A DNA stretch of 64,000 nucleotides from Bacteroidetes bacterium GWF2_38_335 (GCA_001769535.1 MEOH01000006.1:103077-167076), one strand, 5' to 3'. Shown: positions 1 through 64,000, numbered from the stretch's first letter. Notes: generated by a model from the sequence alone, not told the origin. Numbers and translations: made by a program.

Positions 1-961
1 CTTCGGCAACAACAATTTCGGCAACCTTTACCACCGGTTCATTGCTTTCAGATTTTATTTGAACAACGTCAGTCTGTTTTTCAGTTTGATTGTTTTTACT
101 CACCGGTATTTCGGTCGATTTTCTTTCATCAACAGCTATATTAGCTTCTTTTGCTACATTTTCGGCAGTTAAAACAGGAACCTGTTTTATGGATTTATCA
201 GCAATAAGGTCATTATTTTTAACCGGGATGCTGTTTTTCACCTTAATTTTGGATGAAAGAACTTTATCAAAGCTTACCACTAGATCAGCGTTGCCCGCAG
301 TTTTTCCTGTTCTTTTAATAAACGATTCGGCGAAAACTACTTTTCCCTTATCCTCAACTACTACAACGTTTTCATTAACAGTGTTTTCGTTATTAACTAT
401 AGGATTTTCAGAAACAGTCTGAGTCGTAGTTTTTTCAGTATTGTTATTCAAAACAGGGTAAGCTGTTGTGTTATTGGCAGGGGTTTCCTCAATGCGATTA
501 AAACGGGTTCTTTCGGGTAAATTTTCAGCAGTAATATTTGCCCGGGTATTTTCAGGTATGTTGATATTATCTGATATTTCCCGTACAGGCTGAATTTCGA
601 AAGCAGACGATTGATTTTCTGTAATACCGTTTAATTTTGAAGGACTGAGCTCGTTACTTCCGAAGTCGGAGAACATAAACAATCCTGAAGCAGCAATCAG
701 TAAAAATGATGCGTAATAAATGTTGAAAGAATTCCAGCTAAATCGGAAAAACATCAGAAACTTAAGTTTGCTCTGAATGTTGCTCCAGACCTGAACGGAA
801 GGTTGAACCTGGTATTTCTTTAAGATCTCGTTAAGGTTGTTGAAAAAGTTTTTGTTCCACATCTCCTTCTCAACATTTTCCCATACCTGCTTCCCCGGCT
901 GAACCTTATAGTTTTCGGCCGCTTTCCTGAAAATGTCTTCTATGTTTTTTCCTTTATCCAT
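1..961 (-). CDS. Putative anti-sigma/membrane partner of the ECF sigma factor, C-terminus cut by window edge
   Basis: This reading frame is missing from the ORF track because it runs off the left edge. Read on the minus strand it is open without a stop from an ATG at 961 to base 2, about 320 codons. The N-terminus (MDKGKNIEDIFRKAAENY) is followed by two P-x-VW-x-x-(V/I) motifs (PGKQVWENVE and PSVQVWSNIQ) of the kind found in cytoplasmic parts of Bacteroidota anti-sigma-like proteins, then one membrane segment (YYASFLLIAASGLFMF), then a long low-complexity Asn/Glu/Thr/Val-rich periplasmic stretch. It starts 10 bases after the ECF sigma gene ends, so the two are almost certainly co-transcribed. 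Role as sigma antagonist is inferred from context; the C-terminal domain, which may be an outer-membrane-type domain, is not visible. Confidence 0.7.
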   Translation of the reverse strand, partial: MDKGKNIEDIFRKAAENYKVQPGKQVWENVEKEMWNKNFFNNLNEILKKYQVQPSVQVWSNIQSKLKFLMFFRFSWNSFNIYYASFLLIAASGLFMFSDFGSNELSPSKLNGITENQSSAFEIQPVREISDNINIPENTRANITAENLPERTRFNRIEETPANNTTAYPVLNNNTEKTTTQTVSENPIVNNENTVNENVVVVEDKGKVVFAESFIKRTGKTAGNADLVVSFDKVLSSKIKVKNSIPVKNNDLIADKSIKQVPVLTAENVAKEANIAVDERKSTEIPVSKNNQTEKQTDVVQIKSESNEPVVKVAEIVVAE

Positions 962-971
962 GAAACATGAA

Positions 972-1523
972 TTAATATAAGTGCTCTTCTTTTTTCAATT
1001 CGTACAATTTTTGCTGAATGACTTTTTTGGCCCTTGAATACTGCGATTTGGAGGTGCTCACATCAATGCCCAGCATATCGGCAATTTCTTTGTGTTTGTA
1101 TCCCTCAACCGCGTATAGGTTGAACACAATCCTGAAACCATCGGGCAAAGCCGTGATGATATCCATGATTTCCTTTTCAGAAAACTCGCTGTCGCTGATA
1201 ATGTTTTCGTCAATCTGCGTTTCATTCACATCATCAATATTCTGATGATACAGATGTTTCAGATTCGTCCGGTAGTGCGACAACGCTGTGTTAACCATGA
1301 CCCTTTTCATCCAGCCTTCAAAAGAACCTGTTCCTGCATACTGGGAGATTCTCATGAATATTTTCACAAAACCCTCCTGAAGTATATCCTCGGCCTCATC
1401 GTGGCTATTGGCATACCTCATGCAAACACCAAGAAGTGTCGATGCATATTTGTCAAACAGCATCTTTTGTTCCTTCTTGTTGTTTTTTAAGCATCCCTGT
1501 ATGATCTGCTCTTCGCTAAGCAT
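972..1523 (-). CDS. RNA polymerase ECF-type sigma-70 factor
   Basis: A 183-residue ECF sigma factor. Region 2 is visible around residues 20-90 (YASTLLGVCMRYANSHDEAEDILQEGFVKIF, then the GSFEGWMKRVMVNTALSHYR stretch), and region 4 around 130-180 (LPDGFRIVFNLYAVEGYKHKEIADMLGIDVSTSKSQYSRAKKVIQ) with a helix-turn-helix. It directs core polymerase to a dedicated promoter set. The gene following by 10 bases encodes a membrane protein likely to hold it in check. The 327-base gap upstream should carry its promoter, but I find no clean TTTG/TAnnTTTG pair there. Targets are unknown. Confidence 0.93.
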   Translation of the reverse strand: MLSEEQIIQGCLKNNKKEQKMLFDKYASTLLGVCMRYANSHDEAEDILQEGFVKIFMRISQYAGTGSFEGWMKRVMVNTALSHYRTNLKHLYHQNIDDVNETQIDENIISDSEFSEKEIMDIITALPDGFRIVFNLYAVEGYKHKEIADMLGIDVSTSKSQYSRAKKVIQQKLYELKKEEHLY

Positions 1524-1850
1524 GTGGTCGTTCTTAATAATCAGACTGCGTTAATTAAAAAAAGGTTGCACGTAAAAAACATATTATTATAAAAGTTTGA
1601 TAAAGATACAAAAAATATAACAAAAAATTATGATCAGGCCAAAAGGTATTTTTCTTCAACAGATTCATAACCTATATAGTTACGTCGGGGTTATTATGCC
1701 TGACTTACAAAAGGTCTATTGTTCCGACCTTGAAAGAGCATAAAATAATACATGAAATAATTATCAATCGTCAATTGAAAAACCCAGCTAATCACATTTG
1801 AACAGTAAAAACAGATTGAAAATACTATCTTAGCAGTTCAATTTTATTAT
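1524..1850. other. Divergent intergenic region between ECF sigma gene and HD hydrolase gene
   Basis: This 327-base stretch separates divergent genes and is very AT-rich. I see no ORF, RNA gene or strong hairpin. A weak TATCTTAG element lies about 20 bases upstream of the HD hydrolase start and could be its -7 box, with TTTG further upstream at a longer than usual spacing. Confidence 0.4.
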
Positions 1851-2501
1851 ATGGAAAAAGCCATTGAAAAAATAAGGGAACAGGTGCGGCAGCAATTTAT
1901 GGGCGAGGTAACCGGTCACGATTGGTGGCATATAAAAAGGGTGACTGATCTTTCAATATACCTTGGGAAAAAGGAAAATGCCAATTTGCAAATTGTTGAA
2001 ATTGCGGCCTTGCTTCATGACATTGCCGATTGGAAATTTCATGACGGCAACGAGAACAAAGGTCCTGAAATGGCTGCTGAAATAATGAAATCACATGCCA
2101 TACTAAATGAAATTTCGGAGCAGGTAACCGACATTATTAAAACAATTAGTTTTAAGGGGGCAGGAGTAGCAACTCCCATGAAAACCATTGAAGGGAAAGT
2201 TGTGCAGGATGCCGATCGTTTGGATGCCATGGGAGCCATAGGAATTGCCCGGGCTTTTGCCTACGGAGGAAGTAGAAACAGAGAAATTTACAATCCTGAT
2301 ATTAAACCCGAGATGCACAGCAGTTTTGGAGAATACAAAAAAAGCAAGGGCCACACAATAAACCATTTTTATGAAAAACTTCTTTTGCTTAAAGACCGGA
2401 TGAATACTGAAACAGCAAAAGAAATGGCTGAAAGCCGTCACGGGTTTATGGTTGAGTATTTGGAGCGGTTTTTTGGGGAATGGAATTTAAAATCTGAGTA
2501 A
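1851..2501 (+). CDS. HD-domain phosphohydrolase (YedJ-like)
   Basis: A 216-residue soluble HD-superfamily metal-dependent phosphohydrolase. The metal ligands are visible as H22-D (HDWWHIKRV, near the N-terminus), the diagnostic HD pair in LLHDIADWKF near residue 62, and a downstream Asp in VVQDADRLDAMGAIG near residue 125. The overall pattern (GHDWWHI...ALLHDI...QDADRLDAMGAIGIARAF...H) matches the small YedJ-type group rather than dGTPases or (p)ppGpp hydrolases. Substrate is unknown; family members act on nucleotides or phosphate esters. It stands alone upstream of terC, 41 bases from the preferred terC start, and may be co-transcribed with it. Confidence 0.88.
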   Translation: MEKAIEKIREQVRQQFMGEVTGHDWWHIKRVTDLSIYLGKKENANLQIVEIAALLHDIADWKFHDGNENKGPEMAAEIMKSHAILNEISEQVTDIIKTISFKGAGVATPMKTIEGKVVQDADRLDAMGAIGIARAFAYGGSRNREIYNPDIKPEMHSSFGEYKKSKGHTINHFYEKLLLLKDRMNTETAKEMAESRHGFMVEYLERFFGEWNLKSE

Positions 2502-2542
2502 ACAATTTCCCCTTTTAGTTGTTACAATTAAAACAATTAAAA

Positions 2543-3466
2543 ATGGAAACACCTCTGATATTCTGGATATTGTTTAATGGATTTGTGCTTTTGATGCTGG
2601 CGCTCGATCTGGGTGTTTTTCACAGAAAGTCACATCACGTGTCGGTAAAAGAAGCTATTATCTGGACATTTATCTGGATATCCCTGGCTATGATCTTTAA
2701 CCTGATAATTTATTATTGGCAGGGAAAACAGCAGGCACTGGAATTTTTCACCGGATACCTTATTGAAAAGGCCCTGAGCATAGACAATATATTTGTCTTC
2801 ATCATGATTTTTTCATATTTCAGCATACCCTCTATTTATCAGCATAAAATATTATTCTGGGGAATCCTGGGAGCTTTGGTAATGAGGATAATTTTCATCT
2901 TTGCAGGTGTTACGCTCATAGAAAAATTCCATTTTACAATTTACATTTTCGGTGCCCTTTTAATCTATACCGGTTACAAAATGTACAGCCACAGCAGTGC
3001 AAAGATTGAACCGGAAAAAAATCCTATTGTAAAGATTTTCAGGAAAATATTTCCCGTTTCCCAAAACTTCGAGGGTGGTAAATTTTTCACCAGAGTTGAC
3101 GGAAAAAGAGCAGCCACACCGCTTTTTCTGGTATTGATCCTTGTTGAAACAACCGATCTGATTTTTGCTGTTGACAGCATTCCGGCCATCCTGTCAATCA
3201 CCCAGGATCAGTTTATCGTTTACACTTCCAATGTTTTTGCAATTCTCGGACTGCGTTCATTGTATTTTGCACTTGCCGGAGTAGTACATAAATTCTGGCT
3301 GCTGAACTATGGCCTTTCCATAGTGCTGATATTTGTGGGGATTAAAATGATTTTATCAGATTTCTATAAAATTCCCATTGAAATATCTCTTCTGTTTATT
3401 GCCGGAATAATTATCGGAAGCATATTATTGTCATTAAAAATTGAAAAACCTAAAACAGCGATATGA
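2543..3466 (+). CDS. TerC-family integral membrane protein (Alx/TerC-like)
   Basis: The ORF track starts at a TTG (2519), but the ATG at 2543 gives the expected N-terminus (METPLIFWILFNGFVLLMLALDLGVFHRK), giving 307 residues. The protein is almost entirely hydrophobic helices. Family-typical membrane acidic motifs are visible: ALDLGVF near the N-terminus, EKALSIDNIFVF near residue 80, and VETTDLIFAVDSIPAILSITQD near residue 205. TerC/Alx proteins are linked to manganese export and, in some bacteria, to metal loading or folding of exported proteins. The stop overlaps the start of the following dedA gene (ATGA-type overlap), so the two are translationally coupled. Confidence 0.92.
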   Translation: METPLIFWILFNGFVLLMLALDLGVFHRKSHHVSVKEAIIWTFIWISLAMIFNLIIYYWQGKQQALEFFTGYLIEKALSIDNIFVFIMIFSYFSIPSIYQHKILFWGILGALVMRIIFIFAGVTLIEKFHFTIYIFGALLIYTGYKMYSHSSAKIEPEKNPIVKIFRKIFPVSQNFEGGKFFTRVDGKRAATPLFLVLILVETTDLIFAVDSIPAILSITQDQFIVYTSNVFAILGLRSLYFALAGVVHKFWLLNYGLSIVLIFVGIKMILSDFYKIPIEISLLFIAGIIIGSILLSLKIEKPKTAI

Positions 3467-4095
3467 TACCTATTGATATTTCATTTCAGAATATTTTTGA
3501 TGCCAATCATTTGATTGAGTATGGAGGATTTGCCTTAATTCTTATTATCGTTTACCTCGAAACAGGATTTTTTTTGGGTTTTGTACTGCCCGGCGGCGAC
3601 TACATGTTGTTTGCAACCGGTATGCTTTCTGCAAGTTTCCTGCCCGATATTCCGCTCCTGCTGATTGTGCTTTCACTGGTTACTGCTTCATTCCTCGGTG
3701 ACCTTACCGGATATTTCAAAGGCAGGTGGCTGGGAAGCAAACTTTTTACCGGAAACAAATCACGCTTTTTTAAAATTGAATATATTGAAAAAGGAAACAG
3801 TTTTTATGAAAAATATGGTATGCGGGCATTTATCATTGGCAGGTACTTGCCGGTAATCAGGACCCTGGTGCCAATGATAGCCGGTGCAAGCGAATTTAAA
3901 TTAAATAAATTTCTAATCTACAATTTGCTGGGCGCAACAACCTGGGTTGGAACGCTGGTCCCCCTGGGCTATTTTATCGGTGAAACTTATCCTGATGCAA
4001 TAAATTATTCGATCTATTTTATAATTATTTTTGCTGCCATTGCTTCGTTTCCGGTAATTAAAATCTTGCTTTCAGGGAAAAAAGTAAAATTATAA
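3463..4095 (+). CDS. DedA-family membrane protein
   Basis: A 210-residue DedA-family (VTT-domain) inner membrane protein. Visible signatures are the re-entrant loop GFFLGFVLPGGDYMLFATGML near residue 35 and GRYLPVIRTLVPMIAGASEF near residue 125, which carries the conserved Arg residues of the family. DedA proteins are flippase-like; some move undecaprenyl phosphate or phosphatidylethanolamine across the inner membrane. The four-base overlap with terC suggests joint expression and perhaps joint function in membrane-coupled transport. The precise lipid substrate cannot be told. Confidence 0.92.
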   Translation: MIPIDISFQNIFDANHLIEYGGFALILIIVYLETGFFLGFVLPGGDYMLFATGMLSASFLPDIPLLLIVLSLVTASFLGDLTGYFKGRWLGSKLFTGNKSRFFKIEYIEKGNSFYEKYGMRAFIIGRYLPVIRTLVPMIAGASEFKLNKFLIYNLLGATTWVGTLVPLGYFIGETYPDAINYSIYFIIIFAAIASFPVIKILLSGKKVKL

Positions 4096-4185
4096 ATGAG
4101 GTTACCTTTATCATATAGCTTTATTGGATTTTGAGTATTTTTGTTTAAATTAGCCTCACTAAAAACATGGAAGCGGCATTAATTA

Positions 4186-6603
4186 ATGAAAAACAACCTG
4201 CTCAAAAAACAAATACTGGTTTTTGCATCAATTCAATTGGTCTTTGCCATATACATTAATGCACAGAACAGTTACACCGACAGTTTACTTTTATCAATAA
4301 GCAAATCGAAAACCGACAGTATAAAAATCAAGGGATACGAAGAACTTGCTGAGTATTTTAAAACCATTAAACCCGACAGCGCGCTTTACTATCATGAAAA
4401 GGCCCTTAAGCTGGCGACAAAAAGCAATTCATTTAAAAAACAACAAAATCAAACAGCTATTTTGATGAATATGGCTAATCTTTACGCCTATAGCTTTTCT
4501 GATTTTAAAAACTCAACATTGTATAGCTCAAAAGCCAGAAAAATATATGAAAAATATATTGACAACAGAGATACCCTGATTTATAATTGGGCCATGAACG
4601 GTATTGCCGATCTGTATAACCTTGATGCTTCAGTAATGTTTTTTCAGGGCAAATACAGTGATGCAGTAGTGCTGTTCAAGAAAAGTGTTGAAATTTACCA
4701 ATCCATACACGACGAGGAAAGTGCAATTCTTGGTATTGGCAACCTCGGAGTGGTATATACCAATATTGGTGATTATGTCAGGGCTGTCGAAAACATCAGG
4801 ATTATATTAAAGTTCAATGAAAAAAACAACAACAAGCAGGGTATGGCAAAAAATTACAATAACCTGGCAATTGTTTACGTAAAACAGAAAAGTTTTGAGC
4901 TGGCAAAAAAATATTATGAAAAAGCCATTAAAATAGCAAAGGAAATTAATTATAAGGAAGGTCTGTCAAGATATTACGCTAATATTGGCATGTTGAATTA
5001 TGATCTGGGTTTTTTAAGCACAACTGAAAAAGGCAGGGATTCGCTTTTTGCCATTAGCGAAAAATACATTAATGATGCTCAAGTCCTTTATAATGAATTA
5101 AATTTTGTTGAGGGGATAGCCGATTGCTACAACAATCTCAGTTTAATTCAAACCGCCAGAAAAAACTACACAAAAGCCCTCGAATTTCTGGAGAAAAGTC
5201 TTGAAATACAGAAAAAAATAAACAACCTTGACGGAGAAGCAACGGCTTATAACAACCTTGCAGAAAACATGATTTTTCAGGGAAAATACAGTCAGGCAAT
5301 TGATTATGCCCTGAAAGCCTATAATTATTCCATTGAATCGGGATCGCTTTCTGTCAGAGCAAGTTCGTGTAAAAAACTTGCCGACGGATATGCCGGAATG
5401 GGACGCCATTTTGAAGCTGTGAAATATCTCAACGAGTTGGTGGAGTTGAAAGACAGTCTTTTCGATCAGGAAAAAACCAACGCTATTGCCAATATGGAAG
5501 CCCGGTATGATGTGGAAAAGAAACAGGAAGAAATTGAAAAACAGCAATTGGTAATTGCCAAAAAAGATGCCGAAATGAAACAGCAGGATGAGGAAAATGC
5601 ACGACAAAAACTTCAACGCAATATGTTTATCGGGGCATTCCTGTTTATGATTTTACTTGCGTTTTTTATTTACCGTAACTTCAGACAAAAGAAAAAGGCA
5701 AACATTATTCTTTTCAATCAAAAACAACAAATCGAGATACAGAATACAAAACTTCAGCAGGCAAATGAGGAAATTACTGCACAAAGGGATGAGATTGATG
5801 AACAAAGAGCCATTCTCAGTGAGCAGAAAAAGGAAATTACCGACAGCATCAATTATGCAAAAAGAATTCAACAGGCCGTTTTGCCTTCCGGCGAATCAGC
5901 TTCTTCAATTTTGGGCGAACATTTCATTTTTTTTAAGCCCCGCGATATTGTAAGCGGTGATTTTTACTGGGCTGCGCGGATAAAAAATTTATTGGTGGTA
6001 TGTGTGGCAGATTGTACCGGACATGGTGTTCCCGGAGGATTCATGAGCATGCTCGGGGTTTCTTTCCTCAATGAAATTGTCAGGAAAAAAGAAGTCATCA
6101 TTTCCGGCGAAGTTCTTGACCAGTTGCGAAACTCGGTAATTGACGCCCTTCAACAGGAAGCAACCCGTGATCATGATTTTGGCTCAGTGAAAGACGGAAT
6201 GGATATTTGTCTTTGCGTTATTGACACAGCAACACAAAAAGTTCAGTTTTCCGGAGCAAACAACCCATTGTATATTGTTGATTGCAGAGGAAATGTAAAT
6301 GAAATCCAACCCGACAAACAACCTGTTGCCATGTACGATTGCATGAACCCCTTTACCAGTAATGAAATTTTCTTAAATGCAGGTGATTGCATTTATCTAA
6401 CCAGCGATGGCTTTTCGGATCAGTTTGGCGGACCAACTCAAAACGGAAAAAAATTCAAAACAAAAAAATTAAAGGAACTGCTGGCTGTAATAGCATCAAA
6501 ACCTATGAGCGAACAATTGGAGGAGCTGGACAAGGCATTTATTGAATGGAAAGGAATGCACGAACAAACGGATGATATTACCATCCTCGGAATAAGGTTT
6601 TAA
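4186..6603 (+). CDS. TPR-repeat sensor with C-terminal SpoIIE-type PP2C serine phosphatase
   Basis: An 805-residue exported sensor. It has an N-terminal signal sequence ending near AQN, tandem tetratricopeptide repeats over roughly residues 60-430 (for example YNNLAIVYVKQKSFELAKKYYEKAI), one transmembrane helix near 480-499, a charged coiled coil to about 570, and a SpoIIE/PP2C domain from about 585 to the end. Metal-binding aspartates are visible in DIVSGDFYW, VADCTGHGVPGG, KDGMDICL, TSDGFSDQFGG and QTDDITIL. The layout (periplasmic TPRs, cytosolic phosphatase) is common in Bacteroidota and probably controls a partner-switching anti-anti-sigma or other Ser/Thr phosphoprotein. No partner is adjacent. 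A TATTTTTG box lies about 45 bases upstream of the start. Confidence 0.93.
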   Translation: MKNNLLKKQILVFASIQLVFAIYINAQNSYTDSLLLSISKSKTDSIKIKGYEELAEYFKTIKPDSALYYHEKALKLATKSNSFKKQQNQTAILMNMANLYAYSFSDFKNSTLYSSKARKIYEKYIDNRDTLIYNWAMNGIADLYNLDASVMFFQGKYSDAVVLFKKSVEIYQSIHDEESAILGIGNLGVVYTNIGDYVRAVENIRIILKFNEKNNNKQGMAKNYNNLAIVYVKQKSFELAKKYYEKAIKIAKEINYKEGLSRYYANIGMLNYDLGFLSTTEKGRDSLFAISEKYINDAQVLYNELNFVEGIADCYNNLSLIQTARKNYTKALEFLEKSLEIQKKINNLDGEATAYNNLAENMIFQGKYSQAIDYALKAYNYSIESGSLSVRASSCKKLADGYAGMGRHFEAVKYLNELVELKDSLFDQEKTNAIANMEARYDVEKKQEEIEKQQLVIAKKDAEMKQQDEENARQKLQRNMFIGAFLFMILLAFFIYRNFRQKKKANIILFNQKQQIEIQNTKLQQANEEITAQRDEIDEQRAILSEQKKEITDSINYAKRIQQAVLPSGESASSILGEHFIFFKPRDIVSGDFYWAARIKNLLVVCVADCTGHGVPGGFMSMLGVSFLNEIVRKKEVIISGEVLDQLRNSVIDALQQEATRDHDFGSVKDGMDICLCVIDTATQKVQFSGANNPLYIVDCRGNVNEIQPDKQPVAMYDCMNPFTSNEIFLNAGDCIYLTSDGFSDQFGGPTQNGKKFKTKKLKELLAVIASKPMSEQLEELDKAFIEWKGMHEQTDDITILGIRF

Positions 6604-6683
6604 TTGCAAAGCTTAATCCATACATACTAAAAAAACATTATCTCCGTTTTTCATACCAGTTCGTGAAAAACAATAAGTTTTAC

Positions 6684-6691
6684 TATCTTTA
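6684..6691 (+). promoter_or_regulatory. Probable -7 element of the porQ promoter
   Basis: TATCTTTA is one base from the Bacteroidota TAnnTTTG box and lies 14 bases upstream of the porQ ATG. A TTCG sits 20 bases upstream, one mismatch from the -33 TTTG. Confidence 0.5.
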
Positions 6692-6705
6692 CAGAGATTT
6701 TTAAT

Positions 6706-7755
6706 ATGAAAACGGTAATAGCTGCCATACTGATTTTTTCCGCAAGTCTTCTGAATGCCCAGATCGGAGGAAAAAATACCTATGAATTCCTTGATCTTCC
6801 CAATTCAGCCCGAGTGGCTTCGCTTGGTGGCAATGCCCTTGCTCTGTGTGATGGCGACATCAATATGGTTTTCCATAACCCCTCGCTGCTGAATGAATCC
6901 ATGGACAACCATGTGGTGGCAAATTACGTGAATTACTTTTCGGATATCAACTTCGGATACGCTGCCTATGCCAAAAAATTCAAAAAGTTTGGCATGCTGG
7001 GGTTCGGGATACATTACATTAATTACGGAGATTTCGTAAGAGCCGATGAAACTTCTGCCATTTTGGGAAATTTCAAGGCTTCTGAGCAATCGCTTAATGT
7101 TAGCTGGGCAAAACCCCTCGATTCATTGTTTTCTGTTGGAGCTACCGCAAAAATTATATATTCGGCCCTGGATAGTTACTTTTCAGCCGGAATGGTTTTT
7201 GATGCCGGTGCAACTTATTATAACAGTAAAAAATTATTTGGGGCTGCTGTGGTTTTAAAAAATTTCGGAACACAATTCAAATCCTATACCAAAGGCAATT
7301 ACGAACCCATGCCCATGGATATTCAGCTTGGTTTTTCCAAAAAACTCAGATATGCCCCGTTCAGGTTTTCGGTAACAGCTCAAAATCTACTGAGGTGGGA
7401 CATGAGCTACATCAATACCAACGAGCCCGACGAATCGGTTGACCCGCTCACAGGTGAGCCCATCAAAGAAAATAAACTTGAAAAACGTGCCGATAATTTC
7501 ATGAAACATTTTATCCTCGGATCGGAATTGATCATGTCTAAAAATTTCTTTATCAGACTGGGTTATAATTACCAGAGACGTTCTGAACTTAAAATCTCAA
7601 CAAGAGCATTCACCGTTGGCTTTTCATGGGGATTCGGTTTCCGCATCAATAAATTTCATTTCAGCTATGGTCGCGCTACCTACCATTTGGCCGGACCATC
7701 CAACCATTTTTCCATCTCAACAAGTCTGAGCGACTTCATGAAAAAGGCAGAGTAA
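6706..7755 (+). CDS. porQ: Type IX secretion system protein PorQ-like
   Basis: A 349-residue exported beta-barrel-type protein. A signal peptide (MKTVIAAILIFSASLLNAQ) is followed by GGKNTYEFLDLPNSARVASLGGNALALCDGDINMVFHNPSLLN, which closely fits the N-terminus of PorQ proteins; the rest has the alternating pattern of a PorV/PorP-like barrel. PorQ is an outer-membrane component of the type IX secretion system that works with the PorU/PorV attachment machinery. Its position directly ahead of cmk matches gene order I recall in other Bacteroidota. Secreted proteins with sorting tails at 39.1 kb and 46.9 kb are likely clients of the same system. Confidence 0.85.
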   Translation: MKTVIAAILIFSASLLNAQIGGKNTYEFLDLPNSARVASLGGNALALCDGDINMVFHNPSLLNESMDNHVVANYVNYFSDINFGYAAYAKKFKKFGMLGFGIHYINYGDFVRADETSAILGNFKASEQSLNVSWAKPLDSLFSVGATAKIIYSALDSYFSAGMVFDAGATYYNSKKLFGAAVVLKNFGTQFKSYTKGNYEPMPMDIQLGFSKKLRYAPFRFSVTAQNLLRWDMSYINTNEPDESVDPLTGEPIKENKLEKRADNFMKHFILGSELIMSKNFFIRLGYNYQRRSELKISTRAFTVGFSWGFGFRINKFHFSYGRATYHLAGPSNHFSISTSLSDFMKKAE

Positions 7756-7776
7756 AGAATTCTATTACACTTCCAA

Positions 7777-7808
7777 TTTGTTGATTGGACCGAAATTTCC
7801 TATTTTTA
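7777..7808 (+). promoter_or_regulatory. Bacteroidota-type promoter upstream of cmk
   Basis: TTTG (7777-7780), exactly 20 bases, then TATTTTTA (7801-7808). This fits the TTTG-N19-21-TAnnTTTG consensus with one mismatch and would start transcription near 7815, about 40 bases before the ATG at 7855. Confidence 0.65.
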
Positions 7809-7854
7809 CATTTGATTTTTTTTATCCGGACTGATTTTGTTTAAATGCAATCCT

Positions 7855-8532
7855 ATGAATAAAAAACTAGTCATAGCCGTAGACGGTTATTCATCATGTG
7901 GAAAAAGTACCGTTGCCAGGGAACTGGCGCATAAACTCGGTTATATCTATATTGACAGCGGAGCCATGTACAGAGCTGCTACTCTTTTTTGCATGGAAAA
8001 CAATTTATTGGGAGATGAGCAGAAAATAATCAGCCGGCTGAATGAAATAAACATTGAGTTCAGATTAAATCCTGTTAACGGAAATGCCGATACCTGGCTA
8101 AATGAAGTTAATGTTGAAAACAGAATACGTAAAATAGATGTTTCTGATAATGTAAGTCAGGTAAGCCGAATAAAAAATGTGCGCGAAAAAATGGTAGCCA
8201 TCCAGCGTAAATTGGGCGAGAAAAAGGGAATTGTTATGGATGGACGAGATATCGGAACCGTCGTTTTTCCAGATGCCGACCTGAAAATTTTCATGACTGC
8301 CAGTCCCGAAATCAGGGCACAAAGAAGATTCGATGAACTTGTTGCAAAAGGAGATAACATTTCTTTGGACGAGATTATTTCAAACATCAAAAAAAGGGAT
8401 CAAATGGATGAAAACCGCACCGAAAGTCCCTTGCGTAAAGCAGATGATGCCGTTGTCCTTGATAACGGAAATATGACGCGAAATGAACAGATGGAATGGA
8501 TTATGAACCTGGTTGCAAGTAAAATACAATAA
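7855..8532 (+). CDS. cmk: Cytidylate kinase
   Basis: CMP/dCMP kinase, which makes CDP and dCDP from CMP and dCMP. The ORF track begins at a TTG (7837); the ATG at 7855 gives MNKKLVIAVDGYSSCGKST, a proper N-terminal P-loop (GYSSCGKST), and leaves room for the promoter at 7777-7808. Other family marks are the CMP-binding YIDSGAMYRA near residue 37, MDGRDIGTVVFPDADLKIFMTAS near residue 130, and the lid/Arg region RRFDELVAKG. Length of 225 residues is normal. ispH starts 13 bases after the stop, so the two genes form an operon. Confidence 0.95.
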   Translation: MNKKLVIAVDGYSSCGKSTVARELAHKLGYIYIDSGAMYRAATLFCMENNLLGDEQKIISRLNEINIEFRLNPVNGNADTWLNEVNVENRIRKIDVSDNVSQVSRIKNVREKMVAIQRKLGEKKGIVMDGRDIGTVVFPDADLKIFMTASPEIRAQRRFDELVAKGDNISLDEIISNIKKRDQMDENRTESPLRKADDAVVLDNGNMTRNEQMEWIMNLVASKIQ

Positions 8533-8545
8533 TTTTCAGATACAA

Positions 8546-9421
8546 ATGAAAGTAGAAATTGACCCGGGATCCGGATTTTGCTTTGGTGTGGTAAATGCCA
8601 TTGAAAGGGCTGAGGATGAACTGGATAAAACCGGAAAACTCTACTGTCTTGGAGATATTGTACACAATAATGTGGAAGTAAACCGACTGAAAGAAAAAGG
8701 ACTGATTACCATCAACCACGACGAATTTTCAAAGCTTAAAAACTGCAAGGTGCTTATCAGGGCACATGGAGAACCTCCCGAGACATATCAGATAGCCGAA
8801 AAAAACCAGATCACACTTATTGATGCATCCTGTCCGGTTGTTCTAAAACTCCAGGAACGGATAAAAAAGGGTTACGAAAACATGAAAAAGGTGAACGGGC
8901 AGATAGTTATTTTCGGAAAACTTGGTCACGCCGAGGTAAACGGACTGGTAGGGCAGACAAATCAGGAAGCCATTGTGGTGGAGGGCATGGAAGACATTTC
9001 GAAAATAAATCTATCGCTGCCGGTAAAGATTTTTTCACAAACAACAAAAAGTATCGACGAGTACAAGGAACTCATCGAAGAAATAAAAAACCGTAAAAAG
9101 AAACTGGGGTTTGAGGAGATTCCGTTCATTGAAAATGATACCATTTGCAGGCAGGTTTCCACGCGCGGACCAAAACTTATGGCCTTTGCCCAAAAACACG
9201 ATGTGATAATTTTTGTGAGCGGAAGTAAATCATCCAATGGCAAAATGTTGTATGATGTATGTAAAAAAGAGAATCCGATGACGTTTTTTGTTTCTGATAT
9301 CTATGAAATAGAAAAGGACTGGTTTAAAAATGTAAAATCGGTTGGAGTTTGTGGTGCAACTTCATCTCCCCGTTGGCTAATGGAAAAGATTGCAGAGCAC
9401 ATTCAAACACTATCAAAATAA
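8546..9421 (+). CDS. ispH: 4-hydroxy-3-methylbut-2-enyl diphosphate reductase
   Basis: The last enzyme of the MEP isoprenoid pathway, converting HMBPP to IPP and DMAPP with an oxygen-sensitive Fe-S cluster. The ORF track start (TTG 8513) lies inside cmk; the ATG at 8546 gives MKVEIDPGSGFCFGVVNAIERAE, the canonical N-terminus. The three cluster cysteines are visible in GFCFGV, DASCPVV and NDTICRQ, and paired histidine motifs occur as VHNNVEV and RAHGEPP. Length of 291 residues is slightly short but complete, ending with VGVCGATSSPRWLMEKI, the conserved C-terminal substrate loop. Presence of IspH implies MEP rather than mevalonate isoprenoid synthesis, which feeds the undecaprenyl carrier used by the mur genes. 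Confidence 0.95.
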   Translation: MKVEIDPGSGFCFGVVNAIERAEDELDKTGKLYCLGDIVHNNVEVNRLKEKGLITINHDEFSKLKNCKVLIRAHGEPPETYQIAEKNQITLIDASCPVVLKLQERIKKGYENMKKVNGQIVIFGKLGHAEVNGLVGQTNQEAIVVEGMEDISKINLSLPVKIFSQTTKSIDEYKELIEEIKNRKKKLGFEEIPFIENDTICRQVSTRGPKLMAFAQKHDVIIFVSGSKSSNGKMLYDVCKKENPMTFFVSDIYEIEKDWFKNVKSVGVCGATSSPRWLMEKIAEHIQTLSK

Positions 9422-9514
9422 CCATGTGTCATTTTTTTCGTATCTTCATATAATTTGTATTTCTAAAATAGGAATTGATTAGTAATTTCGCTGAATTTTA
9501 AAATTTTCTTAAAA

Positions 9515-10495
9515 ATGAGTAAAATAAAGAACATTGCTGTATTGACTTCAGGAGGCGATGCTCCGGGCATGAATGCCGCTATCAGGGCAGTTGTGAGATC
9601 GGCAATTTATCATCACCTGAGGGTTTTTGGAGTCCGCCACGGCTATGAAGGCATGATTCAGGGTCAGTTAAAGGAAATGAAATCACACCATGTGGCTAAT
9701 ATTATTCAGCGCGGAGGAACCATTTTAAAATCTGCCCGTTGTGAGGAATTTAAAACCCCCGAAGGAAGAAAAAAAGCATACGAGCAACTTAAATCTTTTG
9801 ATATTGACGGAGTGGTGGTGATAGGTGGCGATGGCACTTTTAAAGGCGCCCGTGCATTTATGGACGAATATGAAATTCCATTTGTTGGGGTTCCGGGAAC
9901 CATTGACAATGACCTTTTCGGTACCGATTATACAATTGGATATGACACCGCAGTGAATACAGTTGTTGAAGCCATAGATAAAATAAGGGATACAGCCAGC
10001 TCACACAACCGATTATTTTTTGTCGAAGTAATGGGAAGGGATGCCGGTTTTATAGCTTTACGCAGTGGCATTGCCTGCGGAGCAGAAGCTATTCTGATAC
10101 CCGAAAAACAAACACATCTGGAAACCCTCAGGTCACATCTGGAAGATGGCCCACGGCGTAAAAAATCAAGCAATATTATTTTGGTTGCCGAAGGCGAAGT
10201 GGCAGGCGGAGCATTTGCCATTGCCGAAAAAGTTAAGGAAGATTTTAAAGAATATGATGTCAGGGTTACAGTACTGGGACATATTCAGCGTGGAGGAACA
10301 CCGTCGGCTTTTGACAGGTTTTTAGCAACTAGGCTTGGTGTTGCCGCTGTTCAGGCATTGCTTGACGACCAAAAGAGTATCATGGTTGGTTATATGGATA
10401 GGGAAATTGTTCACATTCCTTTCAATAAAACCATCAAGCACAACCGCACTGTTAATCAGGAATTGCTTGATTTGTTTGATATTTTGAATGTTTAG
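9515..10495 (+). CDS. pfkA: ATP-dependent 6-phosphofructokinase
   Basis: Glycolytic phosphofructokinase, fructose 6-phosphate to fructose 1,6-bisphosphate. At 326 residues it is the size of bacterial PfkA. Visible motifs are TSGGDAPGMNAAIRAVVR (ATP site, residue 11 onward), GGDGTFKGA near residue 108, PGTIDNDLFGTDYTIGYDTA near 130 with catalytic Asp, EVMGRDAGFIAL near 170, and LGHIQRGGTPSAFDRFLATRLG near 255. Gly in GGDG and Gly in PGTIDND are the ATP-type residues; pyrophosphate-dependent enzymes usually carry Asp and Lys there. The gene is monocistronic, ended by a strong 21-bp hairpin shared with the convergent sigma gene. Confidence 0.96.
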   Translation: MSKIKNIAVLTSGGDAPGMNAAIRAVVRSAIYHHLRVFGVRHGYEGMIQGQLKEMKSHHVANIIQRGGTILKSARCEEFKTPEGRKKAYEQLKSFDIDGVVVIGGDGTFKGARAFMDEYEIPFVGVPGTIDNDLFGTDYTIGYDTAVNTVVEAIDKIRDTASSHNRLFFVEVMGRDAGFIALRSGIACGAEAILIPEKQTHLETLRSHLEDGPRRKKSSNIILVAEGEVAGGAFAIAEKVKEDFKEYDVRVTVLGHIQRGGTPSAFDRFLATRLGVAAVQALLDDQKSIMVGYMDREIVHIPFNKTIKHNRTVNQELLDLFDILNV

Positions 10496-10504
10496 AAAAA
10501 ATTA

Positions 10505-10551
10505 TTTAGCCGCGAATGCGCGAATATGAAATTCGCGCATTCGCGGCTAAA
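10505..10551. terminator. Bidirectional terminator, 21-bp perfect inverted repeat
   Basis: TTTAGCCGCGAATGCGCGAAT (10505-10525) and its exact reverse complement (10531-10551) flank a 5-base loop. The right side is followed by ATTTTTTAAT and the left side preceded by AAAAAATTA, so the hairpin can end both pfkA (plus) and the ECF sigma gene (minus). Confidence 0.85.
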
Positions 10552-10559
10552 TTTTTTAA

Positions 10560-11039
10560 TTAATTCCTGCCGTAAGCAACCAGCATTTCCGAAAGTTTTT
10601 TGCGACTGAAGAAAATCCTGCTTTTTACTGTGCCCACAGGCACTTTGGTTATATCAGATATTTCCTTGTATTTATATCCGCTGGTAAAAAGTTTGAAGGT
10701 GGTTTTGTGATCATCTTCAAGTAAGTCAATGCTTTTTTCAAGTTCATTTACTGATACACTTACTTCAGCATTGCTGCCTGTGACAGCTCCGTTCATTGAA
10801 ACATCATCGCTCAGCTGATACCTCTTTTTCTTTTTGTATTCATTGATGAAACTGTTTTTGAGAATGGTACTCAACCATCCAAAAAGGTTTTTATCATCTG
10901 TAAATTTTTCTCTGTTTAATAATGCTTTGAGATAAGTTTCCTGCACCAGGTCCTGGGCATCGTTTCGGTTGAGGGTCAGACTCATTGCGAAATTCATAAG
11001 TCTGTTATTGTGTTGGTATATGTTGTTTATAGCTTCCAT
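10560..11039 (-). CDS. ECF sigma factor downstream of a B12-binding MerR regulator
   Basis: An ECF sigma-70 factor of 159 residues. The track ORF starts further upstream at 11108, but a strong promoter (-7 at 11085-11092) lies inside that extension, so the ATG at 11039 (MEAINNIYQHNNRLMNFAMSLTL) is the likely start. Region 2 reads RNDAQDLVQETYLKALLN, then the KNLFGWLSTILKNSFINEYKKKKR stretch; region 4 is LLEDDHKTTFKLFTSGYKYKEISDITKVPVGTVKSRIFFSRKKLSEML. There is no anti-sigma gene beside it. The gene upstream is a CarH/LitR-like regulator, which suggests that the sigma factor is controlled at the transcription level by that repressor. Confidence 0.93.
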   Translation of the reverse strand: MEAINNIYQHNNRLMNFAMSLTLNRNDAQDLVQETYLKALLNREKFTDDKNLFGWLSTILKNSFINEYKKKKRYQLSDDVSMNGAVTGSNAEVSVSVNELEKSIDLLEDDHKTTFKLFTSGYKYKEISDITKVPVGTVKSRIFFSRKKLSEMLVAYGRN

Positions 11040-11084
11040 TTTCTGTAAATTTAATTGTTTATTAAAATCAATATAAATATGAAA

Positions 11085-11116
11085 CAAAGATAAATAATGT
11101 TTAAGCAAAAACCAAA
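11085..11116 (-). promoter_or_regulatory. Consensus promoter of the ECF sigma gene
   Basis: On the minus strand TTTG (11116-11113), 20 bases, TATCTTTG (11092-11085): both boxes match the Bacteroidota vegetative consensus exactly. Transcription would start near 11078, leaving a leader of about 39 bases before the ATG at 11039. Confidence 0.8.
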
Positions 11117-11127
11117 TAAATTAAACA
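11098..11127. promoter_or_regulatory. Inverted repeat overlapping the -33 region; possible MerR operator
   Basis: TGTTTAA (11098-11104) and TTAAACA (11121-11127) are exact inverted copies separated by 16 bases and straddle the -33 box of the sigma promoter. The location suits a repressor site. Assignment to the neighbouring MerR-B12 protein is inference. Confidence 0.4.
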
Positions 11128-11177
11128 CTATTTTTAATTGAGTTTAAATAAAAGTTATAAACAATTAAAATACAGCA

Positions 11178-12077
11178 CTATAAAATTTTCAATATTTTTT
11201 CTAATTCATAAAAAGTTGTTAATTTTATTATTTTTTCATTATTTAATTCAGGCAGGTTCTTAATTTGAATTCCTGAAATGATTATTTTCGATTTATTGAA
11301 TTTTTCAGTCAAATCACCGATGTACTCAGTAAGTTTTTGCTTTGAAATATTCGAGGTAAAAGAGGTCACAAGAAATTCAGCCGGTTTTGCATTCCATGTC
11401 TTTACAAGATCGGGCAGGGGTACACTTTGTCCAAGATAAATGACCTTGCCTCCTGCTTTTTTTATCAGATAATAGGAGTATAATAATCCCAATTCATGCA
11501 GCTCGTTTTCGTGAAGAAAAAGAATGAATTTTCGGTTTTCATTTTCGGGTTCCTTCAATTTTTCAATTTCAGAAAAGAAGAGTTTTTTAATGATGTTTGA
11601 CACAAAATGTTCCTGTGCAGGGTTGATGGCTTCGGTTTGCCATAGTATTCCCACTTTTGTAAAAAAAGGATAAATCAGATTATTCACTGTATTTTGAAAA
11701 CCTGATTTTTGTATTGTTTTTAGCACTGTTTTTTCAAAGGCAGGCTGATCAAAATCAATCATGGCAATGATGAGTTTTTCAACCGGATCATTTTTGTCAG
11801 CAGTTTTAGAGCTGCATAGATTTACTTTTTTTAGTATCTCTTCAGCTGAAAAGTGTGCAATCTGAGAAATTTTAAAATTATTTTCGAGTAAAATTGAAAT
11901 GTTCAGAAGTTTTCGAAGGTCATTGTCCAGATAATAACGGATATTGGTATCGGTACGCTGTGGTTCGAATATATTGTATCTTTTTTCCCATATACGAATG
12001 GTGTGCGCTTTAATTCCGGATATATCCTCAAGATCTTTTATGGAATAAACCTGTATGTCCATTTCTCTTTTTTCCAT
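11178..12077 (-). CDS. MerR-family regulator with B12-binding domain, CarH/LitR-like putative photoreceptor
   Basis: About 299 residues from the ATG at 12077 (ATG 12062 is an alternative; the track start at 12092 is TTG). The N-terminal MerR helix-turn-helix reads YSIKDLEDISGIKAHTIRIWEKRYNIFEPQRT. The C-terminal half is a cobalamin-binding module: an LWQTEAINPAQEHF segment that satisfies the W-x9-EH motif of adenosylcobalamin light sensors, followed by ENELHELGLL, which satisfies (D/E)-x-H-x-x-G for the His that ligates cobalt. In CarH/LitR, dark adenosylcobalamin-bound tetramers repress DNA and light breaks them up. Upstream is an O-methyltransferase gene (26 bases away), downstream an ECF sigma gene with its own promoter. 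No carotenoid genes are in the window. Light sensing is inferred from motifs. Confidence 0.85.
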   Translation of the reverse strand: MEKREMDIQVYSIKDLEDISGIKAHTIRIWEKRYNIFEPQRTDTNIRYYLDNDLRKLLNISILLENNFKISQIAHFSAEEILKKVNLCSSKTADKNDPVEKLIIAMIDFDQPAFEKTVLKTIQKSGFQNTVNNLIYPFFTKVGILWQTEAINPAQEHFVSNIIKKLFFSEIEKLKEPENENRKFILFLHENELHELGLLYSYYLIKKAGGKVIYLGQSVPLPDLVKTWNAKPAEFLVTSFTSNISKQKLTEYIGDLTEKFNKSKIIISGIQIKNLPELNNEKIIKLTTFYELEKILKIL

Positions 12078-12102
12078 TGTAACAATTTTCAAGGTTTCTT
12101 GT

Positions 12103-12744
12103 TCATTTTTTTCTGATCAGGTTTAACCCGTCGCGCATGGGAAGGATGATATTCTCTACTCTGATATCACTATTAATCAACGTGTTAAACTCTCTAATTC
12201 CTTTGGTAAAATAATCGTTGTCCCTGATTTTTTTCTCAATAACTTTTCCGCTCCAGAGCACATTATCGGCAAGGATAAACCCGCCTGGTTTCACTTTTTC
12301 AAAAATCAATTTATAATATTCGCAATACTGATCTTTTTCTCCGTCGATAAAAACAAGGTCAAACTGTTCGTTAAGCTCCGGAATTACTTTTAGCGCATCA
12401 CCGATAAGCAGGTTAATCCTTTTCTCCACTCCGGCCTTTTTAAAATACCCTCTGATAAAATCTTCCAGTTCATCATTGATTTCAATGGTTGTCAGTTTTC
12501 CTTGATCAGACAGTCCACGTGCAATTGAAATGGCCGAATAACCGGTATAAGTGCCAATTTCTAAAACTTGCGAAGGGTTTATCATCCTTACAAGGAACTC
12601 CAGCAACTTGCCTTGCTCATGTCCCGAAACCATTCGTGGATGATAAATTTTCACATGGGTTTGCCTGTGCAGGTCTGCCAATACTTCATCTTCGGGGCAG
12701 GAATGATCAAGAATGTATTTTTCGAGTTCGCTGTTTAAGTCCAT
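12103..12744 (-). CDS. SAM-dependent O-methyltransferase (family 3, caffeoyl-CoA OMT-like)
   Basis: A soluble class I methyltransferase of 213 residues from the ATG at 12744 (the track start at 12765 is TTG). SAM-binding motif I is VLEIGTYTGYSAISIARGL near residue 58; the acidic loop TTIEINDELEDFIRGYF follows; the metal-binding FIDGEKDQYCEYY near residue 130 and LADNVLWSGKV near 155 are typical of the COG4122 group. Such enzymes methylate catechol-like or uncharacterised small substrates; in Bacteroidota the natural substrate is unknown. Gene order M16 protease, this gene, MerR-B12 suggests one transcript. Confidence 0.92.
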   Translation of the reverse strand: MDLNSELEKYILDHSCPEDEVLADLHRQTHVKIYHPRMVSGHEQGKLLEFLVRMINPSQVLEIGTYTGYSAISIARGLSDQGKLTTIEINDELEDFIRGYFKKAGVEKRINLLIGDALKVIPELNEQFDLVFIDGEKDQYCEYYKLIFEKVKPGGFILADNVLWSGKVIEKKIRDNDYFTKGIREFNTLINSDIRVENIILPMRDGLNLIRKK

Positions 12745-12795
12745 TTCATTAAAATTTAAAAACAATGTAACTCATGCTCAGGTATGGGTAATCAA

Positions 12796-14019
12796 TTACT
12801 TTTTATAAATTAATACCGACATTTGATTATCGTCTAAAATCAAATTAGCTGTTTCAATAAGGGTTTCAGCGCTAATGGCTTCAACTTTTCTTTGGATGGT
12901 TTCCAGATCGTCCACTTTTCCAAAAATGAGATAGCTTTTTCCCAATGTGAAAAGCAGGTTTGAATGGCTGTCGGCCGAAATGGCAACCTGACCGATAATC
13001 TGATTTTTAGCTTTGTGCAGTTGAAGTGTTCCCATTTTTTTGGTTTTAATCAGCTTCAATTCTTTGTTGATTAATTCCATTGACCGGTCCAGATTGTCAG
13101 GATCGGTGCCAAAATAAATCGAAAACAATCCACAGTCGCGGTAGGGTTCATAATTTGATTCAACATTGTACACAAAGCCATATTTTTCACGAAGCACCAG
13201 ATTCAGTCTTGAATTTAGTCCGGGACCACCAAGAATATTATTAAGCATGACCATGCTCAGCCGGTTTTTGTCCATGATGCTGAAAGCCTCATTTCCCATT
13301 ATGCAGTGCGACTGAAAGGTATTTTTTTTGACAGTTTTTACAATCTTTGAATAAACCGGTTTATTAAGTCCCGAAGTTTTTTTTCTGTTTTCAGGAACTG
13401 TAGAAAAGTATTTGGAGAAAATCTTTACCAGTTTTTCAAAATTTATATTTCCTACGGAACAAAATACCATCTGGTCAGTATGGTAATTGCGCTGCATAAA
13501 TTCCTGAATATGTGATTTTTTGAAAGATTTTAACGATTTTTTTGTTCCAAGGATATTTCTCCCCAGGGGATGGTTTGGATAGACAAACTCTTCAAAGTCG
13601 TCAAAAATTTGTTCGGCAGGTGAATCTTTATAGGAATTTATCTCATCAACAATAACTGTTTTTTCTTTTTCAAGCTCCTTTTGTGGAAATACAGAATTAA
13701 AAAGAATATCAGAAATCAGGTCGATGGTACGCTCATAATAATTATGCATGAAAGTAGCGTACAGACAGGTTTTTTCTTTGGTGGTATAGGCATCAATATC
13801 GCCTCCCACATCTTCCATCCGGCTTAAAATATGATATGCTTTTCTGCGCTTGGTTCCTTTAAAAATAACGTGTTCGATGAAATGTGCAATTCCATGTTCA
13901 TCTTCATTTTCATCGCGTGTGCCGGCATTGATGATCATTCCTGCATAAGCTACTGTATTTGGCACAGGGAGGTGAATCAGCCGGATACCGTTATCAAGTT
14001 CAAAGGTTTTGTATTCCAT
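12796..14019 (-). CDS. M16-family zinc peptidase (pitrilysin-like)
   Basis: A 407-residue M16B-type processing peptidase. The inverted zinc motif HxxEH is visible as HFIEHVIFKGTKRR near residue 46, with the distal glutamate in EKTVIVDEINSYKDSPAE near residue 122. The second, inactive half follows (FQSHCIMGNEAFSIMDKNRLSMVMLNNILGGPGLNSRLNLVLREKYGFVYNVES), containing the R/Y pair that helps bind substrate. No signal peptide is seen, so it is probably cytoplasmic, and it is expected to degrade or process peptides. It heads the leftward run to the methyltransferase and MerR genes. Confidence 0.93.
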   Translation of the reverse strand: MEYKTFELDNGIRLIHLPVPNTVAYAGMIINAGTRDENEDEHGIAHFIEHVIFKGTKRRKAYHILSRMEDVGGDIDAYTTKEKTCLYATFMHNYYERTIDLISDILFNSVFPQKELEKEKTVIVDEINSYKDSPAEQIFDDFEEFVYPNHPLGRNILGTKKSLKSFKKSHIQEFMQRNYHTDQMVFCSVGNINFEKLVKIFSKYFSTVPENRKKTSGLNKPVYSKIVKTVKKNTFQSHCIMGNEAFSIMDKNRLSMVMLNNILGGPGLNSRLNLVLREKYGFVYNVESNYEPYRDCGLFSIYFGTDPDNLDRSMELINKELKLIKTKKMGTLQLHKAKNQIIGQVAISADSHSNLLFTLGKSYLIFGKVDDLETIQRKVEAISAETLIETANLILDDNQMSVLIYKK

Positions 14020-14054
14020 ACAATTGTTTAAAAGACAAAACTAATAAAATTAAT

Positions 14055-14107
14055 TATGAGTTATGGTTATAAGTTATAAGTTATGGGTTATGAGTTATGG
14101 GTTGGGG
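14055..14107. repeat. Heptamer array, left flank of composite element copy 1
   Basis: Tandem TTATRRG-type heptamers (ttatgag, ttataag, ttatggg) on the plus strand, with one unit of 6 bases. The same heptamer occurs again at 14432-14500 and, in reverse orientation, at 18637-18696 and 18885-18950. Confidence 0.85.
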
Positions 14108-14136
14108 GGAAGCCGGAAGACGGAAGTTGAATTAAC

Positions 14137-14430
14137 TCCTTATTTTACATCGAATAAATGGCCTGACCACCTATGCTGAAACTTCGGTGGTTAAATAAGG
14201 CCAGGTAAATTCAACCCCGGCTTTGTGCCTCCCTTCGGTTGCCGAAGGTTTATCTTAAGACTTGCCGTAGGTGAAACGCTTAAGCTTCAGCGACAAGCGG
14301 TCAAGCAGGGGATTTAATAAGCCTGTAGGGCTTAAATTATGGTAGCCCCGGGCAATTGCCCGGGGGCCCGCCGGCCATGAACACATTAGAACGAAAAACC
14401 CCATTCCGGCGGAAATGAATGAGTCGGTTT
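14137..14430 (+). repeat. Core of composite intergenic element, copy 1
   Basis: A GC-rich, non-coding core. It shares a GGCCTGACC...GGCCAG hairpin block, a CCCCGGCTTT block, AAGCCTGTAGGGCTTAAATTATGGTAGCC, a CCGGGCAATTGCCCGG palindrome, and CCGCCGGCCATGAACACATT...TTCCGGCGG with the copy at 17.04-17.24 kb. The outer CCGCCGG and CCGGCGG can pair. Lies between array flanks and between the M16 peptidase and lpxD genes. No ORF. Confidence 0.8.
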
Positions 14431-14431
14431 G

Positions 14432-14500
14432 GTTTATGGGTTATAAGTTATGGGTTATAAGTTATGGGTTATGAGTTATGAGTTATGAGTTTGGGAGTTG
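14432..14500. repeat. Heptamer array, right flank of composite element copy 1
   Basis: Eight consecutive heptamers, alternating ttatggg and ttataag and ending with three ttatgag units, just before the lpxD stop codon. Confidence 0.88.
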
Positions 14501-14506
14501 AGGATG

Positions 14507-15562
14507 TTATTTTTTCTCAATGGTTGCTTTCAACTCAGCCAATTCACGTTCCAGTTTATTGATGGTATTTTTAAGATTGGGCAGACTTCTATAAAGCACG
14601 TATGATTTTTGATAGTCTTTAATTTCGAAAGCAGGTGAACCCTGAACGATGGCTCCCTTTTCAGTAATAGTTTTTCCAATACCTGATTGGGCAGCAATCT
14701 TTACTTCATCAGCAATTTTGATATGGCCGATAATTCCTACCTGTCCGCCAATCATGCAATTAGCCCCAACTTTTGTTGATCCGGAGATGCCGGTTTGTGA
14801 AGCCACAACTGTATTTTCGCCTATTTCGACATTGTGGGCTATCTGAATCAGGTTGTCAAGTTTTACGCCTTTTCTGAGTATGGTAGAACCAATAGTAGCA
14901 CGGTCAATGGTTGTATTGGAACCTATTTCCACATGATCTTCAATGATAACGTTGCCAATTTGCGGAACTTTTTTACGGTTATTATCGTCCTGTATGGCAA
15001 AGCCAAAACCATCGCCTCCAATAATTGCACAGCTGTGGATGGTACATTGGGCACCAATTTTACAGTCGTTATAGACTTTTACTCCTGAATTTAAAACCGA
15101 ACCATTTCCCACCGAAGCATTTTCACCTATATAAACATGTGGAAAAAGACTTACATCATCACCGATAACAGCATAGGCATCAACACAGGCAAAAGGTGCA
15201 ATAAAAACATTTTTACCGATAGTGGCTGTTTTATCCACAAAAGCAAGCGGGTCAATCCCTGTTCTGCGGGGTTTAGAGTTGTTATAAAACTCCAGAACCC
15301 GGGCAAAAGCTTCATAGGCATTGCGGACTTTTATCATGGTAGCTTCAACCTTTGTTTCGGGCTTAAAATCATGATTTACAAGAACAATGGAAGCGCGTGT
15401 AGAATAAATAAATTTTTCGTATTGCGGATTGGCAAGAAATGAAAGTGTACCTGGTTTTCCTTCTTCAATTTTCGAGATGTTGTTTACCTTAACAGCCGGA
15501 TCTCCAATAATTTCTCCCTCTAAAAGTTCGGCAATGCTTTTCGCGCTTAATTCCATACACAT
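14507..15562 (-). CDS. lpxD: UDP-3-O-(3-hydroxyacyl)glucosamine N-acyltransferase
   Basis: Third enzyme of lipid A synthesis; transfers a 3-hydroxyacyl chain from ACP to UDP-3-O-acylglucosamine. The 351-residue protein has the LpxD N-terminal uridine-binding domain (AKSIAELLEGEIIGDPAVKVNNISKIEEGKPGTLSFLANPQYEKF), then a left-handed beta helix of hexapeptide repeats over residues 105-310 (IGKNVFIAPFACVDAYAVIGDDV and so on) with the catalytic-region HSCAIIGGDGFGFA and IAHNVEIGENT motifs, and a C-terminal helix. Start may be at 15562 or 15556 (MCMELSAKS). A nearby HD hydrolase gene upstream is a frequent neighbour in the phylum. Shows the cell makes lipid A. Confidence 0.95.
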   Translation of the reverse strand: MCMELSAKSIAELLEGEIIGDPAVKVNNISKIEEGKPGTLSFLANPQYEKFIYSTRASIVLVNHDFKPETKVEATMIKVRNAYEAFARVLEFYNNSKPRRTGIDPLAFVDKTATIGKNVFIAPFACVDAYAVIGDDVSLFPHVYIGENASVGNGSVLNSGVKVYNDCKIGAQCTIHSCAIIGGDGFGFAIQDDNNRKKVPQIGNVIIEDHVEIGSNTTIDRATIGSTILRKGVKLDNLIQIAHNVEIGENTVVASQTGISGSTKVGANCMIGGQVGIIGHIKIADEVKIAAQSGIGKTITEKGAIVQGSPAFEIKDYQKSYVLYRSLPNLKNTINKLERELAELKATIEKK

Positions 15563-15635
15563 TTATTTTTGACAAAACTATGAAAATATTTTTTTTAGTA
15601 TGTCATTTTTGGTTTTTTATTTTTCTAAAATATTC

Positions 15636-16889
15636 TCAATCCAGTTTCTTGGGGTAACACATAAAATATTTTCTCACCTTTTTTGAAAGCACTGAAATAT
15701 TGAGCATATCCGATGCTTCGGCAATATCTTTCAATTCATTGTTTTTCATAAGGATGTTAATTTTTTCATCATTGGCACTGTAGGCGTAATTAGTAATGTT
15801 ATCGGTAAAAACAAAGTATTTGATTTCCTTGTCGGTGAGTGACATTTTTTCTTTGAATTCCTTCTTTTTTGCGCTGAGAACTTCTTTATTAATGGGCTCA
15901 TTCTGAATCACAATTTTAAAGAGGTTTCGGTTAATCATATTGCTGCTGAGTGTTGATAACACCTTGTCGGGATGGTTTACCCATACTTTAATTGCCGACA
16001 TGATGTCGTAATCGTCGAGGTTTGCATACAGATCGAGCAGCGTATGGTCGCCAAGTACTTTTTTATCATTTTTAAAGTCATCGGCACAAACATCATTGCT
16101 GAGAAAATACTGTAATGCCGGGGTGGCAAAAAGCATTTCGCCCTTTTCACTGAGTTCCTTTGCCCTGAGCAATGTTTTCACCAGAAGCTGTTCGGCCGAA
16201 AGAACCGTTTTATGAAGATACACCTGCCAGTACATCAGTCGGCGGGCAATCAGGAATTTTTCAATGGAGTAAATGCCTTTAGATTCAACCACCAGTTCAT
16301 CGTTAACAATATCGAGCATCTTAATGATGCGGTCAGAACCGATTACTCCTTCAGAAACACCTGAGAAAAAGGAATCCCTTCGCAGGTAATCAAGCCGGTC
16401 CACATCAAGTTGTCCGGATACCAGTTGATGCAGGAATTTTTTATGATATTCGTTTTTAAAAATTTTAATGGCCAAATCGAGTTTTCCCTTATATTTTTTA
16501 TTCAGCTTGTCCATAAACAACAATGAAAGATCTTCATGCGTCACATTTTTAACAATGGTAAACTCCAGCGCATGAGAAAAAGGTCCGTGTCCAATATCAT
16601 GAAGCAGAATGGCCAGCATGGCGGCATTTTCTTCCTTTTCAGTGATAACATGACCTTTTGACCTGATGATATTAATTACCGTGCTCATGAGGTGCATGGC
16701 TCCAATGGCGTGTTGAAAACGGGTATGGTAGGCCCCCGGGTAAACCAGATAGGTTAGTCCGAGTTGCTTTATTCTTCTGAGTCGCTGAAAATATGAATTT
16801 TCGATGATTTCATAAATCAATCCCGAAGGAATGTCAATAAATCCGTAAACAGGATCGTTCATTATTTTTCTTTTGTTCGGAGCCGCCAT
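15636..16889 (-). CDS. HD-domain phosphohydrolase, dGTPase-like group (COG1078-type)
   Basis: A 417-residue soluble HD-superfamily protein. It begins with KRKIMNDPVYGFIDIPSGLIYEIIENSYFQRLRRIKQLGLTYLVYPGAYHTRFQHAIGAMHL, the classic start of the dGTPase-like subgroup, and continues with the metal-binding LLHDIGHGPFSHALE near residue 100 and HEDLSLLFM near 125, then GQLDVDRLDYLRRDSFF near 170. Proteins of this type hydrolyse deoxynucleoside or other nucleoside triphosphates; the exact substrate here is unknown. Placed 73 bases upstream of lpxD on the same strand. Confidence 0.92.
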   Translation of the reverse strand: MAAPNKRKIMNDPVYGFIDIPSGLIYEIIENSYFQRLRRIKQLGLTYLVYPGAYHTRFQHAIGAMHLMSTVINIIRSKGHVITEKEENAAMLAILLHDIGHGPFSHALEFTIVKNVTHEDLSLLFMDKLNKKYKGKLDLAIKIFKNEYHKKFLHQLVSGQLDVDRLDYLRRDSFFSGVSEGVIGSDRIIKMLDIVNDELVVESKGIYSIEKFLIARRLMYWQVYLHKTVLSAEQLLVKTLLRAKELSEKGEMLFATPALQYFLSNDVCADDFKNDKKVLGDHTLLDLYANLDDYDIMSAIKVWVNHPDKVLSTLSSNMINRNLFKIVIQNEPINKEVLSAKKKEFKEKMSLTDKEIKYFVFTDNITNYAYSANDEKINILMKNNELKDIAEASDMLNISVLSKKVRKYFMCYPKKLD

Positions 16890-16940
16890 TTTTTTAAGTT
16901 AAGATTGTAAAGATAGTAAAATGTGTAGTTATGTCAAAGA

Positions 16941-17035
16941 AGTCGGGAGTTCGATGTTCGGAGTTCAGAGTTCGGTGTTCGGAGTCGGAAGTCGGAAGTC
17001 GGAAGTTGGAAGACCGAAGAGGGAAGACGGAAGTA
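16941..17035 (+). repeat. Degenerate heptamer array, left flank of composite element copy 2
   Basis: A run of 7-base units around ggagttc, ggtgttc, ggaagtc and ggaagac. The consensus differs from the TTATRRG arrays but the period is the same. The track ORF 16921..17142 is only a readthrough of this repeat. Confidence 0.75.
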
Positions 17036-17039
17036 TTGA

Positions 17040-17235
17040 TCAACTCTTTAAATCCAAAAAAGCAAACGGCCTGACCTCCTTTGCTTTAGTTCTGGAGGTT
17101 AAAAAGGCCAGCTCAATTCCGCCCCGGCTTTTAAGCCTGTAGGGCTTAAATTATGGTAGCCTCGGGCAATTGCCCCGGGGCCCGCCGGCCATGAACACAT
17201 TAGAACAAAAAACCCCATTCCGGCGAATATGAATG
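17040..17235 (+). repeat. Core of composite intergenic element, copy 2
   Basis: Shares long blocks with copy 1 at 14.14-14.43 kb: GGCCTGACCTCC...GGAGGTTAAAAAGGCCAG, CCCCGGCTTTTAAGCCTGTAGGGCTTAAATTATGGTAGCC, a GGGCAATTGCCC palindrome, CCGCCGGCCATGAACACATTAGAAC and CATTCCGGCG. It lacks the sequence between the first hairpin and the AAGCCTGTAGGG block that copy 1 contains and lacks a right-hand heptamer array. Confidence 0.8.
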
Positions 17236-17424
17236 ATGAATTTAATCAGAAGGTAAGTTTATAAAGTCCATCAAGTCAAAATTTCCTAAAAAGCATTGAA
17301 AACAGAGGATTTCGAATTTCGAAAACCAGTCGGGGCATGACTTATCACTGAACCACTCAGGAGGCAACTTAAAGTCGTACCCTGACTTTCACAGACTTTA
17401 AACTTTTTTACCGATATTTGCCAA
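17236..17424. other. Intergenic region before small membrane-protein gene
   Basis: No ORF, hairpin or clear promoter pair was found in this AT-rich remainder after the copy 2 repeat. Confidence 0.4.
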
Positions 17425-17763
17425 ATGAAATTCTTGCTTGCCATATTGAAAACAACTTTTTACATGCTGATGATATATATGTCATTGGTAGTGATATATC
17501 TGGCGGTTTTGGTTTTGGTCGATCCGGCAGGAGGTTTCTGGGGTTTTATTGTTAATGCTGTTTCTTTTCTGATGAATAATATTTTTTCATACCCATTAAA
17601 AATTGCCAATCCCGATTATCCTTTTTTCTGGGAGGTAAATAGTATTTCAACGGCTACAGTTTTGATTTTTTCGTTTGGAAATGCACTCATACAATCATTG
17701 ATAGTGGTGTATCTGACGAAACTTTTTAAAAGAAAGGAAAAGGCAGCCTTAAAACCCGAATAA
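17425..17763 (+). CDS. Small inner-membrane protein of unknown function
   Basis: A 112-residue hydrophobic protein. Three hydrophobic stretches are visible: residues 5-32 (ILKTTFYMLMIYMSLVVIYLAVLVLV), a moderately hydrophobic middle segment (GGFWGFIVNAVSFLMNNIF) and residues 75-98 (TATVLIFSFGNALIQSLIVVYLT), followed by a basic tail (KLFKRKEKAALKPE). I do not recognise a family. A lipoprotein gene starts 41 bases downstream on the same strand, suggesting a two-gene unit. Both sit between repeat element copies 2 and 3. Confidence 0.65.
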   Translation: MKFLLAILKTTFYMLMIYMSLVVIYLAVLVLVDPAGGFWGFIVNAVSFLMNNIFSYPLKIANPDYPFFWEVNSISTATVLIFSFGNALIQSLIVVYLTKLFKRKEKAALKPE

Positions 17764-17804
17764 AACATTATTGAAATAAATAGTTGCATAAAAACCTAAA
17801 AACC

Positions 17805-18092
17805 ATGAAACGAAAACTTAATTTGATTTTAGCTTTGATCTTTACTCTTTCCATTGTAATGTCATCATGCAGTATTTTTAAAAAACAACATACCTGGTCA
17901 GAGGTTGAAAGAACAGCATTTCTAGAAGCTTGTGTTGAAGGTATGAAGGAAATGCCCAATTACAATGGCGAAAAATACTGTGAATGCATGCTTGAAAAGA
18001 TTGAAAAGATAACCAAGAGTGCCATTGAAGCACAAAGCATCACCGAAACACAGATGCAGGAGATGGCTGTGGATTGTTTGAAGGGGAAATGA
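17805..18092 (+). CDS. Small lipoprotein with conserved cysteines
   Basis: A 95-residue protein from the ATG at 17805 (the track start 17784 is upstream). A signal sequence ends in a lipobox (IVMSSCSIF), so it is probably a lipid-anchored envelope protein. The mature part contains further cysteines spaced as AFLEACVEGM, KYCECMLEKIEK and MAVDCLKGK, resembling short Bacteroidota proteins with a helical, disulfide-linked core. Function is unknown. Convergent with the yqeY-like gene, ending 67 bases from it. Confidence 0.7.
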   Translation: MKRKLNLILALIFTLSIVMSSCSIFKKQHTWSEVERTAFLEACVEGMKEMPNYNGEKYCECMLEKIEKITKSAIEAQSITETQMQEMAVDCLKGK

Positions 18093-18159
18093 TTATAAAA
18101 CAGAAAGACACCACCGGTTGCCCGGAGATGCCTTTCATAACCCCTAAACTATTATGAAA

Positions 18160-18615
18160 CTACAACGACGCTAATAGCCTTTTTACAATGTCGGCAACCA
18201 TTTTGCCGTCGGCCTTTCCGGCCAGTTGTTGGTTGGCTGCGCCCATTACTTTTCCCATTTCTTTCTGGGAAGTGGCACCAACCCGGGCAATAACCTGTTT
18301 GATGATATTCTCAACTTCGGCTTCGCCCATTTGTTCGGGAAGGAATTTTGAAATAACCTTTGCCTCGAATTCCTCTTTTTCTGAAAGATCAGTCCGGTTA
18401 GCCGCTTTATACAGTTCGGCCGATTCTTTTCTTTGCTTAACCAGCTTTTTGAGCAGGGTCATTTCCTGTTCTTCGGTAAGCTGGTCTGAACCACCTTTTT
18501 CGGTTTTGGCAAGAATGATGGCTCCTTTTATTGCCCTCAGAGCCTCCATGGTTGCTTTGTCCTGAGCTTTCATTGCATCTTTCAGCTCAGCCATTATTTT
18601 TATTTCTAAACTCAT
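18160..18615 (-). CDS. GatB/YqeY-domain protein
   Basis: A 151-residue YqeY-type protein, related to the tail domain of the GatB amidotransferase subunit. The typical frame is visible: MSLEIKIMAELKDAMKAQDKATMEALRAIKGAIILAKTEKG at the start, QRKESAELYKAANRTDLSEKEEFEAKVISKFLPEQM in the middle and GKVMGAANQQLAGKADGKMVADIVKRLL at the end. Function is unproved; the fold suggests tRNA binding. In Bacteroidota this gene is frequently found immediately after ftsZ, as here, separated only by repeat element copy 3. Confidence 0.93.
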   Translation of the reverse strand: MSLEIKIMAELKDAMKAQDKATMEALRAIKGAIILAKTEKGGSDQLTEEQEMTLLKKLVKQRKESAELYKAANRTDLSEKEEFEAKVISKFLPEQMGEAEVENIIKQVIARVGATSQKEMGKVMGAANQQLAGKADGKMVADIVKRLLASL

Positions 18616-18636
18616 AATTATTTAATTTTAAAGGTT

Positions 18637-18696
18637 TCACAACCCATAACTTATAACTTATAACTTATAACCTATAACCTATAACCCATAACCCCA
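18637..18696 (-). repeat. Heptamer array, flank of composite element copy 3
   Basis: Units cttataa, cctataa and cccataa, which are the reverse complement of the TTATRRG heptamers at 14.0-14.5 kb. Confidence 0.85.
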
Positions 18697-18697
18697 A

Positions 18698-18880
18698 CAC
18701 CCTCTTTCCTTTCCGCCGGAACAGTATTCTTCGTTATTTAGATTTCATGGCCGGCGGTTTTTATCTTACCGATTCAAACACCCCGGATTTCATCCGGGAC
18801 TATTGTTATTCAACTCCTCCAGAGTTGCAATGCCCCAAACCCGAAACCAGAAACAAAAAGAACCCCCCCAAACCTCAACC
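18698..18880 (-). repeat. Core of composite intergenic element, copy 3 (diverged, inverted)
   Basis: On the minus strand it contains AACTCTGGAGGAGTT, TCCCGGATGAAATCCGGG (hairpin in the place of CCGGGCAATTGCCCGG) and CCGCCGGCCATGAA...TTCCGGCGGAAA. The final block matches copies 1 and 2 in order and pairing, while the loop sequence differs. Confidence 0.7.
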
Positions 18881-18884
18881 TCCC

Positions 18885-18950
18885 AACTCCCAACTCATAA
18901 CTCATAACTCATAACTCATAACTCATAACTCATAACTCATAACTCATAAC
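18885..18950 (-). repeat. Heptamer array next to the ftsZ stop codon
   Basis: Eight perfect tandem copies of ctcataa (18894-18949) preceded by degenerate units. The array ends 3 bases before the ftsZ stop, so it is transcribed as the very start of the ftsZ 3' untranslated region. Confidence 0.9.
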
Positions 18951-18952
18951 CC

Positions 18953-20380
18953 CTAATCCACCTTATCATGGATATAAGGATTATTCGGACTCAATCTGAT
19001 ACCATCATTCTCATCAGATTTCAAAGTATACCTCGAAATGTCAGATTCATCGGAAGAAGTTCTGTTGTCAAGATCCACATTGCGGCGCTTGTAAGCAGGT
19101 ACATTCTCAATGCGGTTAATTTCGTCTGTATCTTCTATTTCACTCAGTTTTTTGTTTTCTGTAGAACTTTTCTGAACTGTGTTCAAACGTTCTTCATTGG
19201 TTGTGCGGCTGTTTTCCTTGCCTTTTGATTCGTAGTACTGACTGAATGATTCATGTTTGACATCGCCACGTTTGGGGTCAAAATTGAATGACTGTTGGGT
19301 AATTGGTGGCGGAGTAGGTTTCCTGAACTCAACAGTATTTGGTTTTTCGCCAAACACAACCACTTCTTTTTGGTTTTTTTCGCTGCGGGCAAGCAGTTCG
19401 GGTATGCTTCCGGAACCAAATCCGGTTGCAATGATGGTGACCGAAATTTTGTCGCCGAGTGATTCATCTGTGCCGTTACCCCAGATTATATCTGCATTTG
19501 AACCGGCTGCATTTTGTACAAAGTCGGTTATTTCTCCTATTTCATCCATGGTTACCTCTTCAGTTCCCGAGGTGATGTTAAGCAGGATATTCCTTGAGCC
19601 GGTAATATCATTATTATTCAGAAGCGGTGAGGTAAGTGCTTCCTGGATGGCAATAATAGCCCTGTTTTCGCCACTGGCTGTAGCTGCTCCCATAATGGAT
19701 ACTCCTGAATTGAACATGACGGTGTGGACATCTGCAAAGTCAACATTTATGTATCCGTGCACGGTAATGATTTCGGCTATGCCTTTGGCAGCCATTGTCA
19801 AAACGTTGTCGGCTTTGGCAAATGCATCGGTCAGCTTAAGGTCACCATAAATTTCTCTTAATTTCTCATTGTTAATGACAAGCAATGAGTCCACATTTTC
19901 CTTCAGTTCTTCAATACCCAGCAATGCCTGATTAATCCTGCGGGTACCTTCGAAGCGGAAGGGAATGGTAACGATGCCAACGGTAAGGATGTTCATTTCG
20001 CGGGCCACCTGTGCAATAACCGGGGCAGCACCTGTTCCGGTTCCGCCGCCCATGCCTGCAGTAATAAACACCATTTTAGTATTGTTGGCAAGGACTCTTT
20101 TCACTTCATCGATATTTTCAATGGCTGCCTGTCTTCCCTGGTCGGGTTTGTTTCCTGCTCCACGGCCTTCGGTAAGTGATGACCCAAGCTGGATTTTAAT
20201 AGGTACGGGACTAATGACCAGTGCCTGTGCATCGGTGTTGCATACAACAAAGTTTACATCTTTTATTCCCTGTCGGAACATATGGTTCACGGCATTACTG
20301 CCACCACCTCCGACGCCAATCACCTTAATGATCGAGTTTTCGTCGGTGGGCATGTTAAAATCAATTAATTCTTCGTTCAT
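18953..20380 (-). CDS. ftsZ: Cell division GTPase FtsZ
   Basis: Tubulin-like GTPase that forms the division ring. The 475-residue protein carries the nucleotide-binding GVGGGGSNAVNHMF near residue 21, the tubulin signature GGGTGTGAAPVIA near 112, the T7-loop region VNVDFADVHTVM-like segment (GYINVDFADVHTVMFNSG), a GTPase domain to about 330, then a long variable linker (SRTTNEERLNTVQKSS) and the C-terminal peptide LSPNNPYIHDKVD, which is expected to bind FtsA. Last gene of the dcw run, 25 bases after ftsA. Confidence 0.97.
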   Translation of the reverse strand: MNEELIDFNMPTDENSIIKVIGVGGGGSNAVNHMFRQGIKDVNFVVCNTDAQALVISPVPIKIQLGSSLTEGRGAGNKPDQGRQAAIENIDEVKRVLANNTKMVFITAGMGGGTGTGAAPVIAQVAREMNILTVGIVTIPFRFEGTRRINQALLGIEELKENVDSLLVINNEKLREIYGDLKLTDAFAKADNVLTMAAKGIAEIITVHGYINVDFADVHTVMFNSGVSIMGAATASGENRAIIAIQEALTSPLLNNNDITGSRNILLNITSGTEEVTMDEIGEITDFVQNAAGSNADIIWGNGTDESLGDKISVTIIATGFGSGSIPELLARSEKNQKEVVVFGEKPNTVEFRKPTPPPITQQSFNFDPKRGDVKHESFSQYYESKGKENSRTTNEERLNTVQKSSTENKKLSEIEDTDEINRIENVPAYKRRNVDLDNRTSSDESDISRYTLKSDENDGIRLSPNNPYIHDKVD

Positions 20381-20405
20381 GATATTTAGTTTTTGGGGTT
20401 ATTTT

Positions 20406-21755
20406 TTACATTTTAGCATCATCTTCGGGCTCGTCAAATACGTGGCCCAGACTAGATTTTATTTGATTAAAAAGACCAAAACCTGTTTTTTTCTTTTCAC
20501 GGGGTTCTTTTTCCACAGGTTTTTCCTTAACGATTTCTTCTTTTACCTCGGCTTCTTTCTTTTCACCTACCGAAACATAGTCAGGGGTTTCTTCCTGTTC
20601 AATATATTCATGACCTTTAAGCAGCAGTCCAACCACAGTTGAATACATAGGCTGGTTAATTTCTGCAATAGAGTCGCTTGAAAGATATTCGTTGGGGTAT
20701 CCCAGTCTCACGTCCATGCCTGTTTTATATGCAACAAGCTGGGGAAGATGTTTCAACATAGAGCCACCACCTGTTAAAACAATTCCTCCACCCAATTTGC
20801 TGGCAATACCTGATGATTCGATTTCGAAATAAATGGCATCGATGATTTCTTCCATTCTTGCCTGGATGATATTGGACAGATTTTTAAAGGAAATTTCCTT
20901 GGGATCACGGCCTTTTAATCCGGGTATTGTAACAAACTTATTGTCCAGTTCAAATTCGGCCAGAGCAGAGCCATACTGAACTTTAAGTGATTCGGCCATT
21001 CTTTCGAGGATACCGCATCCTTCTTTGATGTCATTGGTTACGACGTTTCCTCCAAACGGAATAACTGCCGAATGGTAGATATTGCCTTCGTAGAAAACAG
21101 CAACATCGGTTGTGCCACCGCCGATATCCACCAATGCCACACCCAGTTCTTTTTCTTCATCGCTGAGAACAGCATCTGCCGAAGCGAGGGGCTCAAGAAT
21201 GAGGTCATACACCCTCAATCCTACACGGTCAACACATTTTTTGATGTTATTGGCCGAAGCAACATGTCCGATTACAATATGGAAATTGGCTTCGAGCCGT
21301 TTTCCGGAAATGCCCACGGGATTTTTAATGCCGGTTTCATTATCCACAATAAAATTCTGAGGAATCACATGCAGAATTTCCTCACCCATTTCGATGGGAA
21401 TGTTATGCATATCCTTAATCAAATGCTTAACATCCGATTTCGTGATTTCCTTATCAATCCCACCGGTATTGATATAGCCGCGATTCTGGATGCTTTTGAT
21501 ATGCTGTCCTGCTATACCTACGAAAACATCTTTCATTTTGATTCCGGCCATTCCTTCGGCTTGCTCAACAGCCGATTTAATGGAATTTACGGTATCTTCA
21601 ATGTTGATGACGGTTCCGCGTTTTACGCCATTTGATGGGGTTTTGCCCATTCCCAGGATCTCGATCCTTCCTGCTTCGTTTTTCTTCCCGACAAGGGCAA
21701 CAATCTTGGTTGTTCCAATGTCGATTGCTGATACTAATTGTGTCTTGTGGCTCAT
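20406..21755 (-). CDS. ftsA: Cell division protein FtsA
   Basis: Actin-fold membrane tether of the Z ring. From the ATG at 21755 it is 449 residues (the track start is upstream); this ATG overlaps the ftsQ stop by four bases. Phosphate motif 1 reads SAIDIGTTKIVALVG; the SHS2-region, VDIGGGTTDVAVF (phosphate 2) near residue 205, and LTGGGSMLKHLPQL (adenosine motif) near 330 are all visible. The C-terminal linker is Lys/Glu rich and ends FGLFNQIKSSLGHVFDEPEDDAKM, containing an amphipathic helix expected to insert into the membrane. Confidence 0.96.
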   Translation of the reverse strand: MSHKTQLVSAIDIGTTKIVALVGKKNEAGRIEILGMGKTPSNGVKRGTVINIEDTVNSIKSAVEQAEGMAGIKMKDVFVGIAGQHIKSIQNRGYINTGGIDKEITKSDVKHLIKDMHNIPIEMGEEILHVIPQNFIVDNETGIKNPVGISGKRLEANFHIVIGHVASANNIKKCVDRVGLRVYDLILEPLASADAVLSDEEKELGVALVDIGGGTTDVAVFYEGNIYHSAVIPFGGNVVTNDIKEGCGILERMAESLKVQYGSALAEFELDNKFVTIPGLKGRDPKEISFKNLSNIIQARMEEIIDAIYFEIESSGIASKLGGGIVLTGGGSMLKHLPQLVAYKTGMDVRLGYPNEYLSSDSIAEINQPMYSTVVGLLLKGHEYIEQEETPDYVSVGEKKEAEVKEEIVKEKPVEKEPREKKKTGFGLFNQIKSSLGHVFDEPEDDAKM

Positions 21756-22558
21756 AATAGTGGTTTTTTTGTACAAACTACCTGGTTCTTATATTTTAAA
21801 TTAATCGTTGTATACTTGTTCCATCCGGATTGTTTAAGTCCTAATTTATAAACGACCTTCAGTTTTCTGAATTTTTCATACATATCCTCGGCAGTTCCGA
21901 AGATGACGGTGTGGTTGCCAACGCGCGGAATGAGTTCGAGGTCATTGTTGATGTTCACATAAATCTGTTCAATCATTGATTTCCAAAACTCATTGTTGTA
22001 AACATGGAGGGCAATATTGTAAATATCCTTGATCACATAACGGCGGCCAATGACGTCTTTGTCGCTTAAGGAGGTTATGTTTGTGGAATACAAAAGGTCC
22101 TGAGACTCATTGATATTACCGTTTGCAATTAAAACATGAGCTGTGTATTTTGGTGAAAGCGGCATGATTTCACCCTGTTCATCAATGTAATAGCTTTCAT
22201 TTTTTCGGTTTATTACTCTAACGATGGGGTTTCTTTGCTCAACTTCAATAATAACACTGCCGTCAATGCGTGTGTATACCTGCGAATTTTTTATTGACGG
22301 GTCGTTGTTAAGGATTTTTTCCAGTTCATTAACGTTTATTTTATTGATATTCACTCCTTCAAGGGCAATTCCTTTGCTCAGGAACATTGAAATGACATCT
22401 TCCTTTTCTACGAAATAATTATCCGTATTATCTGTAATGATCACCTCAATATTGCTGCATACCACCTGTTCTCTCTTAATGGCAGAAAATCCAAGTGTTA
22501 TCAGCGAATAAGCTGTAATTACAATCCAGAATAATATGTATTTATATTTCTTAATCAT
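21752..22558 (-). CDS. ftsQ: Cell division protein FtsQ/DivIB
   Basis: Single-pass divisome protein that connects early and late division proteins with FtsB/FtsL. The 268-residue sequence has one N-terminal helix (YILFWIVITAYSLITLGFSAIK), a POTRA-like domain (VEVIITDNTDNYFVEKEDVISMF, then the LEKILNNDPSIKNSQVYTRIDGSVIIEVEQRNPIVRVINR stretch), then the beta domain with YYIDEQGEIMPLS. Overlaps murC by 4 bases upstream and ftsA by 4 bases downstream. Confidence 0.93.
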   Translation of the reverse strand: MIKKYKYILFWIVITAYSLITLGFSAIKREQVVCSNIEVIITDNTDNYFVEKEDVISMFLSKGIALEGVNINKINVNELEKILNNDPSIKNSQVYTRIDGSVIIEVEQRNPIVRVINRKNESYYIDEQGEIMPLSPKYTAHVLIANGNINESQDLLYSTNITSLSDKDVIGRRYVIKDIYNIALHVYNNEFWKSMIEQIYVNINNDLELIPRVGNHTVIFGTAEDMYEKFRKLKVVYKLGLKQSGWNKYTTINLKYKNQVVCTKKPLL

Positions 22559-23934
22559 TTGTTACTAAACAATTCCTTTATGGGTTCTACAAAGTTGTCA
22601 ATATCGCCTGCTCCCATGGTGAGGAGTATTTCCGGTGATTTTGTTTTCAGAATTTCCATGAGTTGGTTTTTTGAACATTGTTCCCGGTTTTTTATGGTGA
22701 TATCTCTGAAAATTATACCGGATGTCAATCCCTCGATAGGTTCTTCGCGTGCAGGGTAAATGTCAAGTAAAATCAGTTCGTCCAGCAAGTTCAGTGAAAC
22801 AGCAAATTCAGCTGCAAAATCTCTGGTCCTGCTGTACAGATGCGGTTGGAATATTCCTGTTATTTTTTTATTTGGGAACAGTTCACGCACCGAGTTGATG
22901 CATGCCTTGATTTCTTCGGGATGGTGTGCATAGTCATCCAGATAAATCATTTTTTCGTTTCGGATATGAAAATCAAAGCGTCTCTGTACCCCGGCAAAAG
23001 TGTCAAGGCCATGTTTTATTTCGCTTTCAAGCAATCCGGTCATCATGCATACTGCAATTGCAGCAATGGAATTTTCAAGATTGAACCGGCCTGGCAATCC
23101 CAGTCTGATTCCCCTGATTATATTTGTTGGGGTTGCTACATCATATTCATAATACCCGTTTACGATTTTCACATTCAGGGCATGGAAATCTGCTGTAATA
23201 TCCTTGTCTGAATAGGTAAACCTGTTTTTGGCAACTTCTTCATTGGGCATCAGGCCCTTTTTGATGATGAGTTTTCCTTCGGGTTTGAGTCTTTGGATAA
23301 ACTTCATGAAGGATTCCTGAATGTCATTTTTATCCTTGTAAATATCGAGATGATCTTCGTCTATAGCTGTAATTACTGCTATTTCGGGTGAAAGGGTAAG
23401 AAATGATCTGTCAAATTCATCTGCTTCAATCACAACGTAATCGCTGTGGTTTGAATACAGCATATTGGTGTTATAATTTTTGGAAATCGCACCCATAAAT
23501 GCACTGCAATCAACCGAAGAGGATTTTAGCAGATGGGTCACCATACTTGTGATGGTCGATTTGCCATGGGTTCCCGAAATTGCAATGCCTTTTCTCGAAT
23601 GGGTAATCATTCCCAATACCTGTGATCTTTTGTATATCGTGTAATTATTTTTCTGAAAATAAACCAGTTGAGGATGGTCGGAGGGAACAGCCGGAGTATA
23701 AACAATAAGCACATGGTCTCTGTTTTCGTTCATTATTTTTAAAGGAACAGCATCCAGACTGTCTTCGTACACCACGTCGATGCCCTCGCTTTCAATGGAT
23801 CTAGTTAGACTGGTAATTGTGCGGTCATAACCGGCCACCCAATATCCGGTAAGTTTGAAATATCTGGCCAGGGCACTCATTCCTATGCCGCCGATCCCGA
23901 TAAAATAAACTCTTTTAATCTGTTCCAAACTCAT
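22555..23934 (-). CDS. murC: UDP-N-acetylmuramate-L-alanine ligase
   Basis: Adds L-alanine to UDP-MurNAc, the first amino acid of the peptidoglycan stem. The 459-residue enzyme begins with the Rossmann motif RVYFIGIGGIGMSALARYF, then the ATP P-loop ISGTHGKSTITSMVTHLL near residue 115, the metal-site EADEFDRSFLTLSPEIAVITAIDEDHLDIY near 170 and YLDDYAHHPEEIKACI near 330. All Mur ligase landmarks are in place. Three bases separate it from murG and its end overlaps ftsQ. Confidence 0.97.
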   Translation of the reverse strand: MSLEQIKRVYFIGIGGIGMSALARYFKLTGYWVAGYDRTITSLTRSIESEGIDVVYEDSLDAVPLKIMNENRDHVLIVYTPAVPSDHPQLVYFQKNNYTIYKRSQVLGMITHSRKGIAISGTHGKSTITSMVTHLLKSSSVDCSAFMGAISKNYNTNMLYSNHSDYVVIEADEFDRSFLTLSPEIAVITAIDEDHLDIYKDKNDIQESFMKFIQRLKPEGKLIIKKGLMPNEEVAKNRFTYSDKDITADFHALNVKIVNGYYEYDVATPTNIIRGIRLGLPGRFNLENSIAAIAVCMMTGLLESEIKHGLDTFAGVQRRFDFHIRNEKMIYLDDYAHHPEEIKACINSVRELFPNKKITGIFQPHLYSRTRDFAAEFAVSLNLLDELILLDIYPAREEPIEGLTSGIIFRDITIKNREQCSKNQLMEILKTKSPEILLTMGAGDIDNFVEPIKELFSNK

Positions 23935-23937
23935 TTC

Positions 23938-25086
23938 TTAATCTCTTTTGTTATTGACCAGTTTTATTATTTCGTTTGCAATTAGATTGGCTGAATTTTT
24001 AACAGCCATTTTAGCTACGTTTTCTTTGTAAACATTCATTCTAAACTCATCATTAAGCAAATCAATGGCAGCTCTGACAAGGTCGGTATGAGCATTTTTA
24101 TCTTCAACCATCATGGCTGCATTTATTTTTATTAAAGCCATGGCATTTTTAGTCTGGTGGTCTTCGGCCACATTTGGTGAAGGAACCAAAATAGACGGTT
24201 TTCGCACCAGGGTAAGCTCAGAAACGGTGCTGGCACCTGCTCTAGAAATCACAATGTCGCTCACTGCATAGGCAAAATCCATTCTTGAAACAAAATCAAG
24301 AACATGGATGAGCCTTGTATTGCGCTTTATCACTTCGCTTTTTGCGGTCTCAAAATAGGTCTTTCCTGTTTGCCAGATTACCTGTATGTTGTTCTTTATT
24401 AACAGATCAAGGTTTTTTGTAATGCTTTCGTTGATTGTTCTGGCACCCAGACTGCCGCCCACAACCAGAATAATTTTATGATTTGCCTGTAGGCCGAAGT
24501 ACATAAGGCCTTGTTCCTTTTTATTGTCAAGGCTCACGATATCCTGGCGTACCGGATTGCCGGTGACAATGATTTTTTCTTTCGGGAAAAATCTGTCCAT
24601 CTCATCGTAGGCCACACATATTTTTAATGCGTTTTTAGCAAGCAGCTTGTTGGTCATGCCCGCATAGGAGTTTTGCTCCTGAATAAGAGTTGGAATATTT
24701 TTTTTAGCCGCCACGCGCAGGGTTGGCCCCGATGCATATCCGCCAAAACCGGCTACCACATCTGGTTTGAATTCCCTGACAATTCTTTTTGCTTTCCTGA
24801 TTGAGGAAATCAGTTTGAAAACAAAGGTCACATTTTTAAAAGTGAACCTACGCTGGAATCCCGCTACCGGCAAGCCGATAATTTCATATCCTGCGGCAGG
24901 AACCTTTTCCATTTCCATTCGTCCGAGCGCCCCGACAAAAAGAATCTGAACATCAGGCACCAGTCGTTTCAGTTCGTTGGCAACTGAAATGGCAGGAAAA
25001 ATATGTCCGCCGGTTCCTCCGGCACTAATTATTACCTTCAGCGGTTTCTTTTCCGGGCTCTCCGGAAGGTTCTGTTGCTGTGTCAT
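23938..25086 (-). CDS. murG: UDP-GlcNAc:lipid I GlcNAc transferase MurG
   Basis: Membrane-associated GT28 glycosyltransferase that makes lipid II. The 382-residue protein has the glycine-rich acceptor loop VIISAGGTGGHIFPAISVANEL near residue 20, GFGGYASGPTLRVAAKKNIPTLIQEQNSYAGMTNKLLA in the N-domain, and the donor site VVGGSLGARTINES and SRAGASTVSELTLVRKPSILVPSPNVAEDHQTKNA in the C-domain. Its 18-residue N-terminal extension overlaps the ftsW 3' end by 62 bases, unusually long for this run of genes; no later start codon fits before the catalytic loop. Confidence 0.96.
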   Translation of the reverse strand: MTQQQNLPESPEKKPLKVIISAGGTGGHIFPAISVANELKRLVPDVQILFVGALGRMEMEKVPAAGYEIIGLPVAGFQRRFTFKNVTFVFKLISSIRKAKRIVREFKPDVVAGFGGYASGPTLRVAAKKNIPTLIQEQNSYAGMTNKLLAKNALKICVAYDEMDRFFPKEKIIVTGNPVRQDIVSLDNKKEQGLMYFGLQANHKIILVVGGSLGARTINESITKNLDLLIKNNIQVIWQTGKTYFETAKSEVIKRNTRLIHVLDFVSRMDFAYAVSDIVISRAGASTVSELTLVRKPSILVPSPNVAEDHQTKNAMALIKINAAMMVEDKNAHTDLVRAAIDLLNDEFRMNVYKENVAKMAVKNSANLIANEIIKLVNNKRD

Positions 25087-26221
25087 TTTCAGTTGAATTT
25101 TGGTTTGTACGGCTGATACTCAGTATAATTCCCAAGGCACCCGAAGTAAAAACTATGGAAGTTCCTCCCATGCTCACAAAGGGTAGTGTTTGGCCGGTAA
25201 CCGGAATCAGGTTTACATTTACAGCCATGTTGATCATACCCTGAAAAACAAGACTGAATGCGAGTCCGAATGCCAGTAAAGCCGGAAATGTCCTGGAACT
25301 TTTCCTGACCACAATTCCTGCCCTGAAGAGCAGGTACAGATAGAGCAGAAGAATGGGTATTCCTCCAAGGATGATACCGTATTCCTCGATAATAATGGCA
25401 TAAATAAAATCGGAGTAGGGGTGGGGAAGGAAGTTCCTTTGAGAACTGTTTCCCGGCCCTTTGCCGATAAAACCGCCGTCTACTACGGCGATGATGGCCT
25501 GTTCGGCCTGGAAGTTGGTTTCGCTGTCGCCCGAACTGAAATTTTCAATTCTGCCTTTCCATGTTTCACCACGGGGAAGGATGTTCGGGAAATTAAATAT
25601 GATAATGCCGATGAGAAATACTCCGGCAAGTCCTATTCCAAATGTTCTGAACAGGTGTTTAACATCAACCCTGCCTACAAACATGATTACTGCTGCAGTG
25701 ATAAAAACAATGGCGGCAGTAGAGAAGTTGGCAGGCAGTATGAGGATGACAATGGCAGCCACCCACCTGATCATGGGTTTGTATGTTATTTCATAATCTT
25801 TTATATTATCCTGGTTTTGTGACAGGTGTTTTGCCAGATACATGATTAAAGCAAGCTTGGCAAAGTCAGAAGTCTGGAAAGTTAGTCCGCCCGGCAGGGT
25901 AATCCATCTGGTTGCTGAGTTCAGACTGGTACCCAGAATCAGGGTAAATGCCAGCAGGAACACCGAAATATATAAAAACAAACGGGCCAGTCTGATGTAA
26001 TATTTATAATGAACCAAATGCAGGAGGTAGGTTACGAACAAACCTAAAACCAGAAACATTGAATGTCGGAGGAGGTAATAGAAAGTGTTTCCGCCATGAA
26101 ATTTGTATGCAAGGGTTCCTGTCGAGCTGTAAACAGCAAGCAGTGAATACAGGGATAATATGACTATTATCGCCCATATTACAGGGTCTCCCTTGAAATA
26201 TCTGGCCAGAAACTCGCGCAT
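25025..26221 (-). CDS. ftsW: Lipid II polymerase FtsW (SEDS family)
   Basis: Septal peptidoglycan glycosyltransferase of the SEDS family with about ten membrane helices. Family marks visible in the 398 residues are RWITLPGGLTFQTSDFAKLALIMYLA near 115, FNFPNILPRGETWKGRIENF near 210, GFIGKGPGNSSQRNFLPHPYSDFIYAIIIEEYG near 255 and VTGQTLPFVSMGGTSIVFTSGALGIILSISR near 345. It pairs with the FtsI transpeptidase further upstream. The last 25 residues are hydrophilic and overlap the murG start region. Its ATG overlaps the murD stop by one base (TAATG). Confidence 0.96.
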   Translation of the reverse strand: MREFLARYFKGDPVIWAIIVILSLYSLLAVYSSTGTLAYKFHGGNTFYYLLRHSMFLVLGLFVTYLLHLVHYKYYIRLARLFLYISVFLLAFTLILGTSLNSATRWITLPGGLTFQTSDFAKLALIMYLAKHLSQNQDNIKDYEITYKPMIRWVAAIVILILPANFSTAAIVFITAAVIMFVGRVDVKHLFRTFGIGLAGVFLIGIIIFNFPNILPRGETWKGRIENFSSGDSETNFQAEQAIIAVVDGGFIGKGPGNSSQRNFLPHPYSDFIYAIIIEEYGIILGGIPILLLYLYLLFRAGIVVRKSSRTFPALLAFGLAFSLVFQGMINMAVNVNLIPVTGQTLPFVSMGGTSIVFTSGALGIILSISRTNQNSTENDTATEPSGEPGKETAEGNN

Positions 26222-27558
26222 TATAATTTACCTACTTCAAATTTGAATTTTCTTCCTCTGTCTTCATAGTTTTCAAAAAGATCGAAGCTTGCGCATGCAG
26301 GCGAAAGGAGTACTGTGTCTCCCTGCTTTGCAAGATAATAAGCTGATCTTACTGCATCATGCATGGATGAGGTGTCAACAATTGTTTCGCAAATGCCATC
26401 AAAGGCTTTGTGAATTTTTGAATTGTCTTTTCCCATGCAGATAATGGCTTTGACTTTTTGCTTTACCAGATCGGTAAGCGAAGAGTAATCGTTTCCTTTA
26501 TCTATTCCGCCGGCGATCCAGACGATAGGTTTTTCAACACTTTCAAGGGCATACCAGGTAGAATTCACATTGGTAGCTTTTGAATCATTTATAAACTCTA
26601 TTCCGTGGACTTTGAAAACCGGTTCAAGACGGTGTTCAATGCTCTGGAAATCAGTAAGACATTCCCTGATGATATCTTTTCTGATCTTATAAACACTTGC
26701 CGCCAGTCCGGCTGCCATCGAATTGTAGGTGTTGTGTTTACCTTGTAATGCTAATTCCTGAATTGACATAGTTAGTTGGGTATTGTTTGTTTTTATAAAT
26801 AATTTTTCATCATTTGCATAAGCGCCAAAGCCGACTTCCTTTTTAATGGAGAAGGGCATCAGTACCATACCGGGTTTTCTTTTTTCCATTTCAATCATGG
26901 TCACTTCATCGTCGATACAGTATATAAAATGGTCTGAGTCAAGCTGATTTTGGATTACCCGGAATTTTGAGTCGATATAATTCTGAAATTGATATTCATA
27001 TCTGTCCAGATGATCGGGGGTAATGTTTGTCAGAATGGCAACATCTGCTTTGAATTTGTACATTCCGTCAAGTTGAAAGCTGCTGAGTTCTATCACGTAA
27101 TAATCGAAATTATTTTCGGCTACCTGCAATGCAAAACTCTGTCCCACATTCCCTGCCAATCCAACATTTAGTCCGGCCTTTTTAAAGATATGATAGGTAA
27201 GCAGAGTGGTGGTAGTTTTACCATTTGCTCCGGTAATACATATCATTTTGGCGTTGGTATAGCGTCCGGCAAATTCAATTTCGGAAATGACCGGAATATT
27301 TTTTTCGCGGATTTTTTTGACAATGGCCACCTTATCAGGTATTCCCGGACTTTTAATTACCTCATCAGCATTGAGAATAAGTTCCTCGGTATGCATTTCT
27401 TCTTCGAAGGTGATGTCATATTTCTGCAGCAGGGCTTTGTATTTATCTGCAATTTTTCCAAAATCGGACAGGAATACGTCAAACCCCCTGGTTTTTGCCA
27501 GGATGGCAGCACCAGCTCCGCTTTCGCCCCCACCAAGTATGACAATCCTATTACTCAT
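26221..27558 (-). CDS. murD: UDP-N-acetylmuramoylalanine-D-glutamate ligase
   Basis: Adds D-glutamate to UDP-MurNAc-L-Ala. The 445-residue ligase has an N-terminal VILGGGESGAGAAILAKTRGFDVFLSD uridine-binding region, the P-loop CITGANGKTTTTLLTYHIF near residue 112, IELSSFQLDGMYKFKADVAILTNITPDHLDRY near 155 and FINDSKATNVNSTWYALES near 312. One base separates it from mraY. All catalytic features look intact. Confidence 0.96.
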   Translation of the reverse strand: MSNRIVILGGGESGAGAAILAKTRGFDVFLSDFGKIADKYKALLQKYDITFEEEMHTEELILNADEVIKSPGIPDKVAIVKKIREKNIPVISEIEFAGRYTNAKMICITGANGKTTTTLLTYHIFKKAGLNVGLAGNVGQSFALQVAENNFDYYVIELSSFQLDGMYKFKADVAILTNITPDHLDRYEYQFQNYIDSKFRVIQNQLDSDHFIYCIDDEVTMIEMEKRKPGMVLMPFSIKKEVGFGAYANDEKLFIKTNNTQLTMSIQELALQGKHNTYNSMAAGLAASVYKIRKDIIRECLTDFQSIEHRLEPVFKVHGIEFINDSKATNVNSTWYALESVEKPIVWIAGGIDKGNDYSSLTDLVKQKVKAIICMGKDNSKIHKAFDGICETIVDTSSMHDAVRSAYYLAKQGDTVLLSPACASFDLFENYEDRGRKFKFEVGKL

Positions 27559-27559
27559 T

Positions 27560-28819
27560 TTATCTCATTTTAAGTGTTACAATGGTGAATACTGCCAGCG
27601 CAATACCTACAATCCAGAAGCGAGAGACAATTTTGGGTTCTGTATATCCAAGTTTCTGGAAATGATGGTGGATGGGGGCCATTTTAAACAGGCGCCTTCC
27701 TTCACCGTATTTTCTTTTAGTTCTTTTAAACCATGCCACCTGCAACATAACCGAGAGACTTTCAACAAAGAAAATTCCGCACAGAATGGGTATTAAAAGT
27801 TCTTTTCTGATGATGATGGCAAAAACAGCGATAATTCCGCCCAGGGCCAAACTACCTGTGTCGCCCATGAATACCTGGGCAGGGTAGGAGTTATACCATA
27901 AAAATCCGATCAGCGCTCCGATGAATGCGGCGCTGAATACAAGCAGCTCGCCCGAATTTGGTATATACATGATGTTCAGGTAGTCGGAAAAAATGGTGTT
28001 ACCCGAAACGTAAGCCAGAATACCAAGGGTGGTTCCGATGATGGCTGAAGTTCCGGTTGCCAGGCCATCCAGACCATCTGTGAGGTTTGCCCCGTTTGAA
28101 ACGGCTGTTACCACAATGATGGTCATAATTACAAAAAGCACCCAGCGGCCCCATCCACGGTTGTTGTAACCAAGCATGCCTTCAGCGACATCTGCATAAT
28201 CGAGTTCATTATTTGCAAAAAATGGAATTGTGGTTGTAGTTGATTTGTGATCGTTGGCCACAACTACATAGTCATCGGTATCGCAGGTTTTACTAACGAT
28301 GACCATTTTATCGGTTAACTCTGATTTGTGGACTTCGGAAGTATCACGCACCAGCACATCGCTGCTCAGATAAAGAGTAAGTCCAACGATAAAACCAAGT
28401 CCAACCTGACCGATAATTTTAAATTTGCCGGCAAGGCCTTGTTTGTTTTTTTTGAAAACCTTTATGTAATCATCAATAAATCCAACGGTGCCCAGCCATA
28501 CGGTTGTGATGAGCATCAAATATATATACACATTGTGTATTTGTGCAAAAAGCAAGGTTGGAATTACAATACTTGATAAAATGATAATTCCGCCCATAGT
28601 TGGGGTTCCTTTTTTCGAGTACTGGCCTTCGAGGTCAAGGTTTCTGATTTCTTCGCCGATTTGTTTTCTCTGGAGGAAGCGGATAATTTTTTTACCGAAA
28701 ATCAGGGCAACAACCAGCGATGCGATCAGAGCCATGGCTGCTCTGAAGGTGATGGAGTAGAACATCCCTGCACCGGGAAGGTCGAATTTATCGAGATATG
28801 TAAACAAATAATAAAACAT
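27560..28819 (-). CDS. mraY: Phospho-MurNAc-pentapeptide transferase MraY
   Basis: Integral membrane enzyme that transfers phospho-MurNAc-pentapeptide to undecaprenyl phosphate, making lipid I. At 419 residues it is longer than the roughly 360 of E. coli because of a hydrophilic insert at about 160-215 ([20 protein letters not shown] onward), a feature common in the phylum. Conserved sites are [48 protein letters not shown] (Asp pair), [12 protein letters not shown] and the C-terminal [12 protein letters not shown] with the three-His cluster. One base after murE. Confidence 0.97.
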
Positions 28820-28820
28820 G

Positions 28821-30284
28821 CTAACTTGTTTTAAAAAGTTCTTTTATAATTTCTTTATCGTCAAAATGGTGTTTCACACCTTTAATTTCCTGATAGGTCT
28901 CATGACCTTTGCCTGCAATGAGAATGATGTCGCCTGATGCGGCTATCATCACAGCTGTTCTGATTGCCTCTTTGCGGTCGGTAATCCTGAGAACCTTTTT
29001 CATATTGTCAACTCCGGCCATCATGTCATTGAGGATATCCTCAGGGTTTTCACTTCTTGGGTTGTCGGAAGTAAGGATGACCTTGTTGCTTTGATTGCAG
29101 GCAATTTTTGCCATTTCGGGCCTTTTTGTTTTGTCGCGGTCACCGCCTGCGCCAACCACTGTAATGACCTGACCGCCTTCGCTGATCTCATTGATGGTGG
29201 TGAGGACATTTTTCAGGGCATCGGGTGTGTGCGCATAATCCACAATGGCTGTGACTTTTTCGAGAGAAACGAAATATTCAAACCGTCCGTTTACGGATTT
29301 GAGTTCACTGATGATGGTAAGCACTTCCTGTTTTTCCAGTCCAAGCAGAACAGCAGCCGAATAAACCGCAAGAAGGTTGTAGGCGTTGAATTTTCCGATA
29401 AACCGGGTCCAGATTTCATTCCCATCCATATTCAGTTTCATGCCTTCGAAGTGGTTTTCGAGAATACGGCATTTGAAATCGGCCATGCTCCTAAGAGAAT
29501 AGGAGTATTTTTTAGCGTTGGTGTTCTGGAGCATTACCTTGCCATTTCTGTCGTCGAAATTTGAAAGGGCAAAAGCTTCGCCTGGAAGGTTGTCAAAAAA
29601 CATTTTTTTAGCCTTGATGTATTCATCGAAGGTTTTATGATAGTCGAGGTGATCGTGTGTGATGTTTGAAAAAATTCCCCCTGCAAATTTTAACCCTGCA
29701 ATTCGGTGCTGATGTATTGAATGTGAACTTACCTCCATAAAGCAATACTGACATCCGGTTTCTACCATACGGGCAAGCAAAGCGTTAAGCTGAACCGGGT
29801 CGGGCGTGGTATGGGTAGCAGGAATCTCTTCGTTGTGAATGTAATTGCAAACAGTGGACAACAACCCGGTTTTATAGCCTGATTTTTTAAACAGTTCATA
29901 AAGCAGGGTGGCAGTGGTTGTTTTGCCGTTAGTTCCTGTTATACCGGTAAGGATGAGGTTTTCTGAAGGGCAGTCGTAATAATTTGAAGCACAAACACCT
30001 AAGGCAATAGCACTGTTTTCGACCTGAATATAAGTGATATGATCAGCAATTTCTTCCGGAAGTTTTTCGCAAATAATTGCCACAGCTCCTTTTTCAATGG
30101 TAGAGGAAATAAAGCGGTGGCCGTCAGCGGCGGTACCCGATACAGCAATAAAAACATCACTGGGCATCACTTTTCTGGAATCGAAACAAATATTTCCAAT
30201 GCTGATGTTTTCATCACCCAGGATTTTTACTGTCCCGCAATTTTTTAATATGTCTTTTAATCTTTTCAATTTATCCCAGTTCAA
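28821..30284 (-). CDS. murE: UDP-MurNAc-tripeptide synthetase, meso-DAP adding
   Basis: Adds the third stem residue. The 487-residue ligase shows the P-loop [19 protein letters not shown] near residue 115, [33 protein letters not shown] near 180, [12 protein letters not shown] near 348 and [17 protein letters not shown] near 402. The DNPR motif selects meso-diaminopimelate over lysine, so the wall is expected to be DAP-type. The start overlaps ftsI by 14 bases, keeping the run translationally coupled. Confidence 0.96.
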
Positions 30285-32373
30285 TGGTTATTTCCTGGCC
30301 CGGAATAATTTTTCTTCCGGGTTCAATATTTTGTTTTATCACTGTGCCTTTTCTTTTTCCGGCAATTTCTACTTCGAGTCCGGCATTATTAAGCAAAAAA
30401 ACAGCATCACGCAGTCCCATCCCCCTGACATCAGGAACTTGCTTATTTTTAATGTATCTGTTTCTGAACTCAACAACAGAATCTCTTTTTACAGTGCTGA
30501 TCCAGCTTGATTTCACATCATTTTCGACTACTGGAATTCCCAGGTAATTGAATACATATTCCAGTTGTTTTTTATTGCCGTTTTTAGAGTAGGGAGTTTC
30601 TTTACCCATCAATTCGTTTTGCTCCATTTCTTTCTGGATTTCAAGACTGGTTGCATAAACCTTATCAGCAATTTCCTGAAAAACCGGTCCGGCAACTGTT
30701 GCACCATAATACCCGTTTTTCGGAAGGTTGATAATTACAATGCATGAATACTGTGGGTTATCGGCCGGGAAATAACCAACGAAAGATGAGCGGTGACCTG
30801 AAATGTTGCCATTCGAATAACCAACCTGAGCGGTACCTGTTTTTCCGGCAATCTTATAATTTTCGGTATTCATTGCCGAGGCTGTACCATGTTCAACAAC
30901 CCCTTCGAGCATATTTTTCAGTTTGTCGATGGTAGATTGTGAGCACATTTTGTTGTTTAGAATGGTTGTCGGGTATTCTTTTACTATTTCACCGTTTTGG
31001 CGAAGGGCTTTAACAAACTTGGGTTTTACCACGATGCCGTTGTTGGCCACTCCGTTGTAATAGGTGAGCAATTGCAGGGGAGTTAATGTTGATTCATAAC
31101 CTACAGCCATCCACATCAGCGTGATACCTGACCAGTCGTCTACTTCCTTGATGTAAGGTGAACCTTCACCGGGGATTTCCAGTCCGAGAGGCCTGTGAAT
31201 TCCGATTTTTTTCAGTCCGTTCAGGTAACTTTGTTTTTTATCGGAATAGTTAAGCCGGATTATTTCAGCCATACCCACATTGGATGATTTTTCCATGATT
31301 TGCTGAACACTTAGCTTGCGGTAAAGGTCGGTTTTGGAGTCTTCCATTACGGCATCTTTATATGCTTTTTTACCCCAGAAAATGTCAATGGTGTCTTCGG
31401 GTCTCACGTAGCCATCTTCGAGGGCGACCATCATGGAGAATAATTTAAAAGTTGATCCACATTCAATGCTTGAGTGCACGGCCATATTGAGAGACTCTTT
31501 GTATTTTCCGTCCTTTTGTCTTTCAAGATTGGCAATGGCTTTGATTTCACCAGTTTTAACTTCCATCAGAACGGCAGTTCCCCATTGGGCTTCCTGGGCT
31601 ATCAGTTGATTCATAAGGGCGGTTTCGGCAACATCCTGTATGTCGATGTTAATGGTGGTAATCAAATCCATTCCGTTTTGTGGTTCCACTTCGTTTCCGT
31701 CATTAACAGGCATCCATACACTTCCCGAGAGTTTCTGCATCGATCGCACACCCATAGTCCCGCGCAGTTCTTTATCATAGGCAATTTCGAGACCGACTCC
31801 CCTAACCGAGTCGCTGATGGTTTTATAGGTAAACCCGAGGGTTCGGTTTGCTAGGAGGTCAAAGGGTTTTTCGCGGAATTCGATTTGTTCGAAAATTACG
31901 CCCGATTTAAACCTGCCCAGTCTGAAAATAGGGTAATTCTGAATTTTTTTAAACTGGGAGTGGGTTACCTTTCTTTTCAGCAGATAATACCTTTCACCGC
32001 GGTTGCGCGCGTTGATGATGTTATCCTTATATTCTTCCTTTGTGCGGTCTTTAAAAGTGGCAGCCAGATAAAAGCAAAGAGAGTCGAGGTTTTCCTTGAT
32101 AATTTCATCGGTAAGCAATCCGGCGCCAAAATCCACTCTGATTTCATAGTATGGCACAGTGCTGCACATGGGGCGGCCATCTTCGGCACAGATATCACCA
32201 CGTTCAGGTTCAATGATGATATCTTTTTTCTTCATGGTTTCGGCTTTCTTTTTCCAGATTTCTTTCTCGCCGATCTGAAGGTACAGAGCCCTGCTGAGTA
32301 TAGCCACCGCCACCAGTACAATGGTGATGTACACTATTCCTACGCGCCACAATATGTCTTTTTTAACATCCAT
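30271..32373 (-). CDS. ftsI: Septal transpeptidase FtsI (PBP3-type) with a C-terminal PASTA domain
   Basis: Class B penicillin-binding protein that cross-links septal peptidoglycan. The 700 residues comprise a membrane anchor ([22 protein letters not shown]), a dimerisation domain, and the transpeptidase with catalytic STFK ([21 protein letters not shown]), SSN ([12 protein letters not shown]) and KTGT ([12 protein letters not shown]). One PASTA domain at the C-terminus ([45 protein letters not shown]) is usual for Bacteroidota homologues. Partner of FtsW. Overlaps ftsL by one base. Confidence 0.96.
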
Positions 32374-32765
32374 TAATAATACAGGGCATTAACAATTATT
32401 TTAACCGGAGGGGTTCTTGATTCAATGAGATTCAAGTCTTTGGATTTCAATGAATCGAGAACCACTGTTCTTTTGCTGCTGTTCATGAGTTCGGACTGTA
32501 CTGCAATTTTTTCGGTACGCAGTTCTTTTACTTCTTTTCTGAGCTCCACGGTTTGACGGATTACTTTTTCAGCGTGGTAGCGGTTTGCGATGTAAAAAAT
32601 GCAGAGCACGGTAACAAAAAGGATGTAGGGAAGCTGTTTTACCACGGATTCGCGGGTAAGCAGACTGCCGTCGATGACATCCTTAAGCATGGAACCCTTT
32701 TTTTGTTCCTTATCACCGGATTTTAAGTCCTTGTCTTTTTTATTTTTCTTTTTAAATATTTTCAT
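32373..32765 (-). CDS. ftsL: FtsL-like bitopic divisome protein
   Basis: A 130-residue protein with a very Lys-rich cytoplasmic tail (FKKKNKKDKDLKSGDKEQKKG), one transmembrane helix (LPYILFVTVLCIFYIANRY) and a short periplasmic coiled coil (QTVELRKEVKELRTEKIAVQSELMNSSKR). Sequence similarity to E. coli FtsL is not expected to be visible; the call rests on size, topology and fixed position between rsmH and ftsI. It would bridge FtsQ/FtsB and the FtsWI synthase. Overlaps rsmH by 4 bases and ftsI by 1. Confidence 0.85.
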   Translation of the reverse strand: MKIFKKKNKKDKDLKSGDKEQKKGSMLKDVIDGSLLTRESVVKQLPYILFVTVLCIFYIANRYHAEKVIRQTVELRKEVKELRTEKIAVQSELMNSSKRTVVLDSLKSKDLNLIESRTPPVKIIVNALYY

Positions 32766-33661
32766 GCAATCTTTTCAGCAATTCTGAGCCTTGCACTGCG
32801 GGCTCTTGAGTTATTCATTATTTCTTTTTCATTTGGTTCGGTACCTTTTTTGTTGATCAGGGTAAACGGCACATCGGCATTTCCATAAATATCTTTCTGC
32901 GGTTGGCCGGTGAGCATTCCGAATTTCAGAAAGTTTTTTACCAGCCGGTCTTCCAATGAATGGTAGGTGATGATTACCAATCGTCCACCCGGATTCAGTA
33001 TGTCGGTGGTTTGCAGCAGCATTTCTTCCAGTGCATCTTTTTCATTGTTCACTTCGATGCGCAGGGCCTGAAAAACTTTAGCCAGATATTTGTATTCGGC
33101 TTTGGGCTGAATACATTCTGCAATGGATTCTCTGAACTGAATGGTTCGTTCAATCATAGTTCCCTCGCGCTGTCTTATTATGACAGATGCCAGTTTGCCA
33201 GCATTGGGAACTTCGCCATACTCGGAAAAAATCCGGATAAGTTTTTCTTTAGGATAGCTGTTAATCACCTCACGGGCACTGATAGAAGATTTCTGTGACA
33301 TGCGCATGTCGAGCACCGCATCATGCATAAAAGAGAAACCCCTTTCGGGCATATCGATGTGGTGCGAAGAAATTCCCAGATCGGCTAAAATGCCATCGAC
33401 TTTCACTATTCCGTTGTACCTTAAATAATTTTTAAAGAACCTGAAATTACTGTTAATCAATAAAAAGCGTTCATCTTTTAGGGTATTGGCAATAGCATCA
33501 TCATCCTGATCAAAGGCTATAAGTTTACCGTTCTTAAGATGTTTTAAGATTTCTGCTGAATGCCCGCCGCCGCCAAAAGTCAGATCCAGATACGTCCCCC
33601 CGGGTTTGATGTTCAACCCCTCAACACTTTCTTTCAGGAGCACAGGGACGTGATAATCCAT
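32762..33661 (-). CDS. rsmH: 16S rRNA m4C1402 methyltransferase RsmH (MraW)
   Basis: N4-methylates C1402 in the 16S rRNA P site. The 299-residue enzyme starts YHVPVLLKESVEGLNIKPGGTYLDLTFGGGGHSAEILKHL with SAM motif I, then DQDDDAIANTL, LADLGISSHHIDMPERGFSFMHDAVLDMRM, FQALRIEVNNEKDALEEML and VIITYHSLEDRLVKNFLK, and ends with SRARSARLRIAEKI: all typical. Its ATG overlaps the mraZ stop by one base. Confidence 0.97.
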   Translation of the reverse strand: MDYHVPVLLKESVEGLNIKPGGTYLDLTFGGGGHSAEILKHLKNGKLIAFDQDDDAIANTLKDERFLLINSNFRFFKNYLRYNGIVKVDGILADLGISSHHIDMPERGFSFMHDAVLDMRMSQKSSISAREVINSYPKEKLIRIFSEYGEVPNAGKLASVIIRQREGTMIERTIQFRESIAECIQPKAEYKYLAKVFQALRIEVNNEKDALEEMLLQTTDILNPGGRLVIITYHSLEDRLVKNFLKFGMLTGQPQKDIYGNADVPFTLINKKGTEPNEKEIMNNSRARSARLRIAEKIA

Positions 33662-34134
33662 TATTTTTTATCTTCATCTGTTATTGATCCACCTAGAATT
33701 TTTTCAGCCAAAGCTGCAAAGTCATCCTCAGGCTCGCGGATCTGATCATAGACATTTTTGTCCCACATTTCGATTTTGCCCATTTGTCCCGCAAGCACGA
33801 TTTCTTTCTCTATCCCTACCAGATCAAGTAATCGTTTCGGAATCAGCAACCGGTTTGCGTTGTCAATGACCACTTCGGCCACGCCGCGCGAAAATTCCCT
33901 GAGAAACCGGTTATGTTCCTTATTGTAAGGGTTGATTTTGCTTCTGATGATGTTCATCTGTCTGTCCCATTCGTCCATCGGATAAACGATCAGACATTTT
34001 TCGTAGATATCCTTTTTTACCACAAACTTATCCGGTTCAGATGAACTGCTCATCTGTTTCTTGAAAGCCGCCGGAAACATCAGTCTTCCTTTGACATCAA
34101 GCTTGCATGGATAGTCGCCGATAAATGTTGTCAT
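33661..34134 (-). CDS. mraZ: Transcriptional regulator MraZ
   Basis: AbrB-fold DNA-binding protein that represses its own dcw operon in studied bacteria. The track ORF starts at 34197, but that start lies within the operator boxes; the ATG at 34134 (MTTFIGDYPCKLDVKGRLMFPAAFKKQM) gives the classic start and 157 residues. Two MraZ swapped-hairpin halves are visible: GDYPCKLDVKGRLMFPAAFKK and VIDNANRLLIPKRLLDLVGIEKEIVLAGQMGKIEMWD. First gene of the cluster. Confidence 0.95.
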   Translation of the reverse strand: MTTFIGDYPCKLDVKGRLMFPAAFKKQMSSSSEPDKFVVKKDIYEKCLIVYPMDEWDRQMNIIRSKINPYNKEHNRFLREFSRGVAEVVIDNANRLLIPKRLLDLVGIEKEIVLAGQMGKIEMWDKNVYDQIREPEDDFAALAEKILGGSITDEDKK

Positions 34135-34155
34135 ATCTTCAAAAAAATCTTTGTA

Positions 34156-34163
34156 AAAATATA
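34156..34163 (-). promoter_or_regulatory. Possible -7 box of the mraZ/dcw promoter
   Basis: TATATTTT on the minus strand, one mismatch from TAnnTTTG, 21 bases upstream of the mraZ ATG and just downstream of the MraZ-type boxes. No clear TTTG lies at the right spacing; an activator or repressor site occupies that region. Confidence 0.4.
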
Positions 34164-34170
34164 CAAAAAG

Positions 34171-34210
34171 TTCCCACTTTATACCACTTATACACACTTT
34201 TTCCCACTTT
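34171..34210 (-). promoter_or_regulatory. Four tandem 10-bp MraZ-type operator boxes
   Basis: On the minus strand: AAGTGGGAAA, AAGTGTGTAT, AAGTGGTATA, AAGTGGGAAC, four consecutive 10-base units with TGGGA, TGTGT, TGGTA, TGGGA cores each followed by five bases. Known MraZ operators in other bacteria are TGGGN repeats at 10-bp period upstream of mraZ, so this is a very good fit for autoregulation of the division/cell wall cluster. Confidence 0.85.
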
Positions 34211-34468
34211 GTTAATAACTATTTTTTAAATACCTGAAAATCAGATAATTAAAAAAGTAATGTTGTTAATAAGTTAAGATTCAGTATTACAGATAGTTAT
34301 AAGGATAATTTTTGGACAAAATTTTAAAAATCCTAGTTTTTATTGGGAGGTTAAGTATCAAATTTGTGCGGTAAACAATTATTTTGCTGAATTGGTCAAA
34401 ATTCAGTGTGTTTTGGTAAGATTTTTGATACCTTAGTACCTGAAATATAAACCTAAATTAGTTTTAAG
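34211..34468. other. Divergent intergenic region between mraZ boxes and DUF6150-like gene
   Basis: AT-rich, no ORF. A 7-bp inverted repeat CTGAATT (34387-34393) / AATTCAG (34400-34406) lies about 65 bases upstream of the plus-strand gene. Confidence 0.4.
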
Positions 34469-34801
34469 ATGAAGAAATTAGTTGTTATTGTTGTTCTGGT
34501 TCTGGCTGCTTTTGTTTCAAATGCCCAGAAAATATATTCTGTTGATTATGAATCACAGGCCGATGTTAAGGTTTTTGTTGTTGATTATGAATCACAATGC
34601 GACCTTAAAGTTTACAAGGTAAGTTATGAATCACAAGCCAGCGGAGATGGTAAGTGGTTTTTTGTGGATTATGAATCACAAGCCGACAAAAAAATATTTT
34701 TTGTGGACTATGAATCTCAGGCCGATTTAAAAATCTATTTTGTGGATTATGAATCGCAGGCTGGCTGGAATAACAGTTCAAAAAAGCATTTGATGTATTA
34801 A
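34469..34801 (+). CDS. Exported short-repeat protein (DUF6150/Septknot-like)
   Basis: A 110-residue protein with a clean signal peptide (MKKLVVIVVLVLAAFVSNAQ) followed by six copies of an approximately 13-residue unit ending in YESQA or YESQC: SVDYESQADVKVF, VVDYESQCDLKVY, KVSYESQAS, FFVDYESQADKKIF, and so on. The alternation of hydrophobic and polar residues suggests a small all-beta repeat fold. The pattern, with a central GDGKWF break and a C-terminal WNNSSKKHL, resembles my memory of DUF6150 proteins; this name is not confirmed. Function unknown. A good terminator follows. Confidence 0.7.
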   Translation: MKKLVVIVVLVLAAFVSNAQKIYSVDYESQADVKVFVVDYESQCDLKVYKVSYESQASGDGKWFFVDYESQADKKIFFVDYESQADLKIYFVDYESQAGWNNSSKKHLMY

Positions 34802-34828
34802 CCTCTGATCTATGAAAACTATGGAAAG

Positions 34829-34855
34829 CCCGGGACTTATGTTCCGGGTTTTTTT
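34829..34855 (+). terminator. Rho-independent terminator after the repeat-protein gene
   Basis: CCCGGGAC, TTAT loop, GTTCCGGG, then seven T residues: an 8-bp stem with one G-T wobble followed by a U-tract. It sits between this gene and the convergent WG-repeat gene. Confidence 0.8.
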
Positions 34856-34856
34856 A

Positions 34857-37586
34857 TCAATATACCTTCCAATATCTGTTTCCGGTAATGAGATTGATGT
34901 AACCGAGGGGAAAAGACTTTATTAAACTTCCATGAACAATTTCATCCTGAATGAAAAAACAATAATCGGTATTTAAGGTTTTTCCGGTTAGGTCAATAAT
35001 TGAGAAATCCTGCCCGAACAGTCTGCAATTATAAATAATTTTCTCATTTTGGCTGACCATGGCAAATCCCGAATTAAATCTGCCTGCATAGAAATATTTT
35101 GGTTCAATAACCGTTTTCCCTGTTAAATTGATGTAACCATATTTATTTTCAACTGAGTATGGAGCCAGTCCGCATGAAAATTCTCCCGCCCAGTCAAATT
35201 GCGGTTTAATCAGTGTAATGCCGCTGAAATCCATATAACCGAATTTCAGGTTTTCAGTACCTTCGATGTAACTTTGGTAACAAACAATTCCGTTTGAAAC
35301 GTTTTCAAATATCCGCAAACCGTCAAAATCATCATGCAACTTCCCGTTTATTTTATATACAATCAGATCAGGTATTCCGGCAACAATGTACTTTTTATTA
35401 TAGCTGTAAATTTCAGTCAGGTCGTCAATAATAGTTTTCCCTTTCGAACTGATCAGTCTCACAAATCCGGCATATCCCACTACTGCTTTTTTCAGGTAAA
35501 AATCAGTTGCAGATTCGTAAATGGCATTGATCTGTATTTCGCCCCGGGAATTGATGTATCCCCATTTTCCAAGGATTTTAATTGCAGCAAGCGATTCGCT
35601 GAAATTACGGGCATCATCATATTTGCAGGGTATGACTTCACTGCCTGTTTTGTCAATAAATCCCCATAAGCCGTTCTTTTTTACGGCTGCAAAACCATTT
35701 TTAAATGGCAATGCTTTTTCATAAACCAATTCGGTAATTTTTTTACCTGAATTATTTAGAAATCCATAAACCAGCGAGTCACCTTTTTTGATTCCGACCA
35801 GAGCAACATCTTCATGAAACAAATCGGCAAAATCGTACTCGAGGGGTATAACAACCCGTCCGTTTTGGTCGCTGTATCCCCATTTATCATAGAAAACCTC
35901 GCAATCAGATATGTTTGTGAATCCATAGCTAAAACAAACCATGTAAGGTACCATGGTTTCGTTTGACGGTACAGATAAAATTTCATCTATACTTTTAATG
36001 TATATTTCATTGTTGGAGAGTACCTCATATTCAACCCGGTCAAATGCTGTGTCGCATAATGTTTCCGGAAGGTTTACCGCAAGGTAACTCTGATCCTGAC
36101 CTGACATTATCTTACCGTAATCGCAGGATGAGCTGAAATATCCGGTTTCGGTGGTGAAATATTTGCTGATAAGGGATTGAAGCCTGTTGAAATCATTATT
36201 TTCAAGTACTCTGGCAACATCTGTAATTAAATAATAATAAGTAGGTTCATCAGCAAGTTCATTTTCAGGACCGTCAACGTTTTTATATGTTACCGGGCCG
36301 ATTGCGGCAATAATGCTGTTATGATAAAATTTATCTGGGTCAGTACGGTACCAGAATTTTTCAACCCCTATGCCAATTGGGTTTGTATTATCCTTAAAGT
36401 AATTTGGAGCAAAATTTAACTGCGTTTCAGAGTCATTTTCATAGGCATAGGGCCGGCAGTTGTTTTCCGGGTGTTTTAAAATCAAAAAGATCTTTTTAAT
36501 AAATTCAAGATCAGCAGGATCATTGATTTGTTTTACTGAAGCTGTTTTTTTCACAACAATATCTCTCAGTGGTTTATCGTTGATCATGTTGTCAATCAGA
36601 TGGATTATATCCGGGCCACCTAAATCTTTATTTATAATATCCTCTGTTTTTACCCAGAAAACAGGAATATAGGAATTGTTGTTATAGTTTTGGTCAGACT
36701 GATCAGGTTTTCCGGGACCAATGGCTGTCGGAAAGTTTGAATAAGCAGCTGTTTTATTGTTTTCCAATGAGCCTTTAAAAGCACAATAAATTACGGGGAA
36801 CTTTATGGCTTGGGTAAACCTTCCGTCGGTTTCCTGATCTTCGAAATAAATAGTTTCGTTTAAGAGGTTGAAAGTTTCCTCGTTGCTGTATGTTTGAGAA
36901 AAATTCAAATCACGGTACAGGTCAATCAGATTATAGTTCCAATCATAACTTAATGATTTAATAATGTTGTATGAACTAAAGGAAAATGGTGAATCGGGGT
37001 CGGTTTTGTAATATTTTAATGTCAGGATTTGAGCGTTTCCTTTGATGATAAGGTCATTTAATTGCTTATGAAGTTCGCTTCCCAAAAGATGTTCCAATTC
37101 AGTCAATTTAAAACAGACAGCAGGATTATGGTTGAAAGTATTTATTCCGATAAAGAATTCTTGTTTTCCATTTTTCACATTTGTGAAGACAGAATAATCG
37201 GGGAAATAGTCGCTGATGAGTTTTTCTCTTGAATCATCGGAATAGAGGTCTCCATAAGGTCTGTAATAAACCGAATCACATATATTATATTTATTGAAGA
37301 AGGTAGTGAGATTGGAATGGTAGATAAAAGTTTTCACCTCTTTGATATTGTATTCGGGGTTTGGAATCAACATGCCCGATTCCATATCGGTAATAGAATC
37401 GGTATCAAGTTTATATCCGTTATAAATGTAGTCGGTTATTTTTTTATGCACTTCATAAAGAAACGGTATTGCATATTCGCCTGAGTATCCTTTGTAATTT
37501 GCAACTTGTTTATTGATATTGTTTTGGGCATACACATCAATAATAAGGGCAGTAAAAATAGCGGTCAGAAGTACAATTTTTTTCAT
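34857..37586 (-). CDS. WG-repeat protein, exported
   Basis: A 909-residue protein with a signal peptide (MKKIVLLTAIFTALIIDVYAQ). The N-terminal 530 residues have no recognisable family. The C-terminal third carries WG repeats, seen as WGYSDQNGRVVIPLEYDFADLF, KKNGLWGFIDKTGSEVIPCKYDDA, KILGKWGYINSRGEIQINAIYESA, FGYMDFSGITLIKPQFDWAG and YGYINLTGKTVIEPKYFYAG. WG (KWG-leptospira-type) repeats form beta-propeller-like folds that are thought to mediate protein contacts; no enzymatic function is known. Likely periplasmic or surface. Convergent with the DUF6150-like gene. Confidence 0.85.
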   Translation of the reverse strand: MKKIVLLTAIFTALIIDVYAQNNINKQVANYKGYSGEYAIPFLYEVHKKITDYIYNGYKLDTDSITDMESGMLIPNPEYNIKEVKTFIYHSNLTTFFNKYNICDSVYYRPYGDLYSDDSREKLISDYFPDYSVFTNVKNGKQEFFIGINTFNHNPAVCFKLTELEHLLGSELHKQLNDLIIKGNAQILTLKYYKTDPDSPFSFSSYNIIKSLSYDWNYNLIDLYRDLNFSQTYSNEETFNLLNETIYFEDQETDGRFTQAIKFPVIYCAFKGSLENNKTAAYSNFPTAIGPGKPDQSDQNYNNNSYIPVFWVKTEDIINKDLGGPDIIHLIDNMINDKPLRDIVVKKTASVKQINDPADLEFIKKIFLILKHPENNCRPYAYENDSETQLNFAPNYFKDNTNPIGIGVEKFWYRTDPDKFYHNSIIAAIGPVTYKNVDGPENELADEPTYYYLITDVARVLENNDFNRLQSLISKYFTTETGYFSSSCDYGKIMSGQDQSYLAVNLPETLCDTAFDRVEYEVLSNNEIYIKSIDEILSVPSNETMVPYMVCFSYGFTNISDCEVFYDKWGYSDQNGRVVIPLEYDFADLFHEDVALVGIKKGDSLVYGFLNNSGKKITELVYEKALPFKNGFAAVKKNGLWGFIDKTGSEVIPCKYDDARNFSESLAAIKILGKWGYINSRGEIQINAIYESATDFYLKKAVVGYAGFVRLISSKGKTIIDDLTEIYSYNKKYIVAGIPDLIVYKINGKLHDDFDGLRIFENVSNGIVCYQSYIEGTENLKFGYMDFSGITLIKPQFDWAGEFSCGLAPYSVENKYGYINLTGKTVIEPKYFYAGRFNSGFAMVSQNEKIIYNCRLFGQDFSIIDLTGKTLNTDYCFFIQDEIVHGSLIKSFPLGYINLITGNRYWKVY

Positions 37587-37664
37587 AGTTTCAGTTATTG
37601 GTACAGTAAAAGTAAGAAAAATGATAAAGCCAGGAAGTAAGGGGTTACTTTTTTTTTAAAAGGG

Positions 37665-37694
37665 GTTGTGATTAAAGTATTTTTTGTATATTTG
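37665..37694 (+). promoter_or_regulatory. Promoter of tRNA-Cys
   Basis: GTTG (37665-37668), 18 bases, TATATTTG (37687-37694), an exact TAnnTTTG box, 12 bases before the tRNA 5' end. Confidence 0.65.
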
Positions 37695-37706
37695 CAATCC
37701 CAAAAT

Positions 37707-37777
37707 GGTCGGTTGGCCGAGTGGCTAGGCATCGGTCTGCAAAACCGGGTACGGCGGTTCGAATCCGCCATCGACCT
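37707..37777 (+). tRNA. tRNA-Cys (GCA)
   Basis: 71 nucleotides with acceptor GGTCGGT/ATCGACC (7 pairs, one G-T), anticodon loop CTGCAAA reading GCA, T arm GGCGGTTCGAATCCGCC and discriminator U73, which is typical for tRNA-Cys. CCA is not encoded. Confidence 0.95.
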
Positions 37778-37780
37778 CTG

Positions 37781-37816
37781 AAAAACCCCGATGTGCGAAG
37801 CACATCCGGGGTTTTT
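37781..37816 (+). terminator. Terminator after tRNA-Cys
   Basis: AAAAACCCCGATGTGC, GAA loop, GCACATCCGGGGTTTTT (one bulged base), followed by T residues. Confidence 0.85.
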
Positions 37817-37835
37817 TAATTTAAATTGTTGCCAA

Positions 37836-38032
37836 GCTCCGCTTGAGCAAAAAAATTTAAATTAAAAAATCCCGAAGGCGATAGCCGGGGTTTTGCAGAG
37901 GGTATCCCCCCCTCTGGATCATGAAATAATCCGCTCCGCTTGAGCAAAAAAAAATTAAATTAAAAAACCCCGAAGGCGATAGCCGGGGTTTTGCAGAGGG
38001 TATCCCCCCCTCTGGATCATGAAATAATCTGC
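37836..38032 (+). repeat. Tandem 97-bp repeat containing terminator-like hairpins
   Basis: Two head-to-tail units start at GCTCCGCTTGAGC at 37836 and 37933 (period 97). Each unit holds the small GCTC/GAGC hairpin, an A/T-rich stretch, a hairpin around ACCCCGAAGGCGATAGCCGGGGT, and a GCAGAGGGTATCCCCCCCTCTG hairpin ending ATCATGAAATAAT. Copies are nearly identical; the first has TCCC for CCCC in the left arm and slightly shorter A tract. The track ORF 37857..38039 is an artefact of it. Confidence 0.85.
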
Positions 38033-38145
38033 CAGCCAAAGCATGGCTGTATACTGTGTTGTCTTTTTCGTTGTAAATTATTTTTACTATTTTTATCCTT
38101 TAGTACAAATCAATATTTTATCTCGAAAAACCAACGGTAGAAAAA

Positions 38146-39027
38146 GTGAACACTCAGCAAAAAATATCCATAAGTTTTTTTGACGACCGTGAAGTGCGCG
38201 CCATCTGGGATGAGCAAAATGCTAAGTGGTGGTTTTCGGTTTTAGACATAGTTGCCGTTCTTACTGACCAAAACGATTATGCGAAAACCCGCAACTATTG
38301 GAAATACCTTAAAGCCAAGCTGAAGAAGGAAAACAGTGAAGTGGTTAGTGTCACTACCCAGTTGAAACTTCTTGCCCCTGACGGCAAAAAACGTATGTCT
38401 GATATGCTCGATTATAATGGGATCATTGCATTGGGCAGACAGTTTCCCGGAAAAAAGGCAAACCGGTTTATCGAATGGTTTACTTTAAGTGATGAAAGCA
38501 TAGACGGAAAAAGCAAATCAAAGGCCTATGCACTTTTCGAGAGTTCTTTTATTGACAGTCTCGAAGTTGGCACAGCCAAAGGTCTTCAGCAAATCCATGC
38601 ATATTTGTTTGGTGGCTTGTATGATTTTGCCGGACAAATAAGACAAAAAAACATTTCAAAAGGAGGGTTTCAGTTTGCTGTATCACAATTCCTTGGAACT
38701 ACATTAAGGCAAATCGAAGAAATGCCCGAAAATACATTCGATGAAATTGCGGAAAAATACGTGGAAATGAACATCGCACATCCATTTATGGAAGGCAACG
38801 GCAGAAGCACCCGGATATGGCTGGATCTGATATTGAAAAAACGTCTGAAAAAATGCATCGACTGGAGCAAAATAGGCAAAACAGATTATATGAACGCAAT
38901 GGTGAAAAGTGCTGTAACCAGCAGTACCGTAAAAAAGTTGCTTAAAAATGCCCTAAACGACCAAATCCACAGCCGGGAAATGTATTTGAAAGGAATTGAT
39001 TATTCTTATTATTATGAGGAAAATTAA
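38146..39027 (+). CDS. Bro-N/Fic fusion protein
   Basis: A 293-residue protein with a GTG start. Residues about 5-110 match the Bro-N (phage antirepressor N-terminal) pattern: [47 protein letters not shown], and [22 protein letters not shown]. Residues about 125-275 are a Fic domain with the catalytic [14 protein letters not shown] (His, Asn, Arg all present) near residue 215 and an upstream [20 protein letters not shown]. Fic enzymes transfer AMP or another nucleotide to target hydroxyls. I see no (S/T)xxxE(G/N) inhibitory motif and no small antitoxin gene adjacent. The Bro-N part may bind DNA. The fusion suggests phage or plasmid ancestry; neighbours are a tRNA, repeats and a cargo gene. 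Confidence 0.85.
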
Positions 39028-39143
39028 TATAAGATAATAAGTACAGATACTGGAGTCAAAAAATGATTTATCGTGAATTATTCTAAAAATTTAAACCCTT
39101 GCTTTAGCCAAGGTTTTCATATGAACCAGTAATTGATTCAATT

Positions 39144-40493
39144 TTACATAAGTATTAACTTATGAATTGTCACTCCTCTGTTTGAGATCAGATATACAAA
39201 ATACAATCCTTTGGGATTAGTGCTTAATTCAATTCTTTTATTCGTGCCCTTATAGACTACAGTTCCTTTGATATTGTATATCTCAATCATTTCAATATTT
39301 TCCCCTGAAACATTTATGTAACCATCTGATGGATTGGGAAATATTGTATTTTCATTTTTGGTTTTTTTATCTAAACCTACAAAGTGAAATCCCTTGTATA
39401 ATAATAAATTAGGCATTCCTAAGCCGCATGTTCTTGATTCAAGGTATATGGCATCATTGACATAATCACAATCTTCTCCTAAACCATTGGGATTGTTAAT
39501 CACATCCAAATAAGAAGTATAAACATCAGACACATAAATTTTGCCGTCTGGGCCAAGCTGAAGTCCTCCACCGTTGACCAGAGAATTGGAAATATTTATC
39601 GGGTCTGAAAAAGAACCACCTGAGATGTCATATTGGTAAAGATTCGGATTAATAATGTCACATACGTACATTTTGGTTTCATCGGGTGAAAATTCTAAGC
39701 CATAAGCATCAGGATGGCAAGTTACATCTGTTTGGCAGTTGGAAAGGATTCCAGTGCTGTTATCAAAATCAAAGAGCTCAATGGCGCCTAATGAATAATG
39801 GGCAAGGGCAATTTTACTACCTGAAATTGTTGCTTTCATAAAGCCCATACTTTGCATGCAATTGTCAACATAAGAAGGTGTGGCTCCTATGTTTGATATT
39901 ACTGGAGTGGTATGCAGACTATCAGAATCAATTAAAAAAGTCTTAAACGCATTTGTGCCCCATTCATGGGTTACCAACCAAAAATAAGTGCCGTTTGCAT
40001 GAGAAACTGCCTGCATTTTTTCACAGGATTTAGCATAAATGAGCTTATTTTTTTTTGTTGGATCAACATCACCCTTTCCGCCATTTAAATTCATGTTAAC
40101 GATTGAATATCTCAAACCATATATTAAGTTGTTTTCAGCATAATCCAGGGTGAAAATATAGAATAAGGAATCATTATTTGGTTTGGGAACAATTATACAG
40201 GAATTGGTTGTGGAGTTTCCTCCTAACAAAACTGTTCCATGAGGCATATAAGAGTGTGTAGAATCCCATACGCTTATTCCATCACTATAGAAGAGCAAAT
40301 TACCTTCAGAATCGCAAACGGTTGCGCAGCCCTCGTGGGTATTTACTTTTCCATTGGTAAGTACCACAGGTGTTGCTGAATTAAAATCCAGTCCGCACCT
40401 ATATCCAAAATACCAGATATTGGTATTATAATTTTGCCCATTAATACTTACTGCAAAAAAAAGGCATAGTATAATAAGAACTTCTTTTTTCAT
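39144..40493 (-). CDS. Secreted protein with T9SS type-A-like sorting domain
   Basis: A 449-residue exported protein: signal peptide MKKEVLIILCLFFAVSINGQ, a long central region with repeats of TVCDSEGNLLFYSDGISVWDS, YGLEFSPDETKMYVCDI and LQLGPDGKIYVSDVY type, typical of seven-bladed propeller-like folds, and a C-terminal sorting-type tail (NTIFPNPSDGYINVSGENIEMIEIYNIKGTVVYKGTNKRIELSTNPKGLYFVYLIS). The PNPSDGYINV start and YFVYLI end match Por secretion tails, which route proteins through PorQ-type T9SS. The substrate or ligand is unknown. A consensus promoter is upstream. Confidence 0.85.
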   Translation of the reverse strand: MKKEVLIILCLFFAVSINGQNYNTNIWYFGYRCGLDFNSATPVVLTNGKVNTHEGCATVCDSEGNLLFYSDGISVWDSTHSYMPHGTVLLGGNSTTNSCIIVPKPNNDSLFYIFTLDYAENNLIYGLRYSIVNMNLNGGKGDVDPTKKNKLIYAKSCEKMQAVSHANGTYFWLVTHEWGTNAFKTFLIDSDSLHTTPVISNIGATPSYVDNCMQSMGFMKATISGSKIALAHYSLGAIELFDFDNSTGILSNCQTDVTCHPDAYGLEFSPDETKMYVCDIINPNLYQYDISGGSFSDPINISNSLVNGGGLQLGPDGKIYVSDVYTSYLDVINNPNGLGEDCDYVNDAIYLESRTCGLGMPNLLLYKGFHFVGLDKKTKNENTIFPNPSDGYINVSGENIEMIEIYNIKGTVVYKGTNKRIELSTNPKGLYFVYLISNRGVTIHKLILM

Positions 40494-40534
40494 TGATTTT
40501 CAACACTATTTAGCAAATTGAATCATATCTGATT

Positions 40535-40565
40535 CAAAGATAATGGATTATTTTGGAAATGCAAT
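40535..40565 (-). promoter_or_regulatory. Consensus promoter of the T9SS cargo gene
   Basis: On the minus strand TTG (40564-40562), 19 bases, TATCTTTG (40542-40535), an exact -7 box, about 42 bases before the ATG. GAATCA (40520-40525) and TGATTC (40530-40535) form an inverted repeat over the start site and may be an operator or hairpin. Confidence 0.65.
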
Positions 40566-40787
40566 TTCGGATTTGTTTTATTGCCAATTCTTGATTTTGT
40601 GATTTAACTGACAATATTATCTCATTTGAATAAAACCAAATTCTTCAATTCAATCGTTTAGAATATTTTTTCACTTTATTGATTGACCCAAACGAATCAT
40701 TTCAGATACAGCTTATAGTTTGGCTCATATTGAAAGCTCCAAATAGTCTCTCCCCTGTTTACAATGAATTTAGATCTGTAATTTATT

Positions 40788-41564
40788 CTAAGCCATCGGC
40801 AACTGCACCATCCAAATTGTTGAAATAACCAGCATTCCAATTGAAATGAGAATGAATACAAATTTGATTGAAGGCTGTTTCAGTGCCATGGTTATACCGG
40901 CAAAAAATAATACGATTGTGAATAAAACGGTCAACAACATATAGGTGTCGCCGGTTTCATTATGCTGACGCCCCAAAGCGGTATATTCTTCACCTTTTAC
41001 ATATAAACTGTCAACTTCCTTTGTAAGGGCTTCAGTGTATTTTTGACAATAGATTGGAGTAAAGAATTCTAATTCTTCCTCATACGCCAATGAATCGGCG
41101 GGATTAAAATACAGACTGTCGGCATTCGACTGGAGTACCACAATTTCCTCCAACAACCGGGCATAATCCTCCGGTGTGGTATCTCCTGACGATATTAATT
41201 GATTATACATAGCCAACCCGTTGGTGTTCACATACTCTAACCAGTCAACTGTCTTACTGATTTCGGGAGTCATGATTTCTTTCTTGATTTTATACAACAG
41301 TGTTGAATCATCATATGAGGTCTGTTTGGTATATTCCATCCAGGTCAGCATATCAAAGATATACTGTTGCGTGGCCTGCTGGTTGCTTGTGTTGGCTTGC
41401 CCCAAAGTGTTGCTGCCCAAAGTGTAGTTTTCTATACTCATACCGCTGTAAAGTGAAGACTGGTATGCCGACCAGGCTCCAAGTGTCGTAGCCAAACCAA
41501 TCATAATTGCTGCTATTAACTCGTAGAAATAGTCCCTTTTTGTTGTTCTTTTTTCGGGTTCCAT
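40788..41564 (-). CDS. Membrane protein of unknown function, three helices
   Basis: Using the ATG at 41564 (MEPEKRTTKRDYFYELIAAIMIGLATTLGAWSAYQSSLYSG) gives 258 residues; the track start at 41645 lies upstream of the predicted promoter. One helix lies near the N-terminus and two at the C-terminus (TYMLLTVLFTIVLFFAGITMALKQP and FVFILISIGMLVISTIWMVQL) around a long acidic/helical region. It resembles DUF4337-like membrane proteins in topology, but I cannot confirm the family. Role unknown. Confidence 0.75.
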   Translation of the reverse strand: MEPEKRTTKRDYFYELIAAIMIGLATTLGAWSAYQSSLYSGMSIENYTLGSNTLGQANTSNQQATQQYIFDMLTWMEYTKQTSYDDSTLLYKIKKEIMTPEISKTVDWLEYVNTNGLAMYNQLISSGDTTPEDYARLLEEIVVLQSNADSLYFNPADSLAYEEELEFFTPIYCQKYTEALTKEVDSLYVKGEEYTALGRQHNETGDTYMLLTVLFTIVLFFAGITMALKQPSIKFVFILISIGMLVISTIWMVQLPMA

Positions 41565-41605
41565 ATTTTGTTTTTTATTGCGTGTTTTGAATTTGCACTT
41601 TTTTA

Positions 41606-41636
41606 CAAAAATATCCAGATTATCACAAAAAACAAA
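41606..41636 (-). promoter_or_regulatory. Consensus promoter of the 40788..41564 gene
   Basis: On the minus strand TTTG (41636-41633), 19 bases, TATTTTTG (41613-41606). Exact match to the consensus; the start site near 41599 supports the ATG at 41564. Confidence 0.7.
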
Positions 41637-41701
41637 AAGATACACACCAACCTAAATCATTTTTTTTCGTACAACGGGTTACTGTATCAGACCTGTAAAA
41701 A

Positions 41702-42598
41702 ATGAAAAATATTGCCGTAACCGGACTGGTTATTATATCAGTTGGTTTTTTTATTAATTTGTATTCTTTTTCTGAAAAAACACCTTTCAGATTTACTGAC
41801 GGAAAAGACACCATCAATCCCGTCTCATTAATAAACCCTGAAATTCCTGCACTTCTGTCCGGCGAAAAAGCAATTAATCACAAAGGATACACCCTGCTTT
41901 ACAATGAGAGCCATGAGCAGGCAAGCTGGGTGGCTTACGAACTTACTTCTGCTGAAACAAAAAAGCTGTTTAGCCGCACCGATTATTCAGGTTCTGGTTA
42001 TGACCGCGGTCACCTCGCTCCGGCTGCCGATATGGGCTGGTCTGAACAGGCCATGGCCGAATCTTTTTACTACAGCAATATGAGTCCGCAAACCCCCGGT
42101 TTCAACCGCGGAATATGGAAAAACCTTGAAGAATTGATCAGAAGCTGGGCAGTGGAGTATGGAAGCGTTTATGTTGTAACCGGACCGGTTTTGAAATCAG
42201 GGTTGCCCTCAATTGGCGCAAACAAAGTTTCTGTGCCTGAATATTATTATAAAGTGATTCTCGATTATTCAAAACCCGATGTCAAAGCCATTGGATTTAT
42301 CATGAAAAATACTTCTTCCGACAAGTCTCTGTCAAATTTTGCGGTTACCGTTGATTCGGTGGAAAATATTACCGGAATTGATTTTTTCCCCTCCCTGCCG
42401 GATACCCATGAAGCAATAATTGAAAAAGAACTTTGTGTTTCATGCTGGATCTGGGAAAGGCAAAATACCGAATATGTGCCTGAAAAACAATCCACTTCGG
42501 CCTCGGTACAGTGTTCTGAATATACGCAGGCCGGAACAAGATGCAAGAGAAAAACAAGTTCTCCGAATGGTAAATGCTGGCAACATGGCGGGGATTGA
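41702..42598 (+). CDS. DNA/RNA non-specific endonuclease with C-terminal Cys-rich tail
   Basis: A 298-residue protein. The N-terminus is a hydrophobic anchor or uncleaved signal (MKNIAVTGLVIISVGFFINLYSF). Residues about 55-240 form the NUC (bb-alpha-metal) fold: the catalytic DRGHLAPAADM near residue 101 and the NMSPQTPGFNRGIWKNLE motif near residue 132, followed by VVTGPVL and PEYYYKVILDY. The final 30 residues (CSEYTQAGTRCKRKTSSPNGKCWQHGGD) contain Cys and His spaced like a small metal-binding motif. It should degrade DNA and RNA outside the cytoplasm for nutrition or defence. The anchor may be cleaved; a lipobox is absent. Confidence 0.88.
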   Translation: MKNIAVTGLVIISVGFFINLYSFSEKTPFRFTDGKDTINPVSLINPEIPALLSGEKAINHKGYTLLYNESHEQASWVAYELTSAETKKLFSRTDYSGSGYDRGHLAPAADMGWSEQAMAESFYYSNMSPQTPGFNRGIWKNLEELIRSWAVEYGSVYVVTGPVLKSGLPSIGANKVSVPEYYYKVILDYSKPDVKAIGFIMKNTSSDKSLSNFAVTVDSVENITGIDFFPSLPDTHEAIIEKELCVSCWIWERQNTEYVPEKQSTSASVQCSEYTQAGTRCKRKTSSPNGKCWQHGGD

Positions 42599-42699
42599 TG
42601 AACTTTTTGTTTTTTTGGTTGTTTAGTTGTTAGTTGTTTTTGTTTGTTATGTTCTTTTAGTTTTTTGCCTGCGGCGTTTTTTTTGTTTCCCAAGGGTTT

Positions 42700-42750
42700 G
42701 TTGTTGGGGGACTGGCTTCGGACTTCCGACTTCGGACTTCCGGCTTTTGT
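42700..42750. repeat. Heptamer-like repeat upstream of pirin gene
   Basis: Units cttcgga, cttccga, cttcgga, cttccgg at 7-base period within an otherwise T/G-rich intergenic spacer. The period matches the arrays at 14-19 kb and near 16.9 kb. Confidence 0.5.
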
Positions 42751-42837
42751 CCCGAAAATGAAATTTTCGAGGATGCTCGACTTTAGTCGGCATTCTTTTA
42801 GTTCTTTTTGTTAGTTGTATACTTGTTTATTTTAAAT

Positions 42838-43716
42838 ATGAAACCATTCAGAAATATTCAGAAGATTTACAATCCACCTCCCTTTCACTGGGTTGGGAAC
42901 GGATTTAAAGTTCATAATTTCTTTCCTCGTGCCATTGAATCAAACGACAGAATGAGTCCTTTTTTTCTGCTCGATTACAATGCAAAAATTCACTACCCGC
43001 CATCAAATGAAAAAAGAGGAGTGGGGGTTCATCCGCACCGCGGACTTGAAACGGTTACCATTGCTTATCACGGCAAGGTTGCCCATCATGACAGTGCAGG
43101 TAATGGTGGTGTAATATCTGCAGGTGATGTTCAGTGGATGACAGCCGGAAAAGGTATTCTGCACAAGGAATACCAGGAAGATAGTTACGTAAAAAAAGGC
43201 GGCGATTTCCAAATGGTTCAGCTTTGGGTCAACCTGCCTGCAGAACATAAAATGACTGAACCCGCTTATCAGGAAATACCTGCTTCAAAAATGGGAAAAT
43301 TTACTTTGCCCGGTCAGTCCGGATTTGTAAATGTTATTGCCGGCGAATACATGTCGGTTAAAGGCCCTGCCCACACTTTTACACCGATAAATCTTTTTGA
43401 TATCAGGCTTGAAAAGGGTGCCTCTGCAGATTTCGAAATAAACCCCGCTCACAACACTTCCATTCTTGTTATTGAAGGAAATGTTGAGGTCAATGAAAGT
43501 AAGGTTGCTGGTTTAAACCAGCTGGTACTTTTTGAAAACGCCGGCCAACATATTAAAATTTCTGCTTCTGAAAAGGCTATTGTGCTTTTGATGAGCGGCG
43601 AACCTATTAACGAGCCCGTTTATTCGCACGGCCCATTTCTAATGAATACCCGCGAGGAAATTATTAAGGCGTGGGAGGATTATGAAAATGGTTTTTTTGG
43701 TGAACTGGAAGATTAA
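42838..43716 (+). CDS. Pirin-family cupin protein
   Basis: A 292-residue bicupin of the pirin group, using ATG 42838. The conserved GVGVHPHRGLETVTIAYHGKVAHHDSAGNGGVISAGDVQWMTAGKGILHKEYQED contains the metal-binding HPHRG and the downstream His/Glu (HKEY) ligands; the C-terminal domain has PVYSHGPFLMNTREEIIKAWEDYENGFFG, a standard pirin ending. Bacterial pirins are nuclear-pirin relatives with iron and, in some cases, quercetinase activity; substrate here is unknown. Monocistronic by context. Confidence 0.92.
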   Translation: MKPFRNIQKIYNPPPFHWVGNGFKVHNFFPRAIESNDRMSPFFLLDYNAKIHYPPSNEKRGVGVHPHRGLETVTIAYHGKVAHHDSAGNGGVISAGDVQWMTAGKGILHKEYQEDSYVKKGGDFQMVQLWVNLPAEHKMTEPAYQEIPASKMGKFTLPGQSGFVNVIAGEYMSVKGPAHTFTPINLFDIRLEKGASADFEINPAHNTSILVIEGNVEVNESKVAGLNQLVLFENAGQHIKISASEKAIVLLMSGEPINEPVYSHGPFLMNTREEIIKAWEDYENGFFGELED

Positions 43717-43775
43717 TTAAAACATAAAAATTTGTTAAATAAAAGACTTTGATATCTTTTATTGTTTTTATGTAT

Positions 43776-43783
43776 TATATTTG
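43776..43783 (+). promoter_or_regulatory. -7 box upstream of the HYC_CC_PP-like gene
   Basis: TATATTTG, exact TAnnTTTG, 15 bases upstream of the ATG. A TTTG at 43748-43751 is present but 24 bases away, longer than usual. Confidence 0.5.
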
Positions 43784-43798
43784 TATTAATATATTAAT

Positions 43799-44263
43799 AT
43801 GCGGCTGATTCTAAATATATTGTCAATACTCATTCTGCTTGTGGTTTTTGTTTCCTCCACAGGGATAAATAAGCATGAGCATGAATGTAAGTCAATGGGA
43901 TCTGCTGATGTTTCATATCTTCCTGAGTATTTTGGAATTCATACCGAATGTGCTTGCAGAGGAATTCTTCATCATGATGAACAGCACAAAAGCAATACCG
44001 TAGTTTCAGGAATCAGCTGTTGCAAAAATTCCATGGAGTTTTTTAAGGTTCCGGTTTTAAACCAGAATGTTGCAAAATTCTTTCAGATAACTACAGAATA
44101 TACTCCCATAATTTTATCCTGCGAATCGCGCTTAAATAAATTTGAAGATAACAGTCCTGCGCACGCCGGCACATTTTATCGTCCGCCCCCCAATATATAT
44201 TGTGGCCGACAATTGATTTATTTTACCTCCAATATTAAAATTCCCTTTCCCGAATTGATCTGA
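43799..44263 (+). CDS. Small exported Cys/His-rich protein (HYC_CC_PP-like)
   Basis: A 154-residue protein with an N-terminal hydrophobic segment (LILNILSILILLVVFVSSTG). The exported part contains KHEHECK, HTECACRGILHHDEQH, a CC pair in SGISCCKNSM, and a C-terminal YRPPPN. The spaced His-x-x-Cys, CC and PP order resembles the small HYC_CC_PP family found in Bacteroidota next to TonB receptors. The many His and Cys suggest metal binding. The TonB receptor gene follows 126 bases downstream. Metal identity unknown. Confidence 0.6.
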   Translation: MRLILNILSILILLVVFVSSTGINKHEHECKSMGSADVSYLPEYFGIHTECACRGILHHDEQHKSNTVVSGISCCKNSMEFFKVPVLNQNVAKFFQITTEYTPIILSCESRLNKFEDNSPAHAGTFYRPPPNIYCGRQLIYFTSNIKIPFPELI

Positions 44264-44389
44264 TGAGAAAATTCATTGGCTTAAAATTGTCATTTTTTTA
44301 TAAAAGGATAAAACTAAGCCACGAATTGCTTTAATCCAGTTTGATAAAAAAAACTGCAGATTCAATTGAAAATTTTAATATTAAAAAAG

Positions 44390-46786
44390 ATGAAAATAAA
44401 TATAGCGGTAATACTTGGTTTTATATTTGTTCTTACTGCTGTGAATGCTTTCTCCCAGAGTCTTTCAGGTACCGCATTCGAATTAAATGAGAACAACAAA
44501 AAAGCCAATCTCGAAGGAGTCAATATTCAGTGGCAGGGAACCACGGTGGGCACTTCGACCGATAAAAACGGAAATTTTTCACTTCCCCGTGTTTCCGGAA
44601 ACACTAAATTAGTTTGTTCTTTTCTGGGTTATCGAACAGATACTATGGATGTTAAGGAAGGCATTTCAAAATTAGATATCAGAATGTTTAACTCTTCGGT
44701 TACACTTTCGCAGGTGGTGGTGAGTGGAAACTCAGAAACCACAATAATTTCAAAAATAAATCCCAGACAAACCCAGCTTCTAACTCAGGGTGAGTTATAC
44801 CGTGCTGCTTGCTGCAACCTCTCAGAGAGCTTCGAAACCAACGCTTCAGTTGACGTCATGTACAGCGATGCCATCACCGGAGCCAAGCAGATTCAGTTGC
44901 TCGGACTGGCAGGAATTTACAGTCAGATTCAAACCGAGAATGTGCCTTCAATTCGTGGTCTGGCCAGTGCTTACGGACTAAATTATATTCCCGGATCATG
45001 GATGGAATCCATTCAGATTTCAAAGGGAACTTCCTCGGTCATCAACGGGTATGAATCCATCACCGGACAAATAAACGTTGAGTTCAAAAAACCGGCAAAA
45101 AGCGATAAACTTTTTATAAATCTCTTTACCAACAGCAATCTCAGGCAGGAAGCCAATATCAACGGATCATTCAGGATCAATGACAAACTCAGCACGATGG
45201 TCATGGTTCACGGGGATTATTTTGACAAAGAGATTAACAAAATCGATTCAACCCAAATATATATGAACGGCGAATATTCTAATCTGGCCGAAAACTTCAT
45301 GGATCTTCCGAAGCTCAATACCATCAGCATTTTTAACAGATGGGATTATAATGTTCCGGGCAAATATATTTCGCGTTTTGGCATCAGGTTTCTCAGGGAA
45401 GACCGCAACGGCGGCACCATTGATTATGACAAAAACACTTTTGTGCTGGATACATCACAAATTAATCAGAAAAAACTTCCTTATGGCTTTGGATTGAAAA
45501 CTCTGCGTACCGAAGCATTCTGGAAAAATGGTTTCATGTTTAAAGATAAACCATGGAAAAGTCTGGGAATTATTTTGTCAGGAGTGAATCATGAACAGTC
45601 GGGTTTTTTCGGGGTAAATAATTATCACGGAAATGAAAAATCCCTCTATGCCAACATGATTTACCAATCAATTTTCGGAAATACCGACCGAAAATTCAAT
45701 ACTGGTATCAGCTTTTTGTATGATGAGTTTGATGAGGGCTACGATCAGACCAGGTTCAGGTACATTTATCAGGACCTGCCTGCCGACTCGGTTCCGTCGA
45801 TGTATCAGATTACACATCTTTCGGGTTACTCACAACATTCATATAACTGGGATCGCAGTGAAATGGTGCCCGGGGCATTTTTCGAGTACACGCATACATG
45901 GAGAACACTTGTGTTTATTGCCGGAATCAGAGGAGATTATTCCAGTAATCATGGATTTTTTGTTACACCGAGGGCAAATCTCAGGTATCAGTTTAACGAA
46001 AAGACTGTTATCAGAGGATCAGCAGGATTGGGTTACCGTTCGGCCAATGTGATTTCTGAAAGTATTCCGGTTATCGCATCCCAGAGAATTATTGAAATGG
46101 ATGACTCGCTGGATCAGGAAAAAGCCATGAATTTCGGGATCAATTTTTCAAAGGAATTTAAACTTTTCGGGAAAAAGGCAGATTTTGACATTGATTTGTA
46201 CCGAACCGAGTTTATCAAACAGGTTATTGTGGATTTGGATAAGGACCCGACCACGGCCTATATTTATAATCTGGGAGAAGATGAAAAATCTTACGCAAAC
46301 AGTTTCCAGGTGCAGTTGAACTATCATCCTGCCGAAAGGTTTTCGACAGTGCTGGCTTACAGGCTAAACGACGGATGGTCAACATCATCAGGCAAACTGC
46401 AGCGCCGACTTATGCAACCAAGGTTTAAGGCGTTGGCTTCGTTTTCATACGCCACAAAACATGAAAAATGGAAGTTCGATCTCACAGGCCAGCTTAACGG
46501 CAGTGCCAGAATTTCTCCACAAAACCTGATGCCCGAGATAGTACGCAGGGATTATGAGAAATCACCGGTATATTCCATCATAAACGCACAGATTACAAAA
46601 AAATTCAAAGAAAATTTTGATGTATATATTGGTGCTGAAAACTTACTCAACTATACTCAGAAAGATCCCATCACCGAACCATTTATTCCGTACCATACCC
46701 ATTTTGACACGGGCATGGTTTGGGGACCGGTAATCGGACGGGTTATATATGGCGGGTTGAGATATTCGATACCTTATAAAGATTAA
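44390..46786 (+). CDS. TonB-dependent receptor with N-terminal CarboxypepD_reg-like domain
   Basis: A 798-residue outer-membrane transporter from ATG 44390 (track start 44366 is upstream). Signal peptide ends near FSQ; a carboxypeptidase regulatory-like domain follows (SGTAFELNENNKKANLEGVNIQWQGTTVGTSTDKNGNFSLP); the plug includes QLLTQGELYRAACCNLSESFETNASVDVMYSDAITGAKQIQLLGLAGIYSQIQTENVPSIRG; the barrel fills the rest and ends GGLRYSIPYKD. An unusual CC pair occurs in the plug. It should import a scarce ligand with TonB energy. Substrate is unknown; adjacent Cys-rich genes hint at a metal or metal chelate. Confidence 0.92.
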   Translation: MKINIAVILGFIFVLTAVNAFSQSLSGTAFELNENNKKANLEGVNIQWQGTTVGTSTDKNGNFSLPRVSGNTKLVCSFLGYRTDTMDVKEGISKLDIRMFNSSVTLSQVVVSGNSETTIISKINPRQTQLLTQGELYRAACCNLSESFETNASVDVMYSDAITGAKQIQLLGLAGIYSQIQTENVPSIRGLASAYGLNYIPGSWMESIQISKGTSSVINGYESITGQINVEFKKPAKSDKLFINLFTNSNLRQEANINGSFRINDKLSTMVMVHGDYFDKEINKIDSTQIYMNGEYSNLAENFMDLPKLNTISIFNRWDYNVPGKYISRFGIRFLREDRNGGTIDYDKNTFVLDTSQINQKKLPYGFGLKTLRTEAFWKNGFMFKDKPWKSLGIILSGVNHEQSGFFGVNNYHGNEKSLYANMIYQSIFGNTDRKFNTGISFLYDEFDEGYDQTRFRYIYQDLPADSVPSMYQITHLSGYSQHSYNWDRSEMVPGAFFEYTHTWRTLVFIAGIRGDYSSNHGFFVTPRANLRYQFNEKTVIRGSAGLGYRSANVISESIPVIASQRIIEMDDSLDQEKAMNFGINFSKEFKLFGKKADFDIDLYRTEFIKQVIVDLDKDPTTAYIYNLGEDEKSYANSFQVQLNYHPAERFSTVLAYRLNDGWSTSSGKLQRRLMQPRFKALASFSYATKHEKWKFDLTGQLNGSARISPQNLMPEIVRRDYEKSPVYSIINAQITKKFKENFDVYIGAENLLNYTQKDPITEPFIPYHTHFDTGMVWGPVIGRVIYGGLRYSIPYKD

Positions 46787-46796
46787 AAAAGTTAGA

Positions 46797-46827
46797 AAAT
46801 TAACTGCCCAATTTGGGCAGTTAATTT
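46797..46827 (+). terminator. Hairpin after the TonB receptor gene
   Basis: AAATTAACTGCCCAA, one base, TTGGGCAGTTAATTT: a 15-bp inverted repeat followed by CTTTAAATT. Likely terminator, as the next gene has a separate leader. Confidence 0.7.
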
Positions 46828-46881
46828 CTTTAAATTGATTGTAATTAAAAAAGTAATATAAACATTAACAAACAAACGATT

Positions 46882-47661
46882 ATGAAAAAGTTATTTACTT
46901 TATTATTTGTCCTTGGCTCTATATGCATAGTTAATGCTCAAACAGCCGTGAATTTCACCTGTAATGACTGTGATGGCAATTCACACGATCTGTTTACTGA
47001 ACTGGACAATGGAAAAGTTATTGTTTTGTGCTGGGCCATGCCTTGTGCATCATGTATAGCTCCATCCAAAACCACTTACAATGTAGTTCAGAGTTATCAG
47101 GCAACAAATCCCGACAGAGTTTATTTTTATCTTGTGGATGATTATGCCAACACCGTTTGCAGTTCACTTAACAGTTGGGCAAACACCAATGCTATGCCAG
47201 CTTCTTCATCTTCCATCCGATTCTCAGAATCAAGCATAAGAATGACTGATTACGGAACAGCCGGTATGCCAAAAATTGTTGTTCTGGGATGTAACACTCA
47301 CCATGTTTTCTATAATGTTAATGGGGTGGTAAATGCAACAAATCTTCAGGCAGCCATTGATGATGCATTGGTTTGCGAAACAAGTACAGATGAGATAGAT
47401 GGGTCACATTCAAATGTTTCTATTTATCCTTCACCCGCAAATGATTTTCTGAACATAGCTTATGCCTCGCAAAGTGAAATTGTAATTGAAATATATTCCG
47501 TTTCAGGAGTTTTGGTACAGTCTTTTACTAACAACGAAACCTACAGCAAAACTGAAAACACCATCACAATCGGAACTGGTGATTTTGAAAACGGGCTGTA
47601 TCTGGTTAAAGTAAATATAGATGGAAAAAGTATTGTTGAAAAAATCAACATCCAGCATTAG
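46882..47661 (+). CDS. Secreted thioredoxin-like protein with C-terminal T9SS sorting tail
   Basis: A 259-residue protein. Signal peptide MKKLFTLLFVLGSICIVNAQ, a thioredoxin-like domain over residues 20-165 with CxxC-like MPCASCIAP near residue 55 and a late TAGMPKIVVLG loop carrying the cis-Pro, then a C-terminal sorting tail (VSIYPSPANDFLNIAYASQSEIVIEIYSVSGVLVQSF...NGLYLVKVNIDGKSIVEKINIQ). It would be exported by the type IX system and anchored or released at the surface, where it could reduce or carry thiols. The next gene, an outer membrane protein with a Cys-Cys-Gly N-terminus, starts 21 bases on. Confidence 0.8.
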   Translation: MKKLFTLLFVLGSICIVNAQTAVNFTCNDCDGNSHDLFTELDNGKVIVLCWAMPCASCIAPSKTTYNVVQSYQATNPDRVYFYLVDDYANTVCSSLNSWANTNAMPASSSSIRFSESSIRMTDYGTAGMPKIVVLGCNTHHVFYNVNGVVNATNLQAAIDDALVCETSTDEIDGSHSNVSIYPSPANDFLNIAYASQSEIVIEIYSVSGVLVQSFTNNETYSKTENTITIGTGDFENGLYLVKVNIDGKSIVEKINIQH

Positions 47662-47682
47662 CGGATCTTAAACCAAGATAAT

Positions 47683-48687
47683 ATGAAAAGAATTATCCTT
47701 GTATTATTGCTTGTCTATGCCTTTTCTGCATCTGTGAATGCACAATGCTGCGGAGGTGGAAGCGGCAGTCCGATCGCAGGAGGCGAATCGCGTGGAGTGC
47801 TCATGGAAAGGCAAATGGAGATAAGTTCCAGTTTTGTTTATCTGAACACTGATAAATTTCTTACCGGAAATACTCCGGATACCAATTTTCTTGACAATTA
47901 TAACAGTAAGTACGAATATACGCGGCTTGCATATGGCTTGTCAAAAAAATTCACTTTGTCAATAGAGTCAGGCTATTGGATCAATAAAACACAGATCGGG
48001 CTTCATGGTGTTGACACCAATGATGCTTCGGGGTTTGGCGATTTAATTATTTCTCCACGCTACAACGTTTATAATAAAACAAAAAATTCATGGTTCACCG
48101 AGTTAACACTTGGCATTGGATTCAAAATACCTTTGGGAAAGTATAATGACTCACTTCGCCGGATTGAGCCTTTTTCAGGAGAAGTATATTACATTCCGAA
48201 AACTCTGGCAGTGCAACCTTCATCAGGAGCACAGGATATAATTTTTCAGCTTTTTTTCTTTCACGGCCACAACATAAAAAAACTGAATTTTATTGCCAAC
48301 ATGCTGTATATTAAAAAGGGGTGGAATCCACTGGGTGAAAAAATCGGTGATTATGCAGGAGTTACATTTACGGTAAGCAAAACATATTTTAAACGATTGG
48401 GTTTGGCCCTTCAGTTAAAAGGCGAATGGGTCGATCAGATGTCATTGAATAAAAACATACTTTTATATGCATACCCAAATTATGATCCTTTTGCGACAGG
48501 TTACCGCAAAGTCATGCTTGCGCCTATTGCCAGCTATTTCATCAAACAGGGACTCAGTGTTTTTGTAATGCCAGAGATACCGGTGTATCAGTATATGTTT
48601 AAAACTCAGATTGCATCAAAGTTTCAGGTAAATTTTGGTATTACTTACAGGTTTTTCCCGTTTAAAATGGCTCCGGCCGTGGAATGA
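47683..48687 (+). CDS. Outer-membrane beta-barrel-like protein with CCGGG N-terminus
   Basis: A 334-residue exported protein. The mature N-terminus is cysteine-glycine rich (AQCCGGGSGSPIAGGESRGVLMERQMEISSSF), and the remainder alternates in barrel fashion (YEYTRLAYGLSKKFTLSIESGYWI, WFTELTLGIGFKIPLGKY) and ends in an aromatic strand (FQVNFGITYRFFPFKM). It looks like a transporter or porin-like protein of unknown substrate. The CC pair close to a secreted thioredoxin-like protein gene suggests a redox or metal link. No close family recognised. Confidence 0.7.
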   Translation: MKRIILVLLLVYAFSASVNAQCCGGGSGSPIAGGESRGVLMERQMEISSSFVYLNTDKFLTGNTPDTNFLDNYNSKYEYTRLAYGLSKKFTLSIESGYWINKTQIGLHGVDTNDASGFGDLIISPRYNVYNKTKNSWFTELTLGIGFKIPLGKYNDSLRRIEPFSGEVYYIPKTLAVQPSSGAQDIIFQLFFFHGHNIKKLNFIANMLYIKKGWNPLGEKIGDYAGVTFTVSKTYFKRLGLALQLKGEWVDQMSLNKNILLYAYPNYDPFATGYRKVMLAPIASYFIKQGLSVFVMPEIPVYQYMFKTQIASKFQVNFGITYRFFPFKMAPAVE

Positions 48688-48730
48688 AAAAATAATGATT
48701 TTTTGATAATTAAATATTTTTCAACCCACT

Positions 48731-48763
48731 ATTGCAAAGTTCAAAAAAATTATTTTATCTTTG
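48731..48763 (+). promoter_or_regulatory. Promoter of tRNA-Phe
   Basis: ATTG (48731-48734), 21 bases, TATCTTTG (48756-48763), exact -7 box, 17 bases before the tRNA. Confidence 0.75.
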
Positions 48764-48780
48764 CACTCCCAATTGAGTTG

Positions 48781-48853
48781 GTACCATAGCTCAGTAGGTA
48801 GAGCAATGGACTGAAAATCCATGTGTCCCTGGTTCGATCCCGGGTGGTACCAC
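48781..48853 (+). tRNA. tRNA-Phe (GAA)
   Basis: 73 nucleotides: acceptor GGTACCA/TGGTACC, anticodon loop CTGAAAA reading GAA, T arm CCCTGGTTCGATCCCGGG (a near perfect stem), discriminator A. CCA is not encoded. Confidence 0.96.
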
Positions 48854-48891
48854 AAACGTAGAGACGCAATATTTTGCGTCTCTACGTTTGT
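48854..48891 (+). terminator. 17-bp perfect hairpin after tRNA-Phe
   Basis: CAAACGTAGAGACGCAA, TATT loop, exact reverse complement, then TTTAATG. It may end the tRNA transcript. The inner GAGACGC/GCGTCTC motif also occurs in the hairpin at 52702-52723. Confidence 0.75.
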
Positions 48892-49076
48892 TTAATGGCC
48901 CGTCCATATCCTATTACTCCTCCAAATTTCACCCGGAAAATTATTTATTCTACCTAATACGTCTAAAAACGTATCCCCAAAATCCGTCTTTAACCCCCTT
49001 CATTTAGGTCTTTAATCGGTTTTGCAAGATCTGTATCTCCGGTACTTTTACAAAAAATTATTAAACTCTAAATAAT
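48892..49076. other. Region between tRNA-Phe and pstS
   Basis: No ORF. A possible pst promoter is annotated separately within it; also a TACGT/ACGTA inverted repeat around 48957-48972. Confidence 0.4.
49021..49050 (+). promoter_or_regulatory. Possible promoter of the pst operon
   Basis: TTTG (49021-49024), 18 bases, TACTTTTA (49043-49050), one mismatch from the consensus -7 box; about 27 bases before the pstS ATG. No recognisable Pho box was seen. Confidence 0.5.
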
Positions 49077-50027
49077 ATGAAAAAATTGTTTTTAATGTTA
49101 GCAGGTTTTGCTTTACTGTCTGGACTATTTTACAATTGTGCCGGATCGGGCGAGCAGGACAAAACCATTACCATCTCCGGTGCTTTTGCACTTTATCCCA
49201 TGGCCGTTGTTTGGGCCGAAGAATACCAGAAAATTAACCCGGATGTTAGAATTGACATCTCTGCCGGTGGTGCCGGAAAAGGCATGACCGATGCTCTTAA
49301 CGAAATGGCCGACCTGGGCATGTACTCAAAAGAAGTTAGTCAGGAAGAAGTTGATAAAGGTGCATGGAAAATCGCTCTTACCAAAGATGCTGTTCTTCCT
49401 ACCATCAGTGTCGACAATCCTTATTATAATGAATTGATGACAAAAGGTATGACCAAACAGGAATTTATTGATGTGTTCCTCACTGAAAAAATTACTTCAT
49501 GGGGATACATTATCGATTCAACTAAAAATGATGAAAAAATAAACGTATACAACCGTTCTGATGCTTGTGGTGCTGCCGAAATGTGGGCAAAATACATGGG
49601 CGGCAAAAAACAGGAAGACCTCAAAGGAATTGGAGTATTTGGTGACCCTGGAATGGCCGATGCCATCAAAAAAGATAAAAATGCCATTGGCTTTAACAAC
49701 GTGGCTTATGTGTTCGATGTCAAAACCAGAAAGAAATACGCCGGCATTGATGTAATTCCCATCGACATCAACGAAAACGGTACCATTGATCCCGAAGAAA
49801 AGGTTTACAATACCCTTGAAGATATCGTGAAAGCTATTAAATCTGGGGCTTATCCTTCACCTCCTGCCCGTGACCTGTATTTTGTTTCAAAAGGACTGCC
49901 TAAAAAACAGGCGGTAAAAGATTTCATTAAATGGATTCTCACCGATGGTCAGAAATTCGTTGACGAAGCCGGATATGTAATGCTTACCGAGGAACAATTG
50001 AAAGCCGAGCTCAAAAAATTAGAATAA
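49077..50027 (+). CDS. pstS: Phosphate ABC transporter substrate-binding lipoprotein PstS-like
   Basis: A 316-residue periplasmic phosphate-binding protein. Signal with lipobox (LFYNCAGSG) suggests lipid anchoring. Ligand loops are ITISGAFALYPMAVVWAEEY and RIDISAGGAGKGMTDALNEMADLGMYSKEV near the start, then YNRSDACGAAEMWAKYMG near residue 160 and the C-terminal hinge AVKDFIKWILTDGQKFVDEAGYVML. Sequence is typical of the PstS/PBP2 family, though the ligand loops differ enough from E. coli that another oxyanion is conceivable. pstC and pstA follow, so phosphate is the best guess. Confidence 0.88.
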   Translation: MKKLFLMLAGFALLSGLFYNCAGSGEQDKTITISGAFALYPMAVVWAEEYQKINPDVRIDISAGGAGKGMTDALNEMADLGMYSKEVSQEEVDKGAWKIALTKDAVLPTISVDNPYYNELMTKGMTKQEFIDVFLTEKITSWGYIIDSTKNDEKINVYNRSDACGAAEMWAKYMGGKKQEDLKGIGVFGDPGMADAIKKDKNAIGFNNVAYVFDVKTRKKYAGIDVIPIDINENGTIDPEEKVYNTLEDIVKAIKSGAYPSPPARDLYFVSKGLPKKQAVKDFIKWILTDGQKFVDEAGYVMLTEEQLKAELKKLE

Positions 50028-50036
50028 ATACTAACA

Positions 50037-50110
50037 AAGCAATCTCCTTATAACATACAAAGTACTATTTGGAGATTGCTTCGTTCCTCGCATCCGATAG
50101 CTATCGGATG
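50037..50110 (+). promoter_or_regulatory. Two hairpins between pstS and pstC
   Basis: AAGCAATCTCC (50037-50047) pairs with GGAGATTGCTT (50071-50081), followed by a 20-bp perfect palindrome CATCCGATAGCTATCGGATG (50091-50110). Such structures between a binding protein and permease genes often stabilise the upstream mRNA and lower readthrough. There is no U-run. Confidence 0.6.
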
Positions 50111-50174
50111 ACGGTCAATAATAGGGGTAACCCGGTAGTTATATTACTGTAATATTCAATTTTGAAAACTAATA

Positions 50175-51083
50175 ATGAAACTAAGTGATCTTAAAATAAG
50201 CCGGCAGTTACGCAGCAAACTCCATAACAAATGGATGTATCTGTGTTTTGCGGTAATACTGATTCTGGCTCCGGCTTTGCTTTTCGGACTGTATATCAAG
50301 TCAGCTCCCTTGTTTGAGCAAAATGGCTTTAGTGAGGTGATTTTTTCAAATGAATGGAAACCTCTTTCAGGAAAATTTGGTTTTCTTTCATTTATTTTAA
50401 GTTCGCTTTGGGTTACTATTCTGGCTCTGATTTTATCTGTGCCAGTTTGCATTTTAACATCCATCTATCTTATTTATTACGCCAAAGGGTTTGTTCTTAA
50501 AATCATGCATCCGATTATTGACATTCTGGCCGGAATACCTTCAGTTATTTATGGTGTTTGGGGCATACTCATGATCGTACCCATGGTTTCAAAGGATATT
50601 GCTCCTTTTTTCGGATACGAAACCACAGGATTTTCAATTCTGTCGGGCGCTATTGTACTCGCGGTAATGATCATTCCCTTTATGCTGAATATTCTTATTG
50701 AAATTCTCAGAACTGTTCCTGAAGGTCTTATCGAATCCTCACTTTCACTGGGTGCCAGTAAATGGCAAACCATCAAGTTTGTGGTGGTGAAAAAAGCACT
50801 TCCGGGAATTGTATCATCAATAGGATTGGGACTGTCCCGTGCATTTGGTGAAACCATCGCCGTTCTGATGGTGGTTGGAAATGTGGTGCAAAACCCTACA
50901 AATGTTTTTGATGCCGGATATCCGCTTCCTGCCCTGATTGCAAACAATTATGGCGAAATGATGTCTATACCCATGTATGACTCGGCACTTATGCTGGCCG
51001 CCCTGATTCTATTTGTTATTGTATTGATATTTAACATTCTGTCGCGCATTTTGATCAGAAGATATGAAATAAAAGTTGCATAA
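50175..51083 (+). CDS. pstC: Phosphate ABC transporter permease PstC
   Basis: A 302-residue inner-membrane permease with six or more helices. The EAA loop is visible as ETLRTVPEGLIESSLSLGASKWQTIKFVVVKKALPGIVSSIGLGLSRAFGETIAVLMVVGN near residue 180, and an N-terminal PIIDILAGIPSVIYGVWGI motif is shared with PstA-type permeases. It forms the membrane channel with PstA. The predicted PstA start (51085) directly follows the stop codon, coupling the two genes. Confidence 0.93.
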   Translation: MKLSDLKISRQLRSKLHNKWMYLCFAVILILAPALLFGLYIKSAPLFEQNGFSEVIFSNEWKPLSGKFGFLSFILSSLWVTILALILSVPVCILTSIYLIYYAKGFVLKIMHPIIDILAGIPSVIYGVWGILMIVPMVSKDIAPFFGYETTGFSILSGAIVLAVMIIPFMLNILIEILRTVPEGLIESSLSLGASKWQTIKFVVVKKALPGIVSSIGLGLSRAFGETIAVLMVVGNVVQNPTNVFDAGYPLPALIANNYGEMMSIPMYDSALMLAALILFVIVLIFNILSRILIRRYEIKVA

Positions 51084-51084
51084 T

Positions 51085-51939
51085 ATGAAATTAAGAAAAG
51101 TAGAGGAGCATGTATTTTTATTTCTGATGAGATTATCAGCCCTTCTCATTGGTTTTGCACTTTTGGCAATTATCTGGAGTATTTTCAGCAAGGGCCTTGG
51201 TTCTCTTAATTGGCAAATGATCTCTGAAGTTCCAAAAGGAGGTTATTATTTTGGAAAAGAGGGTGGCATTTTAAACGCAATTATCGGATCATTGTATCTT
51301 TCCTTGGGAGCAACTGTTCTGGCACTTGTGATCGGATTACCGATTGCGCTTTTTATCAATATTCATTTAAGTAAAAGGCGCCGGTTGGTCAATGTGGTCA
51401 GGTTGATTCTTGATATCCTGTGGGGAGTGCCCTCTATTGTTTATGGGGCATTCGGTTTTACTGTCATGATTTTTTTTGGTGTTAAAACTTCTTTGATGGC
51501 CGGTATTATTGTCATTACAGCTCTGATCCTGCCAATCATGATCAGGTCGCTCGATGAAGTTTTTAAGGAAGTTCCCATGGGATTGAAGGAAGCTTCATAC
51601 TCATTGGGATCCACAAAATCTGAAACAGCTTATAAGGTTTATGTGAGACAATGTGTGCCCGGGTTGGTTACCGCAGTCCTTCTTTCTTTGGGAAGAGGAA
51701 TCGGTGATGCTGCTTCGGTACTTTTTACCTCCGGGTATACTGATAATATTCCCACAGCCCTCGATCAGCCCGCTGCAACTTTGCCGTTGGCAATATTCTT
51801 CCAGTTGGGATCACCCATTCCCGAGGTGCAAAACAGGGCTTACGCAGCCGCTGCAGTTCTTACAATCATAATATTGGTGATCAGTATTCTTGCCAGAATA
51901 GTCGGAAATAAATATCAGAAAAATAAAATTAAAGCTTAA
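51085..51939 (+). CDS. pstA: Phosphate ABC transporter permease PstA
   Basis: A 284-residue permease from ATG 51085 (track start 51076 lies inside pstC). Membrane helices alternate with a LILDILWGVPSIVYGAFGFTVMIFFG motif near residue 105 and the EAA-type loop VFKEVPMGLKEASYSLGSTKSETAYKVYVRQCVPGLVTAVLLSLGRGIGDAASVLF near residue 165. Pairs with PstC in the transporter. One base separates it from pstB. Confidence 0.93.
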   Translation: MKLRKVEEHVFLFLMRLSALLIGFALLAIIWSIFSKGLGSLNWQMISEVPKGGYYFGKEGGILNAIIGSLYLSLGATVLALVIGLPIALFINIHLSKRRRLVNVVRLILDILWGVPSIVYGAFGFTVMIFFGVKTSLMAGIIVITALILPIMIRSLDEVFKEVPMGLKEASYSLGSTKSETAYKVYVRQCVPGLVTAVLLSLGRGIGDAASVLFTSGYTDNIPTALDQPAATLPLAIFFQLGSPIPEVQNRAYAAAAVLTIIILVISILARIVGNKYQKNKIKA

Positions 51940-51940
51940 T

Positions 51941-52699
51941 ATGGAAAATCCTAAAATAAAGGTACAAAACCTCAACCTTTTTATTGGAAAACAGCAGATT
52001 CTCAAAAATGTGAATGTTGAAATTCCCGAGAAGAAAATCACCATTATCATTGGCCCGTCGGGTTGTGGTAAAACCACGTTGCTTAAAAGTCTGAACCGGC
52101 TCACCGACATTTATGAAGACATCAATGTTCAGGGAAATATTTTTATCAATAACGAAGACATTCTTAATACCAAAACCGACATCACCATATTGAGAAAAAA
52201 AATGGGACTGTTGTCTCAGAGACCTTATCCGCTGCCCATGAATATTTATGACAATATTGCATACGGCTTGCGCATCAGCGGAAGAAAACAAAAAAAATAT
52301 CTCGACAAAAGAGTCGAACATTATCTGAAACAGGCAAATCTATGGGATGAAGTCAAAGACAGACTGAAAAGTCCGGCTTCTGCATTATCCATCGGACAAC
52401 AACAAAGGTTGTGTCTGGCACGCGGATTGGCAGTTGATCCCGAAATCATTCTGGCCGATGAACCAACTTCTGCACTCGACCCCATTTCAAGCCAGTATAT
52501 CGAAGAAAAATTTGTTCAGCTAAAGGAGCATTACACAATAATCATGGTTACCCACATCCTGCGTCAGGCAAGAAGGATAGCCGACTACGTGGTATTCATG
52601 TATCTCGGTGAAATTATTGAACAGGGAACAGCCGAAGAATTTTTCAACAACCCCCAACAAGAAAAAACAAAAGCATATTTAAAAGGATTGTTTAACTAG
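51941..52699 (+). CDS. pstB: Phosphate ABC transporter ATP-binding protein PstB
   Basis: A 252-residue ABC ATPase. Walker A is IIIGPSGCGKTTLLKSLNRLTDIYEDI near residue 32, Q-loop KMGLLSQRPYPLPMNIYDNIAYGLR near 90, signature SALSIGQQQRLCLARGLAV near 145 (LSIGQQQR, a slight variant of LSGGQQQR) and Walker B/D-loop EIILADEPTSALDPISSQYIEE near 165. The Asn-Arg pair in KSLNRL is typical of PstB. No phoU gene follows in this operon, unlike in many bacteria. Confidence 0.95.
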   Translation: MENPKIKVQNLNLFIGKQQILKNVNVEIPEKKITIIIGPSGCGKTTLLKSLNRLTDIYEDINVQGNIFINNEDILNTKTDITILRKKMGLLSQRPYPLPMNIYDNIAYGLRISGRKQKKYLDKRVEHYLKQANLWDEVKDRLKSPASALSIGQQQRLCLARGLAVDPEIILADEPTSALDPISSQYIEEKFVQLKEHYTIIMVTHILRQARRIADYVVFMYLGEIIEQGTAEEFFNNPQQEKTKAYLKGLFN

Positions 52700-52701
52700 C
52701 A

Positions 52702-52763
52702 GAGACGCATTATCATGCGTCTCCCTTTCAAAAGGAAAGCACACCGTGCTTCCCTTTTGAAAG
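52702..52763 (+). promoter_or_regulatory. Two hairpins between pstB and porin gene
   Basis: GAGACGCAT TATC ATGCGTCTC (52702-52723), then CTTTCAAAAGGAAAGCAC ACC GTGCTTCCCTTTTGAAAG (52725-52763, 18 bp with one mismatch). The second is followed by an A-run, not a T-run, so a structural mRNA role is likelier than termination for plus-strand genes. Confidence 0.6.
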
Positions 52764-52778
52764 AAAAAAATTAAAATC

Positions 52779-54041
52779 ATGAAAAACAAAATTCAAAAAC
52801 AAATCATCATCGTATTATTTGCAACCATTTTCCTGCCTGAACTAATTCAGGCACAATTTACAATGACCGGCGAATATCGTCCAAGATTCGAATACCGCAA
52901 CGGATATAAAGAACTTGGTGATTCATCAACCCTACCTGCGTATATCGCAGCCCAAAGAACCCGCGGAGGGTTTAAATTCAAAAATGACAACCTCGAAGCC
53001 GCTTTTACCTTGCAGGATTCAAGGGTTTGGGGCGAAGTAAAGCCTAAAGATGATATTGCTTCTGTGCAAGTGTACGAAGCATGGTTTGAACTTCCGCTGT
53101 CAAAAGTGTTTAAGCTGAAAATCGGCCGCCAGGAAGTTAAATATGATGATGAAAGATTGCTTTCTTCTGCCAATTGGAACAATGTGGGAACAACCCACGA
53201 TCTGGCTATGTTGAAATACAAGGGCAAAGATATGGATATCCATTGTGGTATGGCTTACAACAACGCTTCTGAAATTTATCACGGAGCCAACTATGCTGTA
53301 AAAACCTACAAAACCCTTAATTACCTGTGGATAAATAAAAAGCTGAACAAAGAATTCAGTCTGAGCTTCCTCGATGTAGCCGACGGTTTTAACAAGGAAG
53401 AATCCGTGGATGTAATTTACCTCAGAAATACAGTTGGAATTTTTGGTGAATACAAAAATGACTCATTGGGTCTTACTGTCAATGGATCAGGATATTACCA
53501 ATCTGGCAAAAATAAAGCCGGGACTGAAATTGGTGCTTTCCTGTTTTCACTTAAAGCTGATTTCTTTATTACCAAAAAACTTGACATTCTCGCCGGTTAC
53601 GACTATTACTCAGGAAACGATTACACCGATACCGCCAACGAAAAAGTCAATTATTTCAGTAATCTATACGGATCGGGCCACAGATTTTTAGGTTCCATGG
53701 ATTATTTTACTGCTCCAGAACATACTGCAGGTGCAGGAATTACGGATATATTTGGCGGAATCGGATATAAAATTACAGACAAATGGTCATCACAACTTTT
53801 TTACCATTCTTTTGCCATTTCAGGCGAAATACCTGATTTCACCAGTGCCACTCTTACCGGAGTTGACAAAGGATTGGCTTCAGAAATTGATTTGCTTTTC
53901 ATACTCAAATTAAACCAGATGGTTAACATCAATTTTGGTTATTCAACGCTCATGGGCAAAGAAACCTTGTCATTGGTTCAGTTGGGAGATTATGAAAAAA
54001 CATCTCATTGGGGTTTTGTGATGATCAATGTAAAGTTGTAA
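52779..54041 (+). CDS. Outer-membrane porin (alginate-export-like barrel), phosphate-linked
   Basis: A 420-residue exported beta barrel with signal peptide (KQIIIVLFATIFLPELIQAQ) and start TGEYRPRFEYRNGYKEL, features of the large porin family seen with phosphate transport operons and alginate-export-domain proteins. Visible strands include AFTLQDSRVWGEVKPKDDIASVQVYEAWFELPL, KIGRQEVKYDDERLL and the C-terminal SHWGFVMINVKL ending in hydrophobic residues. It probably lets phosphate or another anion cross the outer membrane for PstS. 22 bases separate it from the first Hdr-like gene, so a joint transcript is possible. Confidence 0.8.
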   Translation: MKNKIQKQIIIVLFATIFLPELIQAQFTMTGEYRPRFEYRNGYKELGDSSTLPAYIAAQRTRGGFKFKNDNLEAAFTLQDSRVWGEVKPKDDIASVQVYEAWFELPLSKVFKLKIGRQEVKYDDERLLSSANWNNVGTTHDLAMLKYKGKDMDIHCGMAYNNASEIYHGANYAVKTYKTLNYLWINKKLNKEFSLSFLDVADGFNKEESVDVIYLRNTVGIFGEYKNDSLGLTVNGSGYYQSGKNKAGTEIGAFLFSLKADFFITKKLDILAGYDYYSGNDYTDTANEKVNYFSNLYGSGHRFLGSMDYFTAPEHTAGAGITDIFGGIGYKITDKWSSQLFYHSFAISGEIPDFTSATLTGVDKGLASEIDLLFILKLNQMVNINFGYSTLMGKETLSLVQLGDYEKTSHWGFVMINVKL

Positions 54042-54063
54042 ATTTGCATTCTTTTTATGATAT

Positions 54064-54765
54064 ATGGGTAAAATAACCGATTTGCTTTTTAAAGATATCC
54101 ACGTTGAAGATGGATTATCTGCCTGCATTAATTGTGGAACCTGCACTGCCATTTGTCCGGCTGCAGGTTTTTACCATTATTCGCCCCGCGAAATTGTTGA
54201 TACCGTTCAAAGCAAAAATGAACTGAAAATCATTGATCTGCTTAAATCGGAACAAATTTGGTACTGCGGTGAGTGCATGTCATGCAAAACAAGATGTCCC
54301 AGAAACAATACCCCGGGTATGATCATCATTGCCCTGCGATCGCTTTCTCAGGAATTGGGATATTTTACAGAATCTGAAAAGGGCAGACAGCAGTTGGCTG
54401 TAAAAAGAATAATTGGTGAAGCCATTCTTAATAAAGGATATTGTGTCCATATTGATCAGATAGAAACAGGGCTGCATCCTGAACAGGGTCCCGTTTGGGA
54501 TTGGTTTAAGGAAAATGTTGAACAGGTGCATGAAAGACTCGGAACTGCTTACAAAAAAAACACAGCAGGTGTAATGAGGAATATTGCTCAGGAGGATCTG
54601 GATGAATTGGATAAAATCTTTGAAGTGACCGGTGCTCATGACCGGTTCAGAAAAATTGAGGAATTTTCAAAGCAAAAGGCGAGGGACTTAAGAATTGAAT
54701 TTGATAAAGGTATAGATGAGTACTTCCTCCATGTATATCAATCTAATTGCGGAAAACATTATTAA
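54064..54765 (+). CDS. HdrC-like iron-sulfur protein 1
   Basis: A 233-residue protein with two [4Fe-4S] motifs: CINCGTCTAICPAAGF near residue 20 and WYCGECMSCKTRCPRN near residue 70, the tandem arrangement of the heterodisulfide reductase C subunit. The remainder is helical and hydrophilic. In Hdr-type complexes this subunit carries electrons between the HdrA flavin and the HdrB CCG domain. The next gene overlaps the track ORF but its likely start is 3 bases after this stop. No membrane segment. Confidence 0.92.
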   Translation: MGKITDLLFKDIHVEDGLSACINCGTCTAICPAAGFYHYSPREIVDTVQSKNELKIIDLLKSEQIWYCGECMSCKTRCPRNNTPGMIIIALRSLSQELGYFTESEKGRQQLAVKRIIGEAILNKGYCVHIDQIETGLHPEQGPVWDWFKENVEQVHERLGTAYKKNTAGVMRNIAQEDLDELDKIFEVTGAHDRFRKIEEFSKQKARDLRIEFDKGIDEYFLHVYQSNCGKHY

Positions 54766-54767
54766 TC

Positions 54768-55832
54768 ATGATTGAAGAAGGAAAAGAAAAAGTTTGGAAG
54801 GATTACCAGAAGGAAATTGCTGAGGACAATTATTTTTATGCCCGCAGTTGCATCAGGCAGAATTTTTTTCCCGGATCTGAGGTTGCATTTTTACGCATTC
54901 TAAAAGAACTTGGTAAAAACCTGTTTGATGATCCCAGACACACTACCTGTACCGGAATTGCATACCATTCGGATATTGTTCCTTTTGATACAACCATGAC
55001 TGTGGTTGCCAGGCATTTTGCTTTAATGACGGAGGCCGGATTGAAAAATTTTGTGCCTTCATGCATTACATCATTTGGAATTTATACTGAGGTACTTGAG
55101 TTGTGGCGGCATCATCCCGAGATTGAGCAAAAAATAAAGGAAAATCTGTTGAAAGCAACTGGCAGAACTTTTGAAAAACCCGAGAACCTGGCTCATTCCA
55201 GCGATATTATTTACAAGTTCAGAAATGAAATTGCAAACAAATCAAAGTACCGGCTTGTCAATAAAGAAACAGGGAAACCTTTAAGGGTAGTCGAGCATAT
55301 CGGTTGCCATTATTCTAAAATGTTTCCGGAAAAAGGAGTTGGCGGAGCCGAATATCCTTTGGTTTTAACCGGAATGGTGCAGGCATGGGGTGGCGAAGTA
55401 ATTGATTATCCCGAAAGAAGACAGTGCTGTGGCTTTGGTTTCAGACAATATATTGTTCAGGCTAACAGGGGTTACTCTGTTGCCTGCTCAAAGAAAAAAT
55501 TTGAGTCCATGGCTCCCTATAAACCTGACCTGATCCTGACTAACTGTCCGGGATGCCCATATTTCCTCGACAGATGGCAATATGTGGTAAGTGAAATGGA
55601 AGGAGTAACTTATGGCGAAAATAACGGAGGAATACCTGTTTTTACCTATGAAGAACTAGCCGGAATGGTTTTGGGATACAATCCATGGGATTTGGGATTG
55701 CAACTCCATCAGGTTCCGGTCGAGCCGGTTCTTGATAAAATTGGTGTTCAATACAAAAAGGAAGATAAATATAAAGGAGTTAACGGAAAAGATCTGGGCA
55801 GGCCCGAAAGTCCTTCCTGCCTAAAAATATAA
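54768..55832 (+). CDS. HdrB-like CCG-domain protein
   Basis: A 354-residue soluble protein from ATG 54768. The second half holds a complete CCG (cysteine-rich) domain: HIGCHYSKMFPEKGVGG and then QCCGFGFRQYIVQANRGYSVACSKKKFESMAPYKPDLILTNCPGCPYFLDR. The N-terminal CCG copy is degenerate (SCIRQNFFPGSEVAFLRIL, TTCTGIAYHSDIVP). Family members bind a special [4Fe-4S] cluster that reduces disulfides or similar; the true substrate is unknown. It is the catalytic candidate of this operon. Confidence 0.9.
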   Translation: MIEEGKEKVWKDYQKEIAEDNYFYARSCIRQNFFPGSEVAFLRILKELGKNLFDDPRHTTCTGIAYHSDIVPFDTTMTVVARHFALMTEAGLKNFVPSCITSFGIYTEVLELWRHHPEIEQKIKENLLKATGRTFEKPENLAHSSDIIYKFRNEIANKSKYRLVNKETGKPLRVVEHIGCHYSKMFPEKGVGGAEYPLVLTGMVQAWGGEVIDYPERRQCCGFGFRQYIVQANRGYSVACSKKKFESMAPYKPDLILTNCPGCPYFLDRWQYVVSEMEGVTYGENNGGIPVFTYEELAGMVLGYNPWDLGLQLHQVPVEPVLDKIGVQYKKEDKYKGVNGKDLGRPESPSCLKI

Positions 55833-55836
55833 ATAT

Positions 55837-56925
55837 ATGGATACAAATAAAACTGTTGCAGTTATAGGTGGCGGAATTGCCGGGATGGAGGCAGCTACTT
55901 TCTTGTCGGCAAGAGGGATAACTGTTTATTTGATTGAAAAGGAAGATAAACTGGGCGGGCATCTTCTCGATTGGGAAAGATTGTTTCCTACCATGCGCAA
56001 TGGGAGTGAGGTGGTTAAATTCCTGATGGATGGCGTTAAGGCCGACAACATTAAAATCATGTTGAGTTCCAAGCTTACTGCTGCCGAAAAATCCGGTAAA
56101 GGTTATAACCTGAGGATTAATGAAAATGTTGATCTTTTTGCTGATGCAGTTTTGGTTACCACCGGATATGACCTTTTCGACGCTACAAAAAAGGAAGAGT
56201 ATGGTTATGGTATTTATGACAATGTGATCACTTCGGCCGATCTTGAAAAAATATTCATGTCGGGCAAAGCCCTGCAAACAAAACAGGGAAATGTGCCGAA
56301 AAAAATTGGTCTGGTTCATTGTGTGGGATCAAGAGACGAAAAAGCCGGTAATGTATATTGCTCAAAAGTTTGCTGTGTTACCGGTGTGAAACAGGCTATT
56401 GAGATCAAACAGAAAATGCCTTATACCGAGGTTTTTAACTTCTATATGGATCTCAGGATGTATGGAATGCATTTCGAAGCACTCTATAAAAAAGCTCAGG
56501 CCGATTTCGGAATACAGTTTATCAGGGGTAGGCTTTCTGAAGCATCCGAAGACCAGAACGGTGGAATTATCCTGAAAGTTGAGGACACTCTCATGGGAAA
56601 ACCTCTTAAACTGACTGTGGATATTCTGGTTTTACTTATCGGATTAATTCCGGCTAAAGGATCTAAAGAGGTTGGCGAATTGTTCGGACTGAAAAACGGG
56701 GTAAACGGATTCTACAAAACCACCGACCAGCACACTCTTACCAACAGCTCAAACGTTGATGGTGTGTTTTTTGCCGGTGCATGCACCTCTCCTAAAACCA
56801 TTACTAACACAATAACCGATGCCAGGGCCGCTGCTTCAACTGTGGCTGCTTACCTTTTTAATTACCGTTCACTGGAAAGAAAAATTGAACAGAATGAAGA
56901 CTTTTGGCTATACAATACAAAATGA
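55837..56925 (+). CDS. HdrA/QmoA-like FAD-dependent oxidoreductase
   Basis: A 362-residue flavoprotein: FAD-binding VIGGGIAGMEAATFLSARGITVYLIEKEDKLGGHL at the N-terminus, a HdrA-like cysteine region YCSKVCCVTGVKQAIEIK near residue 178, and DGVFFAGACTSPKTITNTITDARAAASTVAAYLF near the C-terminus. At this length it lacks the ferredoxin domains of methanogen HdrA (about 650 residues) and is near QmoA size. It probably takes or gives electrons at FAD in a membrane or bifurcation complex. The following gene overlaps by 32 bases. Confidence 0.9.
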   Translation: MDTNKTVAVIGGGIAGMEAATFLSARGITVYLIEKEDKLGGHLLDWERLFPTMRNGSEVVKFLMDGVKADNIKIMLSSKLTAAEKSGKGYNLRINENVDLFADAVLVTTGYDLFDATKKEEYGYGIYDNVITSADLEKIFMSGKALQTKQGNVPKKIGLVHCVGSRDEKAGNVYCSKVCCVTGVKQAIEIKQKMPYTEVFNFYMDLRMYGMHFEALYKKAQADFGIQFIRGRLSEASEDQNGGIILKVEDTLMGKPLKLTVDILVLLIGLIPAKGSKEVGELFGLKNGVNGFYKTTDQHTLTNSSNVDGVFFAGACTSPKTITNTITDARAAASTVAAYLFNYRSLERKIEQNEDFWLYNTK

Positions 56926-57229
56926 CAGGCAGATTGACTTTGATGCAGCCGACAAAAAGCTGTACAGGTATGTGGCCGAAAAAGAACCTGATATTAATTT
57001 GTGTATTTTTTGCGGAACTTGCACTGCCACATGCTCAGCTGCTGAGTTTAAAAATATGAGTTTCAGAAAAATATCTCTCTTTCTGCGCAGGGGCCTTACC
57101 GAAAATCTCAAGCGTGAAATTGAATCTTGTATGTTTTGCGGAAAATGTACGCTTGTTTGTCCACGTGGAATTAATACCCGCAATATTATTTTTAACATCA
57201 GAAAAGGAATAGAAGAATATGAGTTTTGA
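56894..57229 (+). CDS. HdrC-like iron-sulfur protein 2
   Basis: A 111-residue protein from ATG 56894 (the track start 56819 lies deeper in the flavoprotein gene). Two [4Fe-4S] motifs: CIFCGTCTATCSAAEF and CMFCGKCTLVCPRGINTRNI. It lacks long helical tails and probably connects the flavoprotein to the next membrane protein. Overlaps flanking genes by 32 and 11 bases. Confidence 0.9.
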   Translation: MKTFGYTIQNDRQIDFDAADKKLYRYVAEKEPDINLCIFCGTCTATCSAAEFKNMSFRKISLFLRRGLTENLKREIESCMFCGKCTLVCPRGINTRNIIFNIRKGIEEYEF

Positions 57230-59000
57230 TTGGTTTGTACTTCCGTTTAGTATCGGGGCACTTATCCTTATCGTAGTGCTCATTTCAAGATATATCCTGT
57301 GGGTTATTAAACTGTCGCGCGCCGACCGCAGAAAATCCTGGCGCAGTGTATTTAGCTTTAAGTTGTTTCAGGCCGTTTGGGAAGTTTTTAATGAAAGTCT
57401 GCTACACCGAAAAATTTTCAGGGTCAATGCCCTGCTTGGCTGGATGCACATGACTTTTGCTCTGGGCTGGTTTTTGCTGATCGTTATCGGTTCGGTTGAA
57501 TCCAAATTCCATAAGGAAAAGGTATTCAATATGCCTTATGACCCCATTTTTCTAAGATATTTCGAGCATGATGTCCATGGTTTCTGGTTTGCCGAAGGTT
57601 TTACCACCATCATGGATACGATCCTGCTGCTTTTGCTGGTTGCTACTATTATGGCCGTTTCCAAAAGATTTTTCAAATGGATTTATGGCATGAAAAGAAC
57701 CACAAAACTTCATCCCGGCGACCAAATTGCCCTGGCAAGTTTATGGCTCATTTTTCCCATGAGATTTATTGCCGAGAGTTTTACTGCCGGCATATACGGA
57801 AATGGCGGATACCTCACCCAAACAGCCGGTGACATTTTCGCAACATTTCTTCCGCTGAAATCTCTTGAGCTTGGCGCCTGGTGGACGTATTCATCGGCTC
57901 TTTGTCTGTTCTTCCTGTTTTTGCCTTTCTCAAGATACATGCACATTCCCACAGAGGTTTTTCTTATTTATCTCAGAAAAGCCGGGGTTAAAACTCCAGA
58001 CAACAAGCTTACAGGATTCTCTGAATTTGAAACCTATTCCTGCTCCAGATGTGGTCTGTGCATCGACCAGTGTCAGCTTTCCGAAACAACCGGGTATGAT
58101 GACCAGGCAGTATATTTTTTACAGAAACTGCGAAGAAACATCCTTCAGGAAGAAAGTTCACACAACTGCCTGCTTTGTGGAAAATGTACCAATATTTGTC
58201 CGGTTGGCATTGATATCACAAAAATACGTTTGCTCAAGCGTACCGAGTTTGCCCCCGAAATGCTTTTCAATTACCGCCATTACGAAAACGTTATCCATCA
58301 TGATGAACGAAAAGTCGATGTGGCTTATTTCGGAGGATGTATGACTCACCTTACCCCTAAAATTAAAATCGCCATGACCGGAATTTTCAGGAAACTGAAT
58401 ATCCGATATAATTTTGTTGACGAAAATGGCAGTATTTGTTGTGGCAGACCGCTAAAACTAGCCGGTAATCACATGCAAGCGCGCGATTTGATGCAGGAAA
58501 ACAAGAGAATTATTATAGCCACCGGTGCTAAAATATTGGTTACTTCATGCCCCATTTGTTACAATATCTTTAAAAATGAATACAAATTTGATAAGATACA
58601 GGTGCTTCATCATTCCGAGTACCTTAATTTACTCCATAAAGAAGGTGCTTTGAAACTCACCCCCAACGAAGAAAAAATGGTGTACCACGACCCCTGCGAA
58701 TTGGGCAGGATGATGAATATTTATGAGCCCCCACGCGAAATACTTGAAAAATCAGGAAAACTGATACCTGTTCAAAAGGAGAAGAATTTTGCTGATTGCT
58801 GCGGAGGGAGCTTAGCCAATTTACCCCTCTCTGAAGATAATCGCCGCAAGGTTTCAAAAGAAGCTTTGACTAAACTTTTGGCTCCATCACCCGACATACT
58901 TGTAACTGCCTGTCCGCTTTGCAAAAAAACATTTTCAAACGTTTCGGATACCCCGGTTAAGGATATTGCTGAGGTGGTTTATGAGAGGATGATTGAGTAA
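57219..59000 (+). CDS. Membrane HdrE-like/HdrD-like fusion (Fe-S, two CCG domains)
   Basis: A 593-residue protein. Residues 1-260 contain about five membrane helices with His in likely heme positions (LGWMHMTFALGWFLLIVIGS, FLPFSRYMHIPTEVFLIYL), like NarI/HdrE b-type cytochromes. Two [4Fe-4S] motifs follow (CSRCGLCIDQCQLSE, CLLCGKCTNICPVGID), then two CCG domains (CCGRPLKLAGNHMQ...TSCPICYN; HDPCELGR...DCCGGSLAN...TACPLCKKTF). This is the DsrK/HmcF/TmcB architecture, linking quinone or heme electrons to a disulfide-type active site. It is the membrane end of the proposed complex. Confidence 0.9.
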   Translation: MSFDWFVLPFSIGALILIVVLISRYILWVIKLSRADRRKSWRSVFSFKLFQAVWEVFNESLLHRKIFRVNALLGWMHMTFALGWFLLIVIGSVESKFHKEKVFNMPYDPIFLRYFEHDVHGFWFAEGFTTIMDTILLLLLVATIMAVSKRFFKWIYGMKRTTKLHPGDQIALASLWLIFPMRFIAESFTAGIYGNGGYLTQTAGDIFATFLPLKSLELGAWWTYSSALCLFFLFLPFSRYMHIPTEVFLIYLRKAGVKTPDNKLTGFSEFETYSCSRCGLCIDQCQLSETTGYDDQAVYFLQKLRRNILQEESSHNCLLCGKCTNICPVGIDITKIRLLKRTEFAPEMLFNYRHYENVIHHDERKVDVAYFGGCMTHLTPKIKIAMTGIFRKLNIRYNFVDENGSICCGRPLKLAGNHMQARDLMQENKRIIIATGAKILVTSCPICYNIFKNEYKFDKIQVLHHSEYLNLLHKEGALKLTPNEEKMVYHDPCELGRMMNIYEPPREILEKSGKLIPVQKEKNFADCCGGSLANLPLSEDNRRKVSKEALTKLLAPSPDILVTACPLCKKTFSNVSDTPVKDIAEVVYERMIE

Positions 59001-59400
59001 TTCTGATCCTGAGCTTAATCTACAAGTTATTTAACTTTAACAAATGGCTATTATGCTAAGTAGCTAAGCATTAATAGATAACGAAATTTATTTAAGAACA
59101 AGGAACACCGATTTAAGAATTTTGAAGTTAAATCAGTGAGACTATAATTTCAGGAACGATAGTGAACTGAAATTATTTAGTCGAACTGATCCCGAGCGAA
59201 GCCGAGGGATCTCACGGGTTTTATTGGCTTCGCCGAGCTCGTAAACTCGGTTCCCCGTATCTTGATGCGAATAATAAAACATTCCGTTGTGATACCCCGT
59301 CTGCTTGCAGCGGGGTAGTTCATTTCTGAAATCATAAATCGATGTTCCTTGTTCGATATTTTTAGTTTTTATAGGATTGTTTTTAAACACCATCAGTGAT
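59001..59400. other. Intergenic region with dispersed small repeats
   Basis: Non-coding. Holds an ATCCCGAGCGAAGCCGAGGGATCTCAC block, a small GGCTTCGCCGAGCTCG segment, and a hairpin (ACCCCG-T-CTGC TT GCAG-CGGGGT at 59294-59316). These look like the mosaic repeats seen between bacterial genes. No gene supported. Confidence 0.5.
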
Positions 59401-59429
59401 AGTGGAAGTCTACAGAAGTACAAAAAAAA

Positions 59430-59530
59430 GAGGGCAAGCGACTCACATCGCACCGCTACAACCATCTACCCTTGCTACCTTCCGGTCCTGGGGGGGTTCG
59501 ACGGGAGCTGGTCGTATGAGACTTGCCCAG
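59430..59530 (-). ncRNA. ffs: Signal recognition particle RNA (4.5S-type)
   Basis: On the minus strand CTGGGCAAGTCTCA...CCCAGGACCGGAAGGTAGCAAGGGTA...TGAGTCGCTTGCCCTC. The central GGACCGGAAGGTAGCAAGGG segment is the conserved Ffh-binding loop, and GGGCAAG/CTTGCCC ends pair. Length about 100 nucleotides, followed by an eight-T tract. A strong promoter lies just upstream (annotated). Works with Ffh in co-translational membrane targeting. Ends are approximate. Confidence 0.9.
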
Positions 59531-59535
59531 GGCGG

Positions 59536-59566
59536 CAAAAGTACTAAAATTCATGTTAATTGCAAT
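59536..59566 (-). promoter_or_regulatory. Promoter of the SRP RNA gene
   Basis: On the minus strand ATTG (59566-59563), 19 bases, TACTTTTG (59543-59536), exact -7 box. A start near 59530 agrees with the RNA 5' end. Confidence 0.7.
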
Positions 59567-59681
59567 ATTTTTTAAAATCTTTTATTAAAAATGTTAATCA
59601 TTGACTCATAATTAGGATTATAAGGCATTTTTAAATTTTCTTTTGTATTTTTGATTTCATTTTAATTTAAAACATTTAGTC

Positions 59682-60212
59682 ATGCAACAGAATGCTTTGC
59701 TGAAAAACTCAATGCTCTATGGTGCTTATCTGGGCTTGAGTCTGATACTGGTCTCAGTGCTTTTTTATTCGCTTTCATTTGAAAACGGAATTGTTTCGAT
59801 GCTTGTAAATTATGCAGTTCTCATCGTCTGGGTGGCTGTTGGAACAATTTCTTTCAGAGACAATAAACTTAACGGGTTTTTATCTTACGGAAAGGCTTAC
59901 ACATCAGGAATACTGATAATCATTTTCGGTGCATTTATTACTTCTATATACATGTATTTTTTCGTGACAGTGATTGAACCCGATTTCATGAATAAAGTGA
60001 TTGAAAAAATGACCGAGGATTTGCAGGAACAAGGTAAATCTGTAGAAGAAATTGATATGGCTGTCAGTTGGACAAAAAAATTCAGTACCCCTTTAATGCT
60101 AACCTTTATGACTTTTATTGGTCAGGTTTTTTGGGGCGCACTATTGAATCTGATTGTGGCAATATTCCTGAAAAAGAAAGATAACCGGACTGCTGGTCCA
60201 ACAGAACTGTAA
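59682..60212 (+). CDS. DUF4199-family membrane protein
   Basis: A 176-residue protein with four hydrophobic helices (GAYLGLSLILVSVLFYS, MLVNYAVLIVWVAVGTI, SGILIIIFGAFITSIYMYFFV and MLTFMTFIGQVFWGALLNLIVAIFL) and the typical DUF4199 charged region between the third and fourth. Function unknown. In Bacteroidota it is frequently followed by a polyprenyl-phosphate glycosyltransferase, as here. Five bases separate it from the next gene. A TATTTTTG box lies about 30 bases upstream. Confidence 0.85.
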   Translation: MQQNALLKNSMLYGAYLGLSLILVSVLFYSLSFENGIVSMLVNYAVLIVWVAVGTISFRDNKLNGFLSYGKAYTSGILIIIFGAFITSIYMYFFVTVIEPDFMNKVIEKMTEDLQEQGKSVEEIDMAVSWTKKFSTPLMLTFMTFIGQVFWGALLNLIVAIFLKKKDNRTAGPTEL

Positions 60213-60217
60213 TTAAC

Positions 60218-61189
60218 ATGGAAAACACCAACATCTCAATAGTTGTTCCTCTTTTTAATGAGGAAGAATCACTTAATGAGCTTTATTCCTGGATAAAAAG
60301 GGTGATGAACGAGAATAAATTCTCCTTTGAACTCATTCTGGTTGACGACGGTAGCTCCGATAAATCATGGAAGGTTATTGAATCGCTTGCAGCATCCGAC
60401 AAATGCGTGAAGGGACTGAAATTCAGACGCAATTATGGTAAGTCTGCTGCCCTTTTCAGTGGTTTTGCTGAAGCATCCGGAGATGTGGTGATTACCATGG
60501 ATGCTGATCTTCAGGACAGTCCCGAAGAAATTCCCGAAATGTACAAAATGATTACTGAACAGGATTTCGATATTGTATCGGGATGGAAAAAGGAGCGCCA
60601 TGACTCTTTCATCAAAAACAATACTTCTAAAATATATAACTGGGCTGCCCGCCGTTCAACAAAAATTAAACTTCATGATTTTAACTGCGGTTTAAAAGCT
60701 TATAAAAACCAGGTTATTAAAAGCATTGAGGTTTATGGTGAGATGCACCGCTATATACCGGTGTTGGCAAAAGAGGCCGGATTTGTAAAGATTGGCGAAA
60801 AAGTGGTAAAACATCAGAAAAGGAAATTCGGAACTACCAAATTCGGGTTGGAGCGTTTTACCAACGGATTACTTGACCTTATGACCATTTCTTTCATGTC
60901 AAGATTTGGAAAAAGACCCATGCATTTTTTCGGCACCATTGGAATTCTCATGTTTTTCTTTGGGCTACTGGCTGCCGGTTATTTGGGGGCTCATAAGCTA
61001 TATATGGTTTATAATAATGTGCCGTTTGGAAAAGTTACCGACAGTCCGTATTTCTATCTCTCAATGGTCATGATGGTTATAGGAACACTCTTGTTTATTG
61101 CAGGATTTCTGGGAGAAATGATTACAAGAAATTCGCCCATCCGCAATTTCTACCATATCGACAAAAAACTGAATGTTGAAGATCGTTAA
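60218..61189 (+). CDS. GT2 glycosyltransferase, polyprenyl-phosphate type (DPM/GtrB-like)
   Basis: A 323-residue GT-A glycosyltransferase. N-terminal catalytic domain with VVPLFNEEESLNELYSWI, ILVDDGSSDKSW, VITMDADLQDSPEEIPEMYK (DxD region) and RRNYGKSAALFSGFAEA; C-terminal two membrane helices (HFFGTIGILMFFFGLLAAGYL and YFYLSMVMMVIGTLLFIAGFL). It should transfer a sugar from a nucleotide sugar to undecaprenyl phosphate on the cytoplasmic side. Overlaps the next gene by 17 bases. Confidence 0.93.
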   Translation: MENTNISIVVPLFNEEESLNELYSWIKRVMNENKFSFELILVDDGSSDKSWKVIESLAASDKCVKGLKFRRNYGKSAALFSGFAEASGDVVITMDADLQDSPEEIPEMYKMITEQDFDIVSGWKKERHDSFIKNNTSKIYNWAARRSTKIKLHDFNCGLKAYKNQVIKSIEVYGEMHRYIPVLAKEAGFVKIGEKVVKHQKRKFGTTKFGLERFTNGLLDLMTISFMSRFGKRPMHFFGTIGILMFFFGLLAAGYLGAHKLYMVYNNVPFGKVTDSPYFYLSMVMMVIGTLLFIAGFLGEMITRNSPIRNFYHIDKKLNVEDR

Positions 61190-62303
61190 TATCGGTCCGG
61201 CCTACCCCCTTCGAGGAGGCATTGCCAATTTCAATCTGGCTCTTACACGTGCCCTTATCAAAAAAGGCCATGATGTAACAATCCAATCATTTTCCCTTCA
61301 ATATCCGGGATTTCTTTTTCCCGGTAAAACCCAGTTTGAAGAGGGTACACCTCCCGAAAATATCAGAATATATTCGGAAATAAGCTCCGTGAACCCCTTT
61401 TCATGGTTCAGGGTGGCACGCAAAATATTGAGCAACAAGCCCGATTTGGCCATAGTTCATTATTGGATGCCATTCATGGCTCCTTCACAGGGGAAAATTG
61501 CCCGGAAATTGCGCAAAAACGGGGTAAAGGTCATTGCCATTACCCACAATGTGATTCCGCATGAGAAAAGGCCCGGAGATAAAATCCTTACAAAATATTT
61601 TATAAATTCCTGCGATGCTTTTATTGCACTGGCAAAATCGGTGGAAGAAGATATAAAAACAATTAAAAAAGATGCTCTCACAACATTTGTCCCGCATCCT
61701 GTTTATGATATTTTTGGAGAAATTGTTTCACGCGAAAATGCCCGGTCATTCCTGAAAATATCGCCCGACAAAAAACTGGTTTTGTTTTTCGGCATTATCA
61801 GGGACTATAAGGGTCTTGATATACTTCTGGAAACAATGGCATATAAATCGCTTGCTGATTTGGATGTTCATTTGCTCATTGCCGGTGAATTTTACGGTGA
61901 CAAGGAAAAATACCTGAAAATTATAGCTGAAAAAAATCTTGGACAAAGGATTATTATTGTTGATAATTATATTCCCTCAGATGAGGTTAAATATTATTTT
62001 TGTTCAGCTGATCTGATAGCTCAAACATACAAGTCAGCAACACAAAGCGGAGTTGCACAGATTGCCTATCATTTTGAGCGACCTATGCTGGTTACCAATG
62101 TGGGCGGACTGGCTGAAATTGTGCCAAATGGAAAAGTGGGCTATGTTACTTCTCAAAATCCAGAAGAAATTGCTTCCTGCATCAGCGATTTTTATCTGAA
62201 CAATCGTGAAAATGAATTTTCAGAGAATGTCAGAAATGAAAAGCACAGGTTTTCCTGGGATTCTATGGTTGAGGCTGTTGAAAAGGTGTTTTATAGTTTA
62301 TAA
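61173..62303 (+). CDS. GT4 glycosyltransferase
   Basis: A 376-residue GT-B enzyme: N-terminal IGPAYPLRGGIANFNLALTRALIKKGHDVTIQSF, and C-terminal donor site KSATQSGVAQIAYHFERPMLVTNVGGLAEIVPNGKVGYV with the EX7E-type Glu region. It should add a sugar during envelope glycan or glycolipid synthesis. Its start overlaps the GT2 gene by 17 bases, so the two and the DUF4199 gene form an operon. Donor and acceptor unknown. Confidence 0.9.
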   Translation: MLKIVNIGPAYPLRGGIANFNLALTRALIKKGHDVTIQSFSLQYPGFLFPGKTQFEEGTPPENIRIYSEISSVNPFSWFRVARKILSNKPDLAIVHYWMPFMAPSQGKIARKLRKNGVKVIAITHNVIPHEKRPGDKILTKYFINSCDAFIALAKSVEEDIKTIKKDALTTFVPHPVYDIFGEIVSRENARSFLKISPDKKLVLFFGIIRDYKGLDILLETMAYKSLADLDVHLLIAGEFYGDKEKYLKIIAEKNLGQRIIIVDNYIPSDEVKYYFCSADLIAQTYKSATQSGVAQIAYHFERPMLVTNVGGLAEIVPNGKVGYVTSQNPEEIASCISDFYLNNRENEFSENVRNEKHRFSWDSMVEAVEKVFYSL

Positions 62304-62641
62304 ACTTTCGACTTTACAGCCTTTCGACTTTACGAACTTTATGGACTTTATAATCTTACCTGAAAAACACAACTGATTTATAATCAACACCTGAACGAAC
62401 TATTATCTTTTTCAAAGTAACATTTTAGCAACTTTTTTGGTCAAATGACTTGTAATGGCTTGGAAATGTTTTGTTGCTACTTTTTTGTTATTTCTATATT
62501 CGCTTCTACCATTGTTACTCATTACAATACAAAGATACTAATTTTTCAATTATTCCAATATCTCCATTTAAAATTTATTTAGTTTAAAGGCTTTTATACT
62601 CAGTAAAAGGAAATTGGTTATTTGTTATTCAAAAATAAATA
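62304..62641. other. AT-rich intergenic region with short C-T-T-T repeats
   Basis: Holds ctttcgacttta-type units at 62308-62356 (about 7-9 base spacing) then plain AT-rich sequence. No ORF, RNA gene or terminator recognised. Confidence 0.45.
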
Positions 62642-63787
62642 TTAACGGCACAATTCTCTTTTTCCTTTATTAAATGATTTATGCTTTTCATTGTACCAGT
62701 TTTTTAGAGTATCATTTATAGCTTCAATTGAAATATCCTTAATATCTAACCAAACTCTCACCTGCTCTTGTGCATGTTTAATGCTATTTGTATCTATAAA
62801 ATTTTCAATATACCCTGCAAGATTTTGATTACACACTGGTTTTAAAAAAATGTATCCATGACACAAATCTTTTAATGTGAAAGAATCATAGCCCAGTGAA
62901 TAATAACTCGATGAATCAACTATCTCTCCAAGAATTGATTCATTTGTAAAAAAAGCATACGATTTAAAATCTGAAGGAAGGCTATCAACTAATTTATCAA
63001 AATATGACTGCATAGGAATAACCATCTTATCATCAAGTCCTTTTTTTCCTGCCCATGTATGATGAATCCATATTGTTATTGTTGTTTCAGGGTACTTATT
63101 ATATACACATTGTCCAACTCTATCATTTTTATTCGCTTTTCCTATAAATTTTCCACCCTCGACTAATGGTTGTGCATAATGAGTTATTGAATGGTGAGCA
63201 CCACAATAAACAAGTGCTTTTTTGTTTTTTTTATAAGTTTCATTAATTATTCTATTGGCCCAATCACTTTCACCGTCTCCAAAAAATGCTTTTCGCTTTT
63301 CTGGATCATTAAAATCCTCCGGTTTTTGTATTGCTGAACAATTATAATCTTTTATTAAACCAATTATTCGAAATTGTTTCTCGCTTTTTTGATTTACTTC
63401 CCATGCCACATGAAGAATATCAATATACTCCTGATATGACCATTCAAATAAACTTCTACTTGTAATTGATCGGGCAAGTTTCTCGTCAAATTTATCTGCA
63501 GTCAATAATGAATCAATAAGTTTTGTATCATCGTAACTAACAAATTCTGAAAATAAAATATTAATGTCATTTTTGTTTAAAATTGGAATAATTGATTTAA
63601 TAAAATCAACCTCTTCTTTTATCCAGTGTGCCTCTCCAATAAATATCACATCCTTATTCTTAAATGCATCAATAATTAAATCTTCAGGCTTATATAATTT
63701 GTATTTTTCAACAAAAGTTTGTTCTTTTTTTTGCTCACTACAGGAACAAACAACGATAATTAATAAAGCAAATAATAATGTTTTCAT
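62642..63787 (-). CDS. Lipoprotein, EreA/ChaN/TIKI-like fold candidate
   Basis: A 381-residue protein with a lipobox (IIVVCSCSEQ), so lipid-anchored in the envelope. The mature part begins VIFIGEAHWIKEEVDFIKSIIPILNK, near the start of the domain where erythromycin-esterase-like and ChaN/TIKI-like proteins hold GExH, and later has ALVYCGAHHSITHYAQPL. These place it tentatively in that superfamily. Possible metal ligands are His/Glu in GEAHW and GAHHS. It is markedly AT-rich compared with neighbours, perhaps acquired. Function unknown. Confidence 0.6.
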   Translation of the reverse strand: MKTLLFALLIIVVCSCSEQKKEQTFVEKYKLYKPEDLIIDAFKNKDVIFIGEAHWIKEEVDFIKSIIPILNKNDINILFSEFVSYDDTKLIDSLLTADKFDEKLARSITSRSLFEWSYQEYIDILHVAWEVNQKSEKQFRIIGLIKDYNCSAIQKPEDFNDPEKRKAFFGDGESDWANRIINETYKKNKKALVYCGAHHSITHYAQPLVEGGKFIGKANKNDRVGQCVYNKYPETTITIWIHHTWAGKKGLDDKMVIPMQSYFDKLVDSLPSDFKSYAFFTNESILGEIVDSSSYYSLGYDSFTLKDLCHGYIFLKPVCNQNLAGYIENFIDTNSIKHAQEQVRVWLDIKDISIEAINDTLKNWYNEKHKSFNKGKRELCR

Positions 63788-64000
63788 TTTCAGACTTTTT
63801 TATTTATCAAATAATTATCAATTATACAAAAAATCTTACGAATTTCAAACATAGCATTAGATCATCCACCTCCCAATCTGCTTATCCCCCAAAAATGTTT
63901 TTGCACTCATCTCATTTTTAAAATTCCAGTTCATGCGACTTAATTAGTTTTCGGTTTGTATCTGCAAAGGTGGAAAGCCGAAATGCCATCCACAACAGAA

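Follow-up and report, generated by a model that had tools for sequence, protein, structure and literature searches.

Intergenic double-hairpin mosaics in a Bacteroidetes genome as probable REP/BIME-like DNA elements, with subclass 1.2 Y1 transposases as candidate enzymes

The window analysed here is a stretch of 64,000 nucleotides from Bacteroidetes bacterium GWF2_38_335 (GCA_001769535.1, MEOH01000006.1:103077-167076), in which three copies of a structured repeat are found, all of them intergenic. Copy 1 has an M16 peptidase gene on one side and lpxD on the other, copy 2 lies upstream of an HD-domain gene, and copy 3 has yqeY and ftsZ as its neighbours. A window protein compared with its nearest named homologues is ~62% identical to them. 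The lpxD and HD-domain genes (14507-16889) share a 9-kb locus in 51 of the 80 Bacteroidota loci compared, for the most part as close neighbours, and the mosaics of the window sit just outside this gene pair, on both sides.

In copy 1, on the plus strand, the mosaic begins with module A (14160-14202), a hairpin with GGCC ends in which CCACC (14167-14171) pairs with GGTGG (14186-14190) around a loop of 14 nt, and which is inserted in the loop of the first hairpin (h1) of a unit designated E. It is followed by the spacer of unit E (AGGTAAATTCA) and the left arm of its second hairpin, h2 (14203-14224), by an optional insert with small hairpins of its own (14225-14318; CCTTCGGTTGCCGAAGG at 14232-14248), variants of which are present in several other copies, by unit C (14319-14367), composed of h1 AAGCCTGTAGGGCTT, a GGTAG-bearing spacer and h2 GCCCCGGGCAATTGCCCGGGG, and by unit D (14367-14422), a CCGCCGG...CCGGCGG stem with a loop of ~30 nt and then AAATGAATGA. 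Copy 2, also on the plus strand, contains the CCTCC/GGAGG variant of module A (17068-17109, with GGCC ends; CCTCC at 17075-17079 pairs with GGAGG at 17094-17098, again around a 14-nt loop), the unit E spacer and h2 left arm (17110-17131), unit C (17133-17181) and unit D (17181-17236), and the final blocks of the two copies are 95% identical over 105 nt. The bases, coordinates, 14-nt loops and GGCC ends given for both copies in the original prediction are exact, and the third copy that it placed nearby, with the same final block, was confirmed: copy 3 (18703-18833) lies on the minus strand, and its D block (18703-18758), which is that of copies 1 and 2, here adjoins a different, third double-hairpin type, consisting of AACTCTGGAGGAGTT, the spacer AATAACAATAG and TCCCGGATGAAATCCGGGG (18778-18833). 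Tandem arrays, given here without strand, flank the copies: a 7-nt array (TTATGAG, 14054-14103) and a 7/14-nt array (TTATGAG, 14434-14495) at copy 1, 7-nt arrays of GGAGTTC and then TCGGAAG (16946-17034) at copy 2, and 7-nt arrays of AACCTAT (18641-18693) and AACTCAT (18885-18950) at copy 3.

The repeats form a family of about 80 loci in the 5.27-Mb genome. The original prediction named two outcomes that would speak against it, a lack of covariation across copies and a lack of recurrence in the genome, and neither was obtained; a 201-base query gave 65 matching pieces in the genome. With covariance models, ~80 matches to unit E were obtained at E<=1e-3, and the clear examples of unit C and of the long A hairpin numbered 21 and 11. 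Unit E is a double hairpin in which h1 and h2 are separated by an A/T-rich spacer of ~12 nt ending in AATTCA; module A, the hairpin noticed in the original prediction, is an optional insertion in the h1 loop; unit C, likewise optional, is another double hairpin, whose h2 has GGTAG at its foot; and unit D is a 7-bp stem with a large loop of ~30 nt. In the ~406 kb read around the copies, which hold 83 clusters, all 44 neighbouring pairs of E and D have E first, at a distance of 17-21 nt (the composite being ~120 nt long), and in 17 of 18 neighbouring pairs of C and D the two units abut. E and D are arranged directly and in fixed order, with inverted E pairs in few clusters only. Three paralogous sites (L006, L030 and L003, at the ends of contigs C1, C25 and C3) have a common outer flank of ~100 bp and contain C plus the insert, E alone, and C plus A, respectively; since they share the outer flank yet differ in the inner modules, the modules appear to have been exchanged in place.

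Of 73 clusters compared with the output of a simple ORF caller, none runs into a large ORF, and 59 have short tandem arrays (7, 8-9 or 16 nt) no more than 250 nt away. Conversely, 98 of 186 tandem arrays are located within 250 nt of a cluster, a zone that makes up 10.7% of the read sequence. The full composite is confined to its own species, as it was not found in the 392 other genomes of the order (393 searched, including its own); a 163-nt element had no match in 40 relatives, and an exact 28-mer of unit C had none in the GTDB genome collection, from which genomes very near that of the window are possibly left out. An assembly artefact was ruled out, as the copies lie on many contigs and overlapping stretches of the genome sequence agree base for base.

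The pairing of the stems is preserved across the family. In 12 genomic copies of the A hairpin, 94.7% of cells are paired, compared with a shuffle mean of 90.7 (1 of 500 shuffles as high), and five cells are double changes, compared with a shuffle mean of 1.4 (again 1 of 500); when the partner is slid, at most 49% of cells are paired. In the inner helix of the same 12 copies the paired cells reach 98.8%, with double changes at two pairs. The signal is far stronger in other hairpins of the family: in h2 of unit E, 96% of cells are paired among 56 distinct copies (shuffle mean 81%) and 68 cells are double changes (shuffle mean 24, maximum 35 in 2000 shuffles), and the signal persists among the 29 distinct h2 sequences. 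At pair 4 of this stem all four Watson-Crick pairs occur (C-G 35, G-C 12, A-T 6, T-A 2), with one G.T. These shuffle statistics leave the relatedness of copies in, and sliding the partner by 1-3 columns abolishes the signal. As the paired signal exceeds the shuffles and is lost on sliding, hairpin formation is maintained. The covariation originally claimed from two copies of module A therefore holds genome-wide, in the 12 A copies and more strongly in the 56 distinct E copies, but the A/T swap on which it was built is weak on its own: it is found in three of 12 A copies, two of which share a lineage, so that it amounts to about two events. The maintained pairing may reflect RNA or DNA, and either selection or the correction of one arm from the other by template switching.

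What the original prediction missed is that genes for Y1 (HUH) transposases, in this genome and in relatives, have the same kinds of double-hairpin unit at their flanks. The transposase search of this genome, which covered Y1 genes, found four divergent Y1_Tnp genes, on contigs C3 (25933), C9 (40219), C18 and C26. Those on C9 and C18 adjoin E-type units (GCCCTGAAAGGGC, spacer, AATTCAGCCC...), that on C26 adjoins a related double-hairpin type, and beside that on C3 hairpins are followed by AATTACGGTAG, resembling unit C. Matches of model R1 at C9 and C18 in its own genome are circular and prove nothing, because R1 was partly trained on those flanks; for model R2, trained without any Y1 flank, two matches (E 4.5e-4 and 0.04) adjoin the C3 gene. 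Other genomes played no part in training; in these, five of the 79 listed R1 matches have a Y1 gene no more than 1 kb away, with 0.2 expected (P ~0.001 when counted as three clusters). One relative, G020, has just two R1 matches in its genome, one on either side of its Y1 gene, and the two flanks are exact inverted copies of each other over at least 40 nt, which was the upper limit of the test; in another, G040, an R2 match lies beside a Y1 gene. Strong hairpins are 12 times as dense beside 21 Y1 genes (6.8/kb) as in control intergenic DNA of other genomes (0.56/kb) and three times as dense in the same-contig comparison (7.3/kb beside Y1 genes versus 2.4/kb elsewhere), and they are present within 350 nt at 19 of the 21 loci. 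In a tree of the 21 Y1 proteins, nine with a unit label and 12 without, each of three unit types is confined to one side of a branch, and 1 of 200 shuffles of the labels gave a value as low for all three together.

Several observations count against the link to Y1 proteins: most R1 matches in the relatives are not near a Y1 gene, the h1 sequence is GGCC in the mosaics versus GCCC beside the transposases, and no partner transposase was found for unit D. In the sister species the Y1-flank repeat, searched through the whole genome, was found at its own locus only, and a dispersed repeat family is therefore lacking there. A comparison with empty sites gave no readable empty site; the contig of the sister genome ends at lpxD, and the other relatives show ~60% protein identity and different neighbours. 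As a separate observation, the Y1 proteins of two relatives in the order (loci L073 in G030 and L067 in G010) form a separate, strongly supported pair; around their genes stand tandem hairpins of the CCCCAGCCTGAAGGCTGGGG or CCCCACCTTGAAAGGTGGGG type, which make up another kind of unit.

The Y1 proteins are ~150 residues long and contain [DN]H[IV]H (HuH), WQ and YIxNQxxHH motifs, the C9 and C18 proteins deviating from the Y motif in one or two residues. In all four the motif is Y..[ND]Q, as in class 1, and not Y...NP, as in class 2. The NCBIfam IS200 model is matched, as are, by sequence, solved Y1 transposases, and the REP_Tyr_transpos model of NCBIfam scored far below its cut-off for one protein and was absent for the other two tested. 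By their signature, the proteins match subclass 1.2 of TnpA-Y1, whose published description covers Bacteroidetes and Cyanobacteria, gives a low copy number and in general no IS200-type structures at the ends, and lists REPs as 'no' (Quentin 2018, PMC6006769). The proteins in this genome resemble that subclass in length, in the HuH, WQ and YIxNQxxHH motifs, in phylum and in low copy number; in contrast to the published description without REPs, hairpin units adjoin the genes here and at least two unit types are dispersed in the genome. The double-hairpin units look like the missing partner of subclass 1.2, at least in this order. No paper after 2018 on REPs of subclass 1.2 was found in the open-access literature.

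The original prediction left open whether the hairpins act as RNA or DNA. That the repeats are cis-acting structured RNAs (3' UTR stabilisers, terminators or riboregulators) present in many transcripts, with selection on RNA folding, would agree with the genuine covariation of the E and A stems and with the intergenic position of all copies; moreover, many REPs in other bacteria are transcribed and act in mRNA (PMC3733652). However, conservation of the stems through compensatory changes, which is observed, is not specific to RNA, and the full composites occur in a single species. Relative to co-directional neighbouring genes, called with the simple ORF caller, the clusters are oriented 25 in the same and 20 in the opposite direction, and convergent sites are not enriched. 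In a terminator scan none of the main hairpins was followed by a terminator tail, and a single small hairpin, within the copy 1 insert, scored terminator-like. Rfam gave no match at the elements, only tRNAs and the small SRP RNA. The excess of G.T over A.C in the stems (32 to 5) would point to an RNA strand, but it falls to 11 to 5 when loop-closing pairs are left out; because these pairs dominate and the covariance model favours G-U, it is not decisive. A strand-specific or cis-acting RNA function is therefore disfavoured, the RNA alternative of the original prediction finds no support, and we consider a structured RNA very improbable.

Two further explanations invoke DNA. Replication slippage, recombination and template switching (quasi-palindrome correction) may have multiplied and homogenised the palindromes passively near the tandem arrays, without a dedicated enzyme. 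The close association with tandem arrays and the in-place exchange of modules are in line with this, and template switching alone is able to yield compensatory changes; but the constant order and spacing of units at dozens of loci that are not linked, the like units beside Y1 genes in other families and the agreement of unit type with protein clade are left unexplained, and we regard purely passive amplification as unlikely. Alternatively, classical MITEs or relics of a non-Y1 insertion sequence (e.g. one with a DDE transposase), from which the internal hairpins were inherited, would account for a defined composite of ~120 nt that is intergenic and amplified in one species. The ends of the composite (GGCCTG... 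and ...AAATGAATGA) are, by eye, not mutual inverted repeats, however, no target duplication was noticed by eye, the flanks being tandem arrays, and the units match the flanks of Y1 genes instead, Y1 being the transposases searched; such an origin seems distinctly unlikely.

The repeats are most likely DNA targets of a poorly studied single-strand-DNA transposase and not functional RNA. As Y1 genes here and in relatives are flanked by like units, the intergenic composites of hairpin units are probably REP/BIME-like DNA elements, and Y1 HUH transposases of TnpA-Y1 subclass 1.2 would be their cognate enzymes, although the link to the transposases is correlative. This reading is favoured because it brings together the covariation of E and A, the strict order and spacing, the intergenic location without orientation bias, the module exchange, the units flanking Y1 genes, their agreement with protein clade and the subclass signature. 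In the proposed mechanism, h1 and h2 would fold once the DNA there is exposed as a single strand, for example on the lagging strand; the Y1 protein would bind the hairpin and cut at a neighbouring tag, which may be GGTAG in unit C and part of ..AATTCAG in unit E; and excision and re-joining would disperse the units and splice those of different families into mosaics. The stems would stay complementary because unpaired copies are lost as substrates or because template switching corrects one arm. Recognition, cleavage and mobility of the units are in this scheme inferred. The broader proposal, that the subclass 1.2 Y1 proteins of Bacteroidota constitute a REP-processing system of their own, with clade-specific double-hairpin units and here an ordered composite (E, ~20 nt, D, with C and A optional) whose mosaics are made by the enzyme, is in our judgement evenly balanced.

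Some of these features are already known. Preservation of REP palindromes in a manner suggesting complementary mutations, and BIMEs that may be hybrids of two RAYT families, were both reported in 2010 (Nunvar 2010, PMC2817692), and GTAG repeats were found in phyla among which Bacteroidetes is not listed (Di Nocera 2013, PMC3733652). The family resembles GTAG-type REP/BIME elements and their RAYT/TnpAREP proteins in its short extragenic palindromes with many intergenic copies, in the GGTAG tag at the h2 foot of unit C, in its complementary stem changes and hybrid mosaics from more than one unit family, and in the units flanking Y1 transposase genes, as inverted repeats in one relative. It differs in that its unit consists of two hairpins joined by a fixed A/T spacer, the GT[AG]G foot tag is absent from units E and D, E is followed by D in strict direct order in place of the inverted pair that is the basic module of REPINs and BIMEs, and the transposases are of subclass 1.2 (Y..NQ..HH) and not of class 2 (Y...NP). 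A related Y1 transposase (matching the IS200 model) and subterminal hairpins are shared with IS200/IS605, whereas four divergent genes and dozens of non-coding units are found here instead of near-identical copies. The Y1 gene of G020, lying between long inverted repeats of double palindromes, recalls TIRtrons/TIRYTs (PMC3733652), but TIRYTs are mostly of subclass 2.1 with C-terminal HTH domains (PMC6006769), unlike the subclass 1.2 proteins here. As far as the open-access literature shows, three things appear new: the fixed-spacer double-hairpin unit, the E-D composite with its strict order, and the link to subclass 1.2.

The subclass 1.2 HUH proteins have been described as close IS200 kin without IS ends or REPs, a description that offered no substrate for them; the double-hairpin units are a concrete and testable candidate for one, and the natural stem variants, with all four Watson-Crick pairs at one position, provide a ready-made recognition experiment. 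A caution also follows, in that covarying intergenic mosaics in Bacteroidota may resemble structured RNAs and yet be DNA elements.

Elsewhere in the window, tRNA genes are located at 37707-37777 and 48780-48852 and a Bacteroidales small SRP RNA (RF04183) at 59428-59535 on the minus strand, and at 37836-38029 a 98-nt unit containing a GAAGGCGATAGCCGGGG-type hairpin occurs twice in tandem, the two being 96% alike.
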